The notes beneath the pieces are model-generated. The model was given only the letters and a program-made list of their open reading frames with translations. It did no database searches and was not told where the DNA came from. Made by a program: the position numbers and the translations under genes. 64,000 nt of DNA, taken from contig JAUIGO010000001.1 in NCBI GenBank assembly GCA_030429955.1, positions 62,001 to 126,000 on the forward strand. The letters run 5' to 3'. Shown here in pieces: positions 1 through 64,000 of the stretch (within the stretch, counting starts at the first letter, position 1; each line of letters begins with the position of its first letter). The DNA comes from Bacteroidia bacterium (GTDB taxonomy: Bacteria > Bacteroidota > Bacteroidia > Flavobacteriales > Flavobacteriaceae).

Positions 1-3000
1 CCATTATTATTAGCATCAGGAGCAACTGATTGGGACCATAAAAAGATGGCACCTTCTGTTTCACCATTAATAGGAGGAGTAAGAGGCACATCTGCGATGT
101 TAGCGTTAAAAAAGTCATCCACACTAATGGCAGAAGGATAAGGGTTGCCAATAAAATTCCAATTGTTATCGTTTATTTCGTTATTGTTTTTATAAAGTGT
201 AACCGTAATATCACCTGTATTTAAAGCACCAGAGAATACTGTACTATTATCAGAATAAAGCCCAGAAGGAGGTACACCAGCTGTGGTTACTGCATAGCCT
301 CTGCCTATTTCCATAGCACCAGAAGCGTATTGCCAATCATCACCATTATCATCAATATCATCTTGGCCAACTGTTACAGCATTATTATTTCCGACTTCAA
401 TTTCATTATCTAAAAAGTTAGCTGCTTCAAAATAGTAACGTCTATTCCCAACTGGAGATGGAAATACGTTTGAAATATCTTCACCAAATCCAGGATTACT
501 CGGATTATTTACAGGCGAACTCCAATAGGTATAATTAATTTGAGAAATATCTGAATCAAATGTTGCAGTATGTTTATTAACTGTAGCAATTCCTGCTCCA
601 GAATTGGTAAACGTTCCAGCAGCAGCTCCATCACCTCGTTGTACAAAAGACCCACGTGTTTGTATATCAATTGTGCCATGATTTGTAACATTATTTTCAA
701 TACTGACATATGTGCCATTTGTAATAGTTAAAGTGGCTGAAGAATTTATTTCACACTCACAAGCTTCAATGTTACCATAAGTTGCTGTTGAGTAATCTCC
801 TGCTATAATAGCTTTTTGCGAAGAGGTTGGTGCAGTTGTAATGTTATTGTTCATATCTCTCCAATTATTACTTATAGCTCCCCAGGTTTTTACTGAAGGA
901 ATTTTTCCAGTTAAAAGGACATCATCTATAGCCCAAACTTCATCAAATCGGTTATTTTTTAAAGTTATCCTTACCATAAGATTACTTACACTTGGTAAGC
1001 CAACAACATTAATTGTACTATATCCTTCAGTGGTTTGGAATTGACCACCAACAGAAGGTGTAAATGGAGATTCAATAGTATTATTATTGTCATAAGTTAC
1101 AGAAGCTATTCCAGTTCCAGAAGTAAAAGACCATCTGGAATTGGTTCTTCCTGTTACTTGAACTTCATCAGACCAGGTGGTTCCATTGTCTTCGCTAATT
1201 GACACAATAACATCGTCACTATCCAAACCACTTAATGAACTCGATTTTGAAAACGCACCTACACGAATGCTTAGTTCAATATCATCGTAACCTTGAGTGT
1301 CAATACTGGAAAATTCTAGGTAAGCATACGCCCAATTGGTATCTACAGTGTTGTTCAATTGAAAACTCTTATTGCCTAAATAAAGAGGAGAATTGCCACC
1401 ATCACCAACAGCACCATAACCTGTGCCACCAGCAATAGAAACTGTAGAAGCATAAGTTTGTGTGTTTGTAAACGACCAAGTTGGAGTAGCTGGTGAATCT
1501 TCAAAATCTTGTATAGCAATTGTTTGTACCTGATCAGAAACACAGATAATATAATTAACTCCAATCCCTCTAACACTAAAGGTATAAGGACTCTCGCCAC
1601 CAGTACCATCATTATGCGTTATTGTAATAACAGCATCTTTAATACCTATAGTTGTTGGTGAAAACTCAATTTGTAGAGGAGAATTTGAATCTGCTGGTAT
1701 AGTTATTCCAGTTGGTGAAATAATTGTAAAATCAGCAGCATCAGGACCTGTTAATGTAATGTTTGAAATGGTTAAAGCTTGATTGCCTATATTTTCAAGC
1801 GAAAAAGTTTTAGATATTACCTCAGAAGTATTGATGTTTGCTTCACCAAAAATAGTAAAATTATTAGTGCTAAGTTCTGGAATCCCGCTACCACTTGGAA
1901 TAGAAATGCTATTGCCTTTAACATTAATTTCTCTACCATTTCCGATACCATTAATAGCAAAAGTAAAAGGGTCTTCAGCATCAGTTACGTCATTATTTTC
2001 AATGGATACAGTTGCGGTTCTGAGACCAGCTTCAGAAGGTGTAAAAGTGATTTCAAAAGTATCTTGGGCACCAGAAGCTAAACTTGTATTAACTGGTTGA
2101 GAGGTTACTACAAAATCAGAAGCGTTGGCACCACTTATTTGTACTCGTGGTGTTCCATCTAGAATTAATGATTGTGTACCAATACTTTCAATAATTAATG
2201 TATTTGAATCTGGCGTGCCAACATTGCTGGCACCAAAGGCTGTGTTGTTTAGACCACTTGTTGTGGTATCACCACTTGTAATCACGTTGTTGTTACCTTC
2301 AACAAATATTTCTGGACCAGTTGGGCGTGAGATATTTATGGTATAATCTTCAACTTCACCATCAAACCCAATGTTACAAGCTGTAGGGTTATTATCCCAT
2401 TCGGCACTAACACGCATCCTAACATTACCTAAATAAGCATTAGTTGGGACATTTATAGTTAAACCGCTTCCTGATGTTGGGCCATTATTAACATTCGTTG
2501 CAGAACCCAATTCATATTGCTCGCTTGCTATAAATGTACCATCATTGTTCCAATCTATCCAGACACGACTATAAACAGTCCAATTTCCGTCTGTATTAAC
2601 ATTAACAGTTAATGGATAACTTTCGCCTAAAAAAACATTTATTGGTATTGCAGTGTAATCTGAATAGTCATTGTCTTCGTCTGGAGAGTTGTTGATATAA
2701 GTTCCTAATTGAACCATTCTAACACCAGTATTATAGTTATCTGTTGCATCCCCAAATGAATCACAATAATCTATTCCTGTTGTCTCACATACTGTATTTC
2801 CTCTAGACCAATCATTGGTAGTTCTGTTTCTTACAAAAATTGTATAACAATACTGTATCCCTTCAGTTAAATTAGTTACAGTTGTGGTTATGCCATTACC
2901 TTTAAACACAAAAGAATCTGGCCCACTATAATTGGCATTTGCTACATAAGCAGAACCATCACCTGTTGGAGTAAATGTTGTGGCTCCACCTTGATTGGCA

Positions 3001-4610
3001 ACAATTAATATTTCATAGCAAGAAGTTGGCAAAGGATTGGTCCAATCTATTACAGAAGAATTTTGTGCAATTGAAGCGCTTGTTATATTGGCTAAAGGCA
3101 TTCCTATGGTATAAGTCTGGATATAAGAACTTGCCATATTTGTATTGTAAATGCCATTTGCCCAACCAGTTTGAGTTTCAGAATTGTAGGCAACTACTTT
3201 AAATGTGTAATCATTACCAGAGGTTAAATTGGTTACTGTAGCTGACGTACCAGCACCTTTATAAACAGCCTTGCCTAAAGTAGTATAAGTATTAGCAGCC
3301 GCATAATTACTATTAGCAATATAGGTATTTGCATATCCAGCTGAACTAACATCCATTTCAGGAATTGTTGTACCTGTCTGTACAAAAACGATATAACCTG
3401 TTGCACCACCAGTTGCAGCATTCCAAGAAAGGTCTATACTAGTTTCTGCAATACAAGCCACTAGATTAAGCCCATTATTTGGTGGTGTATTGTAAACGGT
3501 TAAAAGACCAGCATTTGAGGTTGCATCTGCACAAGGCGATGCAATGGCTAAACAACGATATTGATAACCATCCATACCCAACGTAGCACCAGTAATGGTA
3601 AGCGTCGTTGTTGTAACACCAGAGTAAACGCCACCATTTGTTAAGCTCGCCCAATTGGCACCACCATTGGTTGATACTTCCCATTGGTAGCTATTGGCAT
3701 TGTTTGCAGCAATTGAGAAGGTAGTATTTGTTCCAACACTAATAGTTCTGAAAGGTTGCGGTTGTGTTGTTATGGCTGGTGGTGTATTAATAATAATATT
3801 GCTTGAAGCTAGAGATGCTGTTGACCAACAACTTGTAGCAGTGTTATAAGCTCTTACATAGTAAATGCCATTAGTATTTACAATTAAACCAGTTGATGTT
3901 GGATTTGCAGTTGAAGTACCATTGGCTGTAGTTTGCCAGTAATAAACAACATTGGTTTGAGGTTGTCCAGCGCCATGTGTATAAGTTAAAGTAGTACTGT
4001 TGCAAGCTGGATTTGTGCCTGAGATTGAACCGTTAGGAGTGTTTGGTGGTGAGCAAGAAGCTGTACCGTTCAATATAACATTGTCAAATGCACCATAGTC
4101 ACTAGCACCATTTTGTCTTGCTTTTAAAACTATATAAACATTAGTTGTTGAGGCTGTAACATTGTAAGTTACAGTAATCCAGCTATTTGTGTTGTCGTTC
4201 AAATTTGTTAAATCCACAACTTTTACTCCATCTTCCCATATTTCATAACCTAAATCATCACCAGTATCAAAGCCGATTGTGTAATAGTCAAATGAAATAG
4301 TAACTCCTGAATAAGCAGATATGTTATAACTAGGAAAGGAAATTGTTTCAAAGCCAGTACCACCACAGCTTCCATTTAAATCTTGAATACCCCAAAACTG
4401 AGAGCCTTCACTTGGTGTAATCGAACTTAAAACTGTATCGTAATCCCACTGATCACCATTACCAGCATTACAAGGTGGTGTAGAAAAGGTTAAAGGAATC
4501 CACGTATCTGTTGCAGTTTGTTCAAAACTATTTTTAACAATTGTCTGCCCAAACCCATAAAAAAATGAGCATAGCAATGTTATCAATACGAGGGCGTATT
4601 TTTTTATCAT
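1..4610 (-). CDS. Giant secreted multidomain protein, probable T9SS substrate (C-terminus outside window)
   Basis: The frame starts at the ATG at 4610 and stays open to base 1, giving 1536 codons with the C-terminus missing. It opens with a signal peptide (residues 1-22, ending YGFGQ). By my reading there follow: a jelly-roll-like domain (about 25-175), an Ig-like repeat (about 275-370, SYQWEVS...YQYRCLA), two fibronectin type III-like repeats (about 380-610), a GEVED domain (about 655-757, with WIDWNNDGTF and DGEVEDYTI), two choice-of-anchor D repeats (about 758-1016), another beta-sandwich, and a terminal region with WNFIGNPYPSAISVDDFF. In Bacteroidota proteins this last motif commonly precedes a type IX sorting domain, which would lie beyond the edge. 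A surface adhesin or exoprotein is likely; no catalytic domain is seen. The module names are from recognition, not a search. Confidence 0.85.
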   Translation of the reverse strand, partial: MIKKYALVLITLLCSFFYGFGQTIVKNSFEQTATDTWIPLTFSTPPCNAGNGDQWDYDTVLSSITPSEGSQFWGIQDLNGSCGGTGFETISFPSYNISAYSGVTISFDYYTIGFDTGDDLGYEIWEDGVKVVDLTNLNDNTNSWITVTYNVTASTTNVYIVLKARQNGASDYGAFDNVILNGTASCSPPNTPNGSISGTNPACNSTTLTYTHGAGQPQTNVVYYWQTTANGTSTANPTSTGLIVNTNGIYYVRAYNTATSCWSTASLASSNIIINTPPAITTQPQPFRTISVGTNTTFSIAANNANSYQWEVSTNGGANWASLTNGGVYSGVTTTTLTITGATLGMDGYQYRCLAIASPCADATSNAGLLTVYNTPPNNGLNLVACIAETSIDLSWNAATGGATGYIVFVQTGTTIPEMDVSSAGYANTYIANSNYAAANTYTTLGKAVYKGAGTSATVTNLTSGNDYTFKVVAYNSETQTGWANGIYNTNMASSYIQTYTIGMPLANITSASIAQNSSVIDWTNPLPTSCYEILIVANQGGATTFTPTGDGSAYVANANYSGPDSFVFKGNGITTTVTNLTEGIQYCYTIFVRNRTTNDWSRGNTVCETTGIDYCDSFGDATDNYNTGVRMVQLGTYINNSPDEDNDYSDYTAIPINVFLGESYPLTVNVNTDGNWTVYSRVWIDWNNDGTFIASEQYELGSATNVNNGPTSGSGLTINVPTNAYLGNVRMRVSAEWDNNPTACNIGFDGEVEDYTINISRPTGPEIFVEGNNNVITSGDTTTSGLNNTAFGASNVGTPDSNTLIIESIGTQSLILDGTPRVQISGANASDFVVTSQPVNTSLASGAQDTFEITFTPSEAGLRTATVSIENNDVTDAEDPFTFAINGIGNGREINVKGNSISIPSGSGIPELSTNNFTIFGEANINTSEVISKTFSLENIGNQALTISNITLTGPDAADFTIISPTGITIPADSNSPLQIEFSPTTIGIKDAVITITHNDGTGGESPYTFSVRGIGVNYIICVSDQVQTIAIQDFEDSPATPTWSFTNTQTYASTVSIAGGTGYGAVGDGGNSPLYLGNKSFQLNNTVDTNWAYAYLEFSSIDTQGYDDIELSIRVGAFSKSSSLSGLDSDDVIVSISEDNGTTWSDEVQVTGRTNSRWSFTSGTGIASVTYDNNNTIESPFTPSVGGQFQTTEGYSTINVVGLPSVSNLMVRITLKNNRFDEVWAIDDVLLTGKIPSVKTWGAISNNWRDMNNNITTAPTSSQKAIIAGDYSTATYGNIEACECEINSSATLTITNGTYVSIENNVTNHGTIDIQTRGSFVQRGDGAAAGTFTNSGAGIATVNKHTATFDSDISQINYTYWSSPVNNPSNPGFGEDISNVFPSPVGNRRYYFEAANFLDNEIEVGNNNAVTVGQDDIDDNGDDWQYASGAMEIGRGYAVTTAGVPPSGLYSDNSTVFSGALNTGDITVTLYKNNNEINDNNWNFIGNPYPSAISVDDFFNANIADVPLTPPINGETEGAIFLWSQSVAPDANNN

Positions 4611-4647
4611 AGGGAGTAATTAATTTTTATTTTTCAAACAAACCTCG

Positions 4648-4677
4648 CAAATATACATCAATTTAGCTATAAATCAA
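4648..4677 (-). promoter_or_regulatory. Promoter for the giant secreted protein
   Basis: On the minus strand, TATATTTG (4655-4648) fits the Bacteroidota -7 consensus TAnnTTTG. A TTG lies 19 nt upstream (4677-4675), fitting the -33 element. The ATG is about 38 nt downstream at 4610. Confidence 0.6.
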
Positions 4678-4724
4678 TCGGTTAGAATAAATCACTTATT
4701 AACAAATTGTTATTAAATTGCAAC

Positions 4725-5198
4725 ATGATGTCTAACAAAACATATACGGTTGAGGAAGCTTTATTAAAACTTCAAAATTATTGTTCTTATCAAGAACGTT
4801 GTCACCAAGAAGTACAGCAAAAATTGATAGGAATGCGAATGATTCCTGAAGCTATAGACCAAATCATAGGTCATCTTTTGGAGCATAACTTTCTAAACGA
4901 AGAACGATTTGCCAAAACATTTGTAAGTGGTAAGTTCAGAATTAAAAAATGGGGACGACGTCGCTTAACTCTCGAATTAAAGAAAAAAGACATTAGTAAA
5001 TATAATATAAATCAGGCAATTAATGAAATAAATGAAGTTGAATACATCGAAACTTTCAACGCTTTAGCTAAAAACAGACTCAATTATATTAAAGAAACCA
5101 ATAAACTCAAGAAAAAAAAGAAGTTAGCAGATTACCTACTGTATAGAGGTTGGGAATCGCATTTGGTTTACGAAAAGGTGAATGAATTGATTAAATAA
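4725..5198 (+). CDS. recX: Regulatory protein RecX
   Basis: 157 residues. RecX binds RecA filaments and inhibits or modulates recombination and the SOS response in the cytoplasm. The sequence shows the family's three-helix repeats: YTVEEALLKLQNYCSYQERC at the N-terminus, then LLEHNFLNEERFAKTFVSGK and KWGRRRLTLELKKK. The C-terminal lysine-rich stretch KLKKKKKLADYLLYRGW is typical. The frame extends upstream to a TTG at 4707, but the double ATG at 4725/4728 fits the family start better. recA is not in the window. The gene is divergent from the giant secreted protein, with a short intergenic region. Confidence 0.9.
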   Translation: MMSNKTYTVEEALLKLQNYCSYQERCHQEVQQKLIGMRMIPEAIDQIIGHLLEHNFLNEERFAKTFVSGKFRIKKWGRRRLTLELKKKDISKYNINQAINEINEVEYIETFNALAKNRLNYIKETNKLKKKKKLADYLLYRGWESHLVYEKVNELIK

Positions 5199-5225
5199 CT
5201 GTATTTTTCAAAAAAATAAATAGAG

Positions 5226-5846
5226 ATGCGTAAAATATTATTAACGATAGTGAGCTTGTGCTTTGTTTTTTCTTGCAAAGAAACCATAAAAGAAGAAAAG
5301 ATCGTTGTTGAAGAACAAGTTGCCAACACTGAAGTTGCAGAAGCAACCGAAGCCAATGCCTTTTGGGATTCGCTACAAGCACTTTGTGGAAAAGCTTTTG
5401 AAGGCACTTTAGTACTTCCTGAAAATGATCCAGATTTTGGAGGTAAACAACTGGTAATGCATGTACGATCTTGTGAAGACAACGTGATTAGAATTCCGTT
5501 TTTTGTTGGTGATGATAAATCAAGAACTTGGGTGCTAACTTTTGAAAATGATCGCATTGAATTAAAACACGATCACAGACACGAAGATGGCACTGAAGAC
5601 GACATCACCATGTATGGTGGAATAACCACTAATTCTGGGCAGGCCAATATTCAAACATTTTCAGCAGATCAGCACACTAAAACAATTATTCCAGCGGCAT
5701 CTACAAACACATGGTGGATTACTGTAGATGATAAACAATTTACCTATAATCTAAGACGATTAGGCACTGACAGAGTGTTTACAGTTGCTTTCGATTTAAC
5801 TAAAACCATTGTAACTCCCGAAGCACCTTGGGGCTGGGAAGATTAA
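5226..5846 (+). CDS. Lipoprotein of unknown function
   Basis: 206 residues. The N-terminus MRKILLTIVSLCFVFSC is a type II signal peptide with lipobox VFSC and lipidated Cys17. A Glu/Val-rich linker (residues 18-45) leads to one globular domain with several Trp and acidic residues, ending in APWGWED. I do not recognise the family. It begins 27 nt after recX, so co-transcription is possible, but a functional link to RecX is unlikely. It probably sits in the periplasm or outer membrane. The family is unassigned; the lipoprotein call is firm. Confidence 0.8.
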   Translation: MRKILLTIVSLCFVFSCKETIKEEKIVVEEQVANTEVAEATEANAFWDSLQALCGKAFEGTLVLPENDPDFGGKQLVMHVRSCEDNVIRIPFFVGDDKSRTWVLTFENDRIELKHDHRHEDGTEDDITMYGGITTNSGQANIQTFSADQHTKTIIPAASTNTWWITVDDKQFTYNLRRLGTDRVFTVAFDLTKTIVTPEAPWGWED

Positions 5847-5866
5847 AAAAAAAATTTAAGCGAAAC

Positions 5867-6358
5867 TTACAGATTAAAAGTCGCTCCTAAATTAATTGTA
5901 AACTGATTGTGAATTTTTTCAGATGGTGTTAATGTATCAGAATTATACTTAGCAATTGGCGTATTGAGTTCTGTGAAAATTCCAAAACCATCAGAGAAAA
6001 AGTATCGCATACCTAAATGACCACCAAAGTTTTTAAGTCCGAAATTTAAACCTGGATAAATGTCAAAGTTTTCATCAATATTAACCACATTTCCTAAATT
6101 GGCATTAAAACGTGCTTTGATATCAAAACGGTCTCCAAAATCTGCATCTAATTTATCATCAATACCTAAAGCATAAGTTGATGAAAGTCCTAATGAAATA
6201 TTTTCACCAACACCAAAGTCATAACTTACATTAAGACCTGAGGCATTGTCTTGAAAATTGGCTCCAACTTGAAATTTGTTGTCTCCTTTTCCTTGGTAAG
6301 CTTGAGCATTTACAAAAGCGACGCTTAACAAAGTTACTACTACAATTAAATTTTTCAT
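5867..6358 (-). CDS. Small outer-membrane beta-barrel-like protein
   Basis: 163 residues from the ATG at 6358; a seven-residue upstream extension (MPIKIYK) lacks signal-peptide character and is rejected. The signal peptide is MKNLIVVVTLLSVAFVNAQA. The rest is alternating hydrophobic/polar strands with Gly and aromatic residues (KFQVGANFQ, LNVSYDFGVG, LSSTYALG, GGHLGMRYFF) and ends in NLGATFNL, a terminal-aromatic/Leu pattern seen in outer-membrane barrels. It resembles a small flavobacterial barrel family (possibly DUF6646, from memory). Function is unknown. A -7 box (TATATTTG) lies at 6384-6377. Confidence 0.75.
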   Translation of the reverse strand: MKNLIVVVTLLSVAFVNAQAYQGKGDNKFQVGANFQDNASGLNVSYDFGVGENISLGLSSTYALGIDDKLDADFGDRFDIKARFNANLGNVVNIDENFDIYPGLNFGLKNFGGHLGMRYFFSDGFGIFTELNTPIAKYNSDTLTPSEKIHNQFTINLGATFNL

Positions 6359-6376
6359 TTTGTAAATTTTAATGGG

Positions 6377-6384
6377 CAAATATA
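6377..6384 (-). promoter_or_regulatory. -7 promoter box for the small barrel protein
   Basis: The minus-strand sequence TATATTTG matches TAnnTTTG and lies 18 nt before the ATG at 6358. No clear -33 TTG is seen. Confidence 0.45.
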
Positions 6385-6409
6385 GGATATGTTTTTAATT
6401 TTAAAGACT

Positions 6410-7291
6410 TTATTTAAAACTCTTATGTGTTCTTTTTATCGCTTGTTCGTTTTTCCAATCAATCCAATTTTGACCTTTGAGGCGTCGCATTAGATTGTCA
6501 AAATTGCGCATTACAAATACGTTATAAACGGCTTTACTTAGGTTTTTAGGATTTCTTGCAATAGCGCGTAAGCTCATAGAAAATCCTGGCGTGATATATT
6601 TCATGTAATGCCAATAGCCTTCAGGCATGTATAAAACTTCACCATGTTTCAAGTTAGTGATATAGCCTTGAGCATTTTTAAGGGCTGGCCATTTATCAAA
6701 ATCTGGATTGGAAAAATCAATATCTTCTCTGGTTATGAGCGAATGTGGAATTTTATACAAGTGCTTGTTCTGCTTTTGATCGAATAAAATAATTTGCTTT
6801 TTTCCTTCAAAATGAAAATGAAAAATATTGGCTAAATCAATATCATAATGCATAAAGGTATAGGAATCGGTTCCGCCAAAAAATAGCATTGGTAGACCTT
6901 TCATAAGTTTCAATCCAAAATCTGGATAGGTAAAATCATTTTGAAGTTGAGGTACTTCTTTTAAAATATTCCACAGAAAAATGCGATATCTTGTTGGCTC
7001 ACGTTTAAGCAAGTCAACATAATCGCTCATTTTCATTTTAGCATGAGGCTCGTTGAAACCATCTTTATAATCAACAGGTCTGTCGTCATAAAGTGGTACA
7101 GTTTTATCTCCAGCAATGGTTTTCATATAGTCTAAATTCCATTTGGAGTAAGCTGGCCAATCTTCAATAAAACGTTCAATAACCACAGGTTTTTGTGGTT
7201 TGAAGTAGTGTTTCATAAATTCCTGCTTGCTAATGGTTTCTACACGAGGAATATCTTGAAGATTTAGTTTCAAAGGCTTTGATTTTAACAT
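6410..7291 (-). CDS. Cupin-like (JmjC-type) Fe(II)/2-oxoglutarate-dependent oxygenase family protein
   Basis: 293 residues, no signal peptide, so cytoplasmic. It has the cupin_8/JmjC-like layout: N-terminal VETISKQEFMKHYF and KPVVIERFIEDWPA, then the core with FMHYDIDLANIFHFHFEGKK and GEVLYMPEGYWHYM. The likely iron ligands are His148 and Asp150 (HxD) and His228. The family includes protein hydroxylases and demethylases; the target here is unknown. The C-terminal 60 residues are basic. A TAACTTTG box ends only 2 nt before the ATG, so the message may be leaderless. Confidence 0.85.
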   Translation of the reverse strand: MLKSKPLKLNLQDIPRVETISKQEFMKHYFKPQKPVVIERFIEDWPAYSKWNLDYMKTIAGDKTVPLYDDRPVDYKDGFNEPHAKMKMSDYVDLLKREPTRYRIFLWNILKEVPQLQNDFTYPDFGLKLMKGLPMLFFGGTDSYTFMHYDIDLANIFHFHFEGKKQIILFDQKQNKHLYKIPHSLITREDIDFSNPDFDKWPALKNAQGYITNLKHGEVLYMPEGYWHYMKYITPGFSMSLRAIARNPKNLSKAVYNVFVMRNFDNLMRRLKGQNWIDWKNEQAIKRTHKSFK

Positions 7292-7293
7292 TC

Positions 7294-7301
7294 CAAAGTT
7301 A
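7294..7301 (-). promoter_or_regulatory. -7 box directly before the cupin-like gene
   Basis: The minus-strand sequence TAACTTTG matches TAnnTTTG. Only 2 nt (7292-7293) separate it from the ATG at 7291, so transcription may start at or near the start codon. Confidence 0.4.
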
Positions 7302-7401
7302 CTAAAACGTTATTTAATTTAAAATAGTGTAAAGTTTTGAGGTTAAAAAACTTTCACTTTTAAAATGGATATTTTATAAACTACCTGTAATAACAATGTC
7401 A

Positions 7402-9225
7402 TTAAAACTTATACTTCAAATCTAACAGCACATTGCCTTTTGGCATTGGCACTAGGTTGGTTTCAGTGTAAGCTTCATTAAAAATATTGTTTCCAATAAT
7501 TGAAAATTCAAACACATCTAAAGCTAGTGTTATTTTTGCATCGACAACACTATATGATTCGCCATTGGTACGTTCGGCAAATTTATAAACTAGACTTTGC
7601 GTGATGTTTTTTAAGAATTGTGAACGATAGGTTGCTGTAAAGTGATGTTTTAACGAATTGATTGAGTAACGTGAAAACGTAAAGGTATTGCTATCAATAT
7701 TTTCGTTTAAATAGGTATAACCTACTGAAATATTCTGATTGAAACCTGCTGTTTTAAATCCGTAAGCTGCATTAGCTTCAAACCCAAACGTGTTTAAATC
7801 TTGGATGTTTGTAGCTTGCCATTTGTCGCCTTCATTTTCTTTTACAAAATCTATTAAATGGTTAGAGTCCCTATTGAAAATTGCTGCTGAAGCATTAAAA
7901 TTTCGATTAAAATATTTTATACCAATTTCTTCTGTAATAGCCTCTTCAGGATCTAAATTTTCGTTCCCTGAAGTGGTTGGATCGTTATAAAACAAATCAG
8001 TATACGTCGGAATTCTGTATGTATAACCAGCATTTGCATAAAGTTTGACTTGGTCGTTTAGTTGATAACCTAAATCAATTCCTGGAAAGGCATGAAATTT
8101 AAAATCTGAAAAATAATTCACAGCAATTCCTGGAGTAACATCTAGTTTGTCATCAGCAAATTTAAAACGATGCTCTAAAAACACATTCACCATGTCACGT
8201 TCATGCTTTCCTAAATTATTACTTGAGATATACACTTTAGCGATATCAACACCAAAACCAGTAACACCAATTTTTGAAGTGTAAGACGCATTAAATTCTG
8301 CACCAACTTTATTGGTTTGGTGTAGGTTGCGATAAATAGATGGATTCTGACGAACAAACACATACATATCTTGGTTGCGTTTCCAGTATAAACGAGGTGA
8401 TATACTGAGTTTTTCCGACTTCAAATGCGTTGATACACCTACCAAACTACTTTGAGTTTCTTCGTATTGATTAATAGCTGAAGGTGAAGCATAAAAACCG
8501 TTAGCACCAAATTTTCGTTCAGTAAAATAACCAATCACATCAACAGGTGTGTTGTTTTTATTAAAACTGCTTTTTACAAAATAATTCTGATTTTCAAAAT
8601 CAGTATTATGTCTGTAGCCATCAGAGGTATTCACTGATGCATGTGCAATAAATGAGCTGTTGCCAAAATCTTTTCCAGTAGTTCCAGACACATGTTGCTG
8701 ACCAAATGAACCAAGTTGAAAGCTAGCGACATTAACACTATCAGCATTGCTTTTAGTTACTATATTAATGGCTCCTGTAAATGCATTTTGACCAAAAACA
8801 CGAGCAGCAGGACCTTTTATAATTTCAATGCGCTCAATGGTTTCAATGGGTAAAGCCATGTTCATGGTGTGGTGTCCAGTTTGAGCATCTTCAACTTTAA
8901 TACCATCAATGAGTAATAGTGTTTGATCAAAACTACCACCACGAATGTATAAATCGGCTTGCATGCCATTAACGCCACGACGCCTCATATCAACTCCAGC
9001 GACTTGCTGTAATAATTCTGACACGTTCGTTGCTGTACTTTGCATGATGTCTGTAGATGGAATTACAGTAATGGTTCTGGAGTTTTCTTTAAAAGGTAAA
9101 TGGATTCTGCTAGAGGTAATGACTACAGAATCTAATTCTTGGTTTTGTGTTTTGTTTTGAGCGTTTGAAACATAACTTACTGCTAATAAAGCTGCTATAA
9201 ATAATAAACTGTTTTTTGCTTTCAT
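7402..9225 (-). CDS. TonB-dependent outer-membrane receptor (BtuB/colicin-receptor type)
   Basis: 607 residues from the ATG at 9225; the 27-residue upstream extension hides a clean signal peptide (MKAKNSLLFIAALLAVSYVSNAQ) and is rejected. A TonB-box-like LDSVVITSSR (31-40) precedes the plug (about 45-158: TNVSELLQQVAGVDM, DLYIRGGSFDQTLLLIDGI, IERIEIIKGPAARVFGQNAFTG), then the barrel, ending in DLKYKF. It lacks the N-terminal CarboxypepD_reg domain of SusC-like receptors and is short, like vitamin B12 or siderophore receptors. The substrate is unknown: no cobalamin riboswitch or SusD partner is nearby. Candidate -7 box at 9252-9245. Confidence 0.9.
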   Translation of the reverse strand: MKAKNSLLFIAALLAVSYVSNAQNKTQNQELDSVVITSSRIHLPFKENSRTITVIPSTDIMQSTATNVSELLQQVAGVDMRRRGVNGMQADLYIRGGSFDQTLLLIDGIKVEDAQTGHHTMNMALPIETIERIEIIKGPAARVFGQNAFTGAINIVTKSNADSVNVASFQLGSFGQQHVSGTTGKDFGNSSFIAHASVNTSDGYRHNTDFENQNYFVKSSFNKNNTPVDVIGYFTERKFGANGFYASPSAINQYEETQSSLVGVSTHLKSEKLSISPRLYWKRNQDMYVFVRQNPSIYRNLHQTNKVGAEFNASYTSKIGVTGFGVDIAKVYISSNNLGKHERDMVNVFLEHRFKFADDKLDVTPGIAVNYFSDFKFHAFPGIDLGYQLNDQVKLYANAGYTYRIPTYTDLFYNDPTTSGNENLDPEEAITEEIGIKYFNRNFNASAAIFNRDSNHLIDFVKENEGDKWQATNIQDLNTFGFEANAAYGFKTAGFNQNISVGYTYLNENIDSNTFTFSRYSINSLKHHFTATYRSQFLKNITQSLVYKFAERTNGESYSVVDAKITLALDVFEFSIIGNNIFNEAYTETNLVPMPKGNVLLDLKYKF

Positions 9226-9244
9226 TCTTAGTGTTTTGAGCGAC

Positions 9245-9252
9245 CAAAAGTA
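9245..9252 (-). promoter_or_regulatory. -7 box for the TonB receptor
   Basis: TACTTTTG on the minus strand fits TAnnTTTG and lies 19 nt before the ATG at 9225. Confidence 0.4.
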
Positions 9253-9346
9253 GAAAATTAAGGTAAAAGCCAAAGCCAAATTTAACTTTTTATAAATTTT
9301 AGACATTGGTCAAAAATAGTATCTTAGTCACTTAAAATATTTATCG

Positions 9347-11134
9347 ATGAAAAAAGGTCTTTTTCTAGCAATTTTAGTTGTTTTATCATTTCAAATAAAC
9401 GCACAAATACCAAGCACTTACGAGGTGTCTTTTGAAAACGCTGTGCATCACGAAACAGAAATTAAAGCCACTTTTACAAACTTAAAGAACAAGGAAGTTG
9501 AGTTCAGAATGAGCAGAACTTCTCCAGGACGTTACGCTTTACATGAATTTGTAAAAAACGCTTACAATGTAAAAGTAACAGATGGAAATGGGAAAGAATT
9601 AAAAGCAACTCGTCCAGATCCTTATTCATGGAAAGTTTCAGGACACAACGGAACCATTAAGGTAAGTTACACCTTGTTTGCCAATCATGGAGATGGTACT
9701 TACAGCCAGGTTGATGAAACACATGCACATTTAAATATGCCAGCTACGTTTATGTATGTGCCTGAGTTGAAAGACAAAGAAATGCAAGTGACTTTTAATG
9801 TTCGTGAAGATTTAAACTGGAAAGTAGCAACGCAATTAAAACATGTAAAGGACAATACTTTCTATGCTAAAGATTTACAATATTTCATGGATAGTCCAAC
9901 TGAAATCAGTAATTATGGTTTAAGAACTTTTGATGTCGATGGACAATCTGTGCATTTGGTGCTGCACCACAATGGAACAGATGCAGAGCTGGATCAATAT
10001 TTTGAAAGCGTTAAAAAAGTAGTATTAGAACAAAAAGCTGTATTTGGCGAGCTTCCAAAGTTTGATTATGGCAATTATTACTTTTTGGCATGTTACATGC
10101 CTAATGTATCTGGAGATGGTATGGAACATAGAAATTCAACAGTGATTCCTAGTACACGAAGTTTAGCCAATGGAGGAATGGAACGTAATATTGGAACCGT
10201 TTCTCACGAGTTTTTCCATGCGTGGAATGTTGAGCGCATTCGTCCAAAGTCTTTAGAACCTTTTGATTTTGAAGCTGCAGATATGAGTGGCGAATTGTGG
10301 TTTGCCGAAGGCTTCACAAGTTATTATACAGGACTTATTTTATGCAGAGCAGGTTTAAGTACTCAAGAAGATTATATAAAAGGATTGGCAGGAACATTCA
10401 ATTATGTGTGGAATTCACCAGGAAGAAATTTCTTTAACCCAATAGAAATGAGTTACCAAGCCCCTTTTGTAGATGCTGCAAGGTCTGTAGATGAAGTGAA
10501 TAGAGGCAATACCTTTATTTCGTATTATTCTTACGGAAGTGCTTTAGGTTTGGCATTGGATTTAGCGTTGCGCGAAAAAGGATTAAACTTAGACGATTAT
10601 TTTAAATTGGTATGGACAACTTTTGGAAAAACCGAAAACCCTTATACAGTTGAAGGTTTGCAAAAGACACTTATTAAGTATGCTGGAGCAGATTTCGGGA
10701 ATGACTTCTTTAATAAGTACATCTACAAAAGTGAAATGCCAGATATGAAACCATTATTTGAAAGTGTTGGTGTTTCATTAACAAAAGATGCTGATAAAGT
10801 ATGGTTTGGCAGTTTTGTTAGAGACGGAAAAATTTCTGGTTATCCAACTATTGGATCTCCAGCATATAAAGCTGGATTGGACAAAGATGATTCTATAAAA
10901 TCAATTGGAGATTTTGTGCTTTCAGATTCTTTGAGTTTTAATGATGCTTTAAAGAATTTTAAACCAAATGACAAGACCAAAATAGTTTTTGAACGATTTG
11001 GAGAACAAAAAGAAACGGAAGTCACCTTCATGCCAGACCCAAGTTATTCAATTTCTGTATTTGAAGCGAATGGGTTAGTACCAACCGAAGCTCAGAAAGC
11101 AAATAGAGATGTGTGGTTAAGTTCGAAGAATTAA
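9347..11134 (+). CDS. M61 family metallopeptidase (glycyl aminopeptidase-like) with PDZ domain
   Basis: 595 residues with signal peptide MKKGLFLAILVVLSFQINAQ, so periplasmic or secreted. The gluzincin site is visible: HEFFH (His287, Glu288, His291) with a downstream Glu321 in LWFAEGFTSYY as third zinc ligand. The N-terminal 200 residues form the beta domain of M61 peptidases, and residues about 490-570 look like a PDZ domain (GSPAYKAGLDKDDSIKSIGD). M61 enzymes cleave N-terminal Gly or Ala from peptides. It is divergent from the TonB receptor and convergent with brnQ. Length and motifs are complete, so it should be active. Confidence 0.92.
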   Translation: MKKGLFLAILVVLSFQINAQIPSTYEVSFENAVHHETEIKATFTNLKNKEVEFRMSRTSPGRYALHEFVKNAYNVKVTDGNGKELKATRPDPYSWKVSGHNGTIKVSYTLFANHGDGTYSQVDETHAHLNMPATFMYVPELKDKEMQVTFNVREDLNWKVATQLKHVKDNTFYAKDLQYFMDSPTEISNYGLRTFDVDGQSVHLVLHHNGTDAELDQYFESVKKVVLEQKAVFGELPKFDYGNYYFLACYMPNVSGDGMEHRNSTVIPSTRSLANGGMERNIGTVSHEFFHAWNVERIRPKSLEPFDFEAADMSGELWFAEGFTSYYTGLILCRAGLSTQEDYIKGLAGTFNYVWNSPGRNFFNPIEMSYQAPFVDAARSVDEVNRGNTFISYYSYGSALGLALDLALREKGLNLDDYFKLVWTTFGKTENPYTVEGLQKTLIKYAGADFGNDFFNKYIYKSEMPDMKPLFESVGVSLTKDADKVWFGSFVRDGKISGYPTIGSPAYKAGLDKDDSIKSIGDFVLSDSLSFNDALKNFKPNDKTKIVFERFGEQKETEVTFMPDPSYSISVFEANGLVPTEAQKANRDVWLSSKN

Positions 11135-11150
11135 TTTTTAATCGATTAAC

Positions 11151-12428
11151 TTAATCACGATTAACTCTTGACAATAGATTCGCTATAAAAAAAGTTGCAA
11201 CAGCAGGCAATACCCAACCCAAGTTTTGGTTGGCTAAAGGTATTAGCTCTTTTATTCTTGTAAGCCAATCTGCTTCTATTAAAAACCCTAAAAAATCTGG
11301 AATGCTAAACACAAAAGTTGTTAAAACCACAGCTTTAAACACTAATTTAGAAGCATACTTTTCTGGAACAACATTCAAAAAAATTAAAACCACAGTTAAA
11401 GGGTAAATAAACATCAGTACTGGTAGAGCCACATCAATAATGTATTTCACATCCATTTGGCCTATCAATATTCCGATTAAACATGATATGATAGTAGTAA
11501 CTGTATAGGCTGTTTGAGATTCTTTAAATAGGCCTTTAAAAAAATCGGCTGTACCAACAATAACGCTTACTGCTGTTGTAAAGCATGCGAGAGAAATAAG
11601 TACACTTAAAAATAGATTGCCAATGTTTCCTAGAGTTTTTAAACTTAAGCCTGAAAGTAATTCTGGCCTTGAAATTGACGCTTCAAATTCAGTGTTGTGC
11701 AAAGCGCCAACGGCAATCATTCCTGCATAAATAATAAACAAGCCTGAGGCAGCTATTAAACCAGATTTGGCAATGATGGCCTTTTTGTCTTCAAAAGAAA
11801 CACCTCCTTCTAAGTTGAGTGATATAATGACGACACCACCAATTAAAATACCTCCAAGAGCATCATAAGTTTGATAGCCTTCTAATAATCCAGCAACTAA
11901 AGGTGGTGATTTTAATACGGAAGCATTCATCGTTTCTGGTGCTGTAAAAAGCCCAATAACTATAATGTCTAAAAGAATCAGTACTATTAAAGGTGTGAGA
12001 AATTTACCAAGGATGCTTAATATACTATCCCGTTTCATTACAAAAATAAAAGCTAAACCAAAGTATAGACTGCTTGTTAAAAGCGAGGGTGTACTAAAAA
12101 AGGGTTGTATTGCCATTTCATGAGTCACTGCAGCTGTTCGAGGAATAGGTAAAGTGATAGCAATACTATACACACACAAACAAAATACTAAACTGAACAA
12201 AGGCGACACTTTATTACCAAAGTCTAGCATGGTGCCTTGCAGCTTTGCATGACCAAATAATGCCATCAGCGGAATTATAGTTGCAGATGTTATAAACCCA
12301 AGAGCTACCAGCCACCAATCTGGGCCTGAATTAAAACCTAATTGTGGAGGTAAAATTAGATTTCCAGCTCCAAAAAAACTTGCAAATAAAGCAAACCCAA
12401 TTATAAATATGGTTTTCGTATTATTCAT
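11151..12428 (-). CDS. brnQ: Branched-chain amino acid:cation symporter (BrnQ family)
   Basis: 425 residues of a polytopic inner-membrane protein with about 12 hydrophobic helices. The N-terminus has the LIVCS-family signature FGAGNLILPPQLG (residues about 20-32). Members take up Leu, Ile and Val with Na+ or H+. It is a single gene between convergent M61 peptidase and divergent hydrolase genes. The start at 12428 (MNNTKTIFIIGFALFASFFG) places the first helix correctly. Confidence 0.93.
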   Translation of the reverse strand: MNNTKTIFIIGFALFASFFGAGNLILPPQLGFNSGPDWWLVALGFITSATIIPLMALFGHAKLQGTMLDFGNKVSPLFSLVFCLCVYSIAITLPIPRTAAVTHEMAIQPFFSTPSLLTSSLYFGLAFIFVMKRDSILSILGKFLTPLIVLILLDIIVIGLFTAPETMNASVLKSPPLVAGLLEGYQTYDALGGILIGGVVIISLNLEGGVSFEDKKAIIAKSGLIAASGLFIIYAGMIAVGALHNTEFEASISRPELLSGLSLKTLGNIGNLFLSVLISLACFTTAVSVIVGTADFFKGLFKESQTAYTVTTIISCLIGILIGQMDVKYIIDVALPVLMFIYPLTVVLIFLNVVPEKYASKLVFKAVVLTTFVFSIPDFLGFLIEADWLTRIKELIPLANQNLGWVLPAVATFFIANLLSRVNRD

Positions 12429-12439
12429 AACTTACAATT

Positions 12440-12447
12440 ATCTTTGC
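12440..12447 (+). promoter_or_regulatory. -7 box for the alpha/beta hydrolase
   Basis: TATCTTTG matches TAnnTTTG, 21 nt before the ATG at 12469, in the brnQ/hydrolase divergent region. No clear TTG -33. Confidence 0.45.
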
Positions 12448-12468
12448 CTAAGATAAACATTTCCATTA

Positions 12469-13254
12469 ATGTCTAATTTTATAACTTATAAAAATGCTAA
12501 AATTCATTTTACTGATGAAGGTAAGGGAAATGTGATTTTACTTTTACATGGCTTTTTAGAGAACATAAGCATGTGGCATAACTTGAGTCCACATTTGATT
12601 AAAACCAACCGTGTTATCTGTGTTGATTTGTTAGGACATGGGAAATCTGATAGTATTGGCTACATACATGCTATGGAACTAATGGCTGACGCTGTATATT
12701 GTGTGTTAAATCACTTAAAGATTAAGAGTGCTATTATTATTGGTCATTCCATGGGTGGTTATGTAAGCTTAGCACTATTAGAAGCTCATCCAAATTTAGT
12801 AAAAGGTATGTGTTTAATGAACTCTACTGCTGTTGCAGATTCTTCTGAAAAGCAAATAAATAGAGACAGAGCTATAAAAGCCGTAAAAGAAAATTACAAA
12901 ACCTTTGTAAGTATTTCCATTGCAAACTTATTTAGACCCAAAAGCAGAACCATACATAAAGAAGCCTACCAAATAGTAAAAAGAGAAGCTCTAAAAATTT
13001 CTGTTCAAAGTATAATAGCTTCATTAGAAGGCATGAAAATTAGAAAGGATAGATTGCAATTATTCAGACATAGTAAGATTTTAAAATTGGTGATTTTAGG
13101 AAAAAAAGACACTATTCTTAATTATAAAACACAGCAAAGTTATTATAAAGATTCTGATGTTATTGTTGTAGAATTTCCTGATGGTCACATGTCTCACATT
13201 GAAAATAAAGAAGATTTTACTTACAATATTATGCATTTCATCGAAAATATATAA
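12469..13254 (+). CDS. Alpha/beta hydrolase
   Basis: 261 residues, cytoplasmic. It has the classic fold-6 layout: oxyanion motif LLLHGFLEN (25-32), VDLLGHGKSD (52-61), nucleophile elbow GHSMGG with Ser94, acid Asp214 in GKKD, and His243 in MSHIENKEDF. The catalytic triad is therefore complete. Substrate cannot be told; esterase, thioesterase or C-C hydrolase activity are all possible. It is close to MenH/BioH-like enzymes in general pattern, but the neighbours give no support for either pathway. Confidence 0.88.
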   Translation: MSNFITYKNAKIHFTDEGKGNVILLLHGFLENISMWHNLSPHLIKTNRVICVDLLGHGKSDSIGYIHAMELMADAVYCVLNHLKIKSAIIIGHSMGGYVSLALLEAHPNLVKGMCLMNSTAVADSSEKQINRDRAIKAVKENYKTFVSISIANLFRPKSRTIHKEAYQIVKREALKISVQSIIASLEGMKIRKDRLQLFRHSKILKLVILGKKDTILNYKTQQSYYKDSDVIVVEFPDGHMSHIENKEDFTYNIMHFIENI

Positions 13255-13314
13255 TGTTTTATCGTTTATTGTATTATTTTTTTCTATGTTTATTGTCCCA
13301 AAAATCCTAATTAT

Positions 13315-13569
13315 ATGAAAACAACTACTTCAAGCCCTAATTCAGTATTAAAATTATACTGTAATGTTTTTGGACATCAGTATGATGTTTCTAAGGATGT
13401 GACCAAGCATGTTAAAGAATACACTTGTAAATGCTGCAAAAAACAATTGACTACAAATGGCAATGGAAGACTCACAGAATTAACACCAACTTTTAAAGAA
13501 ATCAATTCTGTTTTAGAGTATATTCATACAAAACGCTCCATGCGTTTAAACCAGAAATTAGCCTCTTAA
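13315..13569 (+). CDS. Mini zinc-binding protein, copy 1 of a tandem pair
   Basis: 84 residues. Key features are YCNVFGHQYDVS (Cys16, His21) and YTCKCCKKQ (Cys38, Cys40, Cys41), a Cys/His spacing that suggests one zinc site of treble-clef or ribbon type, followed by the conserved TTNGNG and KEINSVLEYIH helix. It is about 72% identical over 61 residues to the next gene, so the two arose by tandem duplication. The CxxxFGH opening recalls small phage-type proteins of DUF1660, but that is a guess. No other phage genes are nearby. Function unknown. Confidence 0.75.
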   Translation: MKTTTSSPNSVLKLYCNVFGHQYDVSKDVTKHVKEYTCKCCKKQLTTNGNGRLTELTPTFKEINSVLEYIHTKRSMRLNQKLAS

Positions 13570-13658
13570 TCGATTTATTGCATTGAACATCAAGTATTTC
13601 ATAAAAAATTCATACTTTAGTAGTTATCCTTCTAAAAATCAACTAAAAGTAATTAATT

Positions 13659-13883
13659 GTGAAACAACTATACTGTTCAATTTTCGGACATGATTATCAA
13701 ATCTCTAAAGAGGTCACTTATCATGTTAAAGAATATACTTGCAAACACTGCAAAGAGCAAGTAACCACCAATGGAAATGGTAAACTTACCTTACTTACAC
13801 CAAAGTATAAGGAAATAAATGCGGTTTTAGAACGCATTCATTATAAACGCCTCAAAAAGAAACAGCTTATTCTTGATCGTTAA
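13659..13883 (+). CDS. Mini zinc-binding protein, copy 2 of a tandem pair
   Basis: 74 residues starting at a GTG at 13659; the start is fixed by alignment with copy 1 (LYCSIFGHDYQIS against LYCNVFGHQYDVS). The zinc-site candidates are kept (Cys6, His11, and YTCKHCKEQ), but the middle Cys of copy 1 is His here. The TTNGNG and KEINAVLERIH segments are conserved. The last 17 bases overlap the 3' end of the convergent thiL gene. Function unknown. Confidence 0.7.
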   Translation: MKQLYCSIFGHDYQISKEVTYHVKEYTCKHCKEQVTTNGNGKLTLLTPKYKEINAVLERIHYKRLKKKQLILDR

Positions 13884-14919
13884 GCGCATTCCAGCCTTGT
13901 GCTTTTATTGGAATTTTTGTGTCTGCTCTTGTTACTAAGTGCATTCCCGAAGATGCTTCTGTGATATAACCGATTACTGTTAAATTAGGATTTGCTTTTA
14001 TTTTTGGAAAATCTTCTTGTGCAATAGTCATTAATAATTCATAATCTTCACCACCATTTAAGGCTACAGTTGTACTATCAATATCAAATTCTTCGCAGGT
14101 TGAAATAACTTGAGGATCTAACGGAATTTTATTTTCATACAAATCACAACCAACTTCACTTTGCTTACACAAATGAATAATTTCAGAAGAAAGACCATCA
14201 CTAATGTCAATCATTGATGTAGGTTTTACATTCAGATCTTTCAACAATTTAATAATATCTTTTCTAGCTTCTGGCTTTAATTGGCGCTCAATAATATATG
14301 TATACATCTCCAAATCTGGTTGACTGTTCGGATTTACTTTAAACACTTCCTTTTCACGTTCCAAAACCTGAAGCCCTAAATAGGCACCACCTAAATCACC
14401 TGTTACAACCAGTAAATCATTTGGCTTTGCTCCATTTCTATAAACCACATCGTCTTTGTTAACCTCGCCAATTGCAGTTATAGAAATTAACAATCCTGAG
14501 GTTGATGAGGTTGTGTCACCACCAACAACATCAATATTATAAATGCTTGCAGCAGTTTTAATACCTGCATAAAGTTCCTCAAGCGCTTCTAAAGGAAATC
14601 TGTTAGAAACTGCTATTGAAACTGTAATTTGAGTTGCATTGGCATTCATTGCATATACATCAGATAAATTTACCACAACAGCTTTATAGCCCAAATGTTT
14701 TAAAGGCATATAGCTTAAATCAAAATGTACACCTTCAACCAACAAATCTGTAGTAACTACTATATTTTTGTCTTTATGGCTCAAAACAGCGGCATCATCA
14801 CCAATACCTTTTATAGTTGATTTATGATTAATTTTAAAATTAGTTGTTAAGTGGTCTATTAGTCCAAATTCTCCTAATGCACTCAAAGGTGTTCGTTGTT
14901 GGTTCTTATCTTCTATCAT
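13867..14919 (-). CDS. thiL: Thiamine-monophosphate kinase
   Basis: 350 residues from the ATG at 14919. It phosphorylates thiamine monophosphate to thiamine diphosphate using ATP, the last step of cofactor synthesis. Typical motifs are LGEFGLIDHL, GIGDDAAVL (metal-binding Asp pair), TTDLLVEGVHF, VVGGDTTSS, SMIDISDGLSSEI and LNGGEDYELL. An upstream TTG extension (14937) is rejected because it overlaps a TATCTTTG -7 box. The 3' end overlaps the mini zinc protein by 17 bases. No other thiamine gene is in the window. Confidence 0.95.
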   Translation of the reverse strand: MIEDKNQQRTPLSALGEFGLIDHLTTNFKINHKSTIKGIGDDAAVLSHKDKNIVVTTDLLVEGVHFDLSYMPLKHLGYKAVVVNLSDVYAMNANATQITVSIAVSNRFPLEALEELYAGIKTAASIYNIDVVGGDTTSSTSGLLISITAIGEVNKDDVVYRNGAKPNDLLVVTGDLGGAYLGLQVLEREKEVFKVNPNSQPDLEMYTYIIERQLKPEARKDIIKLLKDLNVKPTSMIDISDGLSSEIIHLCKQSEVGCDLYENKIPLDPQVISTCEEFDIDSTTVALNGGEDYELLMTIAQEDFPKIKANPNLTVIGYITEASSGMHLVTRADTKIPIKAQGWNALNDQE

Positions 14920-14923
14920 GCTG

Positions 14924-14931
14924 CAAAGATA
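14924..14931 (-). promoter_or_regulatory. -7 box 4 nt before the thiL start
   Basis: The minus-strand TATCTTTG matches TAnnTTTG and ends 4 nt before the ATG at 14919. This spacing would put the transcript start at or beside the start codon. Confidence 0.45.
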
Positions 14932-14977
14932 TGGCAATTTGTTTTATTTGATAAAGGAATAAGTTAGCTTAAAACAA

Positions 14978-15008
14978 AAATAGCACCTTATCAAAACAGG
15001 TGCTATTT
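14978..15008 (-). terminator. Rho-independent terminator of the M14 peptidase gene
   Basis: Perfect 11-bp stem (14978-14988 with 14998-15008, AAATAGCACCT/AGGTGCTATTT) and 9-nt loop, followed on the minus strand by a T-rich run (complement of 14971-14980). It lies 19 nt past the stop at 15027. Confidence 0.8.
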
Positions 15009-15026
15009 GAATTTTTTTGTATTAAA

Positions 15027-16652
15027 TTATTTCAGCTCGTAATATTTAAAAACAGGGTAAGCTATAGGTTTCTTATCAAGACCGTTTTCTTTAAAATAAT
15101 CATCAAAGAAATTCCAGGTTACCAAGCCATCATCAGATTGTGGTTCCAGCATATAAAAAATTAGATTTGATAATGGTTGTGCCATATCTATCCAATAATC
15201 CCCTTTTTTAAATGTTTTGGTTTTAGACACAAATTCTCCTTCGGCATTTGCCATAAAATGACCTTCAAACTCACGTGTTGATAGGTTTAAACTTGAAAGC
15301 ATAAATTCTTCACCAATAGCTTTTTTAGAGCTTTTGAGTTCAGTTACTTCTACACCTTGTTTTTTTAAATGGTCAACAATATGTTTCATGGATTTTGGCA
15401 AAAGATATCCTCTTGGTAAAGTACTTTTAAGGTCTGCATCAAATTTCGAGTAGTTTTGAACATTTGGAACATTAATAATCTTTCCAGAGCGAACGTACCT
15501 TGTGTCTCCTGATTCGTTTTTGTAAGCAGTATAATCATAAGTTCTTAATGTAAACGTATCATCTAATGGTACCATTTTAAAACGCACTCCTTTTTTTGCT
15601 TTTCCTGCATTTAGTTTAACATTTTCAATAGCATCTTGTGTTGCCTTGGCATTTATTTCAGCTATTTTTCTTCCATTGTTATTGGTAAATTCTAAAATTT
15701 CGGCTACAAAACCGTAAGTACCATTCATACGTTCATAAAGTCTATCATGGGCAAATGCTTCACTTAAAATACCCATTTTATTTCTTAAACCCATTTGGTT
15801 GACAATATATCTTGGATGATGATTGTAGGTATAAATAGCCTTTGCTGGCCAACCTTCTCTTAGCGAATAACCACCATAAGGGCCTAGTTTTACACCATAG
15901 TTTTTATCAATAGACTTTACAATACTAGGCAACATAGTGTTCCAAGTAAAGTCATAAGGTGCTTTTTCACCAGCATAATGATAGCTTGGTGCATACGTTA
16001 CACCATAACCATGCCACGTACCATTGGTTGTATGCAAATCGACTAACATTTCAGGATCCCATTTTATCAGCACATTTTGTATCAATGCATTGGTTTCAAA
16101 AGCTTCCATTTTTATACCATCTCTATTTAAATCAAACCCTTGGCTGTTGGCCCTAATACCAACTTCAATAGGGCTGTCCTCTTGCGATGGTCGCCTGCCT
16201 TGTTCCATTTTATCATTAGAATCTGTGTTGTATATTGGCGCAAAAATGACAATTTGATTATCTAATAAATGCTTCTTATTTCCCAATAAAATATCACGCA
16301 TCATTTGTTGCAAAATTTCTTTTCCTTCAACTTCTCCTGAGTGTATATTTCCTTGAATATACATCACTGGTTTCCCTGAAGCTTTAGCTTCTTGAGGAGA
16401 ACTCACTTTTGGATTTGCCATCACGACCACAGGAATATCTTTCCCTTCCATACTTTTTCCCATAAATTCAAGATGTACTAAATCTGATTTGCTTTGAATG
16501 GCATTTATAAAAGCCATCACTTCAGCATACGTTGAGGTTTTTTGGTAATTGGATTTTTCAGGGACTGTTATTAAGTTTTCGCTCCAAGGCGTGTTTTGTG
16601 CTGTTAATTGTATACAAGCAAAAAAAACTATTAATTTTAAAAATGATTTCAT
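15027..16652 (-). CDS. M14 family zinc carboxypeptidase, secreted
   Basis: 541 residues with signal peptide MKSFLKLIVFFACIQLTAQ. The M14 zinc site is visible: HSGEVEGKE (His104, Glu107) and DLHTTNGTWHG (His207), with FDLNRD (173-178) as substrate-binding loop and Glu298 in GILSEAF as the likely catalytic base. M14 enzymes remove C-terminal residues, or in some subfamilies act on peptidoglycan peptides. A C-terminal beta-rich region of about 200 residues follows the catalytic domain. Likely periplasmic or exported; role probably peptide nutrition. Confidence 0.9.
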   Translation of the reverse strand: MKSFLKLIVFFACIQLTAQNTPWSENLITVPEKSNYQKTSTYAEVMAFINAIQSKSDLVHLEFMGKSMEGKDIPVVVMANPKVSSPQEAKASGKPVMYIQGNIHSGEVEGKEILQQMMRDILLGNKKHLLDNQIVIFAPIYNTDSNDKMEQGRRPSQEDSPIEVGIRANSQGFDLNRDGIKMEAFETNALIQNVLIKWDPEMLVDLHTTNGTWHGYGVTYAPSYHYAGEKAPYDFTWNTMLPSIVKSIDKNYGVKLGPYGGYSLREGWPAKAIYTYNHHPRYIVNQMGLRNKMGILSEAFAHDRLYERMNGTYGFVAEILEFTNNNGRKIAEINAKATQDAIENVKLNAGKAKKGVRFKMVPLDDTFTLRTYDYTAYKNESGDTRYVRSGKIINVPNVQNYSKFDADLKSTLPRGYLLPKSMKHIVDHLKKQGVEVTELKSSKKAIGEEFMLSSLNLSTREFEGHFMANAEGEFVSKTKTFKKGDYWIDMAQPLSNLIFYMLEPQSDDGLVTWNFFDDYFKENGLDKKPIAYPVFKYYELK

Positions 16653-16878
16653 GTTAAAACTGGTTGGTGTTGTGGTTTTATAATAAATAAAAGTATTTTT
16701 TATACTACTAACTGATTAGTGTTGCAAATTAACATATTGAGATGATATTCAAGAAAATCAATAGTTAAAAGTTGGTTTAATTATTACCAAAAAAACGATC
16801 TTACTTCATATAACAAAAACCTATTAAACCATATACTAATATAATGTTATGATGTATGGTAAAACTCCACTTATATTG

Positions 16879-16886
16879 TATATTTG
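16879..16886 (+). promoter_or_regulatory. -7 box of the suf operon
   Basis: TATATTTG matches TAnnTTTG and lies 31 nt before the ATG at 16917. An imperfectly placed 6-bp dyad ACCATA...TATGGT (16828-16860) sits just upstream and could be an operator. The rest of the gap 16653-16916 shows no ORF or RNA gene that I can recognise. Confidence 0.5.
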
Positions 16887-16916
16887 CTCTCTATTTAGAA
16901 CTAATCTATTTTAACT

Positions 16917-17246
16917 ATGATTAAAGTTTCTGAAACAGCTAAGAAAAAAGTTGTAGAACTTATGCAAGATGATGGCTTTAATCCAACAGAACATTACGTT
17001 CGTGTTGGCGTAAAAAGTGGTGGTTGCTCAGGCTTATCGTATGATCTAAAATTTGACAAAAGTCAAGAAGAAGATGATAAGGTATTTGAAGACAATGGTG
17101 TAAAAATTATTGTTGACAAAAAAAGTTTCTTGTATTTAATAGGAACTACACTAGAGTATTCAGGTGGTTTAAACGGAACAGGATTTGTATTTAATAACCC
17201 AAATGCAAACCGAACATGTGGTTGTGGCGAATCGTTTTCGCTATAA
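16917..17246 (+). CDS. sufA: A-type Fe-S carrier protein (SufA/IscA/HesB family)
   Basis: 109 residues. A-type carriers accept Fe-S clusters from the SufBCD scaffold and deliver them to apoproteins. The three ligand cysteines are in place: Cys37 in SGGCSGLSY and Cys101/Cys103 in RTCGCGESF. It is the first gene of the suf operon, followed 18 nt later by sufB, which supports a SufA role, though IscA-type naming is equally possible. Confidence 0.93.
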   Translation: MIKVSETAKKKVVELMQDDGFNPTEHYVRVGVKSGGCSGLSYDLKFDKSQEEDDKVFEDNGVKIIVDKKSFLYLIGTTLEYSGGLNGTGFVFNNPNANRTCGCGESFSL

Positions 17247-17264
17247 AAATTAAGAAAACAAATT

Positions 17265-18713
17265 ATGTCAAAGTATACAGAAGATGATTTAAGGGAAGAA
17301 CTAAAAACCAAAGAATACGAATATGGTTTTTATACAGATATTGCGTCTGACACCTTTCCTGTTGGCTTAAATGAAGATGTTGTAATAGCAATTTCAAAAA
17401 GAAAAGAAGAGCCTGAGTGGATGACTGAATGGCGACTGGAAGCCTTTAAAGCCTGGAAAGAAATGGTTGAGCCAGAATGGGCCAATGTGCATTACAAAAA
17501 ACCAGATTTTCAAGCAATCTCTTATTATTCAGCACCAAACAGTAAACCCAAATATGACAGTTTAGACGAGGTTGATCCTGAACTTTTGGCATCCTTTAAA
17601 AAACTTGGTATCTCAATAGATGAACAGAAAAAGTTAGCTAATGTTGCAATGGATGTTGTGGTCGATTCAGTTTCGGTGGCTACAACCTTTAAAAAGACTT
17701 TAGCTGAAAAAGGCATTATTTTTATGAGCATTTCTGAGGCTATCAAAAAGCATCCAGAACTTGTAAAAAAATATATTGGTACTGTCGTTCCACAAAAAGA
17801 TAACTTTTATGCAGCTTTAAATTCGGCAGTGTTTAGTGATGGTAGTTTCTGTTATATTCCGAAAGGTGTGCGTTGCCCAATGGAATTATCAACCTATTTC
17901 AGAATCAATCAGGCTGGAACAGGACAATTTGAAAGAACTTTGGTCATTGCAGACGAAGGCAGCTATGTGAGTTACCTTGAAGGTTGTACAGCGCCAAGCA
18001 GAGATGAAAACCAATTGCACGCTGCGGTTGTAGAGTTAATAGCATTAGACAATTCTGAAATAAAATACTCAACCGTTCAAAATTGGTATCCAGGAAATGC
18101 TGAAGGCAAAGGTGGTGTTTACAACTTTGTGACTAAGCGTGGTTTATGCGAAACCAACGCAAAAATTTCTTGGACTCAGGTTGAAACAGGAAGCGCTGTG
18201 ACCTGGAAATATCCAAGTTGTGTTCTAAAAGGAGATAACTCTATTGGTGAATTCTATTCAATTGCTGTTACCAATAATTATCAGCAAGCTGATACTGGAA
18301 CCAAGATGATTCACTTAGGAAAAAACACAAAGTCAACCATTATTTCCAAAGGAATTTCAGCAGGAAAATCCCAGAACAGTTATCGTGGTTTGGTGCAAAT
18401 CAATCCGCGTGCAGACAATGCTCGTAATTTTTCACAATGCGATAGTTTATTGATGGGAAATGAGTGTGGAGCTCATACATTCCCTTACATAGAAGCAAAA
18501 AACAAATCGGCTCAGATTGAGCATGAAGCTACAACCAGTAAAATTGGTGAAGACCAAATTTTCTACTGCAACCAAAGAGGAATTGATACCGAAAAAGCCA
18601 TTGCTTTGATAGTAAATGGTTTTAGTAAAGATGTACTTAATAAGTTACCAATGGAATTTGCGGTTGAAGCACAAAAATTATTAGAAATAAGTTTAGAAGG
18701 AAGTGTAGGTTAA
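17265..18713 (+). CDS. sufB: Fe-S cluster scaffold subunit SufB
   Basis: 482 residues, full length. SufB, with SufC and SufD, is the scaffold on which clusters are assembled from sulfur supplied by SufSE. It shows [16 protein letters not shown], the beta-helix core with [16 protein letters not shown], and the conserved end [19 protein letters not shown]-like segment ([20 protein letters not shown]). It is in a tight operon with sufA, but an 80-nt gap holding a REP-like element separates it from the next gene. Confidence 0.97.
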
Positions 18714-18751
18714 ACTATAGTAAGATAACAATCATTAAAATTGAAAAAAGA

Positions 18752-18778
18752 TGTCACACTGAGCGCAGTCGAAGTGTC
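18752..18778. repeat. REP-like intergenic repeat
   Basis: A 27-nt element between sufB and the lipoprotein gene with dyad ends ACACT and AGTGT. A 15-nt core (GAGCGCAGTCGAAGT, 18761-18775) recurs on the opposite strand at 48293-48307. Elements of this type are scattered in flavobacterial genomes. Confidence 0.6.
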
Positions 18779-18793
18779 TTAAGAATTAAAAAA

Positions 18794-19210
18794 ATGAAAA
18801 AAACACTTTTAATCTTAATCACAATTACAGCTTTTATAGCCTGTAAAAATGAAGCTAAGTCAGAGCCAAATGAAGAAGCTACTGATGTATCTCAACAAAG
18901 AACAGAAAAACAAAGTGATGGTTTAACACTGCTTAAAGGCGAGTTTATTTATTACGCTGATGCTGCTGTTTTGCAAACACATAAGCAAATGTACGCTGTT
19001 GTAATAGATGAAAAAATGCATGAGTTGGATGACATGGCACAACCATTTAAAAAAGAAGCGACCGATTTTGTTCAAGTTGAAATTAGAGGAAAAATAACAC
19101 CAAAACCTGAAAAAGAAGAAGGTTGGCCTTATCGTGTTGAAATAAAAGAAATATTAAATGTACAAGCTGCAAAGGAAAGCAGCGATATTGTAAAATTAGG
19201 AACTGAATAA
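18794..19210 (+). CDS. Lipoprotein inside the suf operon, possible NlpE-type OB domain
   Basis: 138 residues with signal MKKTLLILITITAFIAC (lipidated Cys17) and a Glu/Gln-rich linker. The globular part begins LLKGEFIYYADAAVL and contains FVQVEIRGKITPKPEKEEGW. This pattern recalls the 'ADAA' domain found in proteobacterial NlpE/META-type envelope-stress lipoproteins, where it is followed by a Cys and a ValXLeuGluGlyArg-like strand; here the Cys is absent. The match is by eye only. The stop is 1 nt before the sufC start, so translation is coupled to the Fe-S genes, although an exported lipoprotein has no known part in SUF assembly. Confidence 0.75.
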   Translation: MKKTLLILITITAFIACKNEAKSEPNEEATDVSQQRTEKQSDGLTLLKGEFIYYADAAVLQTHKQMYAVVIDEKMHELDDMAQPFKKEATDFVQVEIRGKITPKPEKEEGWPYRVEIKEILNVQAAKESSDIVKLGTE

Positions 19211-19211
19211 T

Positions 19212-19964
19212 ATGTTACAAATAAAAGATCTGCACGCAAGTGTTGAAGACAAAACAATTTTAAGAGGTATTAATCTTGAAGTGAAAGCTGGTGAAGTTCA
19301 TGCCATAATGGGACCTAATGGTTCTGGAAAAAGCACATTGGCATCAGTGATTGCAGGAAAAGAAGAATATGAAATTACTAAAGGAGATATCCTTTTTGAA
19401 GGTGAAAACATTGATGAATTAGCAGCTGAAGAGCGTGCGCATAAAGGGATCTTTATGTCGTTTCAATATCCTGTAGAAATTCCTGGAGTTAGCGTCACTA
19501 ACTTCATGAAAACTGCAATAAACGAAACTCGTAAAGCTAAAGGCCTTGAAGATATGCCAGCAAATGAAATGCTAAAACTCATTCGTGAAAAATCGGAACT
19601 GTTGGAAATTGACAGAAAGTTTTTGTCACGTTCGTTAAATCAAGGGTTTTCTGGTGGCGAAAAGAAACGTAACGAGATTTTCCAGATGGCCATGTTAGAG
19701 CCAAAACTTGCCATTCTTGATGAAACAGATTCAGGTTTGGATATCGATGCTTTGCGAATAGTTGCCAATGGTGTAAACAAACTTAAAAGCAAGGATAATG
19801 CAGTTATAGTAATTACGCACTATCAGCGTTTGTTAGATTATATTGTTCCTGATTTTGTACATGTATTGCACAACGGAAGAATTGTAAAATCTGGACCAAA
19901 AGAACTAGCTCATGAGCTAGAAGAAAAAGGATACGACTGGATTAAAGAAGAAGTAAACGCATAA
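19212..19964 (+). CDS. sufC: Fe-S assembly ATPase SufC
   Basis: 250 residues. An ABC-type ATPase that drives the SufB-SufD scaffold in the cytoplasm; it has no membrane partner. Walker A is GPNGSGKST (35-43), the signature is SGGEKKRNEIFQM, and Walker B is LAILDETDSGLD. The signature KKRNE is the SufC form. The start codon lies 1 nt after the preceding lipoprotein stop. Confidence 0.97.
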   Translation: MLQIKDLHASVEDKTILRGINLEVKAGEVHAIMGPNGSGKSTLASVIAGKEEYEITKGDILFEGENIDELAAEERAHKGIFMSFQYPVEIPGVSVTNFMKTAINETRKAKGLEDMPANEMLKLIREKSELLEIDRKFLSRSLNQGFSGGEKKRNEIFQMAMLEPKLAILDETDSGLDIDALRIVANGVNKLKSKDNAVIVITHYQRLLDYIVPDFVHVLHNGRIVKSGPKELAHELEEKGYDWIKEEVNA

Positions 19965-20007
19965 TTTAGTAACCAGTCAAAAGTTGGCAGTAAGCAGTTA
20001 TATAGCT

Positions 20008-20035
20008 GAAGACTAAAGACTGAAGACTGAAGACT
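20008..20035. repeat. Tandem heptamer repeat between sufC and sufD
   Basis: Four consecutive 7-mers (GAAGACT, AAAGACT, GAAGACT, GAAGACT) fill 20008-20035 just before the sufD ATG at 20043. Upstream, the stretch AGTTGGCAGTAAGCAGT (about 19982-19998) is a similarly low-complexity sequence. Confidence 0.7.
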
Positions 20036-20042
20036 TAAAACA

Positions 20043-21356
20043 ATGGATTTAAAAGAAAAATTAGTTTCCTCATTTATGGCATTCGAAAACCAAGTGGATG
20101 TTGATTCTTATGTTCATGGTATTAGAACAGAGGCGATTAAAACATTTGAAACTACTGGTTTTCCTACTAAAAAAGAGGAAGCTTGGAAATATACATCGCT
20201 TAATAAAATACTAAAACAAGACTACAGTGTTTTCCCTAAGCAAGAAAATAGTATTGAGTACAGAGATGTAAAAAAATATCTTATTCACGATATTGATACC
20301 TATAAGATTATTTTTATTGATGGTAAATATTCCTCGCATTTATCTGAAACCACTCACGATGGTATTGATGTTTGCTTGATGTCTGCTGCTTTATCTAAAC
20401 CAAAATACAGATTGGTTATAGAAAACTATTTCAATAAAGCTGCCACAAATGATAGTCTTTCATCTTTAAATACCGCTTTCTCAAGTGAAGGTGCTTTTAT
20501 TCATATTCCTAAAAACAAATTGGTTGAAAAACCAATTCAGATAGTTCATTTTTCAACAGGAAATGAATCTGCTTTAATGCTGCAGCCTCGTAACTTAATT
20601 GTGGTTGATGAAAATTCTCATGTGCAAATTATTGAGCGCCATCAAAGTTTAACTGAGAACTCAGTGCTGACCAATTCAGTTACTGAAGTGTTTGCCAACA
20701 AACGCGCTATTATTGATTATTATAAAATTCAGAACGACAATCAAAAGGCATCTTTAATTGACAATACCTTCATAAAACAAAAGCAAGAAAGTCATGCGTC
20801 TGTGCACACCTTTACTTTTGGTGGAAATTTAACCAGAAATAATCTGAATTTCTATCAGCATGGTGAACGCATTGATTCTACCTTAAAAGGGGTTACTATT
20901 ATTGGCGACAAACAACATGTGGACCATAATACTTTAGTGCATCATATTGAACCTAATTGTGAAAGTCATCAAGATTACAAAGGCATTTTTGATGATAATG
21001 CAACTGGTGTTTTTAATGGTAAAGTTGTTGTTGAAAAAGAGGCTCAAAAAACCAATGCATTCCAAGCCAATAATAATATTTTAGTGAGTGATAAATCTTC
21101 AATAAATACGAAGCCTCAACTAGAAATTTTTGCTGATGATGTAAAATGTTCTCATGGTTGTACCATTGGACAATTGGATGAAGATGCTTTATTCTATATG
21201 AAAACTAGAGGCATTCCTGAAAAAGAAGCTAAAGCTTTACTGATGTATGCCTTTGCCAATAATGTTTTGGAAAGCGTAAAAATTCCTGAAATAAAAGCGA
21301 GAATCACAAAGCTGATTGCAACCAAACTAGGTGTCAATATTGGGTTTAACCTTTAA
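20043..21356 (+). CDS. sufD: Fe-S cluster assembly protein SufD
   Basis: 437 residues. SufD pairs with SufB in the SufBC2D scaffold and is needed for iron entry. It shows N-terminal FPTKKEEAWKYTSLNKIL, the beta-helix region, and the C-terminal KCSHGCTIGQLDEDALFYMKTRGI typical of SufB/SufD. The gene is 78 nt after sufC, with a repeat in the gap, and 13 nt before sufS. Confidence 0.96.
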   Translation: MDLKEKLVSSFMAFENQVDVDSYVHGIRTEAIKTFETTGFPTKKEEAWKYTSLNKILKQDYSVFPKQENSIEYRDVKKYLIHDIDTYKIIFIDGKYSSHLSETTHDGIDVCLMSAALSKPKYRLVIENYFNKAATNDSLSSLNTAFSSEGAFIHIPKNKLVEKPIQIVHFSTGNESALMLQPRNLIVVDENSHVQIIERHQSLTENSVLTNSVTEVFANKRAIIDYYKIQNDNQKASLIDNTFIKQKQESHASVHTFTFGGNLTRNNLNFYQHGERIDSTLKGVTIIGDKQHVDHNTLVHHIEPNCESHQDYKGIFDDNATGVFNGKVVVEKEAQKTNAFQANNNILVSDKSSINTKPQLEIFADDVKCSHGCTIGQLDEDALFYMKTRGIPEKEAKALLMYAFANNVLESVKIPEIKARITKLIATKLGVNIGFNL

Positions 21357-21369
21357 AAAAACAGACCGC

Positions 21370-22584
21370 ATGTTTAACGTTGAAAACATACGTCAAGATT
21401 TTCCTATTCTTTCACGCAAAGTCAACGGTCAACCTCTTGTGTATTTTGATAATGCAGCAACATCTCAAACACCTCAGCAAGTCATTGATGTTATTGTAGA
21501 TTATTATTCAAATTACAACGCTAACATCCACAGAGGTGTGCATAGTTTAAGTCAAGAAGCTACTGATAAATACGAAGCTGCTAGGCATAAAATTCAGCAT
21601 CATTTTAATGCTGAAAAAGCACATGAAATCATCTTAACTTCTGGGACAACTCATGGCATTAACCTTGTTGCTAGTGGGTTTACTTCTCTTTTAAGTGCAA
21701 GTGATGAGATTATTGTATCAGCTTTAGAGCATCATAGTAATATTGTGCCTTGGCAAATGTTATGCGAAAAAACTGGAGCTACATTAAAAGTGATTCCAAT
21801 GAATGATGAAGGCGAATTGGTCATGAGTGCTTTTGATGAGTTGCTTTCAGATAACACAAAATTGGTATTTGTAAATCATATTTCAAACGCTTTAGGAACC
21901 ATAAATCCTATTGAAGATATTATTAAAAAGGCACATCAAGTTGGGGCAGCTGTATTGATTGATGGAGCGCAAGCTTGTCCTCATATTAAACCAGATGTTC
22001 AGGCTTTGGATGTTGATTTTTATGTGGCATCAGCACATAAAATGTGTGGTCCAACTGGAGTTGGAATGCTTTATGGAAAGGAAAAATGGCTAAATAAATT
22101 ACCTCCTTATCAAGGTGGTGGCGAGATGATAGCAGAGGTCACGTTTGAAAAAACAACGTATGCCGATTTACCTCATAAGTTTGAAGCAGGAACACCAAAC
22201 ATTTGTGGAGGTATTGCTTTTGGAGCAGCAATTGATTATTTAAATAGTATAGGATTTGATACTATAGCTCGTTATGAAAACGAATTGTTGGATTATGCTA
22301 CAAAACAACTTCTAACCATTGAAGGATTAAAAATTTACGGCACGTCACAACATAAAACATCTGTGATATCTTTCAATATTGGCACAATTCATCCTTATGA
22401 TATTGGTACTATTGTTGATAAACTTGGTATTGCAGTTAGAACTGGTCATCATTGTGCCCAACCCATTATGGATTATTACAAAATACCAGGAACCATAAGA
22501 GCATCTTTTGCGTTTTATAACACAAAAGCCGAAATTGATAAATTAGTTAATGCATTAAAAAAAGCGATAGAAATGTTGTCTTAA
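21370..22584 (+). CDS. sufS: Cysteine desulfurase SufS
   Basis: 404 residues from the ATG at 21370; the upstream extension (MSILGLTFKKTDR) overlaps sufD and is rejected. A PLP enzyme that removes sulfur from cysteine for cluster assembly. The PLP lysine is Lys224 (SAHKMCGPTG), the catalytic cysteine is Cys362 in RTGHHCAQPI, and the group II pattern with SALEHHSN is clear. Operates with SufE encoded three genes later. Confidence 0.96.
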   Translation: MFNVENIRQDFPILSRKVNGQPLVYFDNAATSQTPQQVIDVIVDYYSNYNANIHRGVHSLSQEATDKYEAARHKIQHHFNAEKAHEIILTSGTTHGINLVASGFTSLLSASDEIIVSALEHHSNIVPWQMLCEKTGATLKVIPMNDEGELVMSAFDELLSDNTKLVFVNHISNALGTINPIEDIIKKAHQVGAAVLIDGAQACPHIKPDVQALDVDFYVASAHKMCGPTGVGMLYGKEKWLNKLPPYQGGGEMIAEVTFEKTTYADLPHKFEAGTPNICGGIAFGAAIDYLNSIGFDTIARYENELLDYATKQLLTIEGLKIYGTSQHKTSVISFNIGTIHPYDIGTIVDKLGIAVRTGHHCAQPIMDYYKIPGTIRASFAFYNTKAEIDKLVNALKKAIEMLS

Positions 22585-22603
22585 TACATAAAAAATAAAT
22601 ATT

Positions 22604-23017
22604 ATGAATTTTAAAAAATTTAATTTCCTATTTACTTTAACACTTATTTTATTTGCCTCTTGTGCTAACAATGATGAGTCTAAAACACTTGAAGGAAATT
22701 GGGAAGTTACATCCATAAAAGAGATGTCTAGTTTTGAAGTGCCTCCAAATTTTTTAATCAATTTAGAAACTAAGAAAATTACAGGATTTTCAGGCTGTAA
22801 TCGTTTTTTTGGAACCATTACAACTCAAGGCAATGATTTATCTTTTAGTCAAATGGGAGGAACAAAAATGGCTTGCCCAGATTTTACAGTTGAAAACTTA
22901 TTTATTACAACAATTCCAGAAGTACAGTCATTTTCATTTAAAGATAATACATTGCAATTCAAGTCTGAAGCTGATGAAGTGATCATGACCATGAAACCTA
23001 TTGATAAAAAAGAGTAA
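22604..23017 (+). CDS. META domain lipoprotein inside the suf operon
   Basis: 137 residues with type II signal ending LILFASC (Cys20). The rest is a single META domain: LEGNWEVTSIKE, ITGFSGCNRFFGTI, MGGTKMACPDF. This is the HslJ-type fold, associated in other bacteria with envelope or heat stress and with novobiocin resistance (HslJ). It sits 19 nt after sufS and 28 nt before sufE, so it is co-transcribed with the Fe-S genes. No biochemical role is known for it in SUF. It is the second lipoprotein embedded in this operon. Confidence 0.88.
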   Translation: MNFKKFNFLFTLTLILFASCANNDESKTLEGNWEVTSIKEMSSFEVPPNFLINLETKKITGFSGCNRFFGTITTQGNDLSFSQMGGTKMACPDFTVENLFITTIPEVQSFSFKDNTLQFKSEADEVIMTMKPIDKKE

Positions 23018-23045
23018 CTTTTTCAATTAATATAAATAAAAAAAC

Positions 23046-23468
23046 GTGACTATTAAAGAGATACAAGAAGAAATTATTGATGAGTTTGCCATGTTTGACG
23101 ACTGGATGCAACGCTATGAATACATGATTGAATTAGGAAAATCATTACCTTTAATAGATGAACAATACAAAACCGATGATAACTTAATAAAAGGCTGTCA
23201 AAGTAAAGTTTGGGTTCACGCTGAACTGAAAGACAACAAAATTGTGTTTACTGCTGATAGTGATGCAATCATTACAAAAGGAATTGTTGCCATTTTAATT
23301 AGAGTGTTTTCCAATCAGTATCCAAAAGATATTATTGAAGCCAACACAGATTTTATTGACGACATTGGTTTAAAAGAGCATTTATCGCCAACTAGAGCCA
23401 ATGGTTTAGTAAGTATGATAAAGCAAATAAAAATGTATGCCATTGCATACCAAACACAACTTAATTAG
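23046..23468 (+). CDS. sufE: Sulfur acceptor protein SufE
   Basis: 140 residues, starting at a GTG at 23046. SufE takes the persulfide from SufS and passes it to SufB. The acceptor is Cys51 in LIKGCQSKVW; FDDWMQRYEYMIELGKSLP at the N-terminus is typical. The GTG is favoured because it gives the conserved N-terminal helix; no in-frame ATG precedes it. Confidence 0.95.
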   Translation: MTIKEIQEEIIDEFAMFDDWMQRYEYMIELGKSLPLIDEQYKTDDNLIKGCQSKVWVHAELKDNKIVFTADSDAIITKGIVAILIRVFSNQYPKDIIEANTDFIDDIGLKEHLSPTRANGLVSMIKQIKMYAIAYQTQLN

Positions 23469-23506
23469 CGAGTCGTTTGCCGTTAATTTGTAAACTATCA
23501 ATACAA

Positions 23507-23535
23507 CTAAACAACAAACAGCTAAACAACAAACA
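23507..23535. repeat. Two-copy 15-nt tandem repeat before sufT
   Basis: CTAAACAACAAACAG (23507-23521) is followed at once by CTAAACAACAAACAA (23522-23536), in the 74-nt gap between sufE and sufT. Confidence 0.65.
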
Positions 23536-23542
23536 ACAGATT

Positions 23543-23869
23543 ATGAGCACAACAGAAATAGATACAAATGCATTAGGCGAAAAAATTGTTCGCGTATTAA
23601 AAACCATTTTTGATCCAGAAATCCCTGTGGATATTTATGAATTAGGATTGATTTACGACGTCTTCGTTAATGAAGATTACGAAGTTAAAATTTTAATGAC
23701 CTTAACCACACCAAATTGTCCTGTGGCAGAAACACTTCCGCTTGAAGTTGAAGAAAAAGTGAAGTCTATTAACGAGGTAAAAACAGCCGAAGTTGAGATT
23801 ACGTTTGATCCACCTTGGAGTCAAGACTTAATGAGTGAAGAAGCAAAACTGGAATTGGGAATGCTTTAA
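23543..23869 (+). CDS. sufT: Fe-S assembly factor SufT (DUF59/MIP18 family)
   Basis: 108 residues from the ATG at 23543; the 22 residues read before it (MPLICKLSIQLNN...) come from repeat DNA and are rejected. DUF59 proteins help maturation of Fe-S proteins. Conserved elements are TIFDPEIPVDIYELGLIYDV and LTTPNCPVAETLP with Cys59, and the end TFDPPWSQDLMSEEAKLELGML. Placement at the end of a suf operon is a common arrangement. Confidence 0.93.
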   Translation: MSTTEIDTNALGEKIVRVLKTIFDPEIPVDIYELGLIYDVFVNEDYEVKILMTLTTPNCPVAETLPLEVEEKVKSINEVKTAEVEITFDPPWSQDLMSEEAKLELGML

Positions 23870-23875
23870 TCATCT

Positions 23876-24388
23876 ATGTCAGACGAAATCATAAATCGCG
23901 TAGCGAACAGCAAACTGGTCACCATAGATTTGGAAGATTATTATCCGAAAGGAGAGCGAGTACTGTTTGATATCAAAGATTGGTTGTTGGAAGGCTTGGT
24001 ATTGCGTGAAAAAGATTTTAGACAACACGCTAGTGAGCATAATTGGCAGCAATACGAAAACAGTTATGTGGCTTTAACGTGTTCAACAGATGCCATTGTT
24101 CCTGCTTGGGCTTATATGTTGTTGTCAACTTATTTAGAACCTTATGCTGCAAAAATAGTCATAGGTGATTTGACCACTTTAGAGACTTCTATTTATCAAC
24201 ATATTATTCATCAATTAGATGTTTCTGAATTTCAAGATAAGCCAATCATCATAAAAGGCTGTTCAAACAAACCCATTCCAGATAATGCTTATATTCAATT
24301 GACAACCAAATTAAAGCCCATTGCAAAATCTATCATGTATGGTGAAGCCTGTTCTTCAGTGCCACTTTATAAAAAGCCAAAAACATAA
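23876..24388 (+). CDS. DUF2480 family protein
   Basis: 170 residues, cytoplasmic. The start MSDEIINRVANSKLVTIDLEDYYPKGER and the cysteine-bearing segments LTCSTDAIVPAWAYMLL, IIKGCSNKP and YGEACSSVPLYK fit DUF2480, a Bacteroidota family commonly found next to suf genes. It follows sufT by 6 nt and is the last tightly packed operon gene. The three conserved Cys could be Fe-S related, but that is inference; no biochemical function is known to me. Confidence 0.85.
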   Translation: MSDEIINRVANSKLVTIDLEDYYPKGERVLFDIKDWLLEGLVLREKDFRQHASEHNWQQYENSYVALTCSTDAIVPAWAYMLLSTYLEPYAAKIVIGDLTTLETSIYQHIIHQLDVSEFQDKPIIIKGCSNKPIPDNAYIQLTTKLKPIAKSIMYGEACSSVPLYKKPKT

Positions 24389-24407
24389 ATAATTGTGACT
24401 TAAACAT

Positions 24408-24415
24408 TATTTTTG
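24408..24415 (+). promoter_or_regulatory. -7 box for the DUF3078 gene
   Basis: TATTTTTG matches TAnnTTTG, 45 nt before the ATG at 24461. It suggests the DUF3078 gene is transcribed separately from the suf operon. Confidence 0.45.
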
Positions 24416-24460
24416 TGTCTTAAAAACTATATTATCTACAAAAACAATAAACTTTAAAAA

Positions 24461-25399
24461 ATGAAGAAATTACTTTTATTAAGCGTTTTCTTTTGTGGTA
24501 TCGCTTTTTCGCAAGCGCAAACTAAAGAGGAATTACAAACACAAAAAGCTGAAAAACAAGCTGAAGCAGATGCAGCTCAAGCTGAAGCCAATGCTATCCA
24601 AGCAAAAATTGATGCTTTACCAGGATGGAGAATTGGTGCCTTTGGTACTATTGGTGGAAGTTTATCAAATTTCAACAATTGGTATTCACAAGGAGCTCCT
24701 AATAATTCATCTGGGAATATTGGTTTTACCGTTAATGCTTATGCAAACTTAATTGAAGATAAATTTTTCTGGAGAAACGCTTTATCTACCAACTTAAACT
24801 GGGTAAAATTAGATAATAAAGACACGGATTTGGATGATGATGATTTTAACCCAACAACAGATGTGTTTAATCTATCATCACTTTATGGTAGAAAATTAAG
24901 TGAGAAGTTTGCCATTTCTGGTTTAGCAGAATATAGAACAACACTTCTTAATAATTTTAATGATCCTGGTTATTTAGATGTTGGTGTTGGTGCAACTTGG
25001 ACACCAATTGAGAATCTAATAGTTGTAATTCACCCTTTAAACTACAACTTCGTTTTTGCTGATAATGATGCTATTTTTGAATCATCGTTAGGTGCTAAAA
25101 TTATGGCAGATTATACACGACAAATAGGTGCTGTAAATTTTAAATCTAACTTATCCATGTTTCAAAGTTACAAATCTGCAGATTTATCAAACTGGACTTG
25201 GACCAACTCTTTTGGATATACCTTATGGAAAATGATTGGTGTTGGTTTTGATTTTGGTTTAAGAAGCAATAAACAAGAAGCTCTTAATTATGCACTAGGT
25301 CAATTTGACCCATTAAGTGGTGATGACGAACCTACTTTTGGCAATGTTGACAACGATTTACAAACGTATTGGACATTAGGTTTAAGCTATAAGTTTTAA
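24461..25399 (+). CDS. DUF3078 outer-membrane beta-barrel protein
   Basis: 312 residues with signal peptide MKKLLLLSVFFCGIAFSQAQ. Residues 21-52 are an Ala/Gln/Glu-rich coiled-coil-like stretch (KAEKQAEADAAQAEANAIQA). The rest is a barrel of alternating strands with the DUF3078 signature GGSLSNFNNWYSQGAPNN and ALSTNLNWVKLDNKD, ending WTLGLSYKF with a terminal Phe. The family is Bacteroidota-specific, function unknown. It has its own -7 box and is closed by a bidirectional terminator. Confidence 0.88.
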   Translation: MKKLLLLSVFFCGIAFSQAQTKEELQTQKAEKQAEADAAQAEANAIQAKIDALPGWRIGAFGTIGGSLSNFNNWYSQGAPNNSSGNIGFTVNAYANLIEDKFFWRNALSTNLNWVKLDNKDTDLDDDDFNPTTDVFNLSSLYGRKLSEKFAISGLAEYRTTLLNNFNDPGYLDVGVGATWTPIENLIVVIHPLNYNFVFADNDAIFESSLGAKIMADYTRQIGAVNFKSNLSMFQSYKSADLSNWTWTNSFGYTLWKMIGVGFDFGLRSNKQEALNYALGQFDPLSGDDEPTFGNVDNDLQTYWTLGLSYKF

Positions 25400-25416
25400 A
25401 CCCTTATGAATACTAT

Positions 25417-25447
25417 AAAAAACGCACCTTAATGAGGTGCGTTTTTT
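25417..25447. terminator. Bidirectional terminator between DUF3078 and PBP genes
   Basis: A perfect 13-bp stem (25417-25429 with 25435-25447, AAAAAACGCACCT/AGGTGCGTTTTTT) and 5-nt loop. It has T runs on both strands and overlaps the stop codon of the minus-strand PBP gene. Confidence 0.88.
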
Positions 25448-27693
25448 TGTTTAAACTTTCTTTCTGTTTTCTTATTACCAAATAACCTTTTTAAGAAACC
25501 GTCGCGTTTTTCAGGATTGCAGTCTAAGTCTTCCAAAACTTTGCTCGCAGGTTTTTCAAAGTGGCTTTTAGTAATTGCGTTGTAATTTGCGTCAGAATTC
25601 AATTTTTGATAGAATTTAGCAAAAATAGGCAACGCTGAATTGGCACCTTGACCCATGGCTGTTGTTTTAAATCCAATATTGTAATTGTCGTTCCCTACCC
25701 AATTAACGGTTACCAAATTAGGTGTTACACCAACAAACCAGCCATCTTTGTTGTCCTGAGTGGTGCCTGTTTTACCTGCAATTTCATTTTTTAGCTGATA
25801 CATAGTCCTTAACCTAGATGCTGTGCCTTTGTTAATTGTAGATTTCATCATTTCCAACAGCACTTGCCTTGTGTAGTCACTATACGCTTTTGTTTGTGCT
25901 ACTTTTGGTTCAAATGAAGCTATTACATTTCCGTTTTTATCTTCAATTTTTGTAATGCAATAGGGTATCACAGCTTTGCTGTTGTTAACAAAGCTAGCGT
26001 AGGCTCCTGCCAACTCTTTAAGACCGATTTCGGCAACACCAAGAGCTAAAGAAGGTTCATTTGGAAGTGATTTGTTAATCCCTGTTTTTTTTGCTAGTGT
26101 TAACACATTATCAATTCCAACTTCATTTATTACCTTAACCGCAATAGTATTGACAGACTCGCTCAAAGCACGTTCTAAGTTATAATTGATGAACGGATCT
26201 TCTTCCTCTTTTCCTGAGTTTGTTGGTGTCCAACCATTATAATTGGTATAGGTGACTGCTTTTGGCGAAAAATAAGTACAAGGTTTCATACCATTTTCAA
26301 TGGCTGTTGTAAATACAAAAGGCTTAAAGGTGGATCCTACTTGACGCTCGCTTTGTGAGACGTGGTCATATTTAAAATAACGGTAATCAATGCCACCTAT
26401 ATAACTTCTTATGGCTCCTGAATTTGGTTCAATTGCAATCATTCCAGTATTCAAAAATTTCAAGTAGTGCTGAAGACTGTCTTTAAGCGATACGTTTTTG
26501 GTAATGTTCCCAGACCAATCAAACAGTTCCATATCCTGTTTTACTAATAGTTTTTGTTCTATTTCTTTGTCGGTCAAGCCTGCTTTTTTATAGCTTTTAT
26601 AAATGGGCAATTCTTTTATGACTTTATCAACAAGTGCTTGGTTTTTAATCCAAGGCGCATTCTTACCATGCGATTTTTCAAAAGCTTTTTGCAAATCAAT
26701 GAGGTGTTCTTTCATGGCTTCTTCAGCTAGGGTTTGCATAGTGTAATCTAAAGTTGTGTGCACAATAAGTCCATCGTTATACAAATCATAAGGGTCTCCA
26801 TTCTCTTTTTTGTGACCCTCTAATAAAGCAGCAAGTTCTTTTTTTACCTGAACCCTAAAATAAGGCGCAATTCCCAAGTCGTGATTAAAGGATTGATAAT
26901 CTAATTTCAAGTCCTCTTGCATAATTTGTTGCGCAGTCTCTTGATCTAAATAATTATACTTTACCATTTGATTGATAACGACATTTCTTCTTGACTTGCT
27001 TCGTTCCAAGTACAATCTTGGATTATAACTGTTGTTGGCCTTTAAAGTTCCAACAAGTGTTGCTGCTTCAGATAAGGTTAAAGCTGATGCCGATTTGTTG
27101 AAAAACTTTTGTGAAGCACTTTCAATACCATACGTGTTATCTGGGAAAGGAACTGAATTGAGGTACAGCACAAGAATCTCCTTTTTTGAATAAACACCTT
27201 CAATGCGCTTGGCAATAATAGATTCTTTGAATTTATTGATGAACATGCCTAAAACCAAATAATCCTTCCTGCCGAACAAATTCTTGGACAATTGCAAGGT
27301 AATGGTACTTCCGCCTCCAGAGGATTTATCCTGCAAAATCATGTTCTTGAAAAACACACGAAGCAAGCTTATGTTATCTACACCTTTGTGTTCATAAAAA
27401 CGCGCGTCTTCAGTTGCAATTAAAGCATCAATAAGGTGTTGTGGGAAATCGTTATACGTTAATGGCTGTCTATCGTAGATATAATATTTGCCTATTAACT
27501 TTTCGTCTTTGTCGAGTAGTTGGGTCGCTTCGGCCTGTTTTAGTGAACTTAGCTCTAACTTTGTTGGTATTTTCCCAAAAACACCAAAATACACAAGCAT
27601 GTATAGTCCGATAAAAAAGAATGAAATTCCGGCGATACCAACCAAAAACCATCTGACCCATTTTCTTTTCAACAGTAATAATATCTTTTGCAT
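25429..27693 (-). CDS. Class A penicillin-binding protein (PBP1A-like transglycosylase/transpeptidase)
   Basis: 754 residues, one N-terminal TM segment (about 14-38), then periplasmic. The GT51 domain has Glu95 in ATEDARFYEHKGVD, with GGGSTITLQLSKNLF and ILVLYLNSVPFPDNTYGIE. The transpeptidase has Ser454 in the SxxK motif GSTFK, SVN (Ser513, Asn515) and KTGT with Lys641. All catalytic motifs are present. It polymerises and cross-links peptidoglycan. It lies downstream of hflX (intergenic gap 74 nt). Confidence 0.95.
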   Translation of the reverse strand: MQKILLLLKRKWVRWFLVGIAGISFFFIGLYMLVYFGVFGKIPTKLELSSLKQAEATQLLDKDEKLIGKYYIYDRQPLTYNDFPQHLIDALIATEDARFYEHKGVDNISLLRVFFKNMILQDKSSGGGSTITLQLSKNLFGRKDYLVLGMFINKFKESIIAKRIEGVYSKKEILVLYLNSVPFPDNTYGIESASQKFFNKSASALTLSEAATLVGTLKANNSYNPRLYLERSKSRRNVVINQMVKYNYLDQETAQQIMQEDLKLDYQSFNHDLGIAPYFRVQVKKELAALLEGHKKENGDPYDLYNDGLIVHTTLDYTMQTLAEEAMKEHLIDLQKAFEKSHGKNAPWIKNQALVDKVIKELPIYKSYKKAGLTDKEIEQKLLVKQDMELFDWSGNITKNVSLKDSLQHYLKFLNTGMIAIEPNSGAIRSYIGGIDYRYFKYDHVSQSERQVGSTFKPFVFTTAIENGMKPCTYFSPKAVTYTNYNGWTPTNSGKEEEDPFINYNLERALSESVNTIAVKVINEVGIDNVLTLAKKTGINKSLPNEPSLALGVAEIGLKELAGAYASFVNNSKAVIPYCITKIEDKNGNVIASFEPKVAQTKAYSDYTRQVLLEMMKSTINKGTASRLRTMYQLKNEIAGKTGTTQDNKDGWFVGVTPNLVTVNWVGNDNYNIGFKTTAMGQGANSALPIFAKFYQKLNSDANYNAITKSHFEKPASKVLEDLDCNPEKRDGFLKRLFGNKKTERKFKQKNAPH

Positions 27694-27767
27694 AGTCTTG
27701 ATATTTGTAACGTGAAAAGTTTGTAATTATTAGTTGCGTCAACAAGTATCTTAAAAAATAATTAATT

Positions 27768-28976
27768 TTATTCTTCTGTGTAATCTGGATATAAAAATTT
27801 ATTATAAGGGAAACGCGTCACATGAATTTCTCTAACCTCATCATAAACACGTTTTTTAAAATCTTCAAGGTTTTCCTTGTTGATTGCTGAGATAAACAAC
27901 GCATTATTACCAACTTTGCTCATCCATGTTTTTTTCCATTCTTCAAGTGAAAAATTGACTTTGGTTCGTTCAGCTAATAAATCTGTGTCATCAAAAGGTT
28001 CTGCTTCATAAGCATCAATTTTATTAAACACCATAATGGTTGGCTTATCCGCACTTTTTATATCAACTAAAATATTGTTTACAGATTCTATATGCTCTTC
28101 AAAATTTGGATGTGAAATATCAACCACATGCAGCAATAAATCGGCTTCACGAACTTCATCTAAGGTACTCTTAAACGACTCTACCAATTGGGTTGGAAGC
28201 TTTCTAATAAACCCAACTGTATCACTCATTAAAAAAGGCAAGTTTTTAATCACTACTTTCCTAACAGTGGTATCTAAGGTTGCGAATAATTTGTTTTCGG
28301 CAAAGACCTCAGACTTGCTTATCACATTCATAAGGGTAGATTTACCAACGTTGGTGTAACCAACCAAAGCGACTCTTACCATTTGACCTCTATTGCCACG
28401 TTGCACTTCCATTTGCCTGTCAATGGTTTCTATTTTCTTTTTTAGGAGTGCTATTTTATCTCTAACAATTCTTCGGTCAGTTTCTATTTCGGTTTCTCCT
28501 GGTCCACGCATTCCAATACCACCTTTTTGTCTTTCAAGATGTGTCCACATACCTTTTAGTCGTGGTAGCAAATATTCACATTGTGCAAGTTCTACTTGTG
28601 TTCTCGCATAACTTGTTTGTGCCCTCTGAGCAAAAATATCAAGAATTAAATTGGTTCTGTCAAGTACCTTGCAGTTAAGAATTTTACTGATATTTCGTTC
28701 TTGTGCTGGTGATAATTCATCATCAAAAATGGCTGTTCCAACCTCATTCTCTTCAATAAACTTTTGTACGTCTTGTATTTTACCAGTTCCAATAAAAGTT
28801 TTTGGATTGGGCATTTCCATTTTTTGGGTAAAGCGTTTTACAACTTCGCCTCCAGCAGTATAAGTAAGAAATTCTAATTCATCTAAATACTCTTTAGACT
28901 TATCTTCGTTTTGCTCTTTTGTAATTACTCCTATTAAAACAGCCTTTTCTAAGGCTATGTCTTTCTTTTCTATCAT
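27768..28976 (-). CDS. hflX: Ribosome-associated GTPase HflX
   Basis: 402 residues from the ATG at 28976; the nine extra codons upstream are rejected because a TACATTTG -7 box lies at 29000-28993. HflX binds 50S subunits and can split stalled ribosomes. The N-terminal glycine-rich HflX domain (GTGKIQDVQKF, AQRAQTSYARTQVELAQ, GGIGMRGPGETEIETDRR) is followed by the G domain with Walker A VGYTNVGKST, DTVGFIRKLP and NKID. Full length for the family. Confidence 0.95.
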   Translation of the reverse strand: MIEKKDIALEKAVLIGVITKEQNEDKSKEYLDELEFLTYTAGGEVVKRFTQKMEMPNPKTFIGTGKIQDVQKFIEENEVGTAIFDDELSPAQERNISKILNCKVLDRTNLILDIFAQRAQTSYARTQVELAQCEYLLPRLKGMWTHLERQKGGIGMRGPGETEIETDRRIVRDKIALLKKKIETIDRQMEVQRGNRGQMVRVALVGYTNVGKSTLMNVISKSEVFAENKLFATLDTTVRKVVIKNLPFLMSDTVGFIRKLPTQLVESFKSTLDEVREADLLLHVVDISHPNFEEHIESVNNILVDIKSADKPTIMVFNKIDAYEAEPFDDTDLLAERTKVNFSLEEWKKTWMSKVGNNALFISAINKENLEDFKKRVYDEVREIHVTRFPYNKFLYPDYTEE

Positions 28977-28992
28977 ATAAACAAGTAAGTTA

Positions 28993-29000
28993 CAAATGTA
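28993..29000 (-). promoter_or_regulatory. -7 box for hflX
   Basis: The minus-strand TACATTTG matches TAnnTTTG, 16 nt before the ATG at 28976. No clear -33. Confidence 0.45.
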
Positions 29001-29048
29001 CAAATGAATCTTATTGTTTTTATTATTTTAGACAGATAATTGGAGAGA

Positions 29049-30020
29049 ATGAACAATACCTTTATAAAACCCGACTCAGGGAATGATTACTTTACAATAG
29101 CATTTTACAATCTTGAAAACTTATTTGATACATTTGATGATGTCTATACTAATGATGATGATTTTTTGCCAAAATCTCCACGAAATTGGACTGAGAGGAG
29201 ATACCATAAAAAGATAAGAAAACTGGGTCAAGTTATTTCTCAAATTGGTTCTCAAGTTGCAAATAAAACACCAACGTTAGTTGGATTGGCTGAAGTTGAG
29301 AACAGATTGGTTGTTGAAGACTTGATAAATTTGTCATCTCTTAAAGATGATGATTATGGTTTGGTACATTATGATTCATCTGATGAGCGAGGCATTGACG
29401 TTGCGCTAATTTATAACAAAGAGCAATTTAAGGTTATCCATTCAGAAGTATTTGCTTTAGATCTTTTTGATGATGATGGCACAAGAGATTATACACGAGA
29501 CATTTTACTAGTTGAAGGACTTTTAAATAATGAAAAAATATATGTTTTAGTAAATCATTGGCCATCTAGACGTGAAGGAGTAGAACTCACTGAACCAGCA
29601 AGATTGATAGCCTCTAGTAAAGCAATTGAAATTATTGATACTATTAGAACAAAAGATAAACATGCCAAGATTATTGTTATGGGAGATTTTAATGATAACC
29701 CAAAGAATAAGAGCATTACAGACTTAGTTGAATTGCGAGATTTGTACAATCCGATGAGCAATTTACCAACATATACTAGAGGAAGCCTTAATCATAGAAA
29801 GGAATGGAATCTGTTTGACCAAATTTTGTTTAGCACTAATTTTTTTGAATTTGGCGAAGGGAGACATAGTTTCTCTCAAGTGAATATTTTTGATAAAGAC
29901 TTTTTAAAACAATACAAAGGCAAATATAAAGGTAGCCCTTTTAGGACTTATGTTGGTTATAAATATAAAGGAGGTTTTAGCGATCATTTTCCTGTATACT
30001 TACACCTAAAAAAACAATAA
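29049..30020 (+). CDS. EEP-family (endonuclease/exonuclease/phosphatase) enzyme, no signal peptide
   Basis: 323 residues from the ATG at 29049; an upstream TTG (29040) adds only three residues. The EEP fold is clear: IAFYNLENLFDT (Asn, Glu), LAEVENRLV (catalytic Glu), SDERGIDVALIY, VNHWPSRREG (His), MGDFNDNP (Asp, Asn) and the terminal SDHFPVY (Asp-His). Members cleave phosphodiester bonds in DNA, RNA or lipid head groups. It lacks a signal peptide, in contrast to its paralogue at 34894. The two flank a TonB receptor/DUF5689 pair. Substrate unknown. Confidence 0.88.
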   Translation: MNNTFIKPDSGNDYFTIAFYNLENLFDTFDDVYTNDDDFLPKSPRNWTERRYHKKIRKLGQVISQIGSQVANKTPTLVGLAEVENRLVVEDLINLSSLKDDDYGLVHYDSSDERGIDVALIYNKEQFKVIHSEVFALDLFDDDGTRDYTRDILLVEGLLNNEKIYVLVNHWPSRREGVELTEPARLIASSKAIEIIDTIRTKDKHAKIIVMGDFNDNPKNKSITDLVELRDLYNPMSNLPTYTRGSLNHRKEWNLFDQILFSTNFFEFGEGRHSFSQVNIFDKDFLKQYKGKYKGSPFRTYVGYKYKGGFSDHFPVYLHLKKQ

Positions 30021-30087
30021 AAAAGTATCGTTTAAAAACTCTTTTTTATATATTGTGACCATAAAATAACTAACTAACCAATTTTTT

Positions 30088-30120
30088 AAAGCCTTAACAT
30101 ACCTATAATGTTAAGGCTTT
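30088..30120 (+). terminator. Terminator of the EEP gene
   Basis: Perfect 13-bp stem (30088-30100 with 30108-30120, AAAGCCTTAACAT/ATGTTAAGGCTTT), 7-nt loop and a T run to 30125. It lies 68 nt past the stop. Confidence 0.85.
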
Positions 30121-30123
30121 TTT

Positions 30124-30501
30124 TTATAATTTTTGTAAGAGCAATAGAGATAAAGATATACATCCAAAAGGCAGTAACCAAAGCACCCAAACACTATACT
30201 TTTGAGCTTTTTTCTTAGTTGATTTTGCGTTTAAAACACGACGTTTTTTTCCACTATAAGCCATCCAATTTTTAAAGTAGAGCACTATAATGGCAATTAC
30301 AAAGAGTGTCCAGGCTTTTGATGAAGACATGGTGTCAACGTTCATTTGTTCAAGAAAAAGAGAAAGAAGAACACCAAATAGCAATAATAATGAGGCTTGA
30401 AGAAAGGTAATATACACTATTGAGATACTATTTGCCTTAGCCTTGTACCTTGGTTTATAATAATGAAACATGTTAAAAACAAAATGATCAAATAGTGTCA
30501 T
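30124..30501 (-). CDS. Small integral membrane protein of unknown function
   Basis: 125 residues with three hydrophobic segments (about 26-49, 63-81, 105-123) separated by a basic loop (YSGKKRRVLNAKSTKKKAQKYS). A short N-terminal stretch has MFHYYKPRYKAKANS. Four or so positive residues surround the loop, so it should face the cytoplasm. No family recognised. The gene is convergent with the EEP gene and close to the terminator of the DUF5689 gene. It may be unrelated to its neighbours. Confidence 0.65.
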   Translation of the reverse strand: MTLFDHFVFNMFHYYKPRYKAKANSISIVYITFLQASLLLLFGVLLSLFLEQMNVDTMSSSKAWTLFVIAIIVLYFKNWMAYSGKKRRVLNAKSTKKKAQKYSVWVLWLLPFGCISLSLLLLQKL

Positions 30502-30525
30502 GGTTATAAAAATAAGATAAAAAAT

Positions 30526-30553
30526 AAAGCCACAATCATTTGATTGTGGCTTT
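30526..30553 (-). terminator. Terminator of the DUF5689 lipoprotein gene
   Basis: Perfect 13-bp arms (30526-30538 and 30541-30553, AAAGCCACAATCA/TGATTGTGGCTTT), tight centre, followed on the minus strand by a T-rich run. It lies 20 nt past the stop at 30573. Confidence 0.85.
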
Positions 30554-30572
30554 GCTTATATATTAAATAAAA

Positions 30573-31955
30573 CTATTGTACAAAAACCGCGACATTATCA
30601 ACGTGTATCGTGGTGTTAAGATTCATAGTATCGCTTCCTGTATATTTAAAAGCAATATAAAGAGTTCCTGTGTAACTTGACAAATCAATACTTCCAGAAT
30701 CAACAAAATTGAACCAGGTTTCATAATCAGCTTCAAGGCTAGATGTGAAATCTAACTGAATCCAAGTAGCAGAACCAATGCCTCCTTCTGTTCCGTCAAA
30801 ATCTGTTGATACAAAAAGCTCTAAAGCGTCATGTCCAGCATCTGGATAAGCGTGCTCAGTTTGAAAAGACAACATTTCTCCATCTTGAGCATCCATATCA
30901 ATACCTGGCGAAATTAACCAACCAATGTTGCTCACATCTCCTGTGCCAAATGCCGTAAACTCTGCATAACCGTTACCACTATACACTTGCTCAGTCCAAA
31001 CTTCACTTCCTGCTTCAGCATAGTTAATCCATCCTTCAATGTTTAGGTTTGTATTATCAACTGCAGAATTGAAAGACTCTTCAAATACAGGGTCGCAACG
31101 ATTATCTGTAAAGTGAATATCGTCTGTTGTGTTTAATACCATTACTTTTGGCGAACCACCAAAACCTTGTGTGATAACACCTGAAATACTTCCACGCCCT
31201 TCAGTTGGTAATGGCACTTGCTTAAAGCTTGCAAATGAGCTTGTTTCTAGTCTAAATTCTGATCCATTATCACAGCTAACCATGATATGACGTGTATCAA
31301 AATCATCAAAAGGATCTACAAATGTTTCACCTTCCAAAGATGTTGGGAATTGCATATTATCAAAAGTCACAAACATTCCTAAATGTGAGTCGTTAACAGC
31401 TGAAGGAATAAGTACCAATGGCACAATATCCATTGTAGTTGCAGAACGGAATACGTGTTGAGGTATTTGGTTTGCTGTCATTTCTTCTAGATTACTTCCA
31501 TCCAATTGACCTCCAATAGTCAATACATCAGAAGAATTTTCACCTAAATAAAGACCTTTAAGTTTTATGTAAATCTCACGTCCTTTATTAAACTGATTAT
31601 ATGAATCTACTTGGTTTAATGTCACTCCAATAGCAGCTGTTGGATTTTCAGGAGCATCTTGCATATAGAATTCTTTGTAGAAATTACCTGTTTGGTCTGA
31701 TGAGCTAACATACCCTTTTACAACAATATCAGATTCAATCAATGTAGCTTGACCTGAATATAAGTCCAATAAATCTGCTATGCTTATTTCAGTTAATGAT
31801 CCATCAGCTAGTCCAGCCATAATAGCTTGTAGTCCTGCGTTTTCTTCATTTCCTAAGCTTTCAGGAATTGAAAATTCATCGTCTTGTACACACGACACTA
31901 AAGCAACAGACATTGCTATTACAGTGAAGAATGCTAAAATTTTATTCGTTTTCAT
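30573..31955 (-). CDS. DUF5689 lipoprotein with choice-of-anchor J domain
   Basis: 460 residues with lipobox ALVSC (Cys22). The N-terminal part (about 45-285) fits DUF5689: VVKGYVSSSDQTGNFYKEFYMQD, KGREIYIKLKGLYLG, RGSISGVITQGFGGSPKVMV. The C-terminal part (about 290-460) is a choice-of-anchor J/cleaved-adhesin type beta sandwich (FEESFNS, WINYAEAGSEVWT, WLISPGIDMDAQDG, IHVDNVAVFVQ). It follows the TonB receptor at 31981 in the same direction with a 25-nt gap, so it is the surface-exposed partner of that receptor. The ligand is unknown. Confidence 0.88.
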   Translation of the reverse strand: MKTNKILAFFTVIAMSVALVSCVQDDEFSIPESLGNEENAGLQAIMAGLADGSLTEISIADLLDLYSGQATLIESDIVVKGYVSSSDQTGNFYKEFYMQDAPENPTAAIGVTLNQVDSYNQFNKGREIYIKLKGLYLGENSSDVLTIGGQLDGSNLEEMTANQIPQHVFRSATTMDIVPLVLIPSAVNDSHLGMFVTFDNMQFPTSLEGETFVDPFDDFDTRHIMVSCDNGSEFRLETSSFASFKQVPLPTEGRGSISGVITQGFGGSPKVMVLNTTDDIHFTDNRCDPVFEESFNSAVDNTNLNIEGWINYAEAGSEVWTEQVYSGNGYAEFTAFGTGDVSNIGWLISPGIDMDAQDGEMLSFQTEHAYPDAGHDALELFVSTDFDGTEGGIGSATWIQLDFTSSLEADYETWFNFVDSGSIDLSSYTGTLYIAFKYTGSDTMNLNTTIHVDNVAVFVQ

Positions 31956-31980
31956 AAGTACTAATTTATTATTTTTTTAT

Positions 31981-34755
31981 TTAAAATCTAAAATTCACGT
32001 TTAAGAAATAGGTTGTGCCACGACCATACCAATATTTTGGGCCAAATACACGTTTTGGATTGGCATTATCATCTCTAAGTTCTCTATAGTTGGCGTTTCT
32101 ACCTTGCTCAAAGCCACCAGACTTATATTCTTTATCCAGCAAATTGTTTACGCTTGCAAAGAAACCAATAAAGTAATCGCCTATTTTCCAAGATTTACCA
32201 CCAATTAAATTTACGGTCATGTAGTCTTCAAATGACTCTTGTTTTAGTAATTGTTTAGCCAATTCAGGGTCGTAATCGTTAAAAGGTAATCCATCGCTGT
32301 CTAAGTAAAAGTTCTCAGTTCTTGTTAATGGGCTAATATCTACATACGTGTTTGTAAAGAAATTAGTTGTTGCACCAAACCACCAATAATCTGGGTCTCT
32401 ATACTCAAAACCAACAGAATAAGCACGTTGTGGTCCTCCTGCAATTTTGTAGTTTTTTAAGTTTGCTTGTCCAAAATCTTTAAATCCATTTTGACTTAAC
32501 TCATCTGGTGCTGTTGGGTCTGGAGCTGTTGTTAAATATAAATCTGGATTGTTGTCATACGTATATTGCCCAACTGAAGCCGCACCTTTTAATAAAATTG
32601 TAGGTGTTACCTGAGCTTCAATACCTAATTCTGCACCAAAGTGTTTTTTGTCTATGCCTTGTAAAATTTCTTGAACAAAGTTAGCATTGTCGCCTCCAAT
32701 ACCATCTGCAAAGAAGAATGATATTTCATTGGCATCTTGCATAGCAGTATAAAATCCTGTTAAACGAGCTTTTACTATTGGAGACCTGAAAATATAACTA
32801 ACGTCAGCTGATGTTACTTTTTCTTCTGTAATTTCATTTCCACTAACATCACCTACAACATTGTGATTTTCTCTTGAGTTAGAATACGTATTTCTCAATG
32901 ATGGTGCTTTGCTTAAATATGCAGTATTGACATCAATTAAATGTTTTCCGGTAATTTTATAAGTTGCACCGGCTTTTGCGCCTAATCCATTAAATTTAAG
33001 TTTTCTTCCTTTTCCGAAAGAATTATCAGCAAATGCTTCGTGTTGGTATAACCCTTCACGCTGATATTGTGTATTAGTGTAACTTGCAGCAAGATAAAAA
33101 TCTACTTTATTATACTTAAAGAATGCTTGTGCTGTTGCACTTATTACATCAGCATATAAGTTATAGTTATATCTAAATTTCTCACCCTCACCAACGATAC
33201 GATCTGGATTTTGAAGATCAAATTGAAAATTATCAAAAGAATCTACATTTAAATATCCAGAACCACCTAATAAATCGACAATCTCAGCAAAGTTATTAGA
33301 TTCTAAACGCTTGTAATCAACAATTCCATTTACTCTAATGTTATCATTGATATCTCTTGTGTAATTAGAGTTTATGGTTAATTGTTTATCATCACTTCTA
33401 TCTTCATAAAGCACATATGCAGCATTTAATCCATTCATGTTATTGGTTAGGTTAGCATCATATATTCTGTTCCAATCAATTTGACCATTGTTAATGAACT
33501 CTTGTTCAGCTTGATAAGCTCCGTCATAATCGGGACCATCAGTATCTGCTAAGAAATAACTAGGTAGTTTTTGGTAGTAAGAAGGGCTTGGATTTGCACC
33601 ACCTGCGTAATCCAATCTACTATTTCCAAGTTCTCCAAATTGGTAAGCAACACTTGTATTTAAGGATGACTTTTCATTAATATCCCAAAGATGATTCAAC
33701 ATCAAAATTGGCTCTACTGTTCTTTTTACTCTTGAGTTTCGTTTTTCATCATCGTGATAGCCCCAATATTCATTATATCGAATATCTTTTAGGTCATATA
33801 CTTCTTGGGTGTTTGGTGATGATTTTCCACGTCTGTTAGGCGCAAAAATTCCTGTAAAGTTAATACTATGTTTATCATTGATTTTCTTTTCTACAGAAGC
33901 AAAGAACGAATTGGCATCATAGAAAGTTGCATCTTGATAACCTTCGTCTCCCCAACGTCTTCCTATAGAAATAGAGTAAGCCCAACCTCCATCAACCAAT
34001 CCTGATGAATAGGAAGCCATGGCTCTATTGGTATAACTTCTGTTTGATGATGAATAGGTTACACGACCACCTTTTCTGTACATTGATGCTCTTGTGTTTA
34101 TGTTTGTTGTTCCTAACAAACCACCAAAATTGTAGGCTGAAGGCGTTAAGCCATTTGAAAGCTCTTGGTTTCTCATAACGTCGTTAAGTCCGCCCCAATT
34201 ACTCCATTGTGGCCTACCATCAAACATCTTGTTCATTTCAACCCCATTAATTAGCAATTTTCCATTTTCAGAATCCAGCCCTCTTACTCTAAAAAATGAA
34301 GAGCTAAACTCAAATGCAGCGGTTCTTAAAAACACATCTTGCGATGATTGCAATAATCCAGAAATATTATCAGCTCCACTAGTGTCATCATTTAACTCAT
34401 CATCAGACAAGGTAATGGTAAATAGATCTGCGGAATCTGATACATCAATTCTAAGAATCATGTCTGTAATGTTTACTGTTGATCCTTCATTTACCACAAT
34501 AGGATAACGCTCAGTTATGTAACCAGTTTTACTTACGTTTAAAACTTGTTCACCCAAAGGGACATTTCTAGTAAAACTAAATTCGCCTAAAGCATCTGTT
34601 TTTGTGGTTTGAGAAGTTTCTTCAATAGTAATTGTTACATCAGGAATGGCTTCATTGGTTACGGCATCTTTTACACTACCTTTTATGGTGGTTTGTGCAA
34701 AAGCCGAAAACACAGAAAAAATTCCTAATAAAAAAATAAATAAACTTTTCTTCAT
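31981..34755 (-). CDS. TonB-dependent receptor paired with DUF5689 lipoprotein
   Basis: 924 residues from the ATG at 34755; the ORF can be extended two codons to a TTG. Signal peptide MKKSLFIFLLGIFSVFSAFAQ, then a CarboxypepD_reg domain (about 22-95: GSVKDAVTNEAIPDVTITIE), then a plug with DVFLRTAAFEFSSSFFRVRGLDSENGKLLINGVEMN-like core and the WSNWGGLNDVMRNQ motif, and a long barrel ending FLNVNFRF. The motif WSNWxGLxDV and the NHLWDINE segment recur in the second receptor (38175), so they are one subfamily. It imports a ligand across the outer membrane by TonB energy; the ligand is unknown. Confidence 0.93.
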   Translation of the reverse strand: MKKSLFIFLLGIFSVFSAFAQTTIKGSVKDAVTNEAIPDVTITIEETSQTTKTDALGEFSFTRNVPLGEQVLNVSKTGYITERYPIVVNEGSTVNITDMILRIDVSDSADLFTITLSDDELNDDTSGADNISGLLQSSQDVFLRTAAFEFSSSFFRVRGLDSENGKLLINGVEMNKMFDGRPQWSNWGGLNDVMRNQELSNGLTPSAYNFGGLLGTTNINTRASMYRKGGRVTYSSSNRSYTNRAMASYSSGLVDGGWAYSISIGRRWGDEGYQDATFYDANSFFASVEKKINDKHSINFTGIFAPNRRGKSSPNTQEVYDLKDIRYNEYWGYHDDEKRNSRVKRTVEPILMLNHLWDINEKSSLNTSVAYQFGELGNSRLDYAGGANPSPSYYQKLPSYFLADTDGPDYDGAYQAEQEFINNGQIDWNRIYDANLTNNMNGLNAAYVLYEDRSDDKQLTINSNYTRDINDNIRVNGIVDYKRLESNNFAEIVDLLGGSGYLNVDSFDNFQFDLQNPDRIVGEGEKFRYNYNLYADVISATAQAFFKYNKVDFYLAASYTNTQYQREGLYQHEAFADNSFGKGRKLKFNGLGAKAGATYKITGKHLIDVNTAYLSKAPSLRNTYSNSRENHNVVGDVSGNEITEEKVTSADVSYIFRSPIVKARLTGFYTAMQDANEISFFFADGIGGDNANFVQEILQGIDKKHFGAELGIEAQVTPTILLKGAASVGQYTYDNNPDLYLTTAPDPTAPDELSQNGFKDFGQANLKNYKIAGGPQRAYSVGFEYRDPDYWWFGATTNFFTNTYVDISPLTRTENFYLDSDGLPFNDYDPELAKQLLKQESFEDYMTVNLIGGKSWKIGDYFIGFFASVNNLLDKEYKSGGFEQGRNANYRELRDDNANPKRVFGPKYWYGRGTTYFLNVNFRF

Positions 34756-34811
34756 GTTCAATATTAAAATTAATACTTTGTTTTCCTTAAATTTAAAAAT
34801 ATTAAGGCTTG

Positions 34812-34819
34812 CAAATTTA
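34812..34819 (-). promoter_or_regulatory. -7 box for the TonB receptor/DUF5689 operon
   Basis: The minus-strand TAAATTTG matches TAnnTTTG, 56 nt before the ATG at 34755, in a 138-nt divergent region. Confidence 0.45.
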
Positions 34820-34839
34820 CATTATTTATTATTAATATT

Positions 34840-34847
34840 TACTTTTG
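34840..34847 (+). promoter_or_regulatory. -7 box for the secreted EEP gene
   Basis: TACTTTTG matches TAnnTTTG, 46 nt before the ATG at 34894. It lies 20 nt from the opposing box of the TonB receptor, so the two promoters are back to back and could be co-regulated. Confidence 0.45.
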
Positions 34848-34893
34848 GCTCAAGATTTGCTTTCATATTAACATAAACATAATACGACTATAA

Positions 34894-35949
34894 ATGAAAC
34901 TATTAAAAACGTTTGCTACTTCATTTTGTTTTCTTTTAATTTTTACAAGTTATGCACAGGAAAAACGAAAGTTTAAAGTGCACACTATTGCTTTTTATAA
35001 TGTTGAAAATTTATTTGACACTATTAATGACCCTCAAAAGTTTGATGAAGCAAGTCCAATCATGGAGCTAAAGTTTGATCGTGGCGAAATTTACAAAAAG
35101 AAGGTGAAGAACATGGCTCGTGTAATTTCTGAAATAGGTGCTGATGTTTCTAACAACAGCCCAGCGATTATTGGTATCTCAGAAGTTGAAAACAGGCAAG
35201 TTATTGAAGATTTGGCAAATGATGACGCTTTATATGGTAAGGATTATGGCATTATACATTTTGACTCTCCAGATGCACGTGGTATTGATGTAGCATTAAT
35301 GTACCAAAAAGCCTTGTTTTCTCCTATTGACAGTAGCAGTCATGAATTAAAAATTTATGATGATATTACTAGAAAGCGAGTCTATACAAGAGACCAACTT
35401 TTAGTGAGTGGTAAATTAGATGGAGAGCTGATACACATTATTGTAAGCCATTGGCCTTCGCGTTCTGGAGGAGAGGCAAGAAGTAGACCTAAACGTATTG
35501 CTGCTGCAAGACTGAATAAACGTATTATAGATTCATTGCAAGCAATTGATCCTTATGCAAAAATATTTTCAATGGGAGATTTGAATGACGACCCAACAAA
35601 TGCAAGCTTAAAAGACATATTAAAAACTGAAAAAAACAAGGAAGATGTTGAGTTGAAAGGCATATATAACCCAATGGAAGAATTTTTCAGACAAGGATTA
35701 GGGTCTAACGCATACAGAGATGCTTGGAGTTTATTTGACCAGATTTTAATTACTAAACCTTTATTGGAAACTGATTATTCTTCGTTTAGGTTTTATAAAG
35801 CTGGAATCTTTAATAAACTTTATTTAACCAATAAGGAAGGACGATATAAAGGCTATCCTTTAAGAAGTTTTGCAGATGGTGGTTTTACGGATGGTTTTAG
35901 TGACCACTTCCCTGTGTATGTTCATATTATAAAAGAAATAAAAGAATAA
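34894..35949 (+). CDS. Secreted EEP-family (endonuclease/exonuclease/phosphatase) enzyme
   Basis: 351 residues with signal peptide MKLLKTFATSFCFLLIFTSYAQ. The EEP signature is complete: IAFYNVENLFDT, ISEVENRQV (Glu), PDARGIDVALMY, VSHWPSRSGGE, MGDLNDDP, and SDHFPVYVH. It is a paralogue of the unsignalled enzyme at 29049. Being divergent from a TonB receptor/DUF5689 pair, it is likely to work at the cell surface or periplasm, releasing a product the receptor could import. Nucleic acid or a phosphoester is the likely substrate, but this is inference. Confidence 0.9.
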   Translation: MKLLKTFATSFCFLLIFTSYAQEKRKFKVHTIAFYNVENLFDTINDPQKFDEASPIMELKFDRGEIYKKKVKNMARVISEIGADVSNNSPAIIGISEVENRQVIEDLANDDALYGKDYGIIHFDSPDARGIDVALMYQKALFSPIDSSSHELKIYDDITRKRVYTRDQLLVSGKLDGELIHIIVSHWPSRSGGEARSRPKRIAAARLNKRIIDSLQAIDPYAKIFSMGDLNDDPTNASLKDILKTEKNKEDVELKGIYNPMEEFFRQGLGSNAYRDAWSLFDQILITKPLLETDYSSFRFYKAGIFNKLYLTNKEGRYKGYPLRSFADGGFTDGFSDHFPVYVHIIKEIKE

Positions 35950-35979
35950 AAAAAAGCGACACTTAGTGTCGCTTTTTTT
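35949..35979. terminator. Bidirectional terminator after the secreted EEP gene
   Basis: 15-bp arms (35949-35963 and 35965-35979, AAAAAAAGCGACACT/AGTGTCGCTTTTTTT) with T runs on both strands. It separates the EEP gene (stop 35949) from the convergent membrane protein gene (stop 35983). Confidence 0.88.
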
Positions 35980-35982
35980 ATT

Positions 35983-36423
35983 CTAAAATCTTGGCCATAC
36001 ATCCCAAGGAATTCTTGACAAGAAGCAAATTAAAGCTAATGTGTAGAATATTAATATGGTTTTGAATTTTGGAGAAGACGTAAGTTTCTTTTTATGCTTA
36101 GAATATCCAATAGTAATTAAAACAATTGCAATAATATTTATTAAAGGATGTTCTACAAGATATAACCTTGAAACCGAATCACTCATTACCTTGCCTCCTA
36201 ATTCGCTCCAATCACTAAATCTTGGAGATACAAAATATAATATCAACCCTAAAAGCAATTGTATGTGTGATACAATAAGCGCGAATAGAGAAACTCTAAA
36301 GTCTTTGGCACTATATTCTTTTTTCCCTGTATACCCAATAAGTGCATTAATAACAGCTGCAATAAGTATTATAACTACCAAATATGCCCAATAGGAGTGT
36401 AGCATTTTAATTGTTGAATCCAT
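35983..36423 (-). CDS. Four-helix membrane protein, possible b-type haem protein
   Basis: 146 residues with four hydrophobic helices (about 12-31, 44-65, 92-108, 122-136). Histidines His9, His53 and His92 lie at or near helix ends, a pattern seen in small membrane cytochromes. Small flavobacterial homologues are often labelled cytochrome B in databases, but I cannot confirm haem binding. The gene is monocistronic with a -7 box at 36453-36446 and is not clearly part of the neighbouring TonB system. Confidence 0.7.
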   Translation of the reverse strand: MDSTIKMLHSYWAYLVVIILIAAVINALIGYTGKKEYSAKDFRVSLFALIVSHIQLLLGLILYFVSPRFSDWSELGGKVMSDSVSRLYLVEHPLINIIAIVLITIGYSKHKKKLTSSPKFKTILIFYTLALICFLSRIPWDVWPRF

Positions 36424-36445
36424 AAATTAGTTTTATTAGTTTAAG

Positions 36446-36453
36446 CAAAAGTA
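36446..36453 (-). promoter_or_regulatory. -7 box for the four-helix membrane protein
   Basis: The minus-strand TACTTTTG matches TAnnTTTG, 22 nt before the ATG at 36423. Confidence 0.45.
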
Positions 36454-36469
36454 ATGAAATTTAAGCATA

Positions 36470-36501
36470 AAAAAACCTGCTCTAAATTGAGCAGGTTTTT
36501 T
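36470..36501 (-). terminator. Terminator of the TonB/lipoprotein operon
   Basis: Perfect 13-bp stem (36470-36482 with 36489-36501, AAAAAACCTGCTC/GAGCAGGTTTTTT), 6-nt loop. It lies 17 nt beyond the stop at 36519; T run on the minus strand. Confidence 0.88.
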
Positions 36502-36518
36502 AAATATATGTTTAGCAT

Positions 36519-38162
36519 TTATTGGTAAACCCAAACACCACCCATTTTTATAACTGCGAAGTCTTCTGTGGTATTGCTACCATTATAAACATCAATAGTA
36601 ACAATATATTTTTGTTCTTCCTCTGCAGACGGATCAACTATATCAAGCACCACATTTATTGCATCAAGCACCATTGGATCTGTCCACTCGGCTGCATTCC
36701 CTGGTCTTCTATCCATATTTCCATAGTTGTCCATACTTGTTGTTGCTGCTGGATAATCAGCAGCTAAAGCTGAAACTATGGCAGCATAATCAGAATCGCT
36801 CATTGTGTATCTAATTGTATTATCCGGAACCCAAACACCATCTTCAAAGCCAAACTGTAACGTTGTTGAAATTGTTGATTCATGTCCTTTCCACTCACCT
36901 TCAGTTACAGTATATAAGTTACCTCTTCTTTGTGCACCACTAGAACTTGAATAATAATCATAAATAACAAAAAGTTCTTCTTCTTCTTGACCGTAAGGGA
37001 AATTTAGGCTCAAAAATGTAGGCAAATAATTATTTGGAGATATTGAACTACTAAAGTTATCGTATTGACCTGGTTGACCAGATCCTTCACCCATAGAATC
37101 AAAATCAGCAGAACTTAAATAATAAACACCTTCAATTGCTTCCCAGCTTCCTCCAGAGTAGATAAAGTATTCTCCTTTAGAGTTTGTTTCTCCTGTAGCA
37201 CCAAGGGTTTTAATGGCCATGTTAGAAATTCTCCATCTGCCAGCATCTGTATCAGTAGATTCATATTTGAACGCTACGTTGATTATTTGACCGTCATAAG
37301 CCGAAAAATCATAATCCTCAGAAGGATCCAAAGTATCAACACCTGGAGGAGTTGCTAATGTAATTTCATCCCAAGTTGCAGCTCCTGTATCACCTGTATA
37401 ATCAGTAGAAACCAATATTTTAAGTAAAGATGCATCTGTTGCATATTTAAGAGCATGAGTTATTTGGAATTTAAGATTATTTTCTCCTGTCAAATCGATT
37501 GAAGGAGATACTAACCATTCAACGTTAGCAAATTGACCACCAAAAAATCCATTGCCTTGTACATATCCAGATTGAGAGGTCCAAGCGTCGTCTGACCCTG
37601 ATTCTTCTACAATTGACCAGCCTTCGAAGCTGCCAGCAAAGTTATAATCAACAATATTTGCCAAACCAACTACTGGATTTTCAAAATATTGCTTGTATTT
37701 TGCTAAAACTATTTGCCCTTCTGTTGGGCTAGCTACTTGAGTATTTAATATTGCAGGAATTGCATTTGTTGCATTAACATTTGGATAAAAACCAAACGCA
37801 TCACTACCAGCAGTTGCATAATCGGAATTTGTAAATTCATAAATGTCTGAACTTGTAAGATCACTAACTCCTTCTGCGTTTCCTATGTACAATTGGTATC
37901 CAACTAATACAGATGAGCCTTGTCCCCAAAAAGGATATTTATCAGCTAAAAAAGCTGGTAACAAAGCTTTTGCTTCTTCTATTGAATTAAAACTACCAAA
38001 TCCTAAATCTAATTCTTCATAATCATCACTAGTTAGTGTATAGGAATCAGAACCAACAATAGGGTCTGCTGATGAATCCAATCCATCATAAATGTCTTCC
38101 ATAGGGTTACAACCTACTAAGGTTATCCCTAAAATTGCTAAACAATAAATTATTCTTTTCAT
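36519..38162 (-). CDS. Lipoprotein with choice-of-anchor J domain (receptor partner)
   Basis: 547 residues with lipobox TLVGC (Cys18). The N-terminal part contains a repeat-like segment (YTLTSDDYEELDLGFGSFNSIEEAK) that is echoed near residue 470 (YTMSDSDYAAIVSALAADYP). A central choice-of-anchor J type beta sandwich (about 170-315: SFEGWSIVEESGSDDAWT, WLVSPSIDLTG, RWRISNMAIKTLG) is clear. It follows the TonB receptor at 38175 by 12 nt, so it is its surface partner. The arrangement matches the 30573/31981 pair, but no DUF5689 domain is seen. Confidence 0.85.
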   Translation of the reverse strand: MKRIIYCLAILGITLVGCNPMEDIYDGLDSSADPIVGSDSYTLTSDDYEELDLGFGSFNSIEEAKALLPAFLADKYPFWGQGSSVLVGYQLYIGNAEGVSDLTSSDIYEFTNSDYATAGSDAFGFYPNVNATNAIPAILNTQVASPTEGQIVLAKYKQYFENPVVGLANIVDYNFAGSFEGWSIVEESGSDDAWTSQSGYVQGNGFFGGQFANVEWLVSPSIDLTGENNLKFQITHALKYATDASLLKILVSTDYTGDTGAATWDEITLATPPGVDTLDPSEDYDFSAYDGQIINVAFKYESTDTDAGRWRISNMAIKTLGATGETNSKGEYFIYSGGSWEAIEGVYYLSSADFDSMGEGSGQPGQYDNFSSSISPNNYLPTFLSLNFPYGQEEEELFVIYDYYSSSSGAQRRGNLYTVTEGEWKGHESTISTTLQFGFEDGVWVPDNTIRYTMSDSDYAAIVSALAADYPAATTSMDNYGNMDRRPGNAAEWTDPMVLDAINVVLDIVDPSAEEEQKYIVTIDVYNGSNTTEDFAVIKMGGVWVYQ

Positions 38163-38174
38163 TTTAACTATTTT

Positions 38175-40712
38175 TTAAAAATTAACTTTTAATCCTACAC
38201 TATATGTTCTGCCTGGACCAAAATATACTTGAGCGGTTGATGCAGTTCCATCTAAATCATTAGCGTCTGAAACATATTCTGTATTGAATGCATTATTTAC
38301 CTTACCAATTAGAGTTGTTTCAAATGAACCCATATTAAATGAATGTCTTAAACCAATATCAAATATACCAAAATCAGGAAGTTTCCAAACATCTGGCAAA
38401 TCATTGCTTCCTCTGTTTGTTACATCATAAGAAGCGTAGTTGTCTCCTGCGAAGTTATAATCTATATAGATATTGGATTTTTGAGCTAATTGATAATCTG
38501 CACCTATAGCAAATGTAGTTTGCGCTGCATCACCTACTTTTATACCATCAGCAAAAACTTCAATTGGATCTCCAACTTGTTCGCCTGCCTGATCTCTTAC
38601 TAATGCAGATACATTACTTTTCCATTGCCAATCTCCTAAAGACGCCATACCTGTAAGCGTTAAATTATCAGTTGCTTTATATCTAAAATCAACTTCAATA
38701 CCTTGGTGTAATGCATCTATACCTAAAAGGTTGTAAAAGAATATGTCATCTCCAGTTGGAATTGAACCAGCATAAGTTTTATCTAACCATTTTGTATAAT
38801 ATACATTCACATTAGCGCTTAACTTTTCACTTCGGTAGCCATATCCTAATTCTGCACTAAATACTTTTTCGTTTTCAGCTTCTTTATTGGCATCTATTCC
38901 ATCTTCATCTAAAAATACAGCATCTAAAAATGGAGCTTTAGAGAAATATCCTACATTAACAAATAAATTGTTGTTAGTATCTAAATTGTAGTTACCACCA
39001 CCTTTAATACCAAAACCTGCAAAGTTCACTTTATCTGATTCTCTGCTACCAACTATTTCACTATTCATATATTCTTTTTGTTGGTATGTAGTGTTAGAAA
39101 TATCGCCCGCAACAAACAAGTTTAATTTTTCATTGACTTGGTATTCTGCCTGACCAAAAAGCCCATATCTTACAACAATACCATCATAGTCTTTGTTATA
39201 ACGATCACCAACCGTTAGCGGTTTTCCAAAAGCAAAAGTATCTGTTTCATTGTCTAAGAAAAATTGACCTCCTAGCAAATCATCTACTTGATACCAGTGA
39301 GAGCCAATATAATAACGACCATCAAAACCACCAGATATTGTTAATTTGTCATTTATTGTGTTCTTATATGTAGACAATATACCATACCACTCATGAGAGT
39401 TTCTAGAAGATGATATAATATCACTTGAACCATTAACTCCATTGGCTTGGTTTTCTGCTACAATCTTGTCAAAATCTATTGGTTGTAATCCTGAAGTGCC
39501 AATTCTATAATCTGCAGATCCAATTTTAGAACCTTCGTCTCTTCTTCCTCCACCTGAGCCAAATGAAGCATATAATGCTGTTGATAAAGCAGAACTATCA
39601 TTTATATTCCATAAATGATTTATAGACATTTGAGGTTTGTGATAAAAGTTGAATGATTGGTGATACACTTCACCATTTTTATAACCCCAATCTTTATTAG
39701 CTTTTTGCGGTCCAGAATCAGTTTCTTTAAGCTCTGTAATAGTTGAACGGTTAAAACGCTGACCATGTTCTTGTTGTGCTCCAAATGCCGTAAATGATAA
39801 TCTATGAGCATCACTTAACTGTTGAGATAAACTAAGAAAGTAATTGTAACCTGAAAACTCTGTTCCGTCTACATAACCATCACCGGAAATTTTTGAGGCA
39901 CTAACTGTTGCTGCAAAACCTTTATCGTTTAAACCTGTTGAATAGGTCATTCCGTATTTTAAATAACCATCATTAGCAATGCTTGTCATAACATTGCCAC
40001 CTTGAACAGCATCAGTTGTTTTAGTTATGATGTTTATTGTACCACCTACTGAAGATACAGCTACTTTAGAAGCTCCCAATCCTCTTTGAACTTGCATAGT
40101 AGATGTCACGTCTCCTAAACCTGCCCAGTTACTCCAATATACGCGACCATTTTCCATATCGTTTACTGGAACACCATTAATCATTACAGCAATATTGTTT
40201 GAGTCAAACCCTCTAAGGTTTACTCTTCCATCTCCGTAACCACCACCTGCTCTAGTTGCATAAACGCCTGGTGTAGATTTTAAAATTTCAGGAAATTCCT
40301 GAGTACTTAATTTTAAAGCAATATCTTCAGATTTAATTGTAGAAACCGCTACTGGTGTTTTTCTATCAACCGCTACAGAAGCAACAATCATTATTTCGTC
40401 TAAACCTACTTCGCTAGATTTTAATGTAATAGTTCCTAAATCTGTATCTCCATTAAAAGCTAAAGTTTGACTAATATAGCCTATGTAAGAGATAACTATT
40501 TCACCAGAAGCTAAGTCTGTTGTAAGTGTGAATTTACCATCGAAATCAGCAATTGCTCCTTTTGTAGTTCCTTTAACCACAATATTCGCTCCAAAAAGTG
40601 GAGCATTCAGTTCAGAATCCATAATGGTACCTGTAACTGTGCTTTGCGCTAAAACTGAGGTTGAAAAAACCATTGCTAGAGCAACAAATAAAAATTGAGT
40701 GATTTTTTTCAT
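38175..40712 (-). CDS. TonB-dependent receptor, second copy of the subfamily
   Basis: 845 residues with signal peptide MKKITQFLFVALAMVFSTSVLAQ. A CarboxypepD_reg domain (about 25-110: GTIMDSELNAPLFGANIVVKG) precedes the plug (about 120-235: EILKSTPGVYATRAGGGYGDG, VNLRGFDSNNIAVMINGVPV, VYWSNWAGLGDVTSTMQVQRG) and a barrel ending YSVGLKVNF. The motif WSNWAGLGDV and NHLWNIND are shared with the receptor at 31981. It forms an operon with the lipoprotein at 36519. The substrate is unknown. Confidence 0.93.
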   Translation of the reverse strand: MKKITQFLFVALAMVFSTSVLAQSTVTGTIMDSELNAPLFGANIVVKGTTKGAIADFDGKFTLTTDLASGEIVISYIGYISQTLAFNGDTDLGTITLKSSEVGLDEIMIVASVAVDRKTPVAVSTIKSEDIALKLSTQEFPEILKSTPGVYATRAGGGYGDGRVNLRGFDSNNIAVMINGVPVNDMENGRVYWSNWAGLGDVTSTMQVQRGLGASKVAVSSVGGTINIITKTTDAVQGGNVMTSIANDGYLKYGMTYSTGLNDKGFAATVSASKISGDGYVDGTEFSGYNYFLSLSQQLSDAHRLSFTAFGAQQEHGQRFNRSTITELKETDSGPQKANKDWGYKNGEVYHQSFNFYHKPQMSINHLWNINDSSALSTALYASFGSGGGRRDEGSKIGSADYRIGTSGLQPIDFDKIVAENQANGVNGSSDIISSSRNSHEWYGILSTYKNTINDKLTISGGFDGRYYIGSHWYQVDDLLGGQFFLDNETDTFAFGKPLTVGDRYNKDYDGIVVRYGLFGQAEYQVNEKLNLFVAGDISNTTYQQKEYMNSEIVGSRESDKVNFAGFGIKGGGNYNLDTNNNLFVNVGYFSKAPFLDAVFLDEDGIDANKEAENEKVFSAELGYGYRSEKLSANVNVYYTKWLDKTYAGSIPTGDDIFFYNLLGIDALHQGIEVDFRYKATDNLTLTGMASLGDWQWKSNVSALVRDQAGEQVGDPIEVFADGIKVGDAAQTTFAIGADYQLAQKSNIYIDYNFAGDNYASYDVTNRGSNDLPDVWKLPDFGIFDIGLRHSFNMGSFETTLIGKVNNAFNTEYVSDANDLDGTASTAQVYFGPGRTYSVGLKVNF

Positions 40713-40747
40713 ATTCTGAAAAGTTAAAATTGGTTTTTAATTTTCGG

Positions 40748-40755
40748 CAAAATTA
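40748..40755 (-). promoter_or_regulatory. -7 box for the second TonB receptor operon
   Basis: The minus-strand TAATTTTG matches TAnnTTTG, 35 nt before the ATG at 40712. The rest of the 175-nt gap to pgi shows nothing recognisable. Confidence 0.45.
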
Positions 40756-40887
40756 GTTATAATTATTGAAACATTATTAACTTATCATTAACAAATTAAC
40801 ACGTTTTTGCGAAGCGTTTGTTATAGTTGTTTAAAAAAAGCCTGAACCTATTATTAATAAGGGGATTGAAAGAAATAAGTAACGAAA

Positions 40888-42480
40888 TTAATCGAGGCTT
40901 TTGTAGTAGTTTATTAATCTGACTGTTGATGAATCATGATCTTCTTTTTTTGAATTATTTAATTCCTGAAGAATGTTTCCTGCTAATTCTTTGCCTAACT
41001 CAACACCAAACTGGTCATAGCTGAATATATTCCAGATAATTCCTTGTACAAAAAGTTTATGCTCATAAAGAGCTACAAGCTTCCCTAAACTTTCTGGTGT
41101 TAACTTCTTAATTAATATAGTATTTGTAGGTCTGTTACCTTCAAAAGCTTTATAGGGTTTCGATTGTTTTTTTGTTTTGCCGTTCATTAAAGCTTCTGTT
41201 TGTGCAAAAAAGTTTGACATTAATTTATCTTGGTGTTCTGTATTGCCATAAAGTGATTTTGCAAATCCAATAAAATCTGTAGGAACTGTTTTTGTGCCTT
41301 GATGCATCAATTGAAAAAATGCGTGTTGAGCATTGGTTCCTGGCTCACCCCAAACAATTGTGCCAGTTTGGTAGTCAATACTTTCTCCATTTCTGTCAAC
41401 GTTTTTACCATTACTTTCCATAATGGCTTGTTGCAAATAGGCTGGAAACCGATTTAGGTATTGTGAATAAGGGACAACCGCTTCGGTTTCAAACTCAAAA
41501 AAGTTGTTGTACCAAATACTTAAACAAGCCATAATCATTGCAATGTTTTTGTCAAAAGGGTTATTTTTAAAATGCTCATCCATTTTGTGAGCTCCTTCTA
41601 GAAGGCTTTCAAAATTTGAATATCCAACAGAAAGACTAATACTTAAACCTACTGCACTCCATAAAGAAAAACGTCCGCCAACCCAATTCCACATAGGAAA
41701 AATGTTGGATTCATCAATCCCGAATGCTTTAACTTTTTCAATATTGCTAGAGACTGCCACAAAGTGTTTTGAGACCGCTGCTTTAGGTAGGTTTTGTAAA
41801 AGCCATTGCCTTATTGTTGTAGCATTTGTTAAGGTTTCTTGAGTTGCAAATGATTTGGATACAATAATGAATAAGGTTGTTTCTGGATTTAGGTTCTTGA
41901 TGACTTCATTTACGTGATCTCCATCAATATTGCTTACAAAATGTGTATTTAAATGATTTTTATAGAACTGTAATGCTTCAACAATCATTGATGGGCCAAG
42001 GTCAGAACCACCAATACCAATATTTACAATATCTGTAAAACTTTTTCCTGTATAGCCTTTTCTATTTCCGTTTATTATATCATTGGTAAAGCTTTCCATT
42101 TTAGCTTTTACAATGTTTATTTCAGAAACTATATTTTTTCCATCGATTATTAATTCAGAATTTTGTGGAAGTCTTAATGCTGTGTGCAGAACTGCACGAT
42201 TTTCGGTTTGATTAATTGTGTCACCTGAAAAGTATTTAGAAATGGCGTCTTTTAAATCGATCTCCTCAGTTAGCTCCTTTAGAAGTTTAACAGTTTCTGA
42301 GTTGATTCTGTTTTTGGAATAATCAAAATAGAAGTCTTCCCATTTAATAGTAAAACGGTCTGCTCTATTTTTGTCTTCGTCAAACCATTGTTTTAAATGG
42401 CAATTTTTTATATCATTAAAATGAGATGAAAGCTTTTTCCAAGCTTTAGTTTGCGTAGGATTAATGGTTTTTAATGGCAT
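40888..42480 (-). CDS. pgi: Glucose-6-phosphate isomerase
   Basis: 530 residues. It interconverts glucose-6-phosphate and fructose-6-phosphate in glycolysis and gluconeogenesis. Signatures are IGIGGSDLGPSM, ISKSFATQETLTNA-like (VSKSFATQETLTNA), and VVWGEPGTNAQHAFFQLMHQG-like (IVWGEPGTNAQHAFFQL). It directly abuts the M23 peptidase gene (stop at 42481), so the two share an operon without obvious functional link. Full length. Confidence 0.96.
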   Translation of the reverse strand: MPLKTINPTQTKAWKKLSSHFNDIKNCHLKQWFDEDKNRADRFTIKWEDFYFDYSKNRINSETVKLLKELTEEIDLKDAISKYFSGDTINQTENRAVLHTALRLPQNSELIIDGKNIVSEINIVKAKMESFTNDIINGNRKGYTGKSFTDIVNIGIGGSDLGPSMIVEALQFYKNHLNTHFVSNIDGDHVNEVIKNLNPETTLFIIVSKSFATQETLTNATTIRQWLLQNLPKAAVSKHFVAVSSNIEKVKAFGIDESNIFPMWNWVGGRFSLWSAVGLSISLSVGYSNFESLLEGAHKMDEHFKNNPFDKNIAMIMACLSIWYNNFFEFETEAVVPYSQYLNRFPAYLQQAIMESNGKNVDRNGESIDYQTGTIVWGEPGTNAQHAFFQLMHQGTKTVPTDFIGFAKSLYGNTEHQDKLMSNFFAQTEALMNGKTKKQSKPYKAFEGNRPTNTILIKKLTPESLGKLVALYEHKLFVQGIIWNIFSYDQFGVELGKELAGNILQELNNSKKEDHDSSTVRLINYYKSLD

Positions 42481-43782
42481 TTAATCACGTTGAGTTACTA
42501 AATCTCCAGCAATGACTTCAAGAGGTTCATTTTCTACAAATGGAATATTATCCAACTGCATTTTGATGGGTTCTATAAAATCTAAATATTTAACTTTCAG
42601 ATCTTCAGATATTGGTTCAGCTTCTGGTAATTTTTCTTTGAAAGGGTCTACTTGCTGTCCGTTTTTCCAGAAACGATAACATACATGTGGACCACCTGTA
42701 TTTCCTGTCATTCCTACATATCCAATGACATCCCCTTGTTTTACAAACTGACCTACCTTAACAGCACGTCTGCTCATGTGTAAATATTGTGTGCTATAAG
42801 TGGCATTATGCCTTATTTTTACATACTTACCATTACCTCCTTTTTGGGTTGACTCTGTAACAGTTCCATTGGCTGTGGCTAAAATAGGAGTGCCAATATT
42901 CGCTGCAAAATCAGTGCCTTTATGAGGTCTTACTTTATTGCCATAATAGGCTATTCTTCGCTTTAGATTATACCTTGAAGATACACGACTGAATTGAACA
43001 GGCGCTTTTAAAAAGGCTCTTCTTAAGTTTTTGGCATCTTCGTTAAAATAATCAACAATGCCTTTTATGGTGTCAGTTTTAAATCTGAATGCATAAAAAG
43101 GTTCGCTTTTATGCTCAAAATAAGCTGCTTTTACGGTGTGTACTCCTGCATAAATACTATCATCAATATATTTGTCTGTGTACATCACTTTAAACCTATC
43201 ACCAGTTTGAAGTCTGTTAAAATCTATAGTCCAAGCGTATATGTTATCAGCCATTTTATTAACTAAAACTTGGCTTAACCCTTGTTCGTCCAATAGTTGA
43301 GATATACTAGAACCTTGAGCTATAGTTCCTGTAGCTACTTTTTCGACATACTTAATAGGCTTTTTCTTTGAATAAGCATGAATAGAATCTTTAAAATCAA
43401 TCACTACATACTCTTCAACATTAGGCTGATAAATAAAGGATTGTGGTAATTGTAATGAATCCTTTGAGCAAAGTATTGTATAAGGTTTTCCTGGGTGAAG
43501 CTTTGCAATATTAAAGCTGTCCTTTATTTTTTCAACGATATTGTAAATTTGAGGGTAGCCTATTTTGTTTCGTTCCATGATCTGACCAAAACTATCTCCT
43601 GATTTGATAGTGTCCCTTACTACAACATAGTCGTTAAGATTATATCCAAATTCAAATTTTTCAATTATAGGTTCGGCTTCAACCAAACTATTTATTGGAA
43701 TTTCGTTTGCGGTTTTGTCTGATTTACAAGATTGTATAACACAAATAAGTGCTGCTATTAATACAATTTTTATGGGTTTCAT
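42481..43782 (-). CDS. M23 family metallopeptidase lipoprotein
   Basis: 433 residues with lipobox VIQSC (Cys19), so a lipid-anchored periplasmic protein. Residues about 50-210 hold two OapA/LysM-like segments (RDTIKSGDSFGQIMERN, TGTIAQGSSISQLLDEQG) resembling the MepM/NlpD layout. The M23 domain (about 270-385) has the zinc ligands in RPHKGTDFAA (His, Asp) and GGPHVCYRFW (His), with TQYLHMS. All ligands are present, so an active peptidoglycan endopeptidase is likely. It lies 29 nt after kynA. Confidence 0.92.
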   Translation of the reverse strand: MKPIKIVLIAALICVIQSCKSDKTANEIPINSLVEAEPIIEKFEFGYNLNDYVVVRDTIKSGDSFGQIMERNKIGYPQIYNIVEKIKDSFNIAKLHPGKPYTILCSKDSLQLPQSFIYQPNVEEYVVIDFKDSIHAYSKKKPIKYVEKVATGTIAQGSSISQLLDEQGLSQVLVNKMADNIYAWTIDFNRLQTGDRFKVMYTDKYIDDSIYAGVHTVKAAYFEHKSEPFYAFRFKTDTIKGIVDYFNEDAKNLRRAFLKAPVQFSRVSSRYNLKRRIAYYGNKVRPHKGTDFAANIGTPILATANGTVTESTQKGGNGKYVKIRHNATYSTQYLHMSRRAVKVGQFVKQGDVIGYVGMTGNTGGPHVCYRFWKNGQQVDPFKEKLPEAEPISEDLKVKYLDFIEPIKMQLDNIPFVENEPLEVIAGDLVTQRD

Positions 43783-43811
43783 GGTTTAGTTGTTTTCAGT
43801 CGTTTTAGATG

Positions 43812-44738
43812 TTATTGTCCCCAATTATTTATTTCTTCTTCACTCCAAAGTTCTGGAAAAAATATTCGTTTTTGATATTTAGGGTGCATATATTTTTGCC
43901 AATCACTTCCTCCTGTTGCTTCACCATCTCCATCTTTACCTAAAATATAATGCTTGGCTGTGTTGTAATGTGCCATTACCCAAGTTATATTTACTGTATG
44001 GTCATAGTGCCTCATAGCAGCTACTAAATTCTCGTTTTCCTGATCTTTTTTAGGCAACTCTTTAAACCTTGACCACAAATTTTTTGTGTTATAGATTTTC
44101 ATAAAAGTAATGAATTCCTCTTTATAACGATTCTCAAAATTGGTCAACAAGGATGATTTCTTGCCTGTTTTATAGTCTTTCCCTGCTGCTTGCCAATACA
44201 AATGCTCGAGCGCGTGCTCAAAGGGTGTGTTTCTGTCTATGGTTTTTCTGAATCTGTTATCAATAAGATTTATGAGTTCTGTAGAGGCAAACTCTATCAG
44301 TCTGTACTGTGCACTCTGGAATCCACTAGCTGGTGTTAAAGTGTGCCTGAACTTGCCATACTGCTTTGGATCCATACCTTCACGCATGATGTTAAATGAC
44401 GTGGTAAGCATATCAAAATAACGACTTATTCGCATGAGCTTTTCCTTAAAGAAAGTAACATTGAGATCTTTTTTATTTGCAACTTGAGAAATTTCCCAAA
44501 GAATCATTTTAAAAATAAGCTCGTTTATTTGATGATAGGCAATAAAAACCATCTCATCAGGAAACGTAGTGCGTTGAATTTGTAAGCTTAATAAAGCATC
44601 TGTATGAATATAATCCCAGTAGGTGATAGATTTTCCGTAAAGCAGTCCTTCTAAATAGTTTTCGGTGTCTTCACTTTGAGCGTCGTACTTGGCTTTAAGT
44701 TTTTCTAAAATCTCGTCGTAATTGGGTTCTGTAGTCAT
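43812..44738 (-). CDS. kynA: Tryptophan 2,3-dioxygenase family protein
   Basis: 308 residues, haem enzyme that opens the indole ring of tryptophan to N-formylkynurenine. It has the family signatures FIAYHQINELIFKM (residues 65-78), SGFQSAQYRLIE and VMAHYNTAKHYILGKDGDGEATGGS. The likely haem ligand is His257 and the substrate Arg region is in GFQSAQYR. It lies within a set of aromatic degradation genes (hppD, hmgA). No other kynurenine-pathway gene is in the window. Bacteroidota annotations often name it TDO. Confidence 0.9.
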   Translation of the reverse strand: MTTEPNYDEILEKLKAKYDAQSEDTENYLEGLLYGKSITYWDYIHTDALLSLQIQRTTFPDEMVFIAYHQINELIFKMILWEISQVANKKDLNVTFFKEKLMRISRYFDMLTTSFNIMREGMDPKQYGKFRHTLTPASGFQSAQYRLIEFASTELINLIDNRFRKTIDRNTPFEHALEHLYWQAAGKDYKTGKKSSLLTNFENRYKEEFITFMKIYNTKNLWSRFKELPKKDQENENLVAAMRHYDHTVNITWVMAHYNTAKHYILGKDGDGEATGGSDWQKYMHPKYQKRIFFPELWSEEEINNWGQ

Positions 44739-44747
44739 AATTACTAA

Positions 44748-45524
44748 TTAGAATTGTATTTCAAATTGATGTTTTAACCCTCTAAATGCTTCAAGATCGG
44801 CTCTTAGTGATCCAATTGCCAAATCAGCTTTAACTCTTAACGGGATCCTGTTTTTATCAGCACTTACCCAAAGGGTTAAACTTTCTTCTTCCTTAAAAAC
44901 GCGTCCTGCCATTACGTAAGGCCGAAACACTAAACATTCAACCTTGCCAAAAGCGGTTCGCAACGTTTCTTTTCCTAGGTATTTTATTTTAAAACCATAG
45001 TTTTCACCATCAAAAAACATATCTGTTCTTATTTCGTCATCAACTTTTAACTTGCTTACGTCTAGTTTGTTTCTCAAATAATAAAACGTAGATACCATAT
45101 CTTGAACATTTGGCTTGGTGTCAATTACCTTCCTGGTATTGTGCTTTATATTGTAAACATGAGCTTTGTTGTTTTTCTGGTCAAAATTTATTTCAATGTT
45201 TTTGGTATGACCTCCTTCATCAATGTCCCTGATAAAACGATAAGGAACAAGTTTTTCTTTATCAAAATAGCTTTCATAACGGTCTTTTACCTTAAAAAAC
45301 CAGCTAATAGCTCCTGTGGTTTTGCCTTTACCTACAACATGATATACTTGTTTGCCATCAATGACGTCTTCATTTACTTTTAAAGTGGCTTCTCCAGCCT
45401 TCATCCAACCACTATAACTCATCTTGAATTGAAACCATTCACCTTTTTCAAAAGCAGATTCTGTTTGAGCAAATGAGGCGTTACTCAAAACAAATGCTAA
45501 TACTATAAGTAGGGCTTTTTTCAT
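44748..45524 (-). CDS. DUF3108 domain protein, secreted
   Basis: 258 residues with signal peptide MKKALLIVLAFVLSNASFAQ. DUF3108 features are EWFQFKMSYSGWMKAGEATLKV at the start, RYESYFDKEKLVPYRFIRDI and YVMAGRVFKEEESLTLWVSADKNRIP. The family forms a beta-rich periplasmic domain of unknown function, sometimes linked to cell envelope processes. It shares orientation with kynA (9-nt gap), so they are probably co-transcribed. A 12-bp inverted repeat lies upstream. Confidence 0.86.
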   Translation of the reverse strand: MKKALLIVLAFVLSNASFAQTESAFEKGEWFQFKMSYSGWMKAGEATLKVNEDVIDGKQVYHVVGKGKTTGAISWFFKVKDRYESYFDKEKLVPYRFIRDIDEGGHTKNIEINFDQKNNKAHVYNIKHNTRKVIDTKPNVQDMVSTFYYLRNKLDVSKLKVDDEIRTDMFFDGENYGFKIKYLGKETLRTAFGKVECLVFRPYVMAGRVFKEEESLTLWVSADKNRIPLRVKADLAIGSLRADLEAFRGLKHQFEIQF

Positions 45525-45532
45525 AATTTTTT

Positions 45533-45595
45533 GTAATTGTAATTAAACTAACGTCATAGCTTAATTATTGTTATACTATTGAAAATTACAATTAC
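45533..45595. repeat. 12-bp inverted repeat upstream of the DUF3108 gene
   Basis: GTAATTGTAATT (45533-45544) and AATTACAATTAC (45584-45595) are exact reverse complements 39 nt apart, just upstream of the start at 45524. An operator or mRNA structure is possible; AT-rich chance is also possible. Confidence 0.5.
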
Positions 45596-45616
45596 TGTTC
45601 CAAAAGTAAAAAAACA

Positions 45617-45649
45617 AAAAACTCTAACGACATTATCGATAGAGTTTTT
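45617..45649 (-). terminator. Terminator of hppD
   Basis: 10-bp stem AAAAACTCTA (45617-45626) / TAGAGTTTTT (45640-45649) with a T run beyond it on the minus strand. It lies 24 nt beyond the hppD stop at 45674, separating hppD from the DUF3108/kynA operon. Confidence 0.65.
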
Positions 45650-45673
45650 AAGTGTTTTTTAGTTAAATATTTG

Positions 45674-46834
45674 TTATAATGTGCCTCTATTGGCTTGTTC
45701 ACGCTCTATAGACTCAAAAAGTGCCTTAAAGTTCCCTGCTCCAAAACCTCGAGCTCCCATTCGTTGAATAATTTCAAAGAACAAAGTTGGTCTATCTTCA
45801 ACTGGTTTTGTGAAAATTTGAAGTAGGTAGCCTTCTTCGTCTGCATCAACTAAAATGGATAGTTTTTGAAGTTCTTTAATATCTTCCTTCATCATATCCA
45901 TGTGTGAGCCTAAACGACGCGGAATATCATCATAATAAGCTTGTGGAGGTGGTGGTAAAAACTCAATACCTCTTGCTTTTAATTGGGCAACAGTTTTAAT
46001 AATGTCATCTGTTGCTACTGCAATATGCTGAACGCCTGAGCCTTCATAAAAGTCAAGATATTCTTCAATTTGCGATTTTTTGGCTGCTTTTGCTGGTTCG
46101 TTGATTGGAAACTTGATCCTACCATTACCATTGCTCATTACTTTACTCATCAATGCTGAGTATTCTGTATGGATTTGCTTATCATCAAACGATAAGAAGT
46201 TTACAAATCCCATGACATCTTCGTACCATTTTACCCAAACATTCATTTGGTTCCAGCCAACGTTACCTACCATGTGGTCAATGTATTTTAATCCTGTTGG
46301 TTCCGGATTGTAATCTGATTTCCACTCAACAAATTCAGGCATGAATACACCTTTATAGTTTTTGCGCTCTACAAACATGTGAACCGTTTCGCCGTACGTG
46401 TAAATTCCTGCTCTCACAACCTCACCATGTTCGTCCTTTTCAACAACAGGTTCCATGTAAGATTTTGCGCCTCGTTTTGTGGTTTCTTCATAAGATTTTC
46501 GTGCATCATCTACCCAAAGTGCTATGACTTTTACACCATCACCATGTTTTACGATATGGTCGTTTATTGGTGATTTGCTGTTTAATGGTGTTGTTAAAAC
46601 TAATCTTATTTTGTCTTGCTTCAATACATAACTCACTGAATCTCTTGAACCTGTTTCTAAGCCTTTATAAGCATAGGATTGAAACCCAAAAGCTGTTTTG
46701 TAAAAGTGAGCCGATTGTTTAGCGTTACCAACGTAAAACTCGACATAATCTGTGCCTAAAAGCGGAAGGAAGTCTTGTGCTCCTTCAAATATTTTTTCTA
46801 AACCGTAGTTTACTGATTTTACTTCTTTACTCAT
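45674..46834 (-). CDS. hppD: 4-hydroxyphenylpyruvate dioxygenase
   Basis: 386 residues from the ATG at 46834; the upstream extension (MSFSPLGRLRGAFK) reads through a palindromic repeat and is rejected. It converts 4-hydroxyphenylpyruvate to homogentisate in tyrosine degradation, using Fe(II). Signatures are the VOC folds, DHMVGNVGWNQMNVWVKWY, VQHIAVATDDI and the C-terminus FFEIIQRMGARGFGAGNFKALFE, carrying the His, His and Glu ligands. The next gene upstream in the same direction is hmgA, which acts on its product. Confidence 0.95.
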   Translation of the reverse strand: MSKEVKSVNYGLEKIFEGAQDFLPLLGTDYVEFYVGNAKQSAHFYKTAFGFQSYAYKGLETGSRDSVSYVLKQDKIRLVLTTPLNSKSPINDHIVKHGDGVKVIALWVDDARKSYEETTKRGAKSYMEPVVEKDEHGEVVRAGIYTYGETVHMFVERKNYKGVFMPEFVEWKSDYNPEPTGLKYIDHMVGNVGWNQMNVWVKWYEDVMGFVNFLSFDDKQIHTEYSALMSKVMSNGNGRIKFPINEPAKAAKKSQIEEYLDFYEGSGVQHIAVATDDIIKTVAQLKARGIEFLPPPPQAYYDDIPRRLGSHMDMMKEDIKELQKLSILVDADEEGYLLQIFTKPVEDRPTLFFEIIQRMGARGFGAGNFKALFESIEREQANRGTL

Positions 46835-46853
46835 TTTAAAAGCCCCTCTTAAT

Positions 46854-46945
46854 CTCCCCAAAGGGGAGAAACTCAAAACGGGAATTTGAGTTCTTGTTTT
46901 AAAAAATATATTATCTCCACCTTAAATTCCTTCCCTTTGGGAAGG
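46854..46945. repeat. Two-palindrome intergenic repeat between hppD and hmgA
   Basis: CTCCCC-AAA-GGGGAG (46854-46868) and CCTTCCC-TTT-GGGAAGG (46929-46945) flank a third dyad AACTCAAA/TTTGAGTT (46870-46892). A related element CCTCTCC-AAA-GGAGAGG occurs at 61251-61267. Such palindromes are common mobile-type intergenic repeats in flavobacteria. Confidence 0.7.
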
Positions 46946-48109
46946 TTAGGATGGGCTCAACCATGATTTATAATAATCTTCATCTGCTATTTTCATTGCT
47001 TCTTCAGTAACCATTAAAGGTTTAAATGTGTCTACCATGACTGCTAACTCATCCGTTTTAACTTTACCAATGCTTCGCTCTGTAGCTCCAGGATGCGGAC
47101 CATGTGGTATTCCTGCTGGATGTAAAGAAATGTGTCCAGCATCAATATCATTTCTGCTCATAAAATCGCCATCAACATAATACAGAACCTCGTCGCTATC
47201 AATATTACTGTGATTGTAAGGTGCAGGAATAGCTTCAGGATGATAATCATACAAACGTGGTACAAAGCTACATACTACAAATGCATCAGTTTCAAAGGTT
47301 TGATGCACAGGAGGCGGTTGGTGTATTCGACCTGTTATAGGCTCAAAATCATGTATTGAAAAGGCATAAGGATAATTAAAACCATCATAGCCAACCACAT
47401 CAAAAGGATGTGTAGCGTAGACCATTTCAAAAATATCGTTTTGCTTTTTTACTTTTATTAAAAACTCTCCTGTTTCATTATGTGTTTCGAGTTCTTGAGG
47501 TTGACGAATATCGCGTTCACAGAAAGGAGAATGTTCTAATAACTGACCGAACCAATTTCTGTAGCGTTTTGGTGTGTAAATTGGCCTGCGTGATTCCACA
47601 ATAAACAAACGATTATCTTCAGTGTCAAAATCTAGTTTGTAAATAATACCTCTTGGCACTAATAAGTAATCGCCATACTTAAAATCGAGATTACCAAGCA
47701 TTGTTCTGAGTTTTCCTGTTCCTTTATGGATAAAGATAAGCTCGTCTGCATCTGTGTTTTTATAAAAATAATCGCGTGTTGATGCTTTAGGTGCTGCTAG
47801 AATAATGGTACAATCACTATTGGTTAAAACGGCTTTTCTACTTTCTAAATAATCGTTTTCTGGTTTTACTTGAAACCCTTTAAAACGATAGGATTGTATG
47901 TGGTTTGATTTTGCAATTTTTGGTGCAACGCTATATTGTTTTCTTATTTCTTTGACTTGTGTTGGTCTATGCTCATGGTATGAGTTTGTTGACATTCCAT
48001 CAAACCCAATGGTGCCAAATAATTGTTCAGCATAAAGACTACCATCTGGCTTTCTAAACTGTGTATGTCTTTTAGGAGGTATCTTTCCTAATTTATGATA
48101 AAAAGGCAT
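46946..48109 (-). CDS. hmgA: Homogentisate 1,2-dioxygenase
   Basis: 387 residues. It opens homogentisate to maleylacetoacetate; Fe(II) cupin-type enzyme. Typical segments are MPFYHKLGKIPPKRHTQFRK, GDYLLVPRGIIYKL, YDYHPEAIPAPYNHSN and ISLHPAGIPHGPHPG with His/Glu ligands. It is somewhat shorter than animal and proteobacterial enzymes, as is usual in Bacteroidota. It is upstream of hppD in the same orientation. A palindromic 18-nt sequence lies 28-45 nt before the start. Confidence 0.93.
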   Translation of the reverse strand: MPFYHKLGKIPPKRHTQFRKPDGSLYAEQLFGTIGFDGMSTNSYHEHRPTQVKEIRKQYSVAPKIAKSNHIQSYRFKGFQVKPENDYLESRKAVLTNSDCTIILAAPKASTRDYFYKNTDADELIFIHKGTGKLRTMLGNLDFKYGDYLLVPRGIIYKLDFDTEDNRLFIVESRRPIYTPKRYRNWFGQLLEHSPFCERDIRQPQELETHNETGEFLIKVKKQNDIFEMVYATHPFDVVGYDGFNYPYAFSIHDFEPITGRIHQPPPVHQTFETDAFVVCSFVPRLYDYHPEAIPAPYNHSNIDSDEVLYYVDGDFMSRNDIDAGHISLHPAGIPHGPHPGATERSIGKVKTDELAVMVDTFKPLMVTEEAMKIADEDYYKSWLSPS

Positions 48110-48136
48110 TTTTTTTAAGTTAAAAATTGATATTTA

Positions 48137-48154
48137 CATACCTCAAAAGGTATG
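48137..48154. promoter_or_regulatory. Palindrome in the hmgA upstream region
   Basis: CATACCT-CAAA-AGGTATG, a 7-bp dyad 28-45 nt before the hmgA start at 48109. A possible operator or leader hairpin; not a terminator because no T run follows. Confidence 0.4.
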
Positions 48155-48292
48155 CATCTAATTGTTTTAAAGATACAAAAATGAGTGCTTATTCAGGATT
48201 TCTTTTGATAAGAAATTGAAGATGTTTTAATAAGCCGTTCCAAAAAGGTTTCATATTAAACAAATATCGTAAAAAAAGAGATACTAAACAAT

Positions 48293-48307
48293 ACTTCGAC
48301 TGCGCTC
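48293..48307. repeat. Partial copy of the REP-like repeat
   Basis: ACTTCGACTGCGCTC is the reverse complement of the core at 18761-18775. The surrounding gap 48110-48330 has no ORF longer than about 21 codons. Confidence 0.55.
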
Positions 48308-48330
48308 TATGTAACAAAATAACCATGCAA

Positions 48331-50574
48331 TTAAAACCAAAACCCTACATTAAAAAACCAATTGCTTTGACTTATTTCTGGAGACCACGTGTATTTTATT
48401 TCTATAGGACCTAGAAATGTTTCCATACCATAACCTAAGGCATAACCACTGTAATCTGGTGAGGTGAACCATTCGCCATTAGTAAAGAGATCATTGCCAA
48501 CATTGCCATAATTTGCAGCTAAACTAATATGGTGTTTATCTGCTATTTCATAATCCAAATTTATAGTGCCTTTTACAAAGCCATCACCAATAATTGAGAT
48601 ATAGTCATAGCCATAAAACGAAATAAAATTATTGATTAAGTTTTGGCCATAACCACCAAGTGCAAAATTGAGAGAATTATTAGAATCTTCACCTACTTTA
48701 AAGCCACCTTCTGAACCTAAAAGAACAGAAAATTTATCTGAAAAACTTAAAGCATAACCAATGTTTGCTTTAGCAATTGAAAATTGAGAAAAATTATTAT
48801 TAAAATCTGATGATGATAAATACAACTGAAAATTACCATCAAACAAGAAACCTTTGTCTGGAAAGTATTTGTTATTGTAAGTATCAAATTTAAGGTTGCC
48901 AAATAGGCTAAAAAAATCACTTTTTTCAAAGGTTGTTTGCTCAATTTCGTCTTCGGTTTCTTCAACAAAGGTATCTGATGTTATTTTAAGGCGTTTGTGC
49001 TCTGCTCCAAATTTTAAAGAAAAATCCTTTCGGAAAAGTGTTTGTACAAAAAATTGATTGGTTTGATCTGTAAGCTTTATATCAGCTTTTTTTAGCCCAA
49101 CAATATCCAATTCGCCTTCATCTAAAAACAACGAAGCATTAACACTTTTATGAAATGTGTTATATCTAGATTTTAAGCCAATACTCCAGTAAAATCCTTT
49201 GTCTATATAATATTCGAAATTATAACGTACGTTATCTCCCAAAATCATATCAAAAGAAGCCAAATCATTTTTAAACAATAGCTGTTTTTGAGTTAAGTTT
49301 ATTAAAGCAGCACTTTTGTAAAGATCGTCATAATGCACACCAAACTTTAAAAAGGTTTTATTTGAACTCTCTTTTAAATTCACAATTAAATCATGACCAT
49401 CATCATTAGGTTCAAAATCATACAAAAAGCTATCAAAATTCTGAGTGGCTACAATATTATTAATGCCTTTGCTAAACTGATCATAACTAATGGTTTCATT
49501 GGGCTTAAGCTTAAGCTTGCCTAGAATGTAGGATCGTGTGTATTTTTCGTTGCCTTTAGTATCAATTTTCTTAATTCGTAAGCTATCAGCTGCTACAATT
49601 TTTATCTTTTTAACTGACGCTTTAGCTTGATTTCTCACAATGACCTTTAGTTGCTCTTGCTTTTCAATAGCAGCAATTCGACCATTTTCAATAATTTGTT
49701 TTCCATATTGAAAAGAGACAACGTTGTAACTTTTAATATTAGGTTTTATGTAAACATCTGTTTTATTGGCCTTATCTTTCATGGCATTGATGGTTCTGAA
49801 ATTACTTATCTGAAGTAAAATATTTGGTGCAGAAGTCAGCTCTGTACGCTCTGCCAAACCATCTTGAACATCAACTCCAATAATGATGTCCATGCCTTTT
49901 GCTCTAAGTTCGTCAATAGGATAATTATTTACCACGCCTCCATCTATCAGAATTTTATTATCAATAATAACAGGTTGAAATAAAGAAGGCAATGCTCCAC
50001 TGGCTGCAATGGCTTGAGGTAAACTACCACTGTTTAAAATGACAGGTTCGCCAGTTTCAATATTGGTTGCAATACAGAAGAATGGAATTGGAAGGTTTTC
50101 AAAATCTTCAATACCACTCACATGCAACATGAGTTTTGAAAACAAATTAAACACATTCTGGCCTCTTGAAATTGCCGAAGGAATCTGAACCTTAAAGTTA
50201 TTAAAAGGCAAGGTTATGGCATATTTTTCGGAGTTATCACGTTCATAAAATGTTTTGGCGTTTCGAGGTAAATTATCGCTAATAAGTTCATCAAAATCTA
50301 CACTTTTAAAAATGGAATCTATTTGTTTTCCAGAATAACCTGAAGCATAAAGACCACCAATAATGGCTCCCATACTTGTACCTGCGACATAGTCTATTTT
50401 TACACCAAGGCTATCAATGGTTTTTAATGCACCAATATGTGCTAAACCTTTTGCACCACCACCACTTAACACCAAACCAACTTTTGGGTTTTGGGTTTTA
50501 GCAAGCTCATTTTGCGCTTTGGCTAGAAACGAAATGAGTAAGCATAAGAATAATATGGTTAAAGACTTTTTCAA
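48331..50574 (-). CDS. Patatin-like phospholipase with BamA-type C-terminal barrel
   Basis: 747 residues from a TTG at 50574, which gives signal peptide MKKSLTILFLCLLISFLAKAQ; the longer GTG start (50625) lies within uvrC and adds an unlikely leader. Patatin domain: GLVLSGGGAKGLAHIG (oxyanion loop, residues 33-48), nucleophile Ser67 in GTSMG, and DGGVVNNYP (Asp). After residue 340 a POTRA-like region (IDTKGNEKYTRSYILGKLKLKPNETI) and a barrel ending WFFNVGFWF indicate a PlpD-type autotransporter. It starts 1 nt after the uvrC stop. Confidence 0.9.
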   Translation of the reverse strand: MKKSLTILFLCLLISFLAKAQNELAKTQNPKVGLVLSGGGAKGLAHIGALKTIDSLGVKIDYVAGTSMGAIIGGLYASGYSGKQIDSIFKSVDFDELISDNLPRNAKTFYERDNSEKYAITLPFNNFKVQIPSAISRGQNVFNLFSKLMLHVSGIEDFENLPIPFFCIATNIETGEPVILNSGSLPQAIAASGALPSLFQPVIIDNKILIDGGVVNNYPIDELRAKGMDIIIGVDVQDGLAERTELTSAPNILLQISNFRTINAMKDKANKTDVYIKPNIKSYNVVSFQYGKQIIENGRIAAIEKQEQLKVIVRNQAKASVKKIKIVAADSLRIKKIDTKGNEKYTRSYILGKLKLKPNETISYDQFSKGINNIVATQNFDSFLYDFEPNDDGHDLIVNLKESSNKTFLKFGVHYDDLYKSAALINLTQKQLLFKNDLASFDMILGDNVRYNFEYYIDKGFYWSIGLKSRYNTFHKSVNASLFLDEGELDIVGLKKADIKLTDQTNQFFVQTLFRKDFSLKFGAEHKRLKITSDTFVEETEDEIEQTTFEKSDFFSLFGNLKFDTYNNKYFPDKGFLFDGNFQLYLSSSDFNNNFSQFSIAKANIGYALSFSDKFSVLLGSEGGFKVGEDSNNSLNFALGGYGQNLINNFISFYGYDYISIIGDGFVKGTINLDYEIADKHHISLAANYGNVGNDLFTNGEWFTSPDYSGYALGYGMETFLGPIEIKYTWSPEISQSNWFFNVGFWF

Positions 50575-50575
50575 T

Positions 50576-52372
50576 TTATTCTTTTTGATGATAATAATTA
50601 TAAATTTTTTGTGCTCTCGAGACACCTACAACATCTTCCAGCTCATCTAACTTTGCAAACGAAATTCGTTTTGCCGACTTGAAATGTTTTAACAAATCAA
50701 CAATAGTTTTTTCGCCAACACCTGGAATGGTTTCAAGCTCTGTATTTAACGCACTTTTACTGCGTTTATTTCTGTGGTGCTCAATGCCAAATCGATGCGC
50801 TTCGTTTCTTAATTGCTGAATGATTTTAAGAGTCTCGCTTTTTTTATCTAAATATAGTGGAATTGGATCATTTGGATAGAATAATTCTTCTAAACGTTTT
50901 GCAATTCCGATAATGGCAATTTTCCCTCTTAGGTTCAATGCATCTAAACTTTTTAGAGCTGATGATAATTGCCCTTTGCCTCCATCAATAATTATGAGTT
51001 GAGGCAGTGATTTTTTTTCCTCCAACAAGCGTTTGTAACGTCTGTAAACTACTTCTTCCATCGATGCAAAATCATCTGGTCCTTCAACGGTTTTAATATT
51101 AAAATGTCTGTAATCTTTCTTACTTGGCTTTCCGTTTTTAAACACCACACATGCAGCAACAGGATTTGTACCTTGTATGTTACTATTATCAAAACATTCA
51201 ATATGTCGCGGTTCTTCTTTGAGTCGTAAATCGGCTTTCATTTGTGCCATGATGCGATTGGCATGTCTGTCTGGATCTACAATTTTTACTTGCTTTAGTT
51301 GCTCCAGTCTATAATACTTGGCATTTCTGATTGATAAATCTAAAATGTGTTTTTTATCGCCTAATTTCGGAATGGTCACTTTTACATCATCTCCGACATC
51401 AATTTTAAAAGGCACGTAAATTTCTTTAGATTGTGAGTTGAATCGTTGTCTAATTTCTACAATCGCTATTTCTAATAACTCCTTGTCAGTTTCGTCGAGT
51501 TTCTTTTTAATTTCAAGCGTATGCGAACGTACAATGGAACCTAATGATATTTGCAAAAAATTCACATAAGCATAGCTTTCATCGCTAACAATGGAGAACA
51601 CATCAACATTGTTAATTTTTGGGTTTACAATGGTTGATTTGGCTTGATAGTTTTCTAAAATATCAACCTTTTCCTTTACTTTTTGGGCTTCTTCAAAGTG
51701 CATGTCTTTTGCAAGATTGTGCATTTGCCTTTTAAAGCGTTGTAGTGAATCTTTAAAATTTCCTTTTAAAATTTCACGAATGGCTTTTATGTTTTCTTCG
51801 TATTCTTGAACTGTTTCATAACCTTCACAAGCACCTTTACAATTTCCTAAGTGATATTCTAAGCAAACTTTATACTTACCAGCATCAATTTTTTCTTGCG
51901 ACAAATCGTAATTACAGGTTCGTAATTGATACAAGCCTCTTATTAAATCCAGTAAAGTATAAACGGTTTTTACACTTGTATAAGGGCCAAAATATTCGCT
52001 TCCATCTTTTATAAGTCGTCTTGTTTGGAACACTCTTGGGAAACGTTCATTTTTTATACAAATCCAAGGGTATGATTTATCGTCCTTCAACAATACATTA
52101 TAACGTGGCTTGTGCTTTTTTATAAGATTATTCTCTAATAAAAGCGCATCAGTTTCAGTTTCAACCACAATGTGTTTAATGTTGGCAATTTTTTTTACAA
52201 GAATGCGCGTTTTACCATTCTCGTGCGTTTTAGTAAAATAGGAGCTAACTCTTTTTTTTAAATTTTTGGCTTTCCCAACATAAATAATGGTATCATTTGC
52301 ATCAAAATACTGATACACTCCAGGCGAGTTTGGTAAGGTTTGTAGTTGTATTTCTAAAGGAGATTTAGCCAT
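50576..52372 (-). CDS. uvrC: UvrABC excinuclease subunit UvrC
   Basis: 598 residues. UvrC makes both incisions during nucleotide excision repair. The GIY-YIG domain is at the N-terminus (SPGVYQYFDANDTIIYVGKA), then a cysteine-bearing segment (KVCLEYHLGNCKGACEG), a UVR domain (about 210-245), the RNase H-like nuclease domain (IECFDNSNIQGTNPVA; LIIIDGGKGQLSSA) and a helix-hairpin-helix near the end (LETIPGVGEKTIVDLL). A TACCTTTG -7 box lies 4 nt before the ATG. The following patatin-like gene is coupled. Confidence 0.96.
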   Translation of the reverse strand: MAKSPLEIQLQTLPNSPGVYQYFDANDTIIYVGKAKNLKKRVSSYFTKTHENGKTRILVKKIANIKHIVVETETDALLLENNLIKKHKPRYNVLLKDDKSYPWICIKNERFPRVFQTRRLIKDGSEYFGPYTSVKTVYTLLDLIRGLYQLRTCNYDLSQEKIDAGKYKVCLEYHLGNCKGACEGYETVQEYEENIKAIREILKGNFKDSLQRFKRQMHNLAKDMHFEEAQKVKEKVDILENYQAKSTIVNPKINNVDVFSIVSDESYAYVNFLQISLGSIVRSHTLEIKKKLDETDKELLEIAIVEIRQRFNSQSKEIYVPFKIDVGDDVKVTIPKLGDKKHILDLSIRNAKYYRLEQLKQVKIVDPDRHANRIMAQMKADLRLKEEPRHIECFDNSNIQGTNPVAACVVFKNGKPSKKDYRHFNIKTVEGPDDFASMEEVVYRRYKRLLEEKKSLPQLIIIDGGKGQLSSALKSLDALNLRGKIAIIGIAKRLEELFYPNDPIPLYLDKKSETLKIIQQLRNEAHRFGIEHHRNKRSKSALNTELETIPGVGEKTIVDLLKHFKSAKRISFAKLDELEDVVGVSRAQKIYNYYHQKE

Positions 52373-52376
52373 TACT

Positions 52377-52384
52377 CAAAGGTA
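52377..52384 (-). promoter_or_regulatory. -7 box 4 nt before the uvrC start
   Basis: The minus-strand TACCTTTG matches TAnnTTTG and ends 4 nt before the ATG at 52372, the same spacing as at thiL and panD. Confidence 0.45.
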
Positions 52385-52457
52385 ATAATTCAAACTAAAA
52401 AAGATAGCATTTGCAATATCTTTATCTGTATCTTGCGCCACTTATTTTTAACCATAT

Positions 52458-52883
52458 ATGACAAAGAAAATTGTTGGTAGAGTCGATAAAGTTGACTTTC
52501 CAGAATTAAATTTATTTGATGTTGCTGTAAAAATTGATACAGGAGCTTATACATCTGCAATACATTGTTCAGAAATTATAGAAGAGAACAATACCTTAAG
52601 ATGCACTTTTGAAAGCAAAGGACATCCTAACTTTAGCAGCAGAGATATTGTTTTTAAAAATTATACTTATACTGATGTAAAAAGCAGTAATGGCTATAAA
52701 GAAAATAGATACAAAATTAAGTCTGAAGTGATATTCTTTGGAAAGAAGTACAAGATTAACTTAACTTTAAGCACTAGAGACGATATGAAATTTCCTGTGT
52801 TAATTGGCAGACAATTTTTAAGTAAAAAGTTTTTGGTTGATGTTGATTTGGAAAACCAATCGTTTAACAGCAAAGCATTATGA
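52458..52883 (+). CDS. RimB-like (RimK-associated) retropepsin-type protease
   Basis: 141 residues. Family of ATP-dependent zinc protease (PF05618-type), an aspartic protease fold: the [16 protein letters not shown] motif (Asp27-Thr-Gly, His36) and [18 protein letters not shown] are clear. In pseudomonads the homologue RimB cleaves glutamate tails added by RimK to ribosomal protein S6. Its stop overlaps the rimK start by 4 nt (ATGA), so the two are co-translated. The substrate here is inferred from that system. Confidence 0.88.
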
Positions 52884-53755
52884 ACATTGTAATTTTATCA
52901 AGGAATCCTCATTTATATTCTACGCGTCGTCTTATTGAAGAAGGAGAACTTAGAGGTCATAAGGTTGAAGTGATTGACCCTTTAAAATGTGATATTATCA
53001 TTGAAAAGGAAAAACCAACCATTTATTATAAGGATAGATATCTTGATTATGTTGATGCGATCATTCCGCGAATTGGAGCTTCGGTTACCTTTTATGGTTG
53101 TGCTGTTGTTAGACAGTTTGAAATGATGAATGTATTTACCATTTGCACCTCAGATGCCATACAACGCTCAAGAGATAAACTTAGAAGCCTACAGCGCCTT
53201 AGTAAAGCTGGAATTGGGATGCCAAAAACGGTTTTCACTAATTACTCTCGTGATGTTGAAGAAGTGATTGAGCATGTTGGAGGTGTGCCAGTAATTATAA
53301 AATTATTGGAAGGAACACAAGGTTTAGGCGTTGTTTTGGCTGAAACAAAAAATGCAGCAGAATCCGTTCTGGAAGCTTTTAATGGTTTGGAAGCACGAGT
53401 AATAGTTCAGGAATTTATTAAAGAAGCCAAAGGAGCAGATATTAGAGCCTTAATTGTTGATGGACAAGTGGTTGGAGCTATGAAGCGTCAAGGTAAAGAA
53501 GGAGAGTTTCGTTCAAATTTACATCGTGGTGGTTCTGCAAACATCATAAAACTCAATACAGAGGAGTTGAAACTAGCCATGAATGCGTCTCGTGCTTTAA
53601 AACTTCCTGTTTGTGGTGTTGATATGCTTCAATCAGCGAGAGGCCCTTTATTGTTGGAAGTGAATTCAACTCCTGGTTTGGAAGGTATAGAAACGGCAAC
53701 ACATAAAAATATAGCTAGAGCCATTATAACTTATATTGAACGAAATAGAAACTAA
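52880..53755 (+). CDS. rimK: RimK-type alpha-L-glutamate ligase
   Basis: 291 residues, ATP-grasp. It adds glutamate residues to a protein C-terminus; in E. coli and pseudomonads the target is ribosomal protein S6. Motifs are [77 protein letters not shown] and [15 protein letters not shown]. It overlaps the RimB-like gene and is followed 3 nt later by a deacylase-like gene. Confidence 0.93.
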
Positions 53756-53758
53756 ATC

Positions 53759-54727
53759 ATGAGCGAAAAAGATGTTTTAGAGATATTAGGCGAAAAGGTT
53801 GCTCTTGGCAAAAGCGCAACTGTTAGTTTTAACGTAGCTAAATTGCACACTCAAAACACCATTGATGTTCCTGTAATTATTGAACGTTCAAAAAAACCTG
53901 GCCCTACTGTTTTAATTACAGCTGGAATTCATGGTGATGAAATAAATGGTGTTGAAATTGTACGGCAAATTATTGCTAAAGGCATCAACAAACCAAAAAA
54001 AGGAACTATTATCTGTATTCCTGTGATTAATGTTTTTGGCTTCATTCACATGGATAGGGAGTTCCCAGATGGTCGTGATTTGAATCGTGTGTTTCCTGGA
54101 ACAAAAGGAGGTTCGTTAGCAAGTAGAGTGGCTCATAAACTAATCACTGAAATCGTTCCTCATGCAGATTTAATTATGGACTTTCATACTGGAGGAGCAG
54201 ACCGATTTAATTCAGCACAAATTAGAATTAAGAAAAAAGAGCCCATTTTAAACGAATTAGCTGAGGTCTTTGGCGCTCCTTTTGTTTACTACTCAAAGAA
54301 CCTGAATAAATCGTTTAGAAATACAAGCTATAAGTTAGGTATTCCGATGCTTCTTTTTGAAGGTGGAAAGTCATTTAATATTGATGCTACCATCACAAAT
54401 ACTGGAGTTAATGGTGCTAAACGTGTTTTGCATCATCTTGGTATGCTGAAAACTAATTTTAAAGTTTCACGACCTAAAAAAGCTACTATATATATTTCAG
54501 ATAGTAAATGGCTTAGAGCAAAATATTCAGGAATGTTTAAAGCTTCTATTAAAATCAATTCTTTTGTAAATGAAGGTGATGTTATAGGCCATATTACAGA
54601 TCCTTATGGAAGCTTCAATCATTTTGTAAAAGCTCCAAATAGTGGTTATATCTTTAACATAAATGAGTCGCCTTTGGTGTATCAAGGCGATGCCATTTTT
54701 CATATTTCAACAAAGCTTACCGAGTAA
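53759..54727 (+). CDS. Succinylglutamate desuccinylase/aspartoacylase family protein
   Basis: 322 residues. Zinc hydrolase of the M14-like AstE/ASPA superfamily: GIHGDEINGVE (His58, Glu61) and DFHTGG (His143) as zinc ligands, RDLNRVFPG as substrate loop. It is found in many bacteria next to RimK, where it is proposed to process a glutamate-linked substrate. Here it ends the RimB-RimK operon with no gap, so the three probably act in one protein modification pathway. C-terminal beta barrel-like domain (about 240-320). Confidence 0.88.
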   Translation: MSEKDVLEILGEKVALGKSATVSFNVAKLHTQNTIDVPVIIERSKKPGPTVLITAGIHGDEINGVEIVRQIIAKGINKPKKGTIICIPVINVFGFIHMDREFPDGRDLNRVFPGTKGGSLASRVAHKLITEIVPHADLIMDFHTGGADRFNSAQIRIKKKEPILNELAEVFGAPFVYYSKNLNKSFRNTSYKLGIPMLLFEGGKSFNIDATITNTGVNGAKRVLHHLGMLKTNFKVSRPKKATIYISDSKWLRAKYSGMFKASIKINSFVNEGDVIGHITDPYGSFNHFVKAPNSGYIFNINESPLVYQGDAIFHISTKLTE

Positions 54728-54755
54728 AATTATGTTTTGGATATGAATCTGAAAG

Positions 54756-55421
54756 TTATATACTTTCTTGATTCAAGGAAGATACTGTTTCTGTAATTTT
54801 ATGTTCCTTAGGAAACGCTCTTTTATTAAATAGAATCAGCATCCCAACACCTGTGCTAATTGCCATATCAGCAATATTAAAAACAGGTTCAAAAAACGTA
54901 AAGTATTTGCCTCCATACCAAGGTATCCATTCTGGTAAATAGCCTTTCCATAAAGGGAAATGAAGCATATCTACTACTTTTCCATGTAAAAAAGTATCAT
55001 AGCCTCCTTCACTTGGCAAAAATGATGCAACTTGTCCATAACTATCATTAAACAAAACGCCATAAAAAACGGAGTCAATAATATTTCCAAAGGCACCTGC
55101 AAAGATAAGAGAGACCGCAATAATTAAAACTCTAGAACTTTTATTTTTAATTGATGACCACAACCAATAGCCAATTCCGACAATAGCAATAAGTCTAAAA
55201 CTGGTAAGAATAACTTTAGCTGTTCTATCTGAAATTACAGAGGTGAAATCACTAAGTTTTGCTCCCCAAGCCATCCCGTTATTTTCAACAAAAAGAATTC
55301 TGAACCAATTGAACACTTTTATTTCTTCTTGAAGTTCAAAATGAGTTTTAATGTAAATCTTTGAAATCTGATCAATAAGAAGAATTGAAATGATAAGTAT
55401 GGATGCCTTTTTTATATTCAT
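54756..55421 (-). CDS. lspA: Lipoprotein signal peptidase
   Basis: 221 residues from the ATG at 55421 (the frame can be extended only by a TTG). Cleaves signal peptides of prolipoproteins. Four TM helices and the catalytic aspartates in KVVDMLHF (Asp151) and FNIADMAI (Asp185), with the GNIIDS motif where other phyla have GNxxDR. A periplasmic insert of about 35 residues is typical of Bacteroidota. It has its own -7 box, because the upstream dksA-like gene ends in a terminator. It serves the many lipoproteins in this window. Confidence 0.94.
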   Translation of the reverse strand: MNIKKASILIISILLIDQISKIYIKTHFELQEEIKVFNWFRILFVENNGMAWGAKLSDFTSVISDRTAKVILTSFRLIAIVGIGYWLWSSIKNKSSRVLIIAVSLIFAGAFGNIIDSVFYGVLFNDSYGQVASFLPSEGGYDTFLHGKVVDMLHFPLWKGYLPEWIPWYGGKYFTFFEPVFNIADMAISTGVGMLILFNKRAFPKEHKITETVSSLNQESI

Positions 55422-55438
55422 CAAGGTTGCTTTGTTGT

Positions 55439-55446
55439 CAAAACTA
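55439..55446 (-). promoter_or_regulatory. -7 box for lspA
   Basis: The minus-strand TAGTTTTG matches TAnnTTTG, 18 nt before the lspA ATG. It directly abuts the terminator of the upstream gene. Confidence 0.45.
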
Positions 55447-55476
55447 AAAAACGTCTCATAAATTGAGACGTTTTTT
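55446..55476 (-). terminator. Terminator between the TraR/DksA-family gene and lspA
   Basis: Perfect 13-bp stem (55446-55458 with 55464-55476, AAAAAACGTCTCA/TGAGACGTTTTTT), 5-nt loop, 24 nt past the stop at 55501; short T run on the minus strand. Confidence 0.82.
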
Positions 55477-55500
55477 ACAAACTATCTTTACAGTATTTTA

Positions 55501-55881
55501 TTATTGCATGTTTTTAGCTTCAATGCTCAACGTTGCATGAGGCACTAGCTCTAAACGCTTTTTGTTGATTAGTTTACCAGTTACACGACAAACACCATAG
55601 GTTTTATTCTCTATTCTAATCAAGGCATTTTTTAAATCTCTAATAAATTTTTCTTGTCTTATTGCCAAAGCAGAATTAGACTCTTTGCTCATGGTTTCGC
55701 TACCTTCATCAAACGCTTTAAACGTTGGAGATGTATCATCTGTACCATTATTATGGTCGTTCATATAAGCACTTTTAATAAGTTCTAAATCGTGTTGAGC
55801 TTTTCTGATTTTTTCTTGAATAAGTACTTTGAATTCTGCTAAATCTTTGTCCGAATATCTTATTGTGTTCTCTATTGCCAT
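55501..55881 (-). CDS. TraR/DksA-family protein with degenerate zinc finger
   Basis: 126 residues. DksA-type proteins bind RNA polymerase through a coiled coil and, in some phyla, mediate the stringent response. The coiled coil (residues about 10-85, AEFKVLIQEKIRKAQHDLELI) and C-terminal YGVCRVTGKLINKKRLELVPHATLSIEAK match the family, but only one Cys of the CxxC...CxxC zinc finger remains. That loss is common in Bacteroidota members. It sits 4 nt after the ileS stop, so the two share a message. Confidence 0.88.
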   Translation of the reverse strand: MAIENTIRYSDKDLAEFKVLIQEKIRKAQHDLELIKSAYMNDHNNGTDDTSPTFKAFDEGSETMSKESNSALAIRQEKFIRDLKNALIRIENKTYGVCRVTGKLINKKRLELVPHATLSIEAKNMQ

Positions 55882-55885
55882 AGCT

Positions 55886-58800
55886 TTAAATTTTTTGAAT
55901 AAATAGTTTGGTATTTACATCATCGAAAGCAATTTCAATACCATTATTTAAGTCGTCTAAAATTTCTAATTCATCTGTTAATGTCTCAGTCTTTATATAC
56001 TCTAAATTTTTATTTATTGCGTTAATAATTTGTTCATCTTTTTGAAATTGTACTGCAATTCTATCGGTCAGTTCAAATCCAGAATCCTTACGCAAATTTT
56101 GAATTCTATTTACCAATTCTCTTGCAATACCTTCTTTCTTTAAGTCGTCAGTTAATGTAACATCTAAAGCTACTGTTAATACACCTTGACTTGCCACAAG
56201 CCATCCTTCAATATCTTGAGATGTAATCTCTACATCAGACTTCTCCAATGTAATGCTTTTTCCATTAATTACAACGTCTAAAATACCGTTTTGCTCGATT
56301 TTTTTAATATCCTTAGCAGTAAAGTTATTAACCGTTTGAGCCACAGCTTTCATGTCTTTTCCAAAACGTGGACCTAATACTTTAAAATTAGGTTTTATTT
56401 GCTTTACTAAGATGTCTGAAGCGTCTTCTAACACTTCAACTTCTTTTACATTAACTTCAGATTTTATCAAATCTGCCACTGCTAAAATCTCTTCTTTTTG
56501 GGATTCACTATGAATAGGAATCATGATTTTTTGTAAAGGCTGACGTACTTTAATCTTTTCTTTAGCTCGTAACGATAAAACCAATGATGATATTGTTTGC
56601 GCTGCTTCCATTTTGCGTTCTAAGGACTTATCAACAAAAGACTCGTCAAATTTTGGGAATTCTGCTAAATGCACACTCTCAAAATCTTCTTTTTTAGTCA
56701 CCGAATTTAAGTCTAAATACAACTTATCCATAAAGAAAGGTGCTATAGGTGCTCCTAACTTTGCAATGGTTACCATACACGTATACAATGTTTGGTAAGC
56801 CGAAATTTTATCGGATTGGTAATCGCCTTTCCAGAACCTTCTTCTGCTTAATCGCACAAACCAGTTACTCAAATAATCTTGAGTGAAATCTGAAATCACA
56901 CGAGCTGCTTTTGTTGGTTCGTAATCTGCATAATATTCATCAACCTTTTGGATTAAGGTGTGTAACTCTGACAGAATCCAACGGTCAATTTCTGGTCTTT
57001 CGTTTAATGGAATATCGTCTTCTGAATACCTAAAGTTGTCCAGATTGGTGTATAATGTAAAGAAAGAATAGGTGTTATAAAGTGTTCCGAAGAATTTACG
57101 CTTTACTTCTTCAATGCCATCAACGTCAAACTTTAAGTTATCCCAAGGATTGGCATTCATAATCATGTACCAACGTGTTGCATCTGCACCATAAGTTGAT
57201 AGGGTTTCAAAAGGATCTGTAGCGTTACCAAGACGTTTGGACATTTTTTGTCCATTCTTGTCAAGTACTAAACCGTTTGACACTACGTTTTTATACGCCA
57301 CAGAATCAAATACCATGGTTGCGATAGCATGAAGGGTGTAAAACCAACCACGTGTTTGGTCTACGCCTTCAGCAATAAAGTCGGCTGGGAATGATTTGTT
57401 TTGGTCAATCAAATCTTTATTCTCAAAAGGATAATGCCATTGCGCATAAGGCATTGAACCCGAATCGAACCACACGTCAATTAAATCGGCTTCCCGCTTC
57501 ATTGACTGACCTGAAGGAGAAACTAGAACAATCTCATCTACAATGTTTTTGTGTAAATCGATTGTAGCATAATTTTCTTCTGAATTGTTTCCAACTTGAA
57601 AATCTTCAAAAATAGCTGCCTGCATAACTCCAGCCTCAACAGCCTTTTGCATCTCAGCTTTTAATTCTTCAACAGAACCAATACAAATTTCTTCTTTACC
57701 ATCTTCAGTTCTCCATATTGGCAAAGGAATTCCCCAATAACGTGAACGTGATAAGTTCCAATCGTTGGCATTAGCCAACCAATTACCAAAACGACCAGTT
57801 CCTGTAGATTTTGGTTTCCAATTGATGGTTTCGTTAAGCTCAAACATTCTATCCTTAATGTCAGTAACCTTAATAAACCAAGAATCTAATGGATAGTAAA
57901 GAATTGGTTTATCTGTTCTCCAACAATTTGGATAACTGTGCTTGTATTTTTCAACCTTAAAGGCTTTGTTTTCTTCTTTTAATTTAATGGCAAGCTCAAC
58001 ATCAACTGAACGCTCAGGAGCTTCACCATCATTGTAATATTCATTCTTGACGTACTTACCAGCAAATTCACCCATTTCAGGTCTGAATTTTCCTTGTAAA
58101 TCTACAAGAGGAACTAAATTATCATTCTCATCTTTCACCAACATTGGTGGCACTTCTGGCTCGGCTTGTTTTGCAACCAAGGCATCATCTGCTCCAAAAG
58201 TTGGTGCCGTATGTACAATTCCAGTACCATCTTCAGTTGTTACGAAATCTCCAGAAATGACTCTAAATGCATCTTGTGCATTGTCATTTGGAAGAACATA
58301 AGACAATAACTGTTCGTAAGTGATCCCTACTAAATCTTTTCCTTTACATTCGGCAGCAATTAAATATGGAATCTTTTTGTTTTCTTTTGAATAGCTGGAA
58401 AGCACAGAAACATCTTCTGTTTGCTGATATTTCCCTTCAAATTGTTTTCCAACTAAATTTTTAGCCAAAATAACATGAATAGGTTCAAAAGTATATTGAT
58501 TATAAGTAGCTACAACAACATAGTCAATTTTAGAACCAACTGTTAGTGCTGTATTACTTGGCAATGTCCAAGGCGTTGTTGTCCAGGCAAGAATGTGTAA
58601 ATGATCAAATCTTTTTAAAAACTCAGGTAATGAATTTTCATTTACTCTAAACTGAGCCACAACTGTTGTATCAGTTACATCTTGATAAGTTCCTGGTTGG
58701 TTCAACTCATGAGAACTTAATCCTGTTCCAGCTTTTGGCGAATAAGGCTGAATGGTATAGCCTTTATACAACAAGTTTTTATTATAAATCTGTTTTAACA

Positions 58801-59290
58801 GCCACCAAACCGACTCCATATATTTAGGTTCATAGGTCACATAAGGATTATCCATATCAACCCAGTAACCCATTTTTTGAGTCAAATCGTTCCAAACATC
58901 TGTGTAACGCATGACTGCTTTTCGGCAAGCTGCATTGTAATCTTCAACCGAAATGGTTTTTCCAATATCTTCTTTAGTGATGCCTAATTCTTTTTCAACA
59001 CCAAGTTCAATAGGTAAGCCATGAGTGTCCCAGCCAGCTTTACGCTTAACTTGGTAGCCTTTCATGGTTTTGTATCGCGGGAAAATATCTTTAATAGCAC
59101 GAGCTAAAACGTGGTGTACACCTGGAAGTCCATTTGCAGAAGGAGGTCCTTCAAAAAATACATAAGGTTTGTTACCCTCACGTGTAGTGACGCTTTTTTC
59201 AAACACATTGTTTTCTTGCCAATAGTTTAGAATTTCTTCTGCAACTTTTGGTAAGTCAAGTCCTTTATATTCAGGAAATTTAGCACTCAT
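55886..59290 (-). CDS. ileS: Isoleucyl-tRNA synthetase
   Basis: 1134 residues, class I. The HIGH-like motif is PGVHHVLA (59-62 is HHVL) and the KMSKR motif is at 682-686. The editing (CP1) domain and the long C-terminal extension (about 1050-1134, NRIQNLRKDSGFELTDRIAV, DUF5915-like) are present. The length and C-terminus place it with the longer, eukaryote-like form (IleRS2-type), in contrast to the shorter bacterial form, which would be consistent with natural mupirocin tolerance; that is inference. It heads the ileS-dksA cluster. Confidence 0.95.
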   Translation of the reverse strand: MSAKFPEYKGLDLPKVAEEILNYWQENNVFEKSVTTREGNKPYVFFEGPPSANGLPGVHHVLARAIKDIFPRYKTMKGYQVKRKAGWDTHGLPIELGVEKELGITKEDIGKTISVEDYNAACRKAVMRYTDVWNDLTQKMGYWVDMDNPYVTYEPKYMESVWWLLKQIYNKNLLYKGYTIQPYSPKAGTGLSSHELNQPGTYQDVTDTTVVAQFRVNENSLPEFLKRFDHLHILAWTTTPWTLPSNTALTVGSKIDYVVVATYNQYTFEPIHVILAKNLVGKQFEGKYQQTEDVSVLSSYSKENKKIPYLIAAECKGKDLVGITYEQLLSYVLPNDNAQDAFRVISGDFVTTEDGTGIVHTAPTFGADDALVAKQAEPEVPPMLVKDENDNLVPLVDLQGKFRPEMGEFAGKYVKNEYYNDGEAPERSVDVELAIKLKEENKAFKVEKYKHSYPNCWRTDKPILYYPLDSWFIKVTDIKDRMFELNETINWKPKSTGTGRFGNWLANANDWNLSRSRYWGIPLPIWRTEDGKEEICIGSVEELKAEMQKAVEAGVMQAAIFEDFQVGNNSEENYATIDLHKNIVDEIVLVSPSGQSMKREADLIDVWFDSGSMPYAQWHYPFENKDLIDQNKSFPADFIAEGVDQTRGWFYTLHAIATMVFDSVAYKNVVSNGLVLDKNGQKMSKRLGNATDPFETLSTYGADATRWYMIMNANPWDNLKFDVDGIEEVKRKFFGTLYNTYSFFTLYTNLDNFRYSEDDIPLNERPEIDRWILSELHTLIQKVDEYYADYEPTKAARVISDFTQDYLSNWFVRLSRRRFWKGDYQSDKISAYQTLYTCMVTIAKLGAPIAPFFMDKLYLDLNSVTKKEDFESVHLAEFPKFDESFVDKSLERKMEAAQTISSLVLSLRAKEKIKVRQPLQKIMIPIHSESQKEEILAVADLIKSEVNVKEVEVLEDASDILVKQIKPNFKVLGPRFGKDMKAVAQTVNNFTAKDIKKIEQNGILDVVINGKSITLEKSDVEITSQDIEGWLVASQGVLTVALDVTLTDDLKKEGIARELVNRIQNLRKDSGFELTDRIAVQFQKDEQIINAINKNLEYIKTETLTDELEILDDLNNGIEIAFDDVNTKLFIQKI

Positions 59291-59352
59291 ACTATCCTAT
59301 TTCATTTCGAGGTGCGAAATTAAGGAATTTTGAGGAAATAAGTGTTTTGAGA

Positions 59353-59862
59353 TTACTGAAAAATTTCGTGCGATTTCAAAGAGTTATTATAAGCTGCTAA
59401 ATTACCTTCTTCAATGTTTATATATAGAAGAAAATAATTCATGTTAGATTTAATTCCAAAAAACCGATTATCCTTTAACCGTAAATTATCTATGTAATTT
59501 AAAAGGTTTAATTTTGCTGCTTCAGCTAAAAAGTGTTCTTTGTTTAGTTTTAAATTTTCAACAGTAAATTCTTTAGTGTTTTTAACTATTATAATCCTTT
59601 CTTGATTGTTAAAAATAAATTCAACTTTATTAGGTATTTCTGTGATAGTAATAACCGATTTTTTGAGTGAGTTTGGTATTTTAATTGAATAAGAAGATTC
59701 TTTTGGAAAATCACTATCGTTATTCAATTTTACTTCTTCTTTCTTAAGTAAAACATATTCTGCGTTTTCTTCTAAAATTGTGAATGGTTCCACATTTATT
59801 TGCTTAGTGGTTTTACATGATAATATCAGTAATAAAATTATGCTGAAAAATACTTGTCTCAT
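59353..59862 (-). CDS. Lipoprotein of unknown function
   Basis: 169 residues from the ATG at 59862; an upstream extension is rejected because it shares bases with radA. Type II signal ends LLILSC (Cys16), followed by KTTKQ. The rest is a small beta-rich domain with alternating Asn/Lys residues and no recognised motif. It begins 16 nt after radA, so likely in the same operon. No family recognised. Confidence 0.75.
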   Translation of the reverse strand: MRQVFFSIILLLILSCKTTKQINVEPFTILEENAEYVLLKKEEVKLNNDSDFPKESSYSIKIPNSLKKSVITITEIPNKVEFIFNNQERIIIVKNTKEFTVENLKLNKEHFLAEAAKLNLLNYIDNLRLKDNRFFGIKSNMNYFLLYINIEEGNLAAYNNSLKSHEIFQ

Positions 59863-59878
59863 GCTGAAAATGTCAAAA

Positions 59879-61237
59879 TCAAACAATAAACCCAACCAAA
59901 TCTTCAATTTTAGAAATCAATTGAATTTTAATTGATGTTTTCTTTAAGGAAATGGTGTTGTATTTAGATACGAAAATGGTAGAAAAACCTAATTTTTCAG
60001 CTTCTAGAATACGTTGCTCCACACGTTGCACAGGACGTATTTCACCAGACAAACCAACCTCAGCTGCAAAGCAGAAATCTTTTTGCAGCGCTTCATCTTC
60101 ATTAGACGATAAAATGGCTGCAACCACAGCTAAATCAATTGCTGGATCGTCAACAGTGATGCCTCCAGTAATGTTCAAAAACACGTCTTTGGCGCCAAGC
60201 CTAAAACCAGCTCGTTTTTCTAAAACAGCCAATAGCATATTTAATCGTTTGGCGTTAAACCCAGTTGCTGAGCGTTGCGGAGTTCCATAAACTGCTGTGC
60301 TTACCAAGGCTTGCACTTCAATCATTAAGGGTCGCATACCTTCTAAAGTGGCTGCAACTGCATTACCAGACAGTTCTTCGTCTTTTTTAGAAATTAGAAT
60401 TTCACTAGGATTGGAGACCTCTCTTAAACCTGAGCCTTGCATTTCGTAAATACCTAGTTCATTAGTTGAACCAAAACGGTTTTTATTGGCTCTCAAAATT
60501 CTAAACACATGATTTCTATCGCCTTCAAATTGTAAAACCGTATCGACCATGTGCTCCAATATTTTTGGTCCTGCAATGTTGCCATCTTTGGTAATATGAC
60601 CAATTAATATGACTGGAGTTGCCGTTTCTTTGGCAAATTTTATAAGTTCAGTTGTGCATTCTTTAATTTGAGAAATGCTTCCGGAAGACGACTCAATATA
60701 ATCGCTATGCAAGGTCTGAATAGAATCAATGACCACAATATCTGGTTCTAAAGCTTCTATTTGCTTGAATATGTTTTGAGTTTTTGTTTCTGTAAGAATG
60801 TAACAATTGCTACTGTTTGGATTAATGCGTTCGGCTCGCATTTTAATTTGCTTCTGGCTTTCTTCGCCAGACACGTAAAGTGTTTTATAAGCTAACTTTA
60901 AGGCAATTTGAAGCAACAAGGTACTTTTACCAATTCCAGGTTCACCTCCTAATAATATTAAAGAGCCAGGAACGATGCCACCTCCAAGAACACGATCAAA
61001 CTCTGCATCATTGGTTCGCATTCTAGCATCTTGAGATGCATCAATCTCATTTATAAGTAATGGTTTTGAAACACGTTTTGAAGCTGAAGTTGGTGTTTTC
61101 CAATCGCTTTTCTCAGCTTTTTGAATCACCTCTTCGGCAATAGTATTCCACTCTTTACAAGCAGTACATTGTCCTTGCCATTTGGAATACTGAGTGCCAC
61201 AATTTTGGCAAAAAAAGGTTGTTTTTACTTTAGCCAT
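59879..61237 (-). CDS. radA: DNA repair protein RadA
   Basis: 452 residues. RadA (Sms) is a RecA-like helicase that helps branch migration in recombination. The N-terminal zinc finger is CQNCGTQYSKWQGQCTACKEW (Cys10, 13, 24, 27), Walker A is GGEPGIGKST (97-106), followed by the RadA signature KNRFGSTNELG and a Lon-type C-terminal domain. A palindromic repeat (61251-61267) lies 14 nt before the start. Confidence 0.95.
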   Translation of the reverse strand: MAKVKTTFFCQNCGTQYSKWQGQCTACKEWNTIAEEVIQKAEKSDWKTPTSASKRVSKPLLINEIDASQDARMRTNDAEFDRVLGGGIVPGSLILLGGEPGIGKSTLLLQIALKLAYKTLYVSGEESQKQIKMRAERINPNSSNCYILTETKTQNIFKQIEALEPDIVVIDSIQTLHSDYIESSSGSISQIKECTTELIKFAKETATPVILIGHITKDGNIAGPKILEHMVDTVLQFEGDRNHVFRILRANKNRFGSTNELGIYEMQGSGLREVSNPSEILISKKDEELSGNAVAATLEGMRPLMIEVQALVSTAVYGTPQRSATGFNAKRLNMLLAVLEKRAGFRLGAKDVFLNITGGITVDDPAIDLAVVAAILSSNEDEALQKDFCFAAEVGLSGEIRPVQRVEQRILEAEKLGFSTIFVSKYNTISLKKTSIKIQLISKIEDLVGFIV

Positions 61238-61250
61238 AAGCCTCTCCTAA

Positions 61251-61267
61251 CCTCTCCAAAGGAGAGG
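61251..61267. repeat. Palindromic repeat upstream of radA
   Basis: CCTCTCC-AAA-GGAGAGG, related to the palindrome at 46854-46868; both lie shortly before a minus-strand start codon. Confidence 0.6.
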
Positions 61268-61327
61268 GATTTGTCAGTTTACTATTCTTAAAATTTATAT
61301 TCTTTTTATGTTAGTCCTATTATTTAA

Positions 61328-62476
61328 TTAGAAGCCGAAATCACGTTTTATAGCATCAGCTCGGTCTAACATTTCATCTTTGGTATAACCTCCAATTTCT
61401 TCTAAAATATAAGCAGATTTATAGGTTCGCATTGCTTTTTTAGGTTCGCCAGTTTCTTCATAAAATCTTGCTAAGTAATAGTTTCCTAGCAAGGTGTCAG
61501 GATAATCTCGTCTGGCCAGTTTTCCTAAATCTTCATAGTATTCAAATTTTTTGTTTTTCTCAATTGCTGCTGCAATGGCTTTAAAATCATTGATGAGAAT
61601 CTTTTTTTCTAAGCCGAAAAGATTGTTTATCATTTCATATTTCTCGTTCAAATAATCAACAGGAGATGTTTCAAGTGTTAATATTCGTTCAGTATATTCC
61701 GTTTTGCTTATAGGCTGAAACACAAAAAATATGCTTTCTAACGCATTTGGTATCGCATGAGCTGGAGTTGTATAATGCGTTGGTCCTTCAAAATCATCAA
61801 AGTGATATAAGAGGTTTTTATTATCAATAGCTGTAATGCTAGTGTTTAGTACCTTGGCATCTTCCTTTACAGCTTGTAAATCGTTATCTGAAGTGGCAAC
61901 GTAGTAAAACATTTTGTTCTCAAACTGCTTTAAACGCTCAGGAACATAGGTTAACATGTCTGGTGCAAAAAACGGACTTACATTTATATATGCTTGAAAT
62001 AACGGCTTGGGTTTCAGCATAAAATAGTTGATAAAGTTAGCGGTTTCACCATGACCAACAATAACCCTAAACTCAGCCAATCTGTAACTATTAACCATGT
62101 GTGGTAGCAATTCCATGGTGATAAATTCAAAAAAACTGGCTCCTGTTTCTGTTGGAAGTGAGTTTTGTTCGGAGTAGTAGGTATCTTCTTCTCGACTATC
62201 AACCTGATTAATACCAACTACAATGGCTTCAGGCATATCTTCCCAATAGGAATAATAATCAACATTTCCTGCAACCGCCTCAAACATATAATCGCCATCT
62301 AAAACCACAAAAAGCGGATAGGTTTTGTCTGTATTGGTTTCGTAATTTCTAGGTAACTGAATTTTAATTTGTCGTCTTTCTCCTAATTTATTAGAATCAA
62401 ATTCTTCATAAATAGTTTGTGCGTTTAAAGTGCCTACACAGAAAAACAGTAGTAATAGTTTTGTTAGAGGTTTCAT
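61328..62476 (-). CDS. Esterase-fold protein with degenerate nucleophile
   Basis: 382 residues with signal peptide MKPLTKLLLLFFCVGTLNAQ. The alpha/beta hydrolase fold is of esterase D/IroE type (YPLFVVLDGDYMFEAVAG, VVGINQVDSREEDTY). The nucleophile elbow reads VGHGETAN (141-147), with Gly143 in place of the expected Ser of GHSxTA; the DNA codon is GGT, one base from AGT. GPTHYTTP carries the possible catalytic His. A C-terminal region (about 255-382) resembles TPR-like helices. It is probably inactive as an esterase, or uses another residue. Confidence 0.82.
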   Translation of the reverse strand: MKPLTKLLLLFFCVGTLNAQTIYEEFDSNKLGERRQIKIQLPRNYETNTDKTYPLFVVLDGDYMFEAVAGNVDYYSYWEDMPEAIVVGINQVDSREEDTYYSEQNSLPTETGASFFEFITMELLPHMVNSYRLAEFRVIVGHGETANFINYFMLKPKPLFQAYINVSPFFAPDMLTYVPERLKQFENKMFYYVATSDNDLQAVKEDAKVLNTSITAIDNKNLLYHFDDFEGPTHYTTPAHAIPNALESIFFVFQPISKTEYTERILTLETSPVDYLNEKYEMINNLFGLEKKILINDFKAIAAAIEKNKKFEYYEDLGKLARRDYPDTLLGNYYLARFYEETGEPKKAMRTYKSAYILEEIGGYTKDEMLDRADAIKRDFGF

Positions 62477-62516
62477 TTTATAATGATTTGAGATTTGATA
62501 CTGGAAAGGTAATCAA

Positions 62517-63470
62517 TTATTTTTTTCTATTGTAAATTGGTAAATAGATAAACGATAGGCTACCACAAATTATTATGATAAGTGTTTGAGCAGTCCAGAT
62601 TATCCAACCAAAGGCTATGCTTGGTGTTTCAGGAATATTAAAGAGCGAAAATGCTGCACCAATAGCTAAAGGATATACAAAAATGCCTCCATTAGTGGCT
62701 GCAATGGTAAAACTTGCAGAAATAAAGGCTATTAAAATGGCTGCTAACGGAAGGTTGCTAATTTCTGGAACTGCAAACGTGGTGACATAAAACATGAGCA
62801 CATACATTGACCAAATAAAAATAGTATGGAAAATGAAAGCCCATTTTTGTTTCATCTTAAAAATGCTGAAAATTCCTTCTAAAAGACCGTTTACAAAACC
62901 TCTGATTTTTACAGCAAACTTAGACTTACTTGTTTTGAAGAACAACAATAAAAGTATTCCGATAGCCACAAGTCCTAAACCAGCGAAAAGCAAGGTTTTT
63001 GGATTAAATTTTTCAGCAAAAAATTGATAGATATAATCAAATTCTAAATATAAAGCGATGGCAATAATAGTTAGCATCATGAACAAATCTGCAAAACGCT
63101 CGGCAACAATTGTTCCGAAGCCTTTTTCAAAAGGCACATTTTCATAGTTTGTTAAAACTGCAGCACGAAGTACTTCTCCTGAACGAGGAATGCCGAAATT
63201 TGCCAAATAAGCAATGAAAACTGCCATAATACTATTTGGTAGTTTCGGATGGTAATTCATGGGTTCAAGCATGTATTTCCAACGATAAGCACGAGATAAA
63301 TGACTCAACAAACCCAAAAGCACTCCTAAACCAATCCAATAATAATTGGCATCTTTAAAGTAAGGAATGAATTCTTTTACAGGAAGTTTTGAAAACGTAT
63401 ACCAACCAAAAAACAGAGCTAATAAAAGCGGAATGGAAATTTTAATAGCTTTTTTGGTGGTTGCGTTCAA
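62517..63470 (-). CDS. Lysylphosphatidylglycerol synthase-type transmembrane protein (UPF0104)
   Basis: 317 residues with about 8 TM helices. The family is the flippase-type part of MprF (UPF0104/DUF2156-free), with SHLSRAYRWKYML and GIPRSGEVLRAAVLTNYENVPFEKGFGTIVAERFADL, which are typical. It transports or flips lipid-linked substrates across the inner membrane; the substrate is unknown. It follows panD by 3 nt and is in the order panC, panD, flippase, esterase, common in flavobacteria. Confidence 0.9.
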   Translation of the reverse strand: MNATTKKAIKISIPLLLALFFGWYTFSKLPVKEFIPYFKDANYYWIGLGVLLGLLSHLSRAYRWKYMLEPMNYHPKLPNSIMAVFIAYLANFGIPRSGEVLRAAVLTNYENVPFEKGFGTIVAERFADLFMMLTIIAIALYLEFDYIYQFFAEKFNPKTLLFAGLGLVAIGILLLLFFKTSKSKFAVKIRGFVNGLLEGIFSIFKMKQKWAFIFHTIFIWSMYVLMFYVTTFAVPEISNLPLAAILIAFISASFTIAATNGGIFVYPLAIGAAFSLFNIPETPSIAFGWIIWTAQTLIIIICGSLSFIYLPIYNRKK

Positions 63471-63473
63471 AAG

Positions 63474-63824
63474 TTATTTTAATAAGTTAGTTGCTTCATC
63501 AGGAAAAACCAATGAAGGTTTAAAGGTTTTAGCTTCTTCAATGTCCATAAAAGCATAGGTGATTAAAATTAGTGTGTCACCAACAGCTACTTTTCTAGCA
63601 GCAGCTCCGTTAAGCGTGATTTCACCACTATTTCTTCTTCCAGGAATAACGTACGTTTCTAAACGCTCGCCATTATCATTATTTACAATTTGAACTTTTT
63701 CTCCTTGAATAATGTTGGCAGCATCCATTAAATCTTCGTCAATGGTTATACTTCCTATGTAATTTAAATCTGCACCTGTAACTTTTACACGATGTATTTT
63801 AGATTTGACAACTTGAATTTGCAT
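63474..63824 (-). CDS. panD: Aspartate 1-decarboxylase
   Basis: 116 residues. It converts aspartate to beta-alanine for pantothenate and CoA synthesis. The proenzyme self-cleaves between Gly24 and Ser25 in YIGSITID to give a pyruvoyl group; Tyr22 is also conserved. The start [16 protein letters not shown] aligns with the E. coli N-terminus, so the start is secure. The adjacent panC encodes the next step. Confidence 0.95.
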
Positions 63825-63828
63825 GAGG

Positions 63829-63836
63829 CAAAGGTA
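63829..63836 (-). promoter_or_regulatory. -7 box 4 nt before the panD start
   Basis: The minus-strand TACCTTTG matches TAnnTTTG and ends 4 nt before the ATG at 63824, just after the panC stop. It may be a leaderless internal promoter or coincidence. Confidence 0.4.
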
Positions 63837-63837
63837 A

Positions 63838-64000
63838 TTAATTTAGCGCGATATTATCGATTAGCCTTATGTCATCAGCATAAACAGCAATAAACGCACG
63901 ATATGATTTTTTATTCGATTTTCTTTTAACAGGTTTAAGTGTTTGCTCGTCAGCAATAATGAAATATTCCAACTCCAAAAGCTTGTTTTTTGCAAACTGC
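63838..64000 (-). CDS. panC: Pantothenate synthetase, C-terminal fragment (continues beyond window)
   Basis: About 53 codons and the stop at 63838 lie in the window. The tail [17 protein letters not shown] and [21 protein letters not shown] matches the C-terminus of PanC, which joins pantoate and beta-alanine. The N-terminal portion is beyond the right edge. The gap to panD is 13 nt, so panC-panD is an operon. Confidence 0.85.

Follow-up and report, generated by a model that had tools for sequence, protein, structure and literature searches.

The window analysed in the present study is the whole 64,000-nucleotide stretch of DNA from a member of the Flavobacteriaceae. It was observed that the window carries a suf operon on the + strand, with the gene order sufA-sufB-NlpE_C lipoprotein-sufC-sufD-sufS-META lipoprotein-sufE-DUF59-DUF2480. 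The Pfam scan of the operon covered eight proteins, and sufD and sufS were named by eye. The features are as follows:

16917-17246, + strand: sufA (HesB/IscA family); Pfam Fe-S_biosyn, 71.5 bits
17265-18713, + strand: sufB; Pfam SUFBD_core, 268.3 bits
18757-18776, + strand: short repeat in the 80-nt spacer between sufB and the lipoprotein gene, outside the conserved unit; found by a repeat search of the window
18794-19210, + strand: lipoprotein with a predicted NlpE_C-type OB domain; Pfam NlpE_C, AlphaFold2 model, VIA-align and sufB-X-sufC position
Predicted parts of this lipoprotein: signal peptide, residues 1-16; lipid Cys17; low-confidence linker, about 18-40; OB domain, about 41-125
19212-19964, + strand: sufC (ATPase), starting 1 nt after the lipoprotein stop; Pfam ABC_tran, 92.9 bits
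20043-21356, + strand: sufD; similarity to SufB and place, after sufC in relatives too
21370-22584, + strand: sufS (cysteine desulfurase; ATG within a longer GTG ORF); by eye, after sufD in relatives too
22604-23017, + strand: META-domain lipoprotein, the second envelope gene of the operon; Pfam META, 76.5 bits
23046-23468, + strand: sufE; Pfam SufE, 163.9 bits
23543-23869, + strand: DUF59 / FeS_assembly_P protein; Pfam, 64 bits
23876-24388, + strand: DUF2480 protein; Pfam, 270.4 bits

The open reading frame at 18794-19210 starts with ATG, encodes 138 amino acids and has a lipobox (...FIAC) at Cys17. A preliminary description of this DNA had stated that the lipoprotein gene ends 1 nt before the sufC start codon, and this was confirmed: the TAA occupies 19208-19210, and a single T separates it from the sufC ATG at 19212. 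The corresponding gap had a median of 4 nt and was at most 10 nt in 62 of the 75 relatives' loci with a clear start. Both core motifs quoted in that description were found in the open reading frame, where GEFIYYADAAVL spans residues 49-60 and EIRGKITPKPEKEE spans residues 96-109. The operon had further been called otherwise standard, which holds except for the second lipoprotein (META) between sufS and sufE.

The 80-nt spacer upstream of the lipoprotein gene folded no better than shuffled sequences, the suf operon gave no Rfam match for a regulatory RNA at the gathering threshold, and promoter-like sites were at chance level. The repeat CACTGAGCGCAGTCGAAGTG at 18757-18776 has a copy with three mismatches on the opposite strand at 48292-48311, where none would be expected by chance. 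The META lipoprotein gene at 22604-23017 showed a synonymous divergence of 0.038 from its counterpart in the close relative L084, compared with 0.484 for sufS and 0.328 for sufE, so that this stretch looks as if it had been recently exchanged.

Domain identity and lipid anchor

The Pfam NlpE_C family (PF17185) matched residues 47-111 of the suf lipoprotein with 30.5 bits, above the gathering cut-off of 22. When the homologues were searched singly, 12 of 36 matched NlpE_C at E<=0.001; for most members, therefore, sequence by itself gives no significant match. The lipoprotein reached 23.9 bits with the NCBIfam NlpE equivalog, far under its cut-off of 243, and a profile comparison showed weak similarity (probability 4) to a stand-alone NlpE_C protein from a different family. 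When the PDB was searched by sequence with the family profile, six matches resulted, of which five lay in the signal-peptide region and one was stray; a fold search was needed. We predicted the structure with AlphaFold2 from an alignment of the window protein with 75 proteins of named contigs. The model had a mean pLDDT of 78.2 and a pTM of 0.61 overall; block means were 93-98 at residues 41-120 and 83 at residues 121-130, and the linker at 18-36 stayed below 50. The top VIA-align match of the model was E. coli NlpE (2z4h_A, chain residues 123-214; Z 9.8 over 85 residues, rmsd 3.6), followed by a second NlpE chain (2z4i_A, Z 9.7), and the best match other than NlpE was a PriB with Z 7.0. Foldseek placed an AspRS OB domain first and NlpE at ranks 2, 4 and 5 (E 0.004-0.02), with nothing below 0.001. 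On the Pfam match and the predicted fold together, we regard it as established that the lipoprotein encoded at 18794-19210 carries an NlpE_C-type OB domain, which agrees with the NlpE-type C-terminal domain proposed earlier. The kinship with META proteins that had also been proposed was not borne out, since no META match (PF03724) was obtained for this protein at E<=5 and the META domain belongs to the separate gene at 22604-23017. The N-terminal domain of NlpE (PF04170) was absent from the suf lipoprotein and from the whole genome of the organism.

The residues after the lipid cysteine were compared among 101 distinct proteins of the family. The pattern C-K-N-(D/E) occurred in 76 of the 101, as against 3 of 124 lipoprotein-like open reading frames in the same loci. 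The available text of PMC5080379 gives C-X-K-(D/E)2 as the signal for surface export of lipoproteins in Capnocytophaga and describes it as varying between genera. None of the 101 proteins carried the signal in this Capnocytophaga form. Judging from its sequence, the suf lipoprotein most likely faces the periplasm.

Conservation of the gene between sufB and sufC

Among the genomes of 99 relatives, 39 matched the suf lipoprotein and 37 were kept, all of them within the 60 genomes of the organism's own family (f1). The two genomes dropped from the count (G087 and G095) matched residues 1-53 only, which is the signal-peptide region, and a second match in G018 was dropped likewise. The position between sufB and sufC was held in all 37 family genomes with the gene (30 + 7 loci). 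The remaining 23 of the 60 lacked a homologue: 18 had a sufB-sufC spacing of 10-119 nt, one had no sufB near sufC, and the gap held an MBL-fold lipoprotein in three and an unassigned 127-amino-acid lipoprotein in one. The latter protein (L217) was considered as a homologue and rejected, the profile comparison being borderline (51). Outside the family, 22 loci of the same order were examined and none showed a homologue. The absence from these loci and from 23 of 60 same-family genomes indicates that SUF works without the lipoprotein.

Searching 296 genomes of the order with a profile gave nine strong matches (E<=2.8e-26), all in the same family and all between sufB and sufC, although two of them (L229 and L230) were placed by position only; two of the genomes were also among the first 37. 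Matches with E>=4.7e-6 were dropped. Most of these ended before position 60 and one covered 83-121 only; the longer-running ones spanned 1-90 (G338), 1-107 (G393) and 1-95 (G086), with a few reaching 62-70. No suf gene was found near the dropped matches in G338 (L236) and G086 (L250), and the sole short lipoprotein reading frame at L236 was unlike the family.

Relatives of the lipoprotein were encoded on 111 stretches of the GTDB contig collection, and the best 80 of the 111 had the arrangement sufB-X-sufC without exception. These 80 named loci overlap the set of 37 genomes (10 identical proteins). Among them are loci of Winogradskyella, Bizionia, Lacinutrix, Hanstruepera, Psychroserpens, Mangrovimonas, Xanthomarina and Formosa, of unnamed Flavobacteriaceae, and a few labelled just Bacteroidia, Bacteroidetes or Flavobacteriales. 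Since the adjacency was kept in 80/80 named loci and in 37/37 same-family genomes, it is not a matter of chance, and the conserved place in other flavobacterial suf operons that the preliminary description had proposed was recovered. That description had named two outcomes beforehand that would speak against it, namely the lack of a structural match to NlpE and the absence of the gene from suf operons elsewhere, and neither came true.

On a tree of SufB and SufC with 82 tips, presence of the lipoprotein required 7 parsimony changes, whereas 200 shuffles needed 27 on average and never fewer than 21. Presence thus follows the tree, which favours descent together with the operon, accompanied by losses. 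The tree was midpoint-rooted and three genomes of the family (L027, L054 and L059) fell among other families, so that how often and in what sequence the gene was gained and lost can be read from it only tentatively. The dN/dS of the lipoprotein was 0.093 and 0.122 against two relatives, higher than the values of the suf genes for these same pairs (0.02-0.09 where computable). The suf lipoprotein is under purifying selection and is clearly constrained.

Envelope genes in other suf clusters

The gaps of the suf operon were found to hold further genes. A lipoprotein of about 290 amino acids with an MBL fold (HxHxDH-type motif by eye) occupied the sufB-sufC gap at L037, L038, L041, L123, L126 and L154. 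It stood directly before the NlpE_C lipoprotein at L123, L126 and L154 (by similarity), and in three genomes it was present without the NlpE_C lipoprotein, with a Pfam Lactamase_B match for one of these (L216). About 950 nt separate the NlpE_C gene of L226 from the last match to sufB, and another gene is probably inserted there. The sufS-sufE gap contained a META protein, a META protein with an extra, unassigned C-terminal part, a DUF4377 protein, an unassigned 142-amino-acid lipoprotein or a lipoprotein of about 350 amino acids. Of the 56 named loci that extend to sufE, 35 gave a META match. L104, L106 and L111 are examples of these varying lipoproteins. In family f5, genes judged by eye to be GNAT-like (two loci) or GxxExxY-like (one locus) sat in the sufB-sufC gap, which indicates that the gap is not reserved for envelope genes.

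A separate NlpE-domain lipoprotein was observed inside the suf cluster in three of six examined genomes of a genus of family f5 (g111; L210-L212). The six had been chosen for having the NlpE N-domain somewhere, the proximity to suf was found by comparing positions by eye, and the domain was checked by Pfam for the L210 proteins, where PF04170 was the sole match of the NlpE-domain protein. The order in these three loci was sufA-sufB-solute-binding protein-hypothetical-NlpE-transthyretin-like-HbpS-like-sufC-sufD, so that the exported block lies within the sufB-sufC gap; two of them had an extra small gene between sufA and sufB. A fourth genome of the genus (L215) retained the transthyretin-like and HbpS-like genes only, and the other two had no such exported genes beside sufC. 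When 73 genomes of family f5 with the NlpE N-domain were compared with their sufC positions, the two lay within 2 kb in only three. No suf genes were found near the N-domain in L164-L180 and L181-L209 within about 1.5 kb on each side. At L164, L173, L174 and L176, a META match fell in the same locus of about 3.2 kb as the NlpE N-domain, possibly in one fused protein.

The gene order of these clusters fits that of Riemerella anatipestifer genes RAYM_06457-06507 as given in the available text of PMC5609570, where RAYM_06487, 06497 and 06502 are missing from the listing. From this order, g111 would be a Riemerella-like genus. According to the same text, R. anatipestifer nlpE, sufA, sufB and sufD are induced by iron restriction whether or not fur is present, with values for nlpE of 1.28 in the wild type and 2.45 without fur (threshold |log2|>1) (PMC5609570). 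Its Table 3 also lists a four-helix protein, AcfC, a hypothetical protein and 5-hydroxyisourate hydrolase as raised in both strains (PMC5609570). The place of nlpE within the suf cluster goes unremarked in the available text of PMC5609570, and our literature search brought up no other mention of NlpE-type genes in the suf operons of flavobacteria. The NlpE of g111 and Riemerella probably arrived in the suf cluster independently. Because its architecture differs, with the N-domain as the sole Pfam match, the iron response of Riemerella applies to the suf lipoprotein by analogy only; as such an analogy, it supports an induction shared with suf.

Interpretation and comparison with known systems

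SUF is a cytosolic machine. The fixed place between sufB and sufC suggests that the cell makes the lipoprotein and the Fe-S assembly proteins together under the same stress. In our preferred reading, to which we give an even chance, the gene encodes a lipid-anchored, periplasm-facing OB-fold lipoprotein translated from the suf mRNA and co-expressed with SUF under stress. The suf mRNA would then yield an envelope protein whenever extra Fe-S assembly is needed, as under iron limitation or oxidative or metal stress. The OB barrel would bind a protein or a small ligand of the envelope, which is the working step that we favour, and in this way would protect components of the envelope or of respiration that suffer from the same stress, or serve in their quality control. 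We favour such a role over signalling via Cpx or a disulfide. The lipobox, the OB domain, the place between sufB and sufC, the short distance to sufC, the purifying selection and the distribution along the SufBC tree are the observations behind this reading, and the anatomy of the locus supports an envelope protein that the suf operon produces. Co-transcription with suf, induction by iron or oxidative conditions in this species, the periplasmic side and the working step itself are what we infer.

Alternatively, the gene might be a passenger of the operon that entered it early in the family, has a general envelope job and gains from suf expression with no tie to Fe-S assembly. Its scattered occurrence, in 37 of 60 genomes and with 7 parsimony changes on the SufBC tree, the cytosolic-looking genes seen by eye in the same gap in family f5, and the use of these slots by several unrelated envelope families are in line with such a history. 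Against it, every match in the search of 99 relatives that extended past the signal-peptide region lay in the sufB-sufC slot, so that the gene was never seen apart from suf, and envelope proteins, including the separate NlpE-domain protein, have repeatedly arrived at the same junction. We consider this explanation rather unlikely.

The preliminary description had proposed a sensor that could couple envelope or metal stress with the demand for clusters; in such a role, the lipoprotein would detect envelope, redox or metal stress and signal to adjust SUF output. The predicted NlpE_C fold and the fixed linkage to suf fit this proposal, and the available text of PMC6593411 describes the C-domain of E. 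coli NlpE as sensing disulfide defects and surface contact, its disulfide taking part in the sensing, and the N-domain as activating Cpx upon lipoprotein-transport and copper stress. The core had been described earlier as lacking cysteine, and indeed no second cysteine beyond the lipid anchor was found in any of the 101 distinct mature proteins. That set omits six proteins whose start was not found by the script, L003 and L085, L117, L133, L134 and L163, the last five of which by eye have no second cysteine after the anchor. The NlpE N-domain, the part that activates Cpx in E. coli, is absent. The sensor domain of CpxA (CpxA_peri, PF16527) was found in none of 60 relatives including the organism's own genome, which is 93% complete, and the E. 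coli control was positive. No regulator was present among the eight operon proteins scanned with Pfam. The lack of a second cysteine, of the NlpE N-domain and of the CpxA sensor domain means that the Cpx-type and disulfide-type versions are disfavoured, and together with the lack of conserved His or Met it weakens the sensor proposal, which we now judge clearly unlikely. A partner kinase other than CpxA, or another kind of sensor, may be involved.

A broader model would give flavobacterial SUF a dedicated envelope arm. Here the suf-encoded OB, MBL-fold and META/DUF4377 lipoproteins, joined in the Riemerella-like genus by NlpE and by haem- and solute-binding proteins, would monitor or mend those parts of the periplasm and of the respiratory chain that are sensitive to iron and redox conditions. 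The state of these proteins would feed back on cluster assembly with neither CpxA nor a disulfide; this is speculative and quite improbable. A periplasmic buffer for metal (copper or iron) or haem that shields Fe-S clusters is very improbable: NlpE is CutF, linked with copper tolerance in the available text of PMC6593411, and the g111 suf cluster also encodes HbpS-like haem-family and solute-binding proteins, but the invariant columns of 36 homologues (M1, C17, L78, W111 and I120, with the lipid cysteine in 36/36) form no metal-binding signature, no His, no Met beyond Met1 and no Cys beyond the anchor is invariant or nearly so, and the His and Met counts of the OB domain vary, with zero His in some sequences.

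On the preferred reading, the significance of the locus lies in a lipoprotein that acts beyond the inner membrane while its gene keeps a fixed place between sufB and sufC in many genera, so that Fe-S demand and an envelope task would be handled together. The NlpE of another family in the suf cluster, with an iron-responsive counterpart order in the available text of PMC5609570, makes the link between envelope and SUF testable. The suf lipoprotein also offers a natural cysteine-free variant of NlpE_C for asking what the OB domain binds.

Several known systems can be compared with the suf lipoprotein. E. coli NlpE (PF17185; 2z4h, 2z4i) is likewise a lipid-anchored envelope protein and has the same OB fold as our model, whereas the suf lipoprotein is single-domain, without the N-terminal NlpE domain and the disulfide pair, and is linked to suf. 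Riemerella RAYM_06482, in the available text of PMC5609570, and its g111 counterparts (L210-L212) are also NlpE-family lipoproteins between sufB and sufC; unlike the suf lipoprotein, they have 243 amino acids and share the gap with several other exported proteins. The stand-alone NlpE_C lipoproteins of other Bacteroidota (L253 and L254) resemble it in size (121 and 126 amino acids), in their lipobox (by eye) and in an NlpE_C match over the cut-off, but have two cysteines in the domain (by eye) and no suf gene within 1.5 kb on either side. Finally, the HslJ/META lipoproteins are small envelope lipoproteins too, and one of them (22604-23017) lies within the same suf operon, but their domain is a different one from that of the NlpE_C lipoprotein.
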